From positions 1-21,962 of the IMG/VR virus record IMGVR_UViG_3300046718_000451: a DNA stretch of 21,962 nucleotides; one strand, written 5' to 3'. Positions 1-21,962 of this stretch are shown piece by piece. The position numbers and the translations under genes are program-made. This stretch comes from a virus. The notes under the pieces were generated by a model. The model ran no database searches. It was not told the DNA's origin and saw only the letters and a list, made by a program, of their open reading frames with translations. Every line of letters begins with the position of its first letter. Position 1 is the first letter of the stretch.

Positions 1-470
1 GTCGCCGCGGCGGCCGTGAACACGTTGGCCGCGTAGAGCGAGGAGATCAGGCGCACGCCCGTGCCGTCGCCCTGGAGCTCCATGTCGATCTGCGTGGCGA
101 ACTCGGGAACGGCGTTCTCGAGCTCCTTTTTCAGCACCTGGGCGATGGCCTTCTCGGCGCTGTTCGTGTAGTACTGCACGTCCCGGTTGATCTGCACGTT
201 GAACCGGATGCCCACCGGGGTGAGCGTCGCCACGACGGTCTGCGACGCGCCGCCGAGGCCGAGCGAGGTGCCCGCGAACGTGCAGTATCCGAACTTGCCG
301 CCCGGGAACACCTGGATCGGCAGTCGGAGGTTGCGCGAGGAGACTTCGATCCCCTCGACCTTTTTGATTTTCGCCCCGAAGCCCTTTTCGCGCTCGTAGG
401 CGACCGGCAGGAACGGGCGAACCCGCTCGAGCTGGAGTGAGAGAAAGTCGGCATTTGCACCAGCGGCCAT
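1..470 (-). CDS. Major capsid protein, N-terminal part (runs off window)
   Basis: The ATG at 470 opens a frame that stays open to the window edge (156 codons visible). The product begins MAAGANADFLSLQLERVRPF and includes GDGTGV near residue 134, a glycine-rich turn often seen in HK97-fold phage capsid proteins. The frame follows the scaffold gene directly, which is the usual scaffold-capsid order. It would form the icosahedral shell after scaffold-guided assembly. The start is supported by AAGGAA on the minus strand at 479-484, placed 8 bases before the ATG and overlapping the scaffold stop. The C-terminal part lies outside the window, so length and fold cannot be confirmed. It could be another major head protein, but position and the absence of any other capsid candidate make the capsid call likely. 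Confidence 0.75.
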   Translation of the reverse strand, partial: MAAGANADFLSLQLERVRPFLPVAYEREKGFGAKIKKVEGIEVSSRNLRLPIQVFPGGKFGYCTFAGTSLGLGGASQTVVATLTPVGIRFNVQINRDVQYYTNSAEKAIAQVLKKELENAVPEFATQIDMELQGDGTGVRLISSLYAANVFTAAAA

Positions 471-485
471 GTTCGTGATTCCTTA
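471..485 (-). promoter_or_regulatory. Ribosome binding site of the capsid gene
   Basis: On the minus strand the stop codon of the scaffold gene merges into AAGGAA, followed by TCACGAAC and the capsid ATG. Almost the same string, differing at one base, precedes an internal ATG at 10255, so this appears to be an efficient initiation sequence in this phage. It would couple capsid translation to scaffold termination. Confidence 0.6.
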
Positions 486-1784
486 CGGGGTCGGCAGGAT
501 CGCGTCCCAGAACGCGCGCTTGTCCTTCTTGAGAAGTTCCGTCCGATCGAGCTTCGGGCCGCCCGGCGTCGTCGCCATCGGCGGTACGTCGCGCGTCGCG
601 GCCCTCGCGGACTTCTGCGCTTCTGCTTTTTCGAGTCTCTTGCCGTTTGCCCCGACGAAAACCTCGGTCCAGTGTCGAAAGACATCGGCCCCGAGACGCC
701 TGATCTCACCACGCGACCGATTCGCCAGGCCGGCGACGGCGGCCTCCGGTTTCACCTGGTTGCGCGTGAGCGCGTCCAGGGTGGCCCGTTTCGCGTGGAC
801 ATTTGACGGTGTGGTTCGGTAACGCTGGATAACAGCGTTTGCGAGCTCCGTGGTCATGAGCTTCTTCTGCGCCTCGGTGTAGTCGGCGCCCTTGCTCTCG
901 ATGACCTGGTTGACGTACTTCGCGGACTCCTCGGTGAGCACCTTCTCGACGCGCGTATCCAGGACCGACGCTACCGCCGCCAGGTTGCCCTTCTCCTCGC
1001 GCGCCTGGTGCTCCTTGAGCTTGCGGTTCTCCTCCGCGAGTTTCGCCACCCTCGGATCAACGCGCGGCTGTGCCTCCGGCTCGGTCGGGAAGATCCTGTC
1101 CTCGAGATCCTTCGCAGTGATCTGGGACCAGTCGAGCCCCTGCTCCTCCGCCTCGGCCTTGAGCTTGTTGAAGATTTCGTCCATGCCGGCCGACAGAATC
1201 TCGAGACGCGCCCTCGGCGCCGCGGTCGGAAGATCCTCGGCAATCGCTTCCACCAGGCGCTGATACGCCTGGGGATTGTCGCCCTTGAGTCCGTCCCGGA
1301 ACGCTTTCGGGTTCTGCTCGAAATCCTGAGACGCCTTGACGAACTGATCGCGGGCCTCTGCGGCACCCTGCCAGTCCTCGGCCTCCGGGAACGTGGCGCG
1401 CACCGCCTGTGCTTCGCGCACGTCCGGGAAGAGCTCGGTGAACTCCCGGTTCTGAAACACCTGTTTCTTGAGCCACCGCTTCTCGTCTCCCGACAGCTTG
1501 TGCTTCGACATGAACTCTTTGAGCTTCGGCGGTTCCCCTTCGACCGGCTCGGGCTCCTCCGTCTCGGGCTCCGCCTTTTCTCCGTCTTTTTTCTCCGGTT
1601 CGGCCTCCGGCTTGGCGGGCTCCTCGACATCCCCCTCGGACTCGGGCTTTCCCTCGTCGGCTTTCGCCTCGTCGGACGGCGCCTCTTCCGTTTTCGCCTC
1701 GGAGGGGGTTTCCTCGGCGGAGTCACCCGCAGCGTCCCCGACGGTGTCGAGGATGGCGAACGGGCTTTCGGCTTCTTCTGACAT
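483..1784 (-). CDS. Capsid scaffolding protein (putative)
   Basis: This 433-residue protein has an extremely acidic, Glu/Pro/Ala/Lys-rich first ~85 residues, followed by a mostly helical charged region, and ends in KKDKRAFWDAILPTP. It contains no enzyme motif that I can see. Composition, predicted helical and coiled-coil character, and location immediately upstream of the capsid gene are typical of phage scaffolding proteins, which assemble inside the procapsid, contact the shell through a short C-terminal helix, and leave before DNA packaging. No protease motif is evident, so a fused maturation protease is unlikely. The ATG at 1784 is preceded by GGAAGGAAAG. The call rests on composition and context rather than on a recognised signature. 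Confidence 0.72.
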   Translation of the reverse strand: MSEEAESPFAILDTVGDAAGDSAEETPSEAKTEEAPSDEAKADEGKPESEGDVEEPAKPEAEPEKKDGEKAEPETEEPEPVEGEPPKLKEFMSKHKLSGDEKRWLKKQVFQNREFTELFPDVREAQAVRATFPEAEDWQGAAEARDQFVKASQDFEQNPKAFRDGLKGDNPQAYQRLVEAIAEDLPTAAPRARLEILSAGMDEIFNKLKAEAEEQGLDWSQITAKDLEDRIFPTEPEAQPRVDPRVAKLAEENRKLKEHQAREEKGNLAAVASVLDTRVEKVLTEESAKYVNQVIESKGADYTEAQKKLMTTELANAVIQRYRTTPSNVHAKRATLDALTRNQVKPEAAVAGLANRSRGEIRRLGADVFRHWTEVFVGANGKRLEKAEAQKSARAATRDVPPMATTPGGPKLDRTELLKKDKRAFWDAILPTP

Positions 1785-1846
1785 CGAACTTTCCTTCCGG
1801 CCTTACTCGTTTTTAGCCTGGTCGAGCCCAGGTACGGCCTTCGAGA
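1785..1846. other. Short intergenic gap with a small hairpin
   Basis: This 62-bp gap sits between a structural gene and the scaffold gene. The minus strand can form a 5-bp stem (CCTGG/CCAGG, loop GCTCGA, at 1816-1831). No U-run follows it, so it does not look like a rho-independent terminator. The right-hand bases carry the scaffold ribosome binding site. I see no convincing promoter. Confidence 0.4.
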
Positions 1847-2356
1847 TCACGGGAGATTCAGCAGTTTCAGATACACGCTTCCAGCGGACAGCGTACAGGT
1901 GTTGAGGTTCGTCGTCGTCTTGATGAAATGCGCGTTGATGAGCGTGTTCGCCGTCAGCGACGGGATATCCGATCCCACGAGCGACGTGCCGCGTTCGGCC
2001 GCGAGCTTGCCGTAGATCGTGTTGGCCGCCGCCTTCGCGTCCTGGGCCGTGAGGTAATCGACGTACGCGGCGGCCGTCTTGCCGACCGCGACCGTGAGGG
2101 CGTTCGCGCTCGTCTCCGCGCTCCGGATGATGACGAGCGCGTTTTCGACCACGACGTTCGGCGGGAGCGTGCACACGGCGATGTCGCCGGCCGTGACGGC
2201 GCCGAGCGCGACGACCATCGCGTTCGTCCAGTCGAACCGAACCCATGTGCTCACAAGGGAGCCCGCGAATACGGGGGTCATCGTTCCCGGGATCGGCGTC
2301 TGACCCGGGATCAGCGAGGCGGCCGCGAGGGCCTGGAGATCCGCGAGGGTGGGCAT
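1847..2356 (-). CDS. Putative virion structural protein, beta-rich
   Basis: This 169-residue protein begins MPTLADLQALAAASLIPGQT and is rich in Ala, Thr, Val and Asn, with alternating hydrophobic stretches suggesting beta structure. It has no signal peptide or membrane segment. A helical part around residues 98-120 (DYLTAQDAKAAANTIYGKLA) precedes a beta-like C-terminus. It lies between two smaller beta-rich proteins and the scaffold, so a virion role such as head decoration or head fibre is likely; I do not recognise a named family. Its ATG overlaps the stop of the upstream gene (TGATG), and GGAGGTG lies just upstream, so translation is probably coupled. Confidence 0.6.
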   Translation of the reverse strand: MPTLADLQALAAASLIPGQTPIPGTMTPVFAGSLVSTWVRFDWTNAMVVALGAVTAGDIAVCTLPPNVVVENALVIIRSAETSANALTVAVGKTAAAYVDYLTAQDAKAAANTIYGKLAAERGTSLVGSDIPSLTANTLINAHFIKTTTNLNTCTLSAGSVYLKLLNLP

Positions 2357-2670
2357 CAGTTCACCTCCAAGCCGTGCCGCCAGGACTGCAACACCGCCGT
2401 GACGGTGCCCGCGGACAGCGCCGTGGCGTTCGCTCTGATGAAGTTGCTTCCCGGGATGTAGATGCGCTGGCCGACCGGGACCGGCGACGCGACGGGATTC
2501 GACACGGAGAGCTCCGTGATCCAGGTAGCTCCGTCCGCGGACGACTCGACGGTGATAGTCCCGGTCGATCCGGCCGCGCTCGAGATGACCACGAGGTTGT
2601 TGTCGGCCGAGCCCACGGGGCGGATGGCGCTCGCCCCTGGAGCGGTGACGCCGTTGAGAAGTACGAACAT
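2356..2670 (-). CDS. Putative virion surface protein sharing a domain with its neighbour
   Basis: This 104-residue protein is essentially one small beta domain. Its last 70 residues align without gaps to the last 70 residues of the protein encoded at 2672-3535, with 37 identities (53%) by my count. Shared landmarks are ESSxDGxTWxTE, NPxASP, GQRI, FIRAN and LQSW, and both end in VN. This is a paralogous pair made by tandem duplication. The Thr/Ser/Gly/Val-rich composition and lack of membrane segments suggest an exposed virion protein (decoration or fibre), which is inference. Stop and start are separated from the upstream gene by one base (TAA C ATG). The end overlaps the next start (TGATG). 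Confidence 0.62.
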   Translation of the reverse strand: MFVLLNGVTAPGASAIRPVGSADNNLVVISSAAGSTGTITVESSADGATWITELSVSNPVASPVPVGQRIYIPGSNFIRANATALSAGTVTAVLQSWRHGLEVN

Positions 2671-2671
2671 G

Positions 2672-3535
2672 TTAGTTCACCGCCTTGCCAGAGTTCCATG
2701 ACTGGAGCTCAACTGTTATGTCCCCGGAACTGAAAGAAGTGACGTTCGCGCGAATGAACCGGACCGCTTTGACGTTGATGCGCTGGCCGGTGGCTCCGGG
2801 CGAGGCGGTCGGGTTCGTGACCGTGCCCTCCGTCACCCAGGTGGTTCCGTCCATCGAGGATTCGATGGTGACGGTGTTCGGCGTGGCCGGCGCCTTGAAC
2901 GTGGAGAGGCAGCAGACGTACGCGAGAGACTGGTTCAGCGTGTAGCCGGCGTCGATAGATGCGGCCGTGACCTGGATCGCGTCCTCGATCGCCACGGAGT
3001 TGTTGAACGTGTCGTTCGCAGTGTCGCGGATCGTGTAGGGCAGAGACGCGCCGGCCGTGATGACGACCGTGTTCGACGGCGTGTAGATGCCCGAGAAAAA
3101 GAGCTCGCCATTCTGCGTCGGCGGGGCCACGTTCGTGCTCGTGGGCGTCGTCGTCGGCGTAGCCGTTCCGTTTCCGACGTTCTTATCGTTCGGGGTCGTG
3201 CTGTCCGCGGCGCCCGTGTATTCCGCCACGAAGATCGAGCGGTTCGACTGAGCGGCGCCCCACGTCGCCGTCACGACCGGCGTGCCGGCTCCGGTGCTCT
3301 TGAAGAAGTAAATGTCGCCGCGCACTGCCCAGGTGGCGTTGCTCGAGGCCGCCGTCCACGCGCCATTCACCGAGTCCGAAACGCCCGTAGGGCCGCCGAG
3401 GTTGTCGGAGGTGACGAACGCGACCAGGAGGTTTCCAGCCGTCACGGCCGAGCCGAACGTCGCCGCCACGGTCGTGGCCGAAACGTTCCCGGCCGGGAAC
3501 CCGTGAGCCGCTTTGACGAACGTGCCGAATGCCAT
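2672..3535 (-). CDS. Putative virion fibre or decoration protein, two-domain
   Basis: This 287-residue protein has two parts. Residues ~1-215 form a beta-rich region with VTAGNLLVAFVTSDN, VSDSVNGAWTAA, IYFFKSTGAGTPVVTATW and FVAEYTGA, a pattern I associate with jelly-roll or Ig-like repeats in surface and phage proteins. Residues ~218-287 are the 70-residue domain that also forms the protein encoded at 2356-2670. There is no signal peptide, which fits a virion rather than an exported protein. The start overlaps the upstream stop as TAATG. The arrangement suggests a modular exterior protein in which the C-terminal domain serves attachment, trimerisation or ligand binding; which of these cannot be told from sequence. 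Confidence 0.62.
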   Translation of the reverse strand: MAFGTFVKAAHGFPAGNVSATTVAATFGSAVTAGNLLVAFVTSDNLGGPTGVSDSVNGAWTAASSNATWAVRGDIYFFKSTGAGTPVVTATWGAAQSNRSIFVAEYTGAADSTTPNDKNVGNGTATPTTTPTSTNVAPPTQNGELFFSGIYTPSNTVVITAGASLPYTIRDTANDTFNNSVAIEDAIQVTAASIDAGYTLNQSLAYVCCLSTFKAPATPNTVTIESSMDGTTWVTEGTVTNPTASPGATGQRINVKAVRFIRANVTSFSSGDITVELQSWNSGKAVN

Positions 3536-5169
3536 TAGGTTTTACTCACGACGTAGATATTGAACTCCGTGCCCGGCTCGGTCGGCGCGCTCTTGCCGAC
3601 AGGCGTGGCCTGGACGAGCCCGGAGGTGTTGACGACCACGAGCGTGCCGTTCCACGTCCCCGAGGCGAGCGGCGTGCCGAGGTAGTTGAACGCGTTTCTC
3701 ACGACGTAGGTATCGCCGTTGTTGAGGAACGAGGAGAAGTCGAGGCTCACGGTCGCGCTGTGATCCCAATTGAACACGGCGATATTCGCGCGGCCGACCT
3801 CGTAGAGATTCTTTGCGATGACGAACACTTTCCCGCTGCCGGGCTTCCACGCGAGGAACGTCCCGCTCGCGGGATTCGGCGCCGAGCTCGGCCCGACCCA
3901 GGTGTTCCCGCTCGTCGTGAGGTTCGTGCTCGATCCGCTGAAAGCGCACGCCGTGTTCTGCGCCGCGACGTAGTTGCCCTGGAGCACGCACTGGTCAGTG
4001 CCGCCCCCGTTGTATCCCCACGACAGACCGAAGCCCAAGAGCCCGCTCGCGTAGATCGCCGCATTCTTGAGCGTGGAGAGCGTGATCGGCCCTGGCGCGA
4101 ATCCGAACAGCACTTCCGTGACGGGGCCGAAGGAGGAAATCACGCCGGCCTGAGAGGAGAAGAATCCGTCAGCGTAGACGTTGCCCAACGTCGTGCCGCC
4201 CGTGTAGATTTGCGCGTTGAAGTCGAACGATTCGAGGGCGATATTCGCGCCGATTTGGTTCTGGCTCGAGCCAGGGTTGTCGTTGTGAATGTAGAACGCG
4301 TGGCCGTGCCCGCGGTCCGACGCGTCCCAGCCGACGTACTGGCCGATGCACCCGTGGAACTCGACGTTGTCCGCGGCGCCCGCGGACGTGGAGTAACCGT
4401 CCGTGGTGTCGTGCGTGTAGCCGTTCACGAACTTGTTCGTTGAGCCGTTGAGCTCGACGCCGGACGGGGGGCGGCCGAACGGGTTCGAGCCCGGAGTCGG
4501 GATGACGCGGTTGGCGTAGCGCGCGGTGCCGACCGTGACCTCGAATCCCGGCGTCGTGCCGATCCACCAGGTATAGGTGCCCTGGATCGTGAGGCAGTGC
4601 CCGTTGTCGGTGTCAACCGCGTCGGCATTGTTGTGCGTCGTGGCCGTCGTCCCGTCCCAGCCGCGGTCTACCGCCTGATACGCGCCGGCCGAGTAGCCGT
4701 GGAGGCGAATCGACTCCGTCCCGATGTTGATTACCTGGCCGTCCCCGAACTGGAGCTGCGCCATCGGCACGGTCGTCTGCAGGGCCGTCATGCTGCCGGT
4801 CAGCGTCGTGTGGAGATAGCCGTCGATCTTCGGTTTCTCCGTCGGGAAGTTGCGGACGTTGATGGGGTTCGCCAGGGTGCCGTTGAGCCGCGAGAAGTAG
4901 AGGCCGCTGTACGTCCCGGCGCGCATGAAGATCGTGTCGCCCGGCGCGACGATGGCGCCGCCGGGGCCACCGTTGAGGGCCGTCTGCAGATCCCACGGCG
5001 AGCCGATGGCGCCCGTGTTGCCCGGCAGCCCCGCGGGCGACGCGTACCAGAAGAACCCGGTCGGGGGGCCAGGGCCCGCGAACACGGTCACGAGGTTTCT
5101 GGTCGCGTTGCTCACGGGGACCGCGGGGCCAGGCCCCGCCGCGATGACAGCGTCGAGGAGTTTTCTCAT
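3535..5169 (-). CDS. Right-handed beta-helix protein, putative tailspike or fibre
   Basis: This 544-residue protein begins MRKLLDAVIAAGPGPAVPVS. Residues ~75-110 contain GDTIFMRAGTYSGLYFS and a following NPINVRNFP...KPKIDG segment, the hallmark entry of parallel beta-helix carbohydrate-active proteins. The middle is full of Asn/Gly turns typical of helix rungs, and the last ~90 residues look like a separate beta-sandwich. Such proteins bind or cleave host polysaccharide; I cannot assign catalytic residues. The ATG at 5169 overlaps the portal stop (ATGA). The open frame extends upstream into the portal gene, but that part is a shadow. Position between portal and decoration-like proteins suggests a virion-bound receptor-binding or depolymerase role. 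Confidence 0.7.
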   Translation of the reverse strand: MRKLLDAVIAAGPGPAVPVSNATRNLVTVFAGPGPPTGFFWYASPAGLPGNTGAIGSPWDLQTALNGGPGGAIVAPGDTIFMRAGTYSGLYFSRLNGTLANPINVRNFPTEKPKIDGYLHTTLTGSMTALQTTVPMAQLQFGDGQVINIGTESIRLHGYSAGAYQAVDRGWDGTTATTHNNADAVDTDNGHCLTIQGTYTWWIGTTPGFEVTVGTARYANRVIPTPGSNPFGRPPSGVELNGSTNKFVNGYTHDTTDGYSTSAGAADNVEFHGCIGQYVGWDASDRGHGHAFYIHNDNPGSSQNQIGANIALESFDFNAQIYTGGTTLGNVYADGFFSSQAGVISSFGPVTEVLFGFAPGPITLSTLKNAAIYASGLLGFGLSWGYNGGGTDQCVLQGNYVAAQNTACAFSGSSTNLTTSGNTWVGPSSAPNPASGTFLAWKPGSGKVFVIAKNLYEVGRANIAVFNWDHSATVSLDFSSFLNNGDTYVVRNAFNYLGTPLASGTWNGTLVVVNTSGLVQATPVGKSAPTEPGTEFNIYVVSKT

Positions 5170-7490
5170 CGCCGTGCCGCCGGTGCGGGCGCGGCCGCGA
5201 CAGGTGCGGGCGGCGGCTGCATGGCCTGGAAATGCGCCATGAAATGGAGGTGCGCGTTCGCAAACGCCTCGGGCTGCTCTTTCCGGATCCGCCGCCCCTC
5301 GGCCGATTCCTTCCACTCTTGGCCGCGCGCGTAGTGAATCGCGTGGTTGTCCATCGGGTCGATCGGGACCGTCGGCATCTGGTAGGGCTGGCCGTTCTGG
5401 TCGATGAGCGGCTGCCCGGTAGCCTGGTCGGTCGAGATCGGCTGGCCGTCCTCGATGAGCTTCGCCGTCTCCTCGTCCTGCTCGTCCTGGGGCCCTTCGC
5501 CGGGGATCTTGAGCTCGGGCCATCCGAGCGTGCGCTTCCAGAGCGCGAGGTTCTCCGGGTAGTTGGCGATGCCCTGGAGCACCGGGTTTTGGGCGTTCAT
5601 CAGCTTGTCGGCCAGGTCTTTCTGCTGGCCCCACGAAACCGGGAGCTCCTCCTGCATGTCCGCGTAAATCTTCACCCGGCCCTGCATGTCGTAGAGCGAG
5701 ATCACGTCGTTGCGGAATGAGCCGTCGTCGCCCTCGGTCGGGATGATGATTCCCTCTTTGCGCTCTTTCGCCATGATCCGAAGGAGGCACTCGTACGCGC
5801 GCGCATGCCCGAGCTTAAGCGCGCGGTAGATGAGCCCCACGCGCCCCATCGCCTGGTTGAGCGCCTGGCGGTACCCCTCGGCCGTCTGACCGCCGGCGCC
5901 CTCTTCTGGGGCTCCGAACAGGGCCGGCTGCACGCCCGTGAGCATCGCCGTGATCTGGATGAGGAAGTTGCGGAGCTCGGTCGAGGCCGGCGATAGTTGC
6001 GTCGGCGGTGGGCTCCACATCACGTCCGAAAGGCGCTGGCCGGGCTTGAGCTTGATCGGGTAGGACTTCGCCGGCTTGACGACCGTGCCCGCATAGTTCT
6101 CGCCCGAGAGCAGCGACGTGTCGTGGAAGATCGGCGGCACACCGAACGCGTCGTTCTGGAGTTGGCGGTCCAGGAGGTTGTTGACCGCGCGCTGCACCGG
6201 CATGAGCGAGCCGCCCACGGGCTCGCGGTACATCCCGTCACCCGGCAGGAACGGCACGATCGTCCAGTGGTCGTCCATGCACTCGTCGCGCGCGTCGAGC
6301 AGCGTATCTGCCGCGTGCGCGAGATAGGCACCGTTCGGGAACAGCGCGATCAGCTTGTCGCGCGTGATCTTGTCATCGAGCTCGTAGAACGCCCACTTGC
6401 GGAGCCACGTCCGCTTGTAGGTCAGCAGATCCGGCGAGCTCGCCTGGCCGAAGCGCCCGTCGTACCCTGGCGGCGCATTCGCCAACATGAGGCGCGCGTT
6501 ACGCTCGGTCGCATTCGCCGTGCCCGTGCCCACATCGCCGCCCGCGTTGAGCTTCTCGATGAAGTCGCTGTAAATCGCGCGCAAGAGGCTGAGCGGCGTT
6601 TCGGTCTGCCACTCCATCGCGGGGAAATCGTGCTGGTTGCGGCCGTAGGGCGGGATGGAGAGCTCGAGAGAACCGACCGCGTCGATGACCTCTTCGCCGT
6701 TCGGAACGCGCTCCGTGCCGACGTTGATCTGCACCGTCGTCTGGATCGGGTTGCCGTTCGCGTCCGGCACCGTCGTCGGGCGCGAAACCGTTTTCGGCAT
6801 GTCGCGCCAACCGAACCGGTCGCCGTCGATCTTGTAGCGCACGAACAGGCCACAGTAGCCGTCCGTGTAGGCGTACTGCAGCTCTTGCGCCAGGACGTTC
6901 TCGATCTGGTTGACGCGCTCGAACCGCGTGATGATCTTGCTCGACGCCTTTGCCGTCGCCACATCCTGCGGGTTCTCGCCATCCTCGGGCATCGCAAGCC
7001 CGTGCGGAGCGTTGGCCGAAAGCGCCGAGACGAGCGAGAGCCCGTTCGCCTGGAAAATGTTGAGCGTCGTCGGCTCGATTTCCTCCTGGGTGTCCTGCTG
7101 CCCGTTCGTCGCCATCGGCGTCGTCGCCGGGTCGAACCGCTGCGCGGCCGGGTTCCATCGGAGATTCTGGAGGCCCTTCCAGAAGTTGCGCGCCTCCTGG
7201 GTCGTCTTGACCAGCGCCGTGCGCGGCACGAACCAGCTTTCCGTCACGCGCCGGGCGAGCTCGAGGAGCTCGCGCTGCAGCTCTTCCGGCACGTCCTTGA
7301 TCGTTTTCGCCGGCTTCGCCGCAGGGTTGTCCACGTCCCCCGTCGTTTCGGCGTCCGGCACCGCGGGAGCAGCCGCATCGCCGCCCGGGTCGGGCGGGTT
7401 CGGGTCCGGGGGCAGCGCCTCGTCGGGCATGAGAGGCGACAGCGGCTTCTGGAATGAAAGCGGGGAAAACCCCGGCCCGACAGAACTCAT
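5166..7490 (-). CDS. Portal protein
   Basis: This 774-residue protein is the dodecameric portal at one capsid vertex through which the terminase packages DNA. Residues 1-60 are Pro/Asp/Ala-rich and disordered-looking. The core includes the stretch around VPEELQRELLELARRVTESW, a central region with many Trp/Tyr residues, and a long helical segment near residues 540-600 with ALFGAPEEGAGGQTAEGYRQ followed by ALNQAMGRVGLIYRALKLGH; this insertion and long-helix arrangement is typical of portals. A Gln/Pro/Ala-rich tail ends APAPAARR, overlapping the next start. Length is similar to the large portals of podoviruses such as P22 (about 725 aa). Start is ATG at 7490, three bases after the upstream stop; the ribosome binding site is weak. 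Function is assigned with good confidence from motif pattern, size and context. Confidence 0.85.
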   Translation of the reverse strand: MSSVGPGFSPLSFQKPLSPLMPDEALPPDPNPPDPGGDAAAPAVPDAETTGDVDNPAAKPAKTIKDVPEELQRELLELARRVTESWFVPRTALVKTTQEARNFWKGLQNLRWNPAAQRFDPATTPMATNGQQDTQEEIEPTTLNIFQANGLSLVSALSANAPHGLAMPEDGENPQDVATAKASSKIITRFERVNQIENVLAQELQYAYTDGYCGLFVRYKIDGDRFGWRDMPKTVSRPTTVPDANGNPIQTTVQINVGTERVPNGEEVIDAVGSLELSIPPYGRNQHDFPAMEWQTETPLSLLRAIYSDFIEKLNAGGDVGTGTANATERNARLMLANAPPGYDGRFGQASSPDLLTYKRTWLRKWAFYELDDKITRDKLIALFPNGAYLAHAADTLLDARDECMDDHWTIVPFLPGDGMYREPVGGSLMPVQRAVNNLLDRQLQNDAFGVPPIFHDTSLLSGENYAGTVVKPAKSYPIKLKPGQRLSDVMWSPPPTQLSPASTELRNFLIQITAMLTGVQPALFGAPEEGAGGQTAEGYRQALNQAMGRVGLIYRALKLGHARAYECLLRIMAKERKEGIIIPTEGDDGSFRNDVISLYDMQGRVKIYADMQEELPVSWGQQKDLADKLMNAQNPVLQGIANYPENLALWKRTLGWPELKIPGEGPQDEQDEETAKLIEDGQPISTDQATGQPLIDQNGQPYQMPTVPIDPMDNHAIHYARGQEWKESAEGRRIRKEQPEAFANAHLHFMAHFQAMQPPPAPVAAAPAPAARR

Positions 7491-7493
7491 GCG

Positions 7494-7691
7494 CTAGGCC
7501 CTCATCCGAAGGCCCTGCGTCGCCACCACTTCGCGCTTGAAAAGGCGCGAGAAGTGCTCGCGGATCGGGTGCGCGTTGGGCTCGGCCGCGATGAACGCGA
7601 TCAGGCGCGACACCTGGAACGCCACCACCCACGCGCACGCGACGTTCACGAGCGACACGAGGAGCAGGGCGGCCACCAGACCGAGCAGCAT
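7494..7691 (-). CDS. Small membrane protein
   Basis: This 65-residue protein has a strongly hydrophobic N-terminal half (residues 2-34, LLGLVAALLLVSLVNVACAW and onwards), enough for one long transmembrane helix, then a charged tail with EHFSRLFKREVV. The topology fits a single-pass inner-membrane protein. It could be a holin-like or superinfection-related protein, but no family is recognised. The start overlaps the upstream stop as TGATG, and its stop lies three bases before the portal start, so it belongs to the same translational chain. Confidence 0.55.
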   Translation of the reverse strand: MLLGLVAALLLVSLVNVACAWVVAFQVSRLIAFIAAEPNAHPIREHFSRLFKREVVATQGLRMRA

Positions 7692-8731
7692 CAGAAGAAC
7701 CTGATGGGCGAGCGCGGGCCGCCGAATGTGCCCGTGCCGGAACCGAAAGGCTTTTGATCCTGCTGCTGTTTCTTCTGGTCGTCCGTCAGGTCAGTCGCGC
7801 TGCCCTTCTGGACGAAGTTGTTCGTCACGGCGTTCGGCAGCCCCGACAGCGCGCTCGAGGGCGGCGGCGGGCTACCGGCCGGCGTGCTGCCGCCTCCCGG
7901 GGGCACCTGGGCGGCCACGGGGTGCTGCGTGGCGGGCACCACTGGCGCCGCCGGTGCGTTGACCCCAGGCACGGGAGGGGTCGTCGGGGAACTGTTCCCG
8001 CCACCGCCACCGGAACCGATTCCGGGGCCGGGCGCGAGGTACGGGTTGTTGCCGTAGGGGCCGGCCGGGGGCGCCGGAGGCGCGACGCCACCGAGCGGAG
8101 TTGGGGAGCTCGCGGCCTTCGGGTGCTGCGTCGGGCCTGTGCCGGTGTTTCCGACCGCGACAGCGTTCGCGGCCGTTCCGCCGGGCGCCGAGACGCCGTG
8201 GCTCGGGGTCGATGTGGGCGAGCCGGGCGCCGGCGTCGGGCCCGGATAGCCTCCGGGATTCGGCGGGGGCGGTCCGGTGGACGGGTTCGGCGTCATCGTG
8301 CCGGGATTCGGCGGGGGGATGTAGCCAGGAGGGGGCGAAGGCTTCACGCCTCCGCCGGCAGGGTTGTAGCCGCCCGGAGGCGGCCAGGTGATGGGCCCGG
8401 AGGGCGTCGGGTTCGTTCCTACGGGCGGAACGTAACCGGGGGGCGGAGGCCCGGACGGCTTCACTCCCGTCCCGGGCTGGCCGATCGGGCTCAGTCCGCC
8501 GGGCTGGGGCGTCCCGACCGGAACCCGCCCAGTGGGCCCAGGGGTCGTCGGAGACGGGTAAGGCGTCGGCTGCCCCGGCTGGTACGGTACGAACGCGTTC
8601 GGGCTCGGACCGATCGTGCCGCCGATGTTCGTGAACTGCGGACCGACCGGGCGGCGGTACATGTAGGCACCGGCGTTCTGCGGATCCCCATAGAGCGGCG
8701 GCGTACCGGGCGGAGGCGGCTGAGTCGGCAT
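7691..8731 (-). CDS. Pro/Gly-rich low-complexity protein
   Basis: This 346-residue protein is dominated by Pro and Gly, with irregular repeats around PPPGY, PPPNPG and PTPxPG, and few charged residues. It should be mostly disordered or polyproline-II. Only the last ~40 residues look different: charged and Gln-rich (TDDQKKQQQDQKPFGSG) and ending in FGGPRSPIRFF. The neighbouring protein at 8733-9134 ends in a related string, FGRPGSNGLRF. No signal peptide or enzyme motif is seen. The ATG lies one base after the upstream stop. GC-rich sequence can create artificial Pro/Gly frames, but the tight junctions on both sides, the sensible tail and the lack of a competing frame favour a real gene. A structural or internal virion role next to the portal is a guess. 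Confidence 0.6.
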   Translation of the reverse strand: MPTQPPPPGTPPLYGDPQNAGAYMYRRPVGPQFTNIGGTIGPSPNAFVPYQPGQPTPYPSPTTPGPTGRVPVGTPQPGGLSPIGQPGTGVKPSGPPPPGYVPPVGTNPTPSGPITWPPPGGYNPAGGGVKPSPPPGYIPPPNPGTMTPNPSTGPPPPNPGGYPGPTPAPGSPTSTPSHGVSAPGGTAANAVAVGNTGTGPTQHPKAASSPTPLGGVAPPAPPAGPYGNNPYLAPGPGIGSGGGGGNSSPTTPPVPGVNAPAAPVVPATQHPVAAQVPPGGGSTPAGSPPPPSSALSGLPNAVTNNFVQKGSATDLTDDQKKQQQDQKPFGSGTGTFGGPRSPIRFF

Positions 8732-8732
8732 G

Positions 8733-9134
8733 TCAGAACCTCAATCCGTTCGAGCCGGGCCGCCCGAAATGCGCGTGGCCCTTCGGCATCGCGTTCGGTC
8801 CAACCTTCGCCTTCGGCTTCGACGTTTTCGCCTTGTCGCTCCCCTGCGCGACCTGAGCGGACTTCTCGACGCCACCCTCGGAGCCGTTCGCGTCCGGCAT
8901 GTCGTCCGCGTCCGGCTCGGCCGGATCGCTCTTGCCGGTCGCCTTCGTGAGCCGGCGTTTCATCTGAGGCGTGGGCTCCTGCTCGTCGCCCGAAGCGGGC
9001 CCGGGCGCGCTCTTGTTGAACGGCTGGGCCTTCTGCGGCGAGTCGTCGCCGTCCGGCTCCGCGTCGTCGGCGCCGGTCTTGCCCTTGCCCTTCTTCGCCA
9101 TCGTCGCCATGTGGGTGAACATGATCTTCGCCAT
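8733..9134 (-). CDS. Charged low-complexity protein
   Basis: This 133-residue protein is rich in Lys, Asp, Ala, Pro and Ser, with no predicted globular core, and ends in FGRPGSNGLRF. ATG codons occur at residues 1, 5, 9 and 12; I use the first (9134) because GAGGT lies suitably upstream, but residue 9 or 12 is possible. No family is recognised. The tail resembles that of the next gene product (7691-8731), suggesting that both carry the same short C-terminal signal, perhaps for docking to a common partner such as portal or scaffold. That is inference. Confidence 0.5.
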   Translation of the reverse strand: MAKIMFTHMATMAKKGKGKTGADDAEPDGDDSPQKAQPFNKSAPGPASGDEQEPTPQMKRRLTKATGKSDPAEPDADDMPDANGSEGGVEKSAQVAQGSDKAKTSKPKAKVGPNAMPKGHAHFGRPGSNGLRF

Positions 9135-9152
9135 CGGCCTACCTCGGTTCTT

Positions 9153-9473
9153 TCACGGCTCGACCTTGAGCCGAATAGCGACCTTCTCGGTGAGCTTGCG
9201 GTTCTGCTCGAGTTGGCCCTGGATGTCGTCCAGACGCCTCGACAGGCGTGCCTGGGCGGCTTCCACATCGGCCTTCGTGACGTACCGCTCGGCCATCGAG
9301 ACGTTGTTCAAGAGGATTGCGCGCTCGAGCTCGGCGTGGACGTACCACGCGAAAATCGAGCCGAGCGGCACCAGAACGACCAGGAGCACCGACACCAGCC
9401 GAAAGGCAGAGATCACGCCGATGTCGCCGCGGCGGATCGTCATGAGCTCGTCGGCCGATTTCAGCTCGCTCAC
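9153..9473 (-). CDS. Single-pass membrane protein with coiled coil (spanin- or holin-like)
   Basis: This 106-residue protein starts at GTG 9473, which overlaps the upstream stop (GTGA). Residues ~19-44 form one transmembrane helix (GVISAFRLVSVLLVVLVPLG core), followed by a helical heptad-like region at ~65-100 (ADVEAAQARLSRRLDDIQGQ and onwards). An N-terminal membrane anchor plus periplasmic coiled coil is the architecture of inner-membrane spanin subunits (Rz type). Its neighbours are further small membrane proteins and a lipoprotein, so a lysis role is plausible. No sequence signature proves it. An alternative is a structural membrane anchor. Confidence 0.5.
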   Translation of the reverse strand: MSELKSADELMTIRRGDIGVISAFRLVSVLLVVLVPLGSIFAWYVHAELERAILLNNVSMAERYVTKADVEAAQARLSRRLDDIQGQLEQNRKLTEKVAIRLKVEP

Positions 9474-9805
9474 CTGAGCACCGTGTTCGTGCGCTTGCGG
9501 AAGTAGGCGACCAGCGCGAGCACGCAGCCGGCCACGAACGGGCGCCAGTGGAACGGCTCGTCCGACGCGAGCACTTCGATGATCGGGTCCGCGAGTGCCA
9601 GGAGCGCACCGCCCGCGGCCGAGAGGAACCCGGCGTCCTCCCACCAGTGCGTGTTGTTCGCGGCCACGACCGGGGCGGCCCCGGTCGGGCCCGTGACGGG
9701 AGCGGAGGGGACGCATACCATCGTGCCGGCCGGCACGCTGTCCGTGTCCCCGATGGGCGTGGCGGCGCGCCTTTCCGGAATGGTGTACGTCTCCCCCGCT
9801 CCCAC
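9470..9805 (-). CDS. Small membrane protein, holin-like
   Basis: This 111-residue protein starts at GTG 9805, four bases after the upstream stop. The first ~55 residues are Pro/Thr/Ala-rich. Two hydrophobic segments follow, at ~57-79 (DAGFLSAAGGALLALADPII) and ~88-103 (RPFVAGCVLALVAYF), then a basic end RKRTNTVLR. Two helices and a basic C-terminus fit class II holins. The long N-terminal extension is unusual for a holin, so a later start is possible, though no better ribosome binding site is obvious. Assignment rests on topology and on the adjacent small membrane genes. Confidence 0.45.
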   Translation of the reverse strand: MGAGETYTIPERRAATPIGDTDSVPAGTMVCVPSAPVTGPTGAAPVVAANNTHWWEDAGFLSAAGGALLALADPIIEVLASDEPFHWRPFVAGCVLALVAYFRKRTNTVLR

Positions 9806-9809
9806 GGGT

Positions 9810-9980
9810 CTACCCGTGTCCGACCAGGCCCATCAGGTAGATGAACCCGAGAACGATGCCGTAGAGGATGAACGCGAACCCGCCGATTTTCGACGCGCGC
9901 GCCACGAACGGGCTCGTGGGCGCGAGCATCTCCACGATCAGCGAGGCGACGATGAGAGCGACGACGAGCAGCGGACTCAC
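9810..9980 (-). CDS. 56-residue two-helix membrane protein
   Basis: The GTG at 9980 opens a short frame ending in TAG at 9810-9812. The product starts MSPLLVVALIVASLIVEMLA and contains two hydrophobic stretches, residues 3-19 and 33-53, separated by a short basic loop (ARASK). The GTG overlaps the upstream stop (GTGA), the junction type used throughout this phage, and GGAG lies about 13 bases upstream. The next gene begins four bases after its stop. Size and topology are compatible with a small holin or antiholin. There is no sequence family I can name. Confidence 0.6.
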   Translation of the reverse strand: MSPLLVVALIVASLIVEMLAPTSPFVARASKIGGFAFILYGIVLGFIYLMGLVGHG

Positions 9981-10339
9981 GGGATGGCCGGGGGCTCCAC
10001 CGGCGGGACGACGGGCGGGACGACGGGCGGCTCGGCCGGCGTGTCGGCAGCTTCGGCGTCCGCGATCTGCTTGAGCGCGGCGTCGGCTTCGTCCGACATG
10101 CCCTTCACGATGACCTGGTCCGTGGGCGTGAGGGTGCCGTTGTTGAGAAGCGCGTCCAGCTTGGACTTGAGGCTGTTCGTCAGCGTGACGAGGCCCGTGA
10201 CGGCTGCGGCCAGGGCGTCCTCTTTCACCTTGAGGTCATCGAGTTCTTTGGTCATGTGCGTGATTCCTTTCAGAATTTGGTCGAGGCGGCTGTCCTCGGC
10301 CGGATGGATGAAAACGTGGAGCTCACAACGAATGTTCAC
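9977..10339 (-). CDS. Small coiled-coil phage protein with Pro-rich tail
   Basis: This 120-residue protein, read from GTG 10339, begins with CELHVFIHPAEDSRLDQIL, continues through a helical region (MTKELDDLKVKEDALAAAVT) and ends in a repetitive Pro/Val tail (VVPPVVPPVEPPAIP). The pattern of a short strand with a His-containing motif, then D-L-x-x-I-L, then a coiled coil recalls small tail-proximal proteins I have seen annotated as hypothetical in many phages. GTG 10339 overlaps the upstream stop (GTGA). An alternative ATG at 10255 (residue 29) has a clearly better ribosome binding site, so two products are possible. Function is unknown. Confidence 0.6.
   Translation of the reverse strand: MNIRCELHVFIHPAEDSRLDQILKGITHMTKELDDLKVKEDALAAAVTGLVTLTNSLKSKLDALLNNGTLTPTDQVIVKGMSDEADAALKQIADAEAADTPAEPPVVPPVVPPVEPPAIP
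10256..10270 (-). promoter_or_regulatory. Internal ribosome binding site before an alternative ATG (10255)
   Basis: The minus strand reads AAAGGAATCACGCAC before an in-frame ATG, differing by one base from the capsid gene's initiation region over AAGGAATCACG(A/C)ACATG. It makes ATG 10255 (92-residue product) a serious alternative or additional start for the coiled-coil protein. Confidence 0.45.
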
Positions 10340-10530
10340 GGCGTTTTCTTCGGCACGAGCACGTCGAAGGACTTTTGCGACGCGACGTAGGCCACGAGGT
10401 CCGCATCCGTCACGGTTCCGTCCTTGTGCCAGATGCCGATTACGTCCTCGACCAGCGTGGGCACAACCTTGACGAGCGCCTTGCCCAGCGGCGTATCCAG
10501 AAACGCGAGGAGTCCGAGAATCGCCGTCAT
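10336..10530 (-). CDS. Small hypothetical protein
   Basis: This 64-residue protein starts at ATG 10530, which overlaps the upstream lipoprotein stop (ATGA). It has a hydrophobic or amphipathic N-terminal half (MTAILGLLAFLDTPLGKALV) and a polar C-terminal half ending in VPKKTP. The N-terminal helix could associate with membrane but is broken by Asp/Pro at residues 12-14, so I do not call a transmembrane segment firmly. It lies in the cluster of small membrane and lipoprotein genes and may take part in lysis; no family is recognised. Confidence 0.5.
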   Translation of the reverse strand: MTAILGLLAFLDTPLGKALVKVVPTLVEDVIGIWHKDGTVTDADLVAYVASQKSFDVLVPKKTP

Positions 10531-10871
10531 TTCAGCGCCTGGATGAACCGAATCACGTCGGCCGCCACCACCGTGACGCGCGAAACGATCTCGCCCGGGT
10601 CGGAAGTCGATGTCGCCATGAGCGCATCGGCCGCCGCCTTGTCCGCGAGGAGATATTTCTGGTAAAGCAAGCCGAGCTGCGTCCGCTGCGCCTCCGAATA
10701 CGTCCCGGCCTGGTAGCCGACGTTGAAAACGGCCACGGCGCCCTCGACCCCGACGCGAATCGTCTTGAGGCCGTTGAAAACGTCGAGCTTCGCCGTGTTC
10801 CCGGCGGCGGTCGCGCACGAAACGAGCGCCAGAAGCGCGAGAACGGCCACCGCGAGCCTTGCGCGCCTCAT
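10527..10871 (-). CDS. Phage lipoprotein, possible outer-membrane spanin
   Basis: This 114-residue protein starts MRRARLAVAVLALLALVSC: basic n-region, hydrophobic core and the lipobox LVSC with Cys19, so signal peptidase II should cut before Cys19 and lipidate it. The mature part (~96 residues) is mostly helical (YSEAQRTQLGLLYQKYLLAD) and ends IRFIQALK. Small lipoproteins of this design are common near phage lysis genes, and some serve as outer-membrane spanin subunits; this one is longer than a classic Rz1. ATG 10871 overlaps the preceding small gene's stop (ATGA); a GTG two codons upstream is an alternative. If truly a spanin, the host is a diderm bacterium. Confidence 0.6.
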   Translation of the reverse strand: MRRARLAVAVLALLALVSCATAAGNTAKLDVFNGLKTIRVGVEGAVAVFNVGYQAGTYSEAQRTQLGLLYQKYLLADKAAADALMATSTSDPGEIVSRVTVVAADVIRFIQALK

Positions 10872-11068
10872 GGACACCCCCGTAGTGCGAGCTCGAGGGC
10901 CCGAAATGCACCCGCGAGGCGGAACGACGCGAAAGAGGCGCCCCGAGGGCGACGCGACCGGATGATGTACCGCCGCAACCGTCCCACCTGGGCCTCCTGC
11001 TGGCCGCAAGCATCGGCACGGGCCGCCCCGGGCGCTAGCGGATTGACGCGCCGGAACGTGACGCTCAC
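10868..11068 (-). CDS. 66-residue basic hypothetical protein
   Basis: The interval between the terminase nuclease gene and the lipoprotein gene holds a frame that starts with GTG at 11068, overlapping the terminase stop (GTGA), and ends with TGA at 10868, overlapping the lipoprotein start (ATGA). The product (MSVTFRRVNPLAPGAARADA onwards) is Arg-rich with no recognised motif and two Cys residues. The composition resembles random GC-rich translation, so sequence alone is weak evidence. Its support is the exact fit to the overlap pattern at both ends. Without it there would be a 193-bp gap in an otherwise gapless stretch. Confidence 0.45.
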   Translation of the reverse strand: MSVTFRRVNPLAPGAARADACGQQEAQVGRLRRYIIRSRRPRGASFASFRLAGAFRALELALRGCP

Positions 11069-11763
11069 CTTCCGAACCGCATTCCCGACCGGCCGCGCTC
11101 GATATCGGCCATCGCGTTGCGAAACTCGATCGCCCGGGCCGTCAGGTTCGTCATCGGGGCCGTCACCATCTTGGCCGCGGCCTCCTTGAGCGGCACAACC
11201 GCTTCCTGGGCCGACGTGTAGATGCCGTACCGGGCCGAATCGCGGCAGTCGTCCCACACGTCGTTGGTCTTTTTCGCGTCCTCGGCGTGGTTCGGGTAGT
11301 CGCGCACCGCAGCCGGCAGCGCCTTGATGAGCTCGGCACACCGCGGCGAGATTTTCCAGCGCCCTTGCTGTAGGAGCTGATACATGAAGTTCCAGCCGAG
11401 CCGCCGATCCCCCGGCCCGGCCGCGGCCGCCGTGATTCCACGGAGCTCGAACCCCTTTCCGGCCAGGGCCGACTCGAGCTCGATCGCCACGGTGCGGTCC
11501 GAGGTCTTTCTCGAGAACACGTCCGGGCCGGCGTAGAGCGCCGTGACGGCAGCCCGCTCGTTGAACCCGCCGGGCTCGAGCGCCTCCGGAGTCCGCTCAA
11601 CCCAGCCGGCCGCGATGTCGGGCGCCGTCGTGTGCGACGTGACCCACTCGCGGTAGGTGAAGTAATTCTCGCCGTCCGTCGCGTGCCAGTACGTCACCGC
11701 GGCGTGGTCGAAGCCCCAGTCGAAGGAAATGAACCGCGGCCACCAGGGTTTCAGAACGATCAC
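11065..11763 (-). CDS. Terminase large subunit, nuclease part (separate cistron)
   Basis: This 232-residue protein corresponds to the C-terminal RNase H-fold nuclease of large terminases, which cuts concatemeric DNA during packaging. It begins MIVLKPWWPRFISFDWGFDH, matching the start of that domain, with the first metal-binding Asp at residue 15. A second acidic position is Asp81 in AGPDVFSRK, and the C-terminal motif DDCRDSARYG (residues 171-180) fits the usual D-x2-D-x2-R-Y pattern. The start is GTG 11763, overlapping the stop of the ATPase cistron (GTGA). There is no ATPase motif here; that lies entirely in the upstream cistron. The two products together have the length of one normal large terminase. 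Either the protein is naturally split, or one base is missing or extra in the sequence. Confidence 0.82.
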   Translation of the reverse strand: MIVLKPWWPRFISFDWGFDHAAVTYWHATDGENYFTYREWVTSHTTAPDIAAGWVERTPEALEPGGFNERAAVTALYAGPDVFSRKTSDRTVAIELESALAGKGFELRGITAAAAGPGDRRLGWNFMYQLLQQGRWKISPRCAELIKALPAAVRDYPNHAEDAKKTNDVWDDCRDSARYGIYTSAQEAVVPLKEAAAKMVTAPMTNLTARAIEFRNAMADIERGRSGMRFGR

Positions 11764-12590
11764 GCCGCGCGCTCCTCGACCATTTCCTCGACGTGCTTAT
11801 CGGGCCGGAAGCAGTCGAAGAACTGCCCGGCGAAAATGTCCCAGCGCCCCCAGAGCCACGCGTCCCGCAGATCGGCCGGCAGCGCGTTGAGCGTTTTGCC
11901 GTAGTCGCTGTTGCGGATCAGGTACTCGGCGCGCTTGTCGTCCGGCCACGCGCGGTACTCCTGGTGCGCGATGCGGTCGCGCGCGAGGGCGTCGCGCACC
12001 CACATGATGTTGTCCCACGCGTACGCTTGGATGAACGCCGGGTTGAGCGCGGCCTCCTCGGGCGTCGTGAGCCGGTCGATGAACAGGCGCTTGACGTACG
12101 CGTGCCCGACGCCGCCCGGGTTGAACGTGAGCACGCGCTTCGGCACGAACCCCGAGACGGTCGAGCGGCAGCACGAGAACAGGATGGCGAGCTCCTGCTC
12201 GGTCTGGTCGGTCGCCTCGTCAATGCCCAGGTCGCCGTACTCGCGGCCGCGAAACTCCATGATGTCCTGGAGCGTGTCGGCGTACCGGAACAGCAGCGTC
12301 GAGTTGCCCGGCAGCATCAGGGCATTGTGCTTTTCGCTCCAGTAGTCGCGGTACAGGTCCGGCCATTCCGCCATCATCTTGGCGATGTGCGTCTCCCACA
12401 GGAGCGGCGACGTGCGGCGGAAGATCACGCCATTCGTCCCGGGATGCCGCAGCCGGCGGATGATGAAACATGCGCGTAGCGCGTGAGACTTTGCCCCGCC
12501 ACGAGCGCCGCCGTAGCCGATGAACTGCGAGCTCGAGCTCTCCATGAGGTCGAGCAGCCCGCGCTCTTTCGGTTGCAGCCCGAAGTCCAT
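11760..12590 (-). CDS. Terminase large subunit, ATPase part (separate cistron)
   Basis: This 276-residue protein is the N-terminal ATPase engine of the packaging terminase. A candidate adenine motif is at Q6. The Walker A-type loop is GYGGARGGAKS (residues 25-35, K34), Walker B is YGDLGIDEA (118-126, D124/E125), and the coupling motif is LTFNP (154-158). The protein continues through the linker region with GRWDIFAGQFFDCF, then stops with ERAA after HVEEMVEE. In ordinary terminases the next residues would be the nuclease domain, which here begins in the overlapping downstream cistron. ATG 12590 directly follows the upstream stop (TGA-ATG). The motor would dock on the portal and translocate DNA. 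Confidence 0.88.
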   Translation of the reverse strand: MDFGLQPKERGLLDLMESSSSQFIGYGGARGGAKSHALRACFIIRRLRHPGTNGVIFRRTSPLLWETHIAKMMAEWPDLYRDYWSEKHNALMLPGNSTLLFRYADTLQDIMEFRGREYGDLGIDEATDQTEQELAILFSCCRSTVSGFVPKRVLTFNPGGVGHAYVKRLFIDRLTTPEEAALNPAFIQAYAWDNIMWVRDALARDRIAHQEYRAWPDDKRAEYLIRNSDYGKTLNALPADLRDAWLWGRWDIFAGQFFDCFRPDKHVEEMVEERAA

Positions 12591-14006
12591 TCAGTACGTC
12601 ACATTGTTGGCGTTCAGCCCGGGAGCCACGCCGTAGACGGGCGCGACGATGAAGTAGTTGCCGACAAATCCAGTCCGCGCCGAGGTGGCCGTTGTCTGCC
12701 AGGACACGACCGCGTTGTAGAACACGTTCCCGGAGAAATGGCCCTGGAGGTTTGCGTTGTTGGTCCCGTTGACGAACAGGCCGCCGGCAATATTCCCGTC
12801 GAACTCGCACCCCGCCATGTTGCACGCCACGTCCGTCAGATGCGCGCCGTACCGGGCGCTCCCGGCCGCGCCGCCGAACGTGCAGCCGACAAACTGAAGG
12901 CCGACGTTGCTTGTGGCGTGCAGCCCGTCCTGGCCGCAGTTGCCGAAGAAGCAGCCGGCGAACGTCGAGTAGGACAGCGCCCCCGTGTCGATGTGCAGCC
13001 CGTCCACGGCCGCGATTCCACCACCACCGCCCACTCCCTGGCCGGCAGATGCGAACCAGCAGTTGGCAAACCGGAACCGTACCGCGCCGGTCCCCTTCAC
13101 CCAGAACGAATGATTGTTCGTCGTCGTGTTCGTCGTGGAGTCGGCGACGCAGTTCGAGAAGAAGTAGTTCGCGCACGGGTGGGCGTTGCTCGTGACGCGG
13201 AAGCTGTTGAGGCTCGCAATCGCGCCGCAGTTGTCCAGGTAGACCGCGTCGCAGTCCTCGAACCAAAACCCGTAGCCGAGCGTGTTTGCCGATGACGAGC
13301 GGTTGTTCGCCTGGCAGTTGACGACGTAGAGCTCCGAACCCTGGTTGATGTTGGTCGCCGCAGTCTGACCGAACTGGAACGCGATCGCACCCTGGGCGGG
13401 CGCCGGCGCCAGGTCGTAGAGACAATCTTCCACCCAGCAGTATTCGTAGGTGGACATGAGGATGCCGCTGAACTGGTGGAGCATGACCACGTCGAACAGG
13501 CGGGCACGCCGGAGAACCTCGCCGGAGTTGTAGGGCGTCAGCCACCGGAACACGCGGCCGCCGGTCCGAACCGTGGTCGTCGTGTCCACGGTGAACCCGC
13601 CGAAGCTGATGTCGTCGCGGTTGCCCAGGCCGGCCACGACGTTCACGAGGTGGTTCGTCGGGTGCTCGAGCTTGATGAGCGTGCGACCGTGGCCGCCCCC
13701 AACGAAACTCGCCCGGGTGATCTGGTGGTTGCCCATCGTCACGAACGCGAACCCGGGCGGCAGCCACACCCAGCCGGCGGTCGGGCCCGCCTCGGCCGCG
13801 GCGATCGTGCGGTCGATGGCGAGCGTGTCGTCGCTCACGCCGTCGCCCTTCGCCCCGTAGCTCATCACGTTGAACGTTTGGCCGGCCGTGCTCTTGACGG
13901 ACTTGAGCTCCAGCGAGCTCGCGCCCAGCCTCGAGAGGGACTGGATCGCCTCGTAGAGCGGCGGCCGCTCCCGGCTAAGCCCTGGCAGATGAGGGAGCGG
14001 GATCAC
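12591..14006 (-). CDS. Pectate-lyase-superfamily beta-helix protein, putative tailspike
   Basis: This 471-residue protein starts at GTG 14006, overlapping the upstream stop (GTGA). Residues ~45-65 read FNVMSYGAKGDGVSDDTLAI, the diagnostic N-terminal signature of the pectate lyase 3 / tailspike beta-helix superfamily. The rest is a run of short strands with Asn/Gly/Cys turns (for example VEDCLYDL, YVVNCQANN, FANCWFAS, FAGCFFGNCG, FVGCTFGG), giving the ~20-25 residue rung periodicity of a parallel beta-helix with Cys ladders. The N-terminal ~40 residues may be the virion-attachment part. It probably binds or degrades host surface glycans. Its location between terminase genes instead of with tail genes is unusual. 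Confidence 0.82.
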   Translation of the reverse strand: MIPLPHLPGLSRERPPLYEAIQSLSRLGASSLELKSVKSTAGQTFNVMSYGAKGDGVSDDTLAIDRTIAAAEAGPTAGWVWLPPGFAFVTMGNHQITRASFVGGGHGRTLIKLEHPTNHLVNVVAGLGNRDDISFGGFTVDTTTTVRTGGRVFRWLTPYNSGEVLRRARLFDVVMLHQFSGILMSTYEYCWVEDCLYDLAPAPAQGAIAFQFGQTAATNINQGSELYVVNCQANNRSSSANTLGYGFWFEDCDAVYLDNCGAIASLNSFRVTSNAHPCANYFFSNCVADSTTNTTTNNHSFWVKGTGAVRFRFANCWFASAGQGVGGGGGIAAVDGLHIDTGALSYSTFAGCFFGNCGQDGLHATSNVGLQFVGCTFGGAAGSARYGAHLTDVACNMAGCEFDGNIAGGLFVNGTNNANLQGHFSGNVFYNAVVSWQTTATSARTGFVGNYFIVAPVYGVAPGLNANNVTY

Positions 14007-14299
14007 GGCTTCGGACGCTGCCGGCGCCGCGGCGGTCGGAGTCTGCGGCCCTGCTCGTCGCGGGCGACGTGGATCGAGCCGTTCCAGCCGACGCCGTACA
14101 CCGTGCCGTCACTCGGCCGGAACACGGCGCCCGGCACGGCCTGGTGCAGCGTGCCGGCCAGCTTGCCGGCGTTGAGCGTGCGCTGCCAGCGGTTCCACAT
14201 CGCTTTGTCGAAGTTGAGCGTCGCCTCGCGGATGACCGGGGGCGGCTCGAGCTCGGGCAGCGGCAGCGAGGTCTGGACGGGCCCGGGCTCGTCAGCCAC
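14003..14299 (-). CDS. Hypothetical protein in packaging cluster
   Basis: This 98-residue protein starts at GTG 14299, overlapping the upstream gene by 8 bases. It has a Pro-rich N-terminus, a central part FDKAMWNRWQRTLNAGKLAG and DGTVYGVGWNGSIHVARDEQ, and a strongly basic end (GRRLRPPRRRQRPKP). The basic tail suggests DNA or RNA contact, or is simply a disordered end. I recognise no family. It is placed between the candidate small terminase and a beta-helix protein, so a packaging accessory or small virion protein are both possible. Confidence 0.55.
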   Translation of the reverse strand: MADEPGPVQTSLPLPELEPPPVIREATLNFDKAMWNRWQRTLNAGKLAGTLHQAVPGAVFRPSDGTVYGVGWNGSIHVARDEQGRRLRPPRRRQRPKP

Positions 14300-14759
14300 G
14301 CGGGGCGGCCTCGGGGTCGTCCGGCACCAGTTCGGCCTCCACGGCGCCGGCGGCGAGCTCCTGGGCGCGTTGTGGCGAGACGCGGCCCTCGAGCATCGCG
14401 TCCAGATCCACGACGTTCACGACGAACATGCCGGACTGCCGAACGTTCACGTCCTTCGGCACCGGGCCCTCGAGACGGTCGAGGGTCGCGTTGAATTGCG
14501 ACACTCCGTAGGGCTCCTGGGCCGTGATGCGCTCGAACGCGGCGATGGCCTGGTGATCCGCGGCGCACAGCTCGCGGCCGCGGGCGCGCTTGAAGTTGCG
14601 GATCACGTCGGCCGCGTCCGTGCCGGCCGTGTCGTTGAGGTCCGCGAGCGCGCGCGATGGCGAGCGCACGAGCTTCGCCCGGCCGCCAGGATTGCCGGAA
14701 ACGCCAGGCGGGAACGGACGGCCGGGACCGTTCGTGCGCTGCGCGCTGCTCTCAGCCAC
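14292..14759 (-). CDS. Candidate terminase small subunit (DUF5681-like N-terminus)
   Basis: This 155-residue protein has GPGRPFPPGVSGNPGGRAK at residues ~11-29, the F-x-P-G-x-S-G-N-P-x-G-R signature of DUF5681-like proteins, many of which occur next to large terminases and bind DNA. The following ~60 residues are helical (SRALADLNDTAGTDAADVIR), and the C-terminal ~50 are acidic, with a possible oligomerisation helix (SPQRAQELAAGAVEAEL). Position upstream of the large terminase supports a DNA-recognition subunit that selects phage DNA and feeds the motor. The start is GTG 14759, with only a weak ribosome binding site. The packaging role is inferred from motif and synteny. Confidence 0.6.
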   Translation of the reverse strand: MAESSAQRTNGPGRPFPPGVSGNPGGRAKLVRSPSRALADLNDTAGTDAADVIRNFKRARGRELCAADHQAIAAFERITAQEPYGVSQFNATLDRLEGPVPKDVNVRQSGMFVVNVVDLDAMLEGRVSPQRAQELAAGAVEAELVPDDPEAAPRG

Positions 14760-14794
14760 GCGCGCAGGATACGCGCCGGAACTTCCAAGCGCCG

Positions 14795-15091
14795 TCAGTT
14801 CTTGACGCTACCGCTCGTGACGGGCGGTCGGCGCGGCAGCCGGCGGGAGCGTCGGGCCCGAAGGTAGCCCTTGCCGTATGCCTCCTCGAGCGGCACCTGG
14901 GTGTACCGGCGGCGCACGAGAAACCCTGGGCGGCAGTCTGGGCACTCCACGAGGGTGACGCGGTGCACCACGACCCGGACGGCCACGAGGCCGGCGAGGT
15001 CGAGGATGAGGCGCTCGGCCCCGGCGTGGGAGACGATGGCCTGGTCGATCGCCCTGGCCCGAAGGGAACCGCACGCGGCACAGAGGCTCAC
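14795..15091 (-). CDS. Zinc-ribbon-like small protein, first gene after the iteron region
   Basis: This 98-residue protein has two Cys pairs, CAAC (residues 4-7) and CPDC (~51-54), separated by about 43 mostly hydrophobic and charged residues, consistent with one zinc-ribbon site. A Gly/Arg-rich basic tail follows (GYLRARRSRRLPRRPP), suggesting nucleic-acid binding. The start is GTG 15091, with GGGAG about 10 bases upstream. It is the first gene after the only substantial intergenic region and heads the packaging/structural block, so it could be a transcriptional regulator of late genes or a replication accessory. Neither is shown by sequence. Confidence 0.55.
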   Translation of the reverse strand: MSLCAACGSLRARAIDQAIVSHAGAERLILDLAGLVAVRVVVHRVTLVECPDCRPGFLVRRRYTQVPLEEAYGKGYLRARRSRRLPRRPPVTSGSVKN

Positions 15092-15102
15092 GAGAGGCTC
15101 CC

Positions 15103-15246
15103 GGACGCGGACGCACTTCTCACAAAATTACCCCATGTTCTGAACTGCGGAAGCGCGTCCCTTCCCTAAAGGGTCGGGACGCACTTCGCACTTCCAGAAA
15201 GAACTGCGTCCCGGACTCACTTCGGACGCGGTTCGGACGCACTTCA
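15103..15246. repeat. Iteron-like cluster: seven copies of an 11-bp motif
   Basis: The main intergenic region between the helicase stop and the zinc-ribbon gene contains repeated GGACGCACTTC. Exact plus-orientation copies are at 15109-15119, 15177-15187 and 15235-15245. Variants are GGACTCACTTC at 15213-15223 and GGACGCGGTTC at 15224-15234, so the last three copies are perfectly tandem at an 11-bp step. Inverted variants are GAAGCGCGTCC at 15150-15160 and GAACTGCGTCC at 15201-15211. An A/T-rich patch at 15121-15130 is the least GC-rich stretch here. Such clusters serve as replication-initiator sites or as operators. On the minus strand TAATTT follows TTCCGC at 17-bp spacing, a weak promoter match I do not rely on. 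Confidence 0.7.
15150..15187. promoter_or_regulatory. Large inverted repeat within the iteron region
   Basis: Arms at 15150-15161 (GAAGCGCGTCCC) and 15176-15187 (GGGACGCACTTC) pair over 12 positions with one mismatch in DNA (a G-U wobble is possible in one of the two RNAs). Inside them a further CCC/GGG pair (15164-15166 with 15171-15173) closes a TAAA loop. The arms are two of the 11-bp motifs in opposite orientation, so a dimeric protein could bind here. No U-run follows on the minus strand, so a terminator is less likely than an operator or an origin structure. Confidence 0.55.
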
Positions 15247-16377
15247 CGACTTCGGCCTGTAAAGCATTCCGCCGCCCCTTCCGGACCTGGGCAGCTTGAC
15301 GAGGGTGCCGTCCTTGACGGCCAGCTTGAGGGCGGCCCGGACATCGAACGCGCGGGCCTCGACTTCGCGCTCGAGCTCGCGGCCGGAGGCGCCACTGGGG
15401 AAGTCCCGGAGGGCCACGAGGATGTCCTGGACGATGGCGCGCAGGGCGTCCGTTCTGGCGATTGCGGCGTCGGCTTCGGCCGCGGCGGCATCGACGGCGA
15501 CGAACCGGGCGCGCGGGTAGTCCATCGCCATGGTGAGGCTGAAAGTGTTTTCGACGCCCATGCGGGACTTCGGGCAGATGAGCTTGACCTGGGGCGAGTC
15601 TTTCGTCGGCTTGCCGTCGAGGTGCAGGATGAGGTCGGCCATGAACTCGATGCTCGAGGTTTCCAGGCCGGCGGCGAGGGGGTCGGCGCGTTCGTCCTCG
15701 TTCTTGGACCGATACGAGCCGCGACCGACCTGGGACACGACGACGACGATGGCGCGAAAGCGCATGGCGAGATCACGGAGCTCCACGAGGAGGGCCGAAA
15801 TCGCCTGGCGGCGGTCCTGGCGGGACGTGGTCTTGCTCGAGCGCACCACCTGGGCAGAGTCCACGAGGTAGACGCGCTGCAGCCCCTTCGGCGCGATGCA
15901 ATCGAACTGCTCGAACAGGAACTCTACGGTCGATTCGGGGCGCGATGGGTCGAGGAAGCGAAAGAAGGGCGAGCCGTTGATGGCCTCGCGGGCAAGGGTA
16001 GCGCCTTCGCCCGACAGCATTCGGGCGCGGTCGATGCCAAGCTGTTGGCCGATGCGGACGGCGGCGCCTGGCATTCCCTCGTCGGCGTAGAGCACGGCCA
16101 CGGCGCACTTGTGGGCGAGCTCGAGAACGATCTGGGTGGCGAGCATGGTCTTGCCGATGCCGGGTTTGCCCTGGACGATCGTGAGCGTGCCGGCGTGGAG
16201 GCCGCCCTCGATCTTCTCGTCAAGGCACGGGAGTCCCGTCGAGAAACGTTCCCCCACGTTCCGGCGTCCCACGAGAACCGCCTCGAGATCCAGCCACATC
16301 GAGAGTCGAAGGTTCGCCTGGAGATCCTCGAGGAGCTCCTGATACTCGGGCGGTTCGTTCTGGCCCTGGTCGTCCAC
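15244..16377 (-). CDS. RecA-fold ATPase, putative DnaB-like replicative helicase
   Basis: This 377-residue protein has FSTGLPCLDEKIEGGLHAGT before the Walker A GKPGIGKT (70-77), an acidic residue after beta-2 (YADEG, ~98-101), Walker B VYLVDSAQ (169-176, D173) and a sensor-like VVVSQVGRGSY (212-222) resembling the DnaB SQL region. The C-terminal ~80 residues look like a winged-helix module (SGRELEREVEARAFDVRAAL). No primase or DnaB N-terminal domain is present, so it is shorter than DnaB (about 470 aa); a RepA/Twinkle-type hexameric helicase or a RecA/KaiC-like ATPase are alternatives. The start is GTG 16377 with AAGGGA upstream. Its stop lies inside the last iteron copy, which links it to a possible origin. 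Confidence 0.75.
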   Translation of the reverse strand: MDDQGQNEPPEYQELLEDLQANLRLSMWLDLEAVLVGRRNVGERFSTGLPCLDEKIEGGLHAGTLTIVQGKPGIGKTMLATQIVLELAHKCAVAVLYADEGMPGAAVRIGQQLGIDRARMLSGEGATLAREAINGSPFFRFLDPSRPESTVEFLFEQFDCIAPKGLQRVYLVDSAQVVRSSKTTSRQDRRQAISALLVELRDLAMRFRAIVVVVSQVGRGSYRSKNEDERADPLAAGLETSSIEFMADLILHLDGKPTKDSPQVKLICPKSRMGVENTFSLTMAMDYPRARFVAVDAAAAEADAAIARTDALRAIVQDILVALRDFPSGASGRELEREVEARAFDVRAALKLAVKDGTLVKLPRSGRGGGMLYRPKS

Positions 16378-16588
16378 TCGGCACTTCCCTTTCTAGGAGT
16401 TCGCGGAGGTAGGCTTTCCACTCGGGACTGCCGGTTCTCGTCACGAGCGCGATAGCCCACCGGCGGCGGCGGTCGCGCTCTTGCGGGCCCGGGGGCGACA
16501 GGCCGCGCGCAGAGGCTTCGGCCAGGGATTCGATGACGGTGTCGAGGGTGTCCTCGGCCATGAACACGGCGAGCTCGAGGAGGCTCAC
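16220..16588 (-). CDS. Hypothetical protein with long out-of-frame overlap into the helicase gene
   Basis: GTG 16588 overlaps the previous stop (GTGA) and opens a 122-residue frame. The first ~65 residues look like a real protein: a helical start (LLELAVFMAEDTLDTVIESL), a basic patch and then PEWKAYLRELLEREV. The last ~53 residues lie inside the helicase gene in another frame, are Gly/Arg/Ser/Pro-rich and use codons such as GGA and CGA that are uncommon in neighbouring genes. Either the gene truly runs 158 bases into the helicase gene or a single-base error hides an earlier stop. The N-terminal part is supported by the junction; the product is unknown. Confidence 0.5.
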   Translation of the reverse strand: MSLLELAVFMAEDTLDTVIESLAEASARGLSPPGPQERDRRRRWAIALVTRTGSPEWKAYLRELLEREVPSGRPGPERTARVSGAPRGSPGEPSTLDVAGSRGGSRGTPERGGTFLDGTPVP

Positions 16589-16887
16589 GGGTCCACCACC
16601 GGGGCGGGCGAGTTGTCCAGGAACGACGGCACGCGCAGGGTTCGCATTCGATTCTCCTCGGACACGTCCTTGCACGTCCAGTACTCGCACGGCTCGCGGT
16701 ACACCCAGCCGTCGGCCAGGTAGCCGTGGCGCTCGTGGACGTGGTAGCCGGGCGGCGGTTTCATGAGCTCGCGGTCGATCGCGCCGGCGAACTCGCGCAC
16801 GGCCATCTTGAGCGCGTCGTGCACCCTGCTCTGTACCGTCGGCGCGCGCAGCTTCACGCGGCGGAGGCGCGCGTACGGGCTCCTCAC
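16585..16887 (-). CDS. Hypothetical protein
   Basis: This 100-residue protein starts at GTG 16887, overlapping the upstream stop (GTGA). It has a basic N-terminus (RSPYARLRRVKLRAP), a helical part (SRVHDALKMAVREFAGAIDR) and an aromatic-rich second half, GYHVHERHGYLADGWVYREP, then CEYWTC. The His/Cys content (HVHERH, CEYWTC) could hold a metal ion, but no known zinc pattern is complete. It is one of a chain of three small coupled genes before the helicase gene. I do not recognise it. Confidence 0.55.
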   Translation of the reverse strand: MRSPYARLRRVKLRAPTVQSRVHDALKMAVREFAGAIDRELMKPPPGYHVHERHGYLADGWVYREPCEYWTCKDVSEENRMRTLRVPSFLDNSPAPVVDP

Positions 16888-17291
16888 GCCTTCCTCCGGT
16901 CCTTGATGCGGCGGTCGAAGTAGAGAGCGCCGTCCGTCGAATGCACGCAGAGGCGGATGCCGCCGGCATTGCACTCGGCCCCGAGCCACTTCCGTCTTTC
17001 GCCCTTGCGGCGGTCGGTGCAGTGGTGGCCGACCAGTTGATACGGCTGTGTGAAGTCCGTGAACTCACACCACGGCTTATGGGGACTATTCTCCCCCACC
17101 GGCTCGGGCTGGATCTCCGTGTAGTCAACTACTTCATACCGCCCGTTCTCGTAGAGGCTCTTGCGCGCCCACTCGGCCGTCTTGTGGTACGCCGCCAGCC
17201 CCTCCCGAAAGGCGCGCTCGGCAATGCGCTTGCCGGAACCCGCGCTCTGGGCAATCTCCTCCTCCACAATCTCGTCCAGCTTCGTTCTCAC
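16884..17291 (-). CDS. Hypothetical protein with Cys/His region
   Basis: This 135-residue protein starts at GTG 17291, overlapping the stop of the secreted-protein gene (GTGA). Residues 1-50 are helical and charged (TKLDEIVEEEIAQSAGSGKR). The second half contains single Cys residues in PWCEF, GHHCTDRRKGERRKW, AECNAG and LCVHS, which together with HH could make one zinc site. The end repeats the DRRxxxRRK theme (DRRKGERRK, then DRRIKDRRKA). No family is recognised. Probably a small early protein; a nucleic-acid role is suggested only by the basic motifs. Confidence 0.55.
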   Translation of the reverse strand: MRTKLDEIVEEEIAQSAGSGKRIAERAFREGLAAYHKTAEWARKSLYENGRYEVVDYTEIQPEPVGENSPHKPWCEFTDFTQPYQLVGHHCTDRRKGERRKWLGAECNAGGIRLCVHSTDGALYFDRRIKDRRKA

Positions 17292-18616
17292 GGCACACCC
17301 ACGCACGACAGCGGGATCGCCCAGGCTCCGGGCCCGGTCGGGACGTACAGGTACGGGGGCGCCGCGGCCGACACCATGCCGAAGCCACTGAACCCCTGCG
17401 CGTAGAGGGCCTGGGGGATCGTGAACGCGCCGACGTGCGTGCCGATCGAGGCGGCCCGGGCCGCGTAGAGCACGAGCGCGAGGGTCGGCGTCGATCGAAC
17501 GGCCGGCATGATGGCGTAGACGACGCCTCCGCTCTGGACGAGCGCGGCCGACACGCCGCCGTATCCCCACGTCTCGCCCGGCACGGCCGGGACGCGCCAG
17601 ATGGTCGAGGCGGTCTTGGCGAGCCCCGTGACGGACAGAATGCCGTAGCTTGGGCTCTGCTCGCCGGCCAGGGGGCGGAGCTCGGCCAGGATGTAGAGCA
17701 CGCCGCCGAATGAGGCCGCGGTGTAATACTGGGGCACGCGGCCGGCAAAGTCCGCGGCGCCGATGGTCGTCCACGGCATGGCGGTCGTGATCGTGCCGAC
17801 CGGGCCCAAGTTCGCCGCGTTGACGACGATGATGCCGCCCGAACCGTTGAGATAGGTCAGGTAGGTGCCGGCGACTTTGCCCAGGTAGCCGCCCGGCCAG
17901 GGGGCGATTTCGGCCAGGAGGTTGTGCTGGGTGAGATCGGACGGAAGGTTCGTCACGTCCGTGGCCTGGACGAGCCCGAAAGACCAGGAGTAGGCGACGG
18001 TGCGCGAGCCGACCGTCTCGAGGCCGACGGACATGGGGCGGTCCTGGCCGAAAGAGCCGCGCATGGCGAAACCCTCGCCGCCATCAGGAAGCCCGACCGT
18101 CGTACCCCAGCCGTCCCCAGGGCCCCCCATGCCGACCGCCACGCGTGAGCCGTCCTGGGTGGCGGCGAGGCCGTAGGTGTAGCTCTGCCCGTCGCCGGCC
18201 GCGGGGATGCCGGAAAAGCGCAGATCCTGGTAGAAGAGGGCCGTTGGGGGCGCCGGCACGAGGGTCGAGTAGCCGAAGGACTCGAGGTTGACGAGGCGCC
18301 ACGGGCCGCTCGGTCCCTTCTGGTAGGGAAGCGTCAAGGTCGTGAACCCGGCCGAGAGGGTGGCCGGCCTCGGAGCTCCGGGCGGGTTCGGCTCGTACTT
18401 GACCAGGCCGCACGCCGTCACGGGCGTCGGGCTCGGGGTCGCCGCCGGCGCGGTCGGCACGGGGGTCGGGCTCGGGATGACGGCCGGCGGCGTCGGGGTG
18501 GGCGTGCCGGAGCAGACCGGGCACGGCGTTGGGGTTGGGGTCGCGGTCGGGCACGGCGGGCACTGCGCCAGGGCGGGCCCGGCAGCGAGCAAGAGCAGGG
18601 CAAAAGTCTTTTTCAT
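17288..18616 (-). CDS. Secreted protein with CxxC/Thr-Pro linker and beta-rich domain
   Basis: This 442-residue protein starts MKKTFALLLLAAGPALAQ: a Sec signal peptide with an ALA cleavage site before Gln18. Cys19 follows, but LAQC is not a proper lipobox. Next come CPPC and CPVC flanking TATPTPTP, then a Pro/Thr linker to about residue 67. Residues ~70-442 are a large beta-rich domain with Trp/Tyr/Gly turns (YTYGLAATQDGSRVAVGMGG, YSWSFGLVQATDV) that could be a propeller; I cannot count blades with certainty. It is read right after the methyltransferase (ATGA overlap) with a strong AAGGAGA. A secreted linker-borne domain in an early phage module is unusual; a moron that changes the host surface or binds extracellular polymer is a guess. 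Confidence 0.65.
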   Translation of the reverse strand: MKKTFALLLLAAGPALAQCPPCPTATPTPTPCPVCSGTPTPTPPAVIPSPTPVPTAPAATPSPTPVTACGLVKYEPNPPGAPRPATLSAGFTTLTLPYQKGPSGPWRLVNLESFGYSTLVPAPPTALFYQDLRFSGIPAAGDGQSYTYGLAATQDGSRVAVGMGGPGDGWGTTVGLPDGGEGFAMRGSFGQDRPMSVGLETVGSRTVAYSWSFGLVQATDVTNLPSDLTQHNLLAEIAPWPGGYLGKVAGTYLTYLNGSGGIIVVNAANLGPVGTITTAMPWTTIGAADFAGRVPQYYTAASFGGVLYILAELRPLAGEQSPSYGILSVTGLAKTASTIWRVPAVPGETWGYGGVSAALVQSGGVVYAIMPAVRSTPTLALVLYAARAASIGTHVGAFTIPQALYAQGFSGFGMVSAAAPPYLYVPTGPGAWAIPLSCVGVP

Positions 18617-19587
18617 TTCATCTCCTTTTCGGTCCCGCCCGGCGCGTGGGCGAACATCCCTATCTGCGCCGTCTTCTTCCCGGCGATCTCAACGTACTTC
18701 GGATTCAGCTCGCAGCCGATCCACTCACGCCCGAGCCGTTCGGCCACCTTCCCGACCGTGCCGCTCCCGAAGAAGGGATCGAGGACCGTGTCTCCATGCG
18801 CGCTGCCGGCGAGGATGCAGCGTTCCGCGAGTGCTTCAGGGAACGTGGCGAAATGGGCGTCCGGTGTCGGCTGCGTCGGGATCGTCCAGACCGTGCGGGC
18901 GTTGCGACCGTTGCCGTTCGGTGCAAACGATGGGATCGACAGCCCGGATTCAATCGCGTCCTTTGTTGGATGCTTTGTGTTTCCCCTAAAACCCATTGCT
19001 TGCCGTTCCTCCCATGTATAGCCTTCAGTTGAGGACGGCTCTCTTAGGGCGTCCGCGTCATAGAAATACTTCGCGCTCTTGCTCAGCAGAAACACGTACT
19101 CGTGCGCCCTCGTCGGCCTGTCCGTGACGCTCTCGGGCATCGGGTTCGGCTTGTGCCAGATGATGTCCGAGCGCAGATACCAGCCGTTCGCCTGTAGCGC
19201 GAACGCCACGCGCCACGGGATGCCGACGAGGTCTTTTGCTTTCAATCCCGTCGCCGCGATGAATGCGGGCCGGTTGCGGACGTTCGTGAGGTGCTGACCG
19301 TGCCCGGACGCCACCGACGCGCCGGAGCCGTAATTCCCGCCGCCGCCGCCCATGTACGAGTCCCCCAAATTCAGCCAAAGCGTCCCGTCATCCGCGAGTA
19401 CGCGCTTGACCTCGCGGAACACGCCGACGATCTCTGCAACGTAGGCTTCCGGTGTCTTTTCGAGGCCGATCTGCCCGTCAACGCCGTAGTCCCGAAGTCC
19501 CCAATACGGCGGGCTCGTCACGCAGCACCGGACGCTTCCGGCGTCGAGCGTTTTGAGCAGCTCGCGGCAGTCGCCCAAGAGGATCAC
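18613..19587 (-). CDS. Orphan beta-class DNA methyltransferase (N4-cytosine or N6-adenine)
   Basis: This 324-residue protein transfers methyl groups from S-adenosylmethionine to an exocyclic amino group in DNA. The catalytic motif IV is TSPPYWGLRDY (24-34) and comes first; the AdoMet-binding motif I, VLDPFFGSGTVG (268-279), lies near the C-terminus with GREWIGCELNPKYVEIA after it. This IV-then-I order defines the beta class. SPPY is found mostly in N4-cytosine enzymes and some N6-adenine ones. The region between motifs (~80-110, Gly-rich, and ~180-240) would hold target recognition. No restriction endonuclease is adjacent, so it likely protects phage DNA from host restriction. GTG 19587 overlaps the upstream stop, with GGGGAG upstream. 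Confidence 0.88.
   Translation of the reverse strand: MILLGDCRELLKTLDAGSVRCCVTSPPYWGLRDYGVDGQIGLEKTPEAYVAEIVGVFREVKRVLADDGTLWLNLGDSYMGGGGGNYGSGASVASGHGQHLTNVRNRPAFIAATGLKAKDLVGIPWRVAFALQANGWYLRSDIIWHKPNPMPESVTDRPTRAHEYVFLLSKSAKYFYDADALREPSSTEGYTWEERQAMGFRGNTKHPTKDAIESGLSIPSFAPNGNGRNARTVWTIPTQPTPDAHFATFPEALAERCILAGSAHGDTVLDPFFGSGTVGKVAERLGREWIGCELNPKYVEIAGKKTAQIGMFAHAPGGTEKEMK
18621..18629 (-). promoter_or_regulatory. Strong ribosome binding site of the secreted-protein gene
   Basis: The minus strand reads AAAAGGAGA, ending four bases before the ATG at 18616. This is the closest match to the anti-Shine-Dalgarno sequence seen in the early block, lies inside the methyltransferase coding end, and fixes the start that yields a perfect signal peptide. 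It implies high expression of the secreted protein. Confidence 0.65.
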
Positions 19588-19787
19588 TTGGACTCCCCGC
19601 CCGGCGCGTCGAGAGCGGCGCGGATCTCTTCGCGCAGCTTGTCCACCATCTCGTACTCCTCCTTGTCGGTATCAACGTCACACCCGATACCGACCCATCC
19701 CTCAGCGCGGCGCAGAAGTCCGTCAAGGACGACAATGCGCTTAGCCAGTAGTACGTCGAACTGCTTCTCGCTCATCCGCTCGCTCAC
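19584..19787 (-). CDS. Small hypothetical protein
   Basis: This 67-residue protein starts at GTG 19787, overlapping the upstream stop (GTGA) and preceded by AAGGAGAAGGC; an ATG four codons in (19775) is an alternative. It is largely helical: SEKQFDVLLAKRIVVLDGLL, then a short loop with GCDVDTD, then KEEYEMVDKLREEIRAALDA. This suggests a helical hairpin. I do not recognise a family. It is coupled to the methyltransferase gene by another GTGA overlap and may be expressed with it. Confidence 0.58.
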   Translation of the reverse strand: MSERMSEKQFDVLLAKRIVVLDGLLRRAEGWVGIGCDVDTDKEEYEMVDKLREEIRAALDAPGGESK

Positions 19788-20380
19788 GCCTTCTCCTTCG
19801 CGTGGCGGGCTTCGTTCTGCCGCAGCTCCAGCATGTGAAGAAGTTCCACCTCGGGGAAATCGCTGCGTCGCTCGGCGATGAGCCAAGCGGCGACCGCATC
19901 GCACTCGGCGATGCGACCCGCGAGCGTCGCCTCGTCCCGCTCCCGCGTGAGTTCTGCGACGCGGGCCTGAGCCTTGTCGGCGCGGGCAGCGGCGGGAGAC
20001 TCCAGCTCGTCAACGATCCTGCCGAGCCGCTCGACCTCGGCGCGCAGCGCGGCGTCGTGGGCGAGTAGGCACTTCCGAATGCACGCGACAGAGATCACCT
20101 GATTTGGCTTGGCGCGATCGGAGAAGTCGTTGATCTGCTCGATGTACTCATCCCTCGTCAGCACCTTCCCTGCCTCCCCATCGGCGCTCGGGGGCGGGGT
20201 GGGCTTCCTTGTCGCCCACCATTTGCAGTCGTTCGCGTGGTGAGTGACGCACGCGCACGTCGCGCTCGGGGGCGGGGCGGGGGGCACGTAGCGGCGGCCG
20301 TGGGCTGGACAGTTGCGGTCGATACGCTCGGCTGGCGTGCCGACGAGAACGCACGCGCACTTCTCGTTGGTGTCGCTCAT
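19784..20380 (-). CDS. Protein with duplicated Cys modules and coiled coil
   Basis: This 198-residue protein starts at ATG 20380 with GGAGG five bases upstream, overlapping the upstream stop (ATGA). The first ~78 residues hold two related modules: CACVLVG...RNCPAHG...PPPSA and CACVTHHANDCKWW...PPPSA. Each has CxC plus another Cys and nearby His residues, so each could bind zinc. The modules end in the same 16-bp DNA sequence (see repeat). Residues ~115-165 form a coiled coil (AEVERLGRIVDELESPAAAR onwards), and the end is helical. Function is unknown; a small DNA- or protein-binding early factor is plausible. Confidence 0.6.
   Translation of the reverse strand: MSDTNEKCACVLVGTPAERIDRNCPAHGRRYVPPAPPPSATCACVTHHANDCKWWATRKPTPPPSADGEAGKVLTRDEYIEQINDFSDRAKPNQVISVACIRKCLLAHDAALRAEVERLGRIVDELESPAAARADKAQARVAELTRERDEATLAGRIAECDAVAAWLIAERRSDFPEVELLHMLELRQNEARHAKEKA
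20184..20277 (+). repeat. Pair of 16-bp direct repeats inside a coding region
   Basis: GCGCTCGGGGGCGGGG occurs at 20184-20199 and 20262-20277, 78 bp apart (a whole number of codons), and encodes PPPSA on the minus strand at the end of each Cys module. It is best explained as the trace of an internal duplication of the gene, or as convergent Pro-rich linkers. Confidence 0.55.
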
Positions 20381-20691
20381 TTGTCCTCCATCCCCGGCCG
20401 CCCTGCGGCGATCCATTTATCTACCGCCACGTTGAGCGCGTCGGCACTCTCGGTACTCGTCTCGCTTGCAAGTCCCATGTCGAGGAAGTCGAGCGCCTCA
20501 ACCTTTTCCAACACCGCCCGCACCGTGGCGGGGAGGGGGCGAGGAGCGGCGAGGCGGAGCCACTCGGCTTCGCTGAATCCCGTCTCTTCGTATCCCATCG
20601 AGCAACCGGACTTCGAGCATTGGAATGAACGTCCGTCTCCAAACGGCTTACTTTGGCTTCCACAAAGAGGGCACGGCGGGAGGGCGCTCAT
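20377..20691 (-). CDS. Zinc-ribbon protein, Lar-like (putative restriction alleviation)
   Basis: This 104-residue protein starts at ATG 20691, overlapping the upstream stop (ATGA). It opens MSALPPCPLCGSQSKPFGDG and continues RSFQCSKSGCSMGYEE, then a FSEAEWLRLA segment. CPLCG, a second pair C-x4-C, and a following acidic/Trp motif match the Lar-type zinc ribbons (CPFCG...C..CG...A..WN) common in phages. Rac prophage Lar modulates EcoKI modification and alleviates restriction. The C-terminal ~50 residues are helical and extra to the Lar domain. With the orphan methyltransferase three genes downstream, an anti-restriction role is reasonable, but many Lar-like ribbons have no tested function. Confidence 0.55.
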   Translation of the reverse strand: MSALPPCPLCGSQSKPFGDGRSFQCSKSGCSMGYEETGFSEAEWLRLAAPRPLPATVRAVLEKVEALDFLDMGLASETSTESADALNVAVDKWIAAGRPGMEDK

Positions 20692-21068
20692 CGGGAGACC
20701 TCGGGGTTCGCCGCGAGAAACACCTTGATCTCCTCGCCCGGACGGAACCACTGCTTTTTCATGAAGTGCCCGAGCGCGATGATATGTCCTCCGAGTCCCT
20801 CCGTCTCAACGCGCACATGCTTACCCTTCAAGTCTTCCCACTTCTCGACGCCGACCGTCTCCATGACGCGGGCGACCCACCAGCCCATGAGCGCGGACGG
20901 GAGGCGCTTCTTCTTGTCGTGGTCGTAGGGGCCGTCGAGCGTGTAGCCGCCGAAGCCGCAGCCCCATCCGTCGCCCTTGACCGTGATGTACGACGACGCG
21001 ATGCCGTGATCCTCGATCCCGAGCATCGTGCTTTCGATGACGCCGTTCTCGATCTCGGTTTCCCTCAT
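20688..21068 (-). CDS. Conserved-type phage hypothetical protein
   Basis: This 126-residue protein starts at ATG 21068, overlapping the upstream stop (ATGA). It has IENGVIESTMLGIEDHGIAS, then KGDGWGCGFGGYTLDGPY, then VMETVGVEKWEDLKGKHVRV and IIALGHFMKKQWFRPGEE. I recognise this layout (ESTMLGxEDHG, GFGGY.LD, VGVxxWExLKGxxxRV) from many phage and prophage proteins annotated as hypothetical. No catalytic role is known to me. It is a globular, soluble protein of the early block. Confidence 0.65.
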   Translation of the reverse strand: MRETEIENGVIESTMLGIEDHGIASSYITVKGDGWGCGFGGYTLDGPYDHDKKKRLPSALMGWWVARVMETVGVEKWEDLKGKHVRVETEGLGGHIIALGHFMKKQWFRPGEEIKVFLAANPEVSR

Positions 21069-21280
21069 CGCGTCCCCCGAGACGGCAGCGGAACCTCGAC
21101 GTTGGAAAGCCACCGTGCGCACGCTTTTCTGTCGAGAAGCCGCGCCGTCTTAAGCGCCTCGTATTCGCGCGGCGAGAGAAGGCACGGGATGTCCCATGCG
21201 CCCCACCCCATCTTGCAAGCCGCGACGAGTAGCACGGCGTCCGTCACCGTGTGTTTGGCAGGCTTCTTCTTGGCGGTCAT
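21065..21280 (-). CDS. Small hypothetical protein
   Basis: This 71-residue protein starts MTAKKKPAKHTVTDAVLLVA at ATG 21280, overlapping the upstream stop (ATGA). A basic N-terminus is followed by a helical, mildly hydrophobic core (DAVLLVAACKMGWGAWDIPC) and a polar helix (SPREYEALKTARLLDRKACA). The last part resembles a helix-turn-helix-like arrangement, but I see no clear recognition helix. The family is unknown. Its stop overlaps the next start (ATGA). Confidence 0.55.
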   Translation of the reverse strand: MTAKKKPAKHTVTDAVLLVAACKMGWGAWDIPCLLSPREYEALKTARLLDRKACARWLSNVEVPLPSRGTR

Positions 21281-21393
21281 TTCGGCTCCCGCTTGATAAG
21301 CATGATCTCTCGGGCACATGCGACGACGATGGCGATTACCGCAAGGCACAAAAGCCCGATCAGGACACGCAGAAGGAAAATCCAGGCTGTCAT
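21277..21393 (-). CDS. 38-residue membrane peptide
   Basis: ATG 21393, overlapping the nuclease stop (ATGA), opens a 38-residue frame. Residues 4-26 (WIFLLRVLIGLLCLAVIAIV onwards) form one transmembrane helix with a single Arg inside, followed by CAREIMLIKREPK. Its stop overlaps the next start (ATGA). Both overlaps and the membrane character support a real microprotein. The role is unknown; early phage membrane peptides often inhibit host functions, which here is speculation. Confidence 0.55.
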   Translation of the reverse strand: MTAWIFLLRVLIGLLCLAVIAIVVACAREIMLIKREPK

Positions 21394-21962
21394 TCTGCGC
21401 CTCCGTTCACGAGAGCCTGACCCTGGGCGCACCACGACAGGGCTTGACAATAATCGGCGCATCGCGTGGACTGCCCCGGCCTCTTCTCCACGATGCCCTT
21501 TGGAAGCGTTGAAGCGAACCTAGCGGCTTCGGTCGGTTCATCAAACAGCTTGGTCGCCTTGGCAGCTCCCAGCTTCATAGCGGCCCACTTGGTGGGCTTC
21601 TCCCATCTCTCCTCGGCTGAGCACTCGGGAGGCAGTACGGCCGCGTGCATGGCGAGCCGTTCCTTGACGTACTTCTCCGTCTCGTCCATCTCCCACATGA
21701 CGATAGGGACCACAACGACGCGCTCGGGGTAATCCTCGTTCTTCTTGGATTCGCCCTTACGCCAGTCGCCCACGAAGAGATCGACTTCGAGGGAAGCGAC
21801 GTGACCGCCGTTACGCACCCTGATCCAGCGCAGGACGTTGAGCTGGGCATCCCACTCGCGTTTGCCCAGGAGATAGGCCCACACGGAGGAATCCTTGAAG
21901 TCGATCAGCCTTCCGTCCCCTGTCGTGTAGAGGTCAGACTTACCAGTGATCGTCCACGTGTC
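21390..21962 (-). CDS. PD-(D/E)XK nuclease, RecB/Cas4-like (5' end outside window)
   Basis: The frame is open to the window edge (190 residues visible). The first residues, DTWTITGKSDLYTTGDGRLIDFKDSSVWA, carry the core of the fold: GKSD with the first metal-binding Asp, then L-I-D-F-K (the D/E-x-K element), followed by EWDAQLNVLRW, which fits the Q-containing motif of RecB-family nucleases. The C-terminus has C-x3-C-x5-C (CADYCQALSWC), resembling the Cys triad that holds an iron-sulfur cluster in Cas4/AddB enzymes, though the spacing differs. Such phage enzymes act as DNA exonucleases in recombination or replication. The N-terminal part is missing, so the fourth Cys and any motif I Glu/His cannot be checked. 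Confidence 0.75.
   Translation of the reverse strand, partial: DTWTITGKSDLYTTGDGRLIDFKDSSVWAYLLGKREWDAQLNVLRWIRVRNGGHVASLEVDLFVGDWRKGESKKNEDYPERVVVVPIVMWEMDETEKYVKERLAMHAAVLPPECSAEERWEKPTKWAAMKLGAAKATKLFDEPTEAARFASTLPKGIVEKRPGQSTRCADYCQALSWCAQGQALVNGGAE

Follow-up and report, generated by a model that had tools for sequence, protein, structure and literature searches.

What is the function of a cluster of short repeats that lies between the helicase gene and the packaging genes of a phage? The cluster was found in virus record IMGVR_UViG_3300046718_000451, of which a stretch of 21,962 bp (66.8% GC, hereafter the window) was analysed; its coherent gene set lies on the minus strand. The reading that we favour, with modest confidence, is that positions 15109-15245 are a helicase-linked phage replication origin, made of iterons and a hairpin that form one module with the adjoining helicase gene.

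A 44,068-bp IMG/VR contig (3300046454_000617, L038) represents the same virus, with 100% identity across 20.6 kb of the window, and was for this reason excluded from the evidence on conservation. Its first 101 bp correspond to positions 19866-19966 of the window; beyond them, the contig (positions 1-1265) carries a divergent version, about 81% identical in parts, of window positions 19866-21962. Because the start of the contig matches the window over 101 bp and then diverges, the genome of this virus is probably circular or circularly permuted, with a size of about 43.3 kb, and its early region probably exists as two strain variants. The same contig encodes (6088-14625, minus strand) a 2845-aa polyvalent phage protein with ART-PolyVal (ADP-ribosyltransferase) and RadC-like JAB domains.

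The array consists of seven copies of the 11-bp motif GGACGCACTTC, five direct and two inverted, with three identical copies and three at an 11-bp step, as the initial annotation had described. On the plus strand, the distal copy (iteron 1, 15109-15119), iteron 3 (15177-15187) and iteron 7 (15235-15245) match the motif without mismatch, and iterons 5 (15213-15223, GGACTCACTTC) and 6 (15224-15234, GGACGCGGTTC) differ from it by one and two mismatches, respectively. The inverted copies, iterons 2 (15150-15160, GGACGCGCTTC on the minus strand) and 4 (15201-15211, GGACGCAGTTC on the minus strand), carry one mismatch each. The consensus has GGACGC as its core and a near-invariant TT. Strict phasing is limited to the tandem trio formed by iterons 5 to 7, with its 11-bp step; the remaining spacings are 12, 24, 27 and 41 bp, and iterons 4 and 5 abut, giving a 23-bp imperfect palindrome. 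Iteron 7 overlaps the helicase stop codon (15244-15246), and the earlier placement of the start of the region at this stop was right to within 3 bp. Read along the minus strand, the order is the helicase stop within the first copy, the tandem trio, the inverted copy, the hairpin, an AT-rich stretch and the last direct copy, followed by a 98-aa zinc-ribbon-like gene, a 155-aa gene and, later, the terminase genes. To call this the only real non-coding region was an overstatement, as a 171-bp gap at 9806-9976 is also free of any minus-strand ORF of 60 aa.

Repeats of this kind could in principle arise by chance in high-GC DNA, and variants such as GGACGCGCTTC are indeed found singly elsewhere. 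Nonetheless, the search for further copies showed that the motif is not dense in other places: across 44 kb, two isolated copies with at most one mismatch occur outside the array, at window position 10147 and, beyond the part shared with the window, at position 2266 of the 44-kb contig. Non-overlapping copies per 160 bp number five at the array versus a maximum of four elsewhere in the window. Furthermore, the best 11-mer family (at most one mismatch) has six overlapping members in the array, versus never more than three in 500 first-order Markov sequences simulating the array region. With an array that exceeds every simulation, and with site-specific constraint in an independent phage (see below) that already refutes it, a chance origin of the repeats has next to no likelihood.

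Iterons 2 (inverted) and 3 (direct) lie in the two arms of a strong hairpin (15142-15194, minus strand) that comprises this pair of copies plus extra sequence and that is absent from the initial annotation. It begins about 50 nt beyond the helicase stop, its apex CCC-TTTA-GGG is conserved, and its predicted ssDNA fold reaches -21 kcal/mol (z -5.9 versus shuffles, and z -5.4 for the equivalent hairpin of the relative described below). A strong conserved hairpin at this distance from the stop might act in the transcript, as a terminator or as a processing or stability element at the 3' end of the helicase mRNA, in which case the repeats would be secondary. Such an RNA element is improbable: the stem has no T tract, a terminator scan was negative, no Rfam family matched, and the tandem trio, the distal copy and the conservation outside the hairpin would be left unexplained. 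The adjacent AT-rich stretch (15117-15146, 63% AT over 30 bp in a genome of about 67% GC) belongs to the top 0.09% among 30-bp windows of the genome and is a possible unwinding or promoter region. Cumulative GC skew has no turning point at the array and is uninformative.

A scan of viral contigs with a pattern of three tandem CGGACNCNNTTC units retrieved an independent phage contig, IMGVR_UViG_3300044507_000024 (10,673 bp, hereafter L177), which ends inside the helicase. All seven sites are present in L177, in unchanged order and orientation and at near-equal spacing, and the hairpin is kept as well; comparison with relatives, a check that had been proposed for the array, thus found the repeats retained in this one phage. 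The tandem copies lie at 10229, 10240 and 10251-10261, the last again overlapping the helicase stop codon; they are followed by an inverted copy at 10217, a direct one at 10192, an inverted one at 10165 and a degenerate distal direct copy (GGACGCGGTTT) at 10123. The two helicases share 64% aa identity over their last 137 aa. At the DNA level, 35 of 38 positions are identical in the hairpin block (15150-15187) and 40 of 46 in the block of inverted and tandem copies, versus 45% in the spacers, 55% at third codon positions and 59% (27/46) at fourfold sites; compared with the helicase fourfold sites, the binomial p is 5e-6 for the hairpin block and 3e-5 for the other. Constraint thus sits on the iterons and the hairpin, while the spacers and fourfold codon sites look unconstrained. 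An overlapping reading frame was considered as the cause of this conservation and rejected, no frame being common to both phages across the array. Judged from this sequence comparison with one independent relative, the array and hairpin are a phylogenetic footprint. Scans with the helicase profile recovered only L177 among viral contigs and no match in genome contigs, a search with the hairpin pattern returned only the window virus and L177, and a DNA search of isolate phages gave no match.

In both phages, the array separates the early genes, with the helicase, from the late packaging genes. The portals of the two phages are from different families, being of PF04860 type in L177 and SU10-like in the window (PF23899, just below the cut-off), the L177 terminase has no tblastn similarity to that of the window, and the first gene past the array in L177 is unrelated to the 98-aa gene of the window. 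Since portal, terminase and downstream gene all differ, the array moves together with the helicase rather than with the packaging block; conservation of array and hairpin goes along with that of the helicase, not with that of the late genes. A replication function is argued for mainly by this linkage, which also speaks against a cos or pac site and against the zinc-ribbon protein as the binder. The region had been interpreted at first as either a replication origin or a switch for late transcription, and the first half of this interpretation is strengthened by an array kept with the helicase in L177 next to an unrelated late block. Dozens of phages resemble the late block of the window (TerL and portal relatives, 25-41% identity), and no copies of the array were found among those examined; in these late-block relatives, DnaB_C was matched in one of 30 records (G006) and AAA_25 in G006 and G028.

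In the window as in L177, the terminase genes lie downstream of the array, a location that would also suit a cosB- or pac-like packaging site bound by the small terminase subunit; the 155-aa gene at 14292-14759, with its GNPGGR-type N-terminus, could encode this subunit. Terminase sites should, however, change along with the terminase, and the array blocks are 87-92% conserved despite a different portal and no detectable terminase similarity, which makes a packaging role quite unlikely.

The large terminase of the window is encoded by two genes, for the ATPase (11760-12590) and the nuclease (11065-11763), with a 4-bp overlap, and that of a relative (L046) by a single 518-aa gene; the division could be a real split or an assembly frameshift.

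In addition, a position where early genes meet late genes, as seen in the window and in L177, is what would be expected of a regulatory region. The array might accordingly be a multi-operator control region at which a phage regulator, possibly the helicase as an autorepressor, or an activator, switches transcription from the early to the late block. The AT-rich stretch is followed immediately on its 3' side by the distal copy (15109-15119), and 11-bp TTCGGAC arrays are found just upstream of AlbA_2/HATPase_c_4 genes of Bacilli, for which autoregulation is the simplest guess. However, a scan for sigma-70 type promoters found no consensus promoter at the array, the sole AT-rich, promoter-like stretch is not conserved in sequence in L177 (14/31 identical), the gene next downstream is not the same in the window and in L177, and a hairpin inside the array is atypical of operators. 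With no consensus promoter and a non-conserved AT-rich spacer, the late-switch half of the first interpretation gained no positive evidence, and we consider a control region rather unlikely, although it is the leading alternative to an origin.

Similar arrays are present in other, unrelated genomes. In uncultured Bacilli, arrays of about 11-bp TTCGGACAC repeats lie just upstream of AlbA_2/HATPase_c_4 genes (L181, 2616-2730; L188, 7534-7577; L192, 5857-5889) that carry C-terminal winged helices, and in an archaeon (L191, 4148-4202) a TTCGGACAC array lies inside an AlbA_2/HATPase_c_4 gene, just before the winged helix. These TTCGGACAC arrays resemble operators or binding platforms that different phyla have in common. 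Two phage contigs (L174, 11855-11890; L176, 5950-5985) contain GGACCCTTTTC repeated in tandem every 11 bp within the coding sequence of an HTH_36-like, replication-initiator-like gene. The recurrent association of tandem arrays of about 11-bp TCGGAC repeats with winged-helix or HTH genes lends general support to a winged-helix binder, in a small sample that was gathered with a window-derived pattern and alongside other scan matches that have no link of this kind; it is compatible with origin and operator roles alike. Repeats of other steps were seen in two distant relatives: L160 (terminase about 35% and portal about 24% identical) has four TGCGGACCACA iterons at steps of about 13 bp (3192-3241), within the 5' part of an HTH-like gene and upstream of the terminase, and in L163 TGTCCGGTCA occurs three times in 12-bp steps (90-125), upstream of the late genes.

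Which protein, then, would bind the iterons of a helicase-linked origin? The initial annotation pointed to a small gene nearby, a proposal that found no support: the zinc-ribbon-like protein (14795-15091, minus strand, 98 aa, CxxC...CxxC) is the product of the next downstream gene, lies outside the conserved unit and has no counterpart beside the L177 array. Of the proteins scanned with Pfam, PHROGs or NCBIfam, none was recognised as an initiator, and no HTH_36-type initiator was found in the window virus. The helicase itself (15244-16377, minus strand, 377 aa) is of the DnaB/RecA-fold (SF4-type), with a Walker/DnaB_C core at residues ~42-290 (Pfam DnaB_C 9.6e-17, AAA_25 2.2e-7, matching at residues 45-287; PHROG 19 replicative helicase 4.7e-27). 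Its C-terminal ~65 residues (~312-377) are strongly conserved in L177. The full-length model is poor (pLDDT 39.7), and the usable model comes from the C-terminal piece only, which is predicted with moderate confidence (pLDDT 77.7) to fold as helix-helix-strand-strand. Foldseek gave no significant match to this piece (best E 0.18); its top, non-significant ranks, many of them winged-helix proteins, include PefI, RPC34, RTP, linker histone H1, ArsR and PurR. The C-terminus matched no PDB sequence and no Pfam family, and profile comparison detected no homology to the AlbA_2 winged helices found beside similar arrays. As the Foldseek matches are non-significant, the C-terminus is plausibly, rather than demonstrably, a winged helix. 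Through this putative domain, the helicase would be a better candidate binder than its zinc-ribbon neighbour. The 11-bp step of the iterons suits winged-helix proteins stacked at one per DNA turn, an arrangement reported for BldC and discussed in PMC11963761.

From these observations, we infer the origin function, the winged helix, binding by the helicase and the role of the hairpin, which could be combined as follows. The winged-helix-like domain at the C-terminus of the helicase would bind the seven 11-bp sites; another initiator is a less likely binder. In the tandem trio, whose sites are one helical turn apart, subunits would be aligned along one face of the DNA; once bound and stacked, they would melt the neighbouring duplex so that the helicase ring can be seated. 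The hairpin would be extruded as the DNA opens and may in turn provide an assembly or priming site. DnaB-type replicative helicases normally require a separate initiator and a loader. It is possible, and we propose it tentatively, that the origin is self-contained, with a DnaB/RecA ring helicase that, via its own C-terminal winged helix, loads itself onto iterons and a hairpin located 3' of its gene and dispenses with both.

Parts of this arrangement are known from other replicons. In bacteriophage P4, the alpha protein unites primase and helicase in one polypeptide and belongs to the SF3 helicase superfamily, and the repeats of the P4 origin occur in both orientations. Alpha binds the origin iterons through its own winged-helix domain and then unwinds the DNA (PMC4234260). 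The region described here resembles the P4 origin in its short repeats, but the window helicase is, unlike alpha, of DnaB/RecA type (DnaB_C/AAA_25 only), has no recognised primase domain and carries a winged helix that is only putative. In plasmid pRN1, the key element of the origin is a stem-loop that begins 54 bp past the stop of the helicase gene, on its 3' side, and a similar origin was proposed for phage BIP-1; the pRN1 helicase is an SF3 enzyme with a C-terminal winged helix and a primase-polymerase, and its origin is devoid of iterons (PMC4234260). The window helicase gene is likewise followed by a stem-loop, about 50 nt past the stop, but together with iterons and with a helicase of DnaB/RecA type. 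The archaeo-eukaryotic primase and SF3 helicase that define pRN1 and BIP-1 were not found among the scanned proteins. In RSF1010, the hexameric helicase RepA has a RecA fold. Its oriV combines iterons with small hairpins and involves three proteins, RepA, RepB' and RepC (PMC4234260). Iterons, a hairpin and a RecA-fold helicase are likewise associated in the window virus, and the scanned proteins, many of which match nothing, included none that was recognised as RepC- or RepB'-like. Lambda ori-O and HTH-type phage initiators have tandem iterons inside their own initiator gene. Tandem short iterons in the replication module are a feature shared with lambda ori-O, but the repeats of the window lie outside the coding region except for the stop codon and adjoin a helicase. 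In the mechanism proposed above, the region works like P4 and pRN1, and it is a member of neither because their defining helicase or primase features are missing. A literature search of incomplete coverage found no account of such an arrangement with a DnaB-type helicase.

The unit of helicase and array is present in two phages that differ in their packaging genes. If the origin is indeed self-contained, the helicase gene and the array of about 150 bp would constitute a minimal origin-and-loader system, and this two-part unit would offer a compact test case for the seating of ring helicases. More generally, 11-bp TTCGGAC-type tandem arrays combined with winged-helix genes would provide a searchable signature of origins or operators in uncultured phages.
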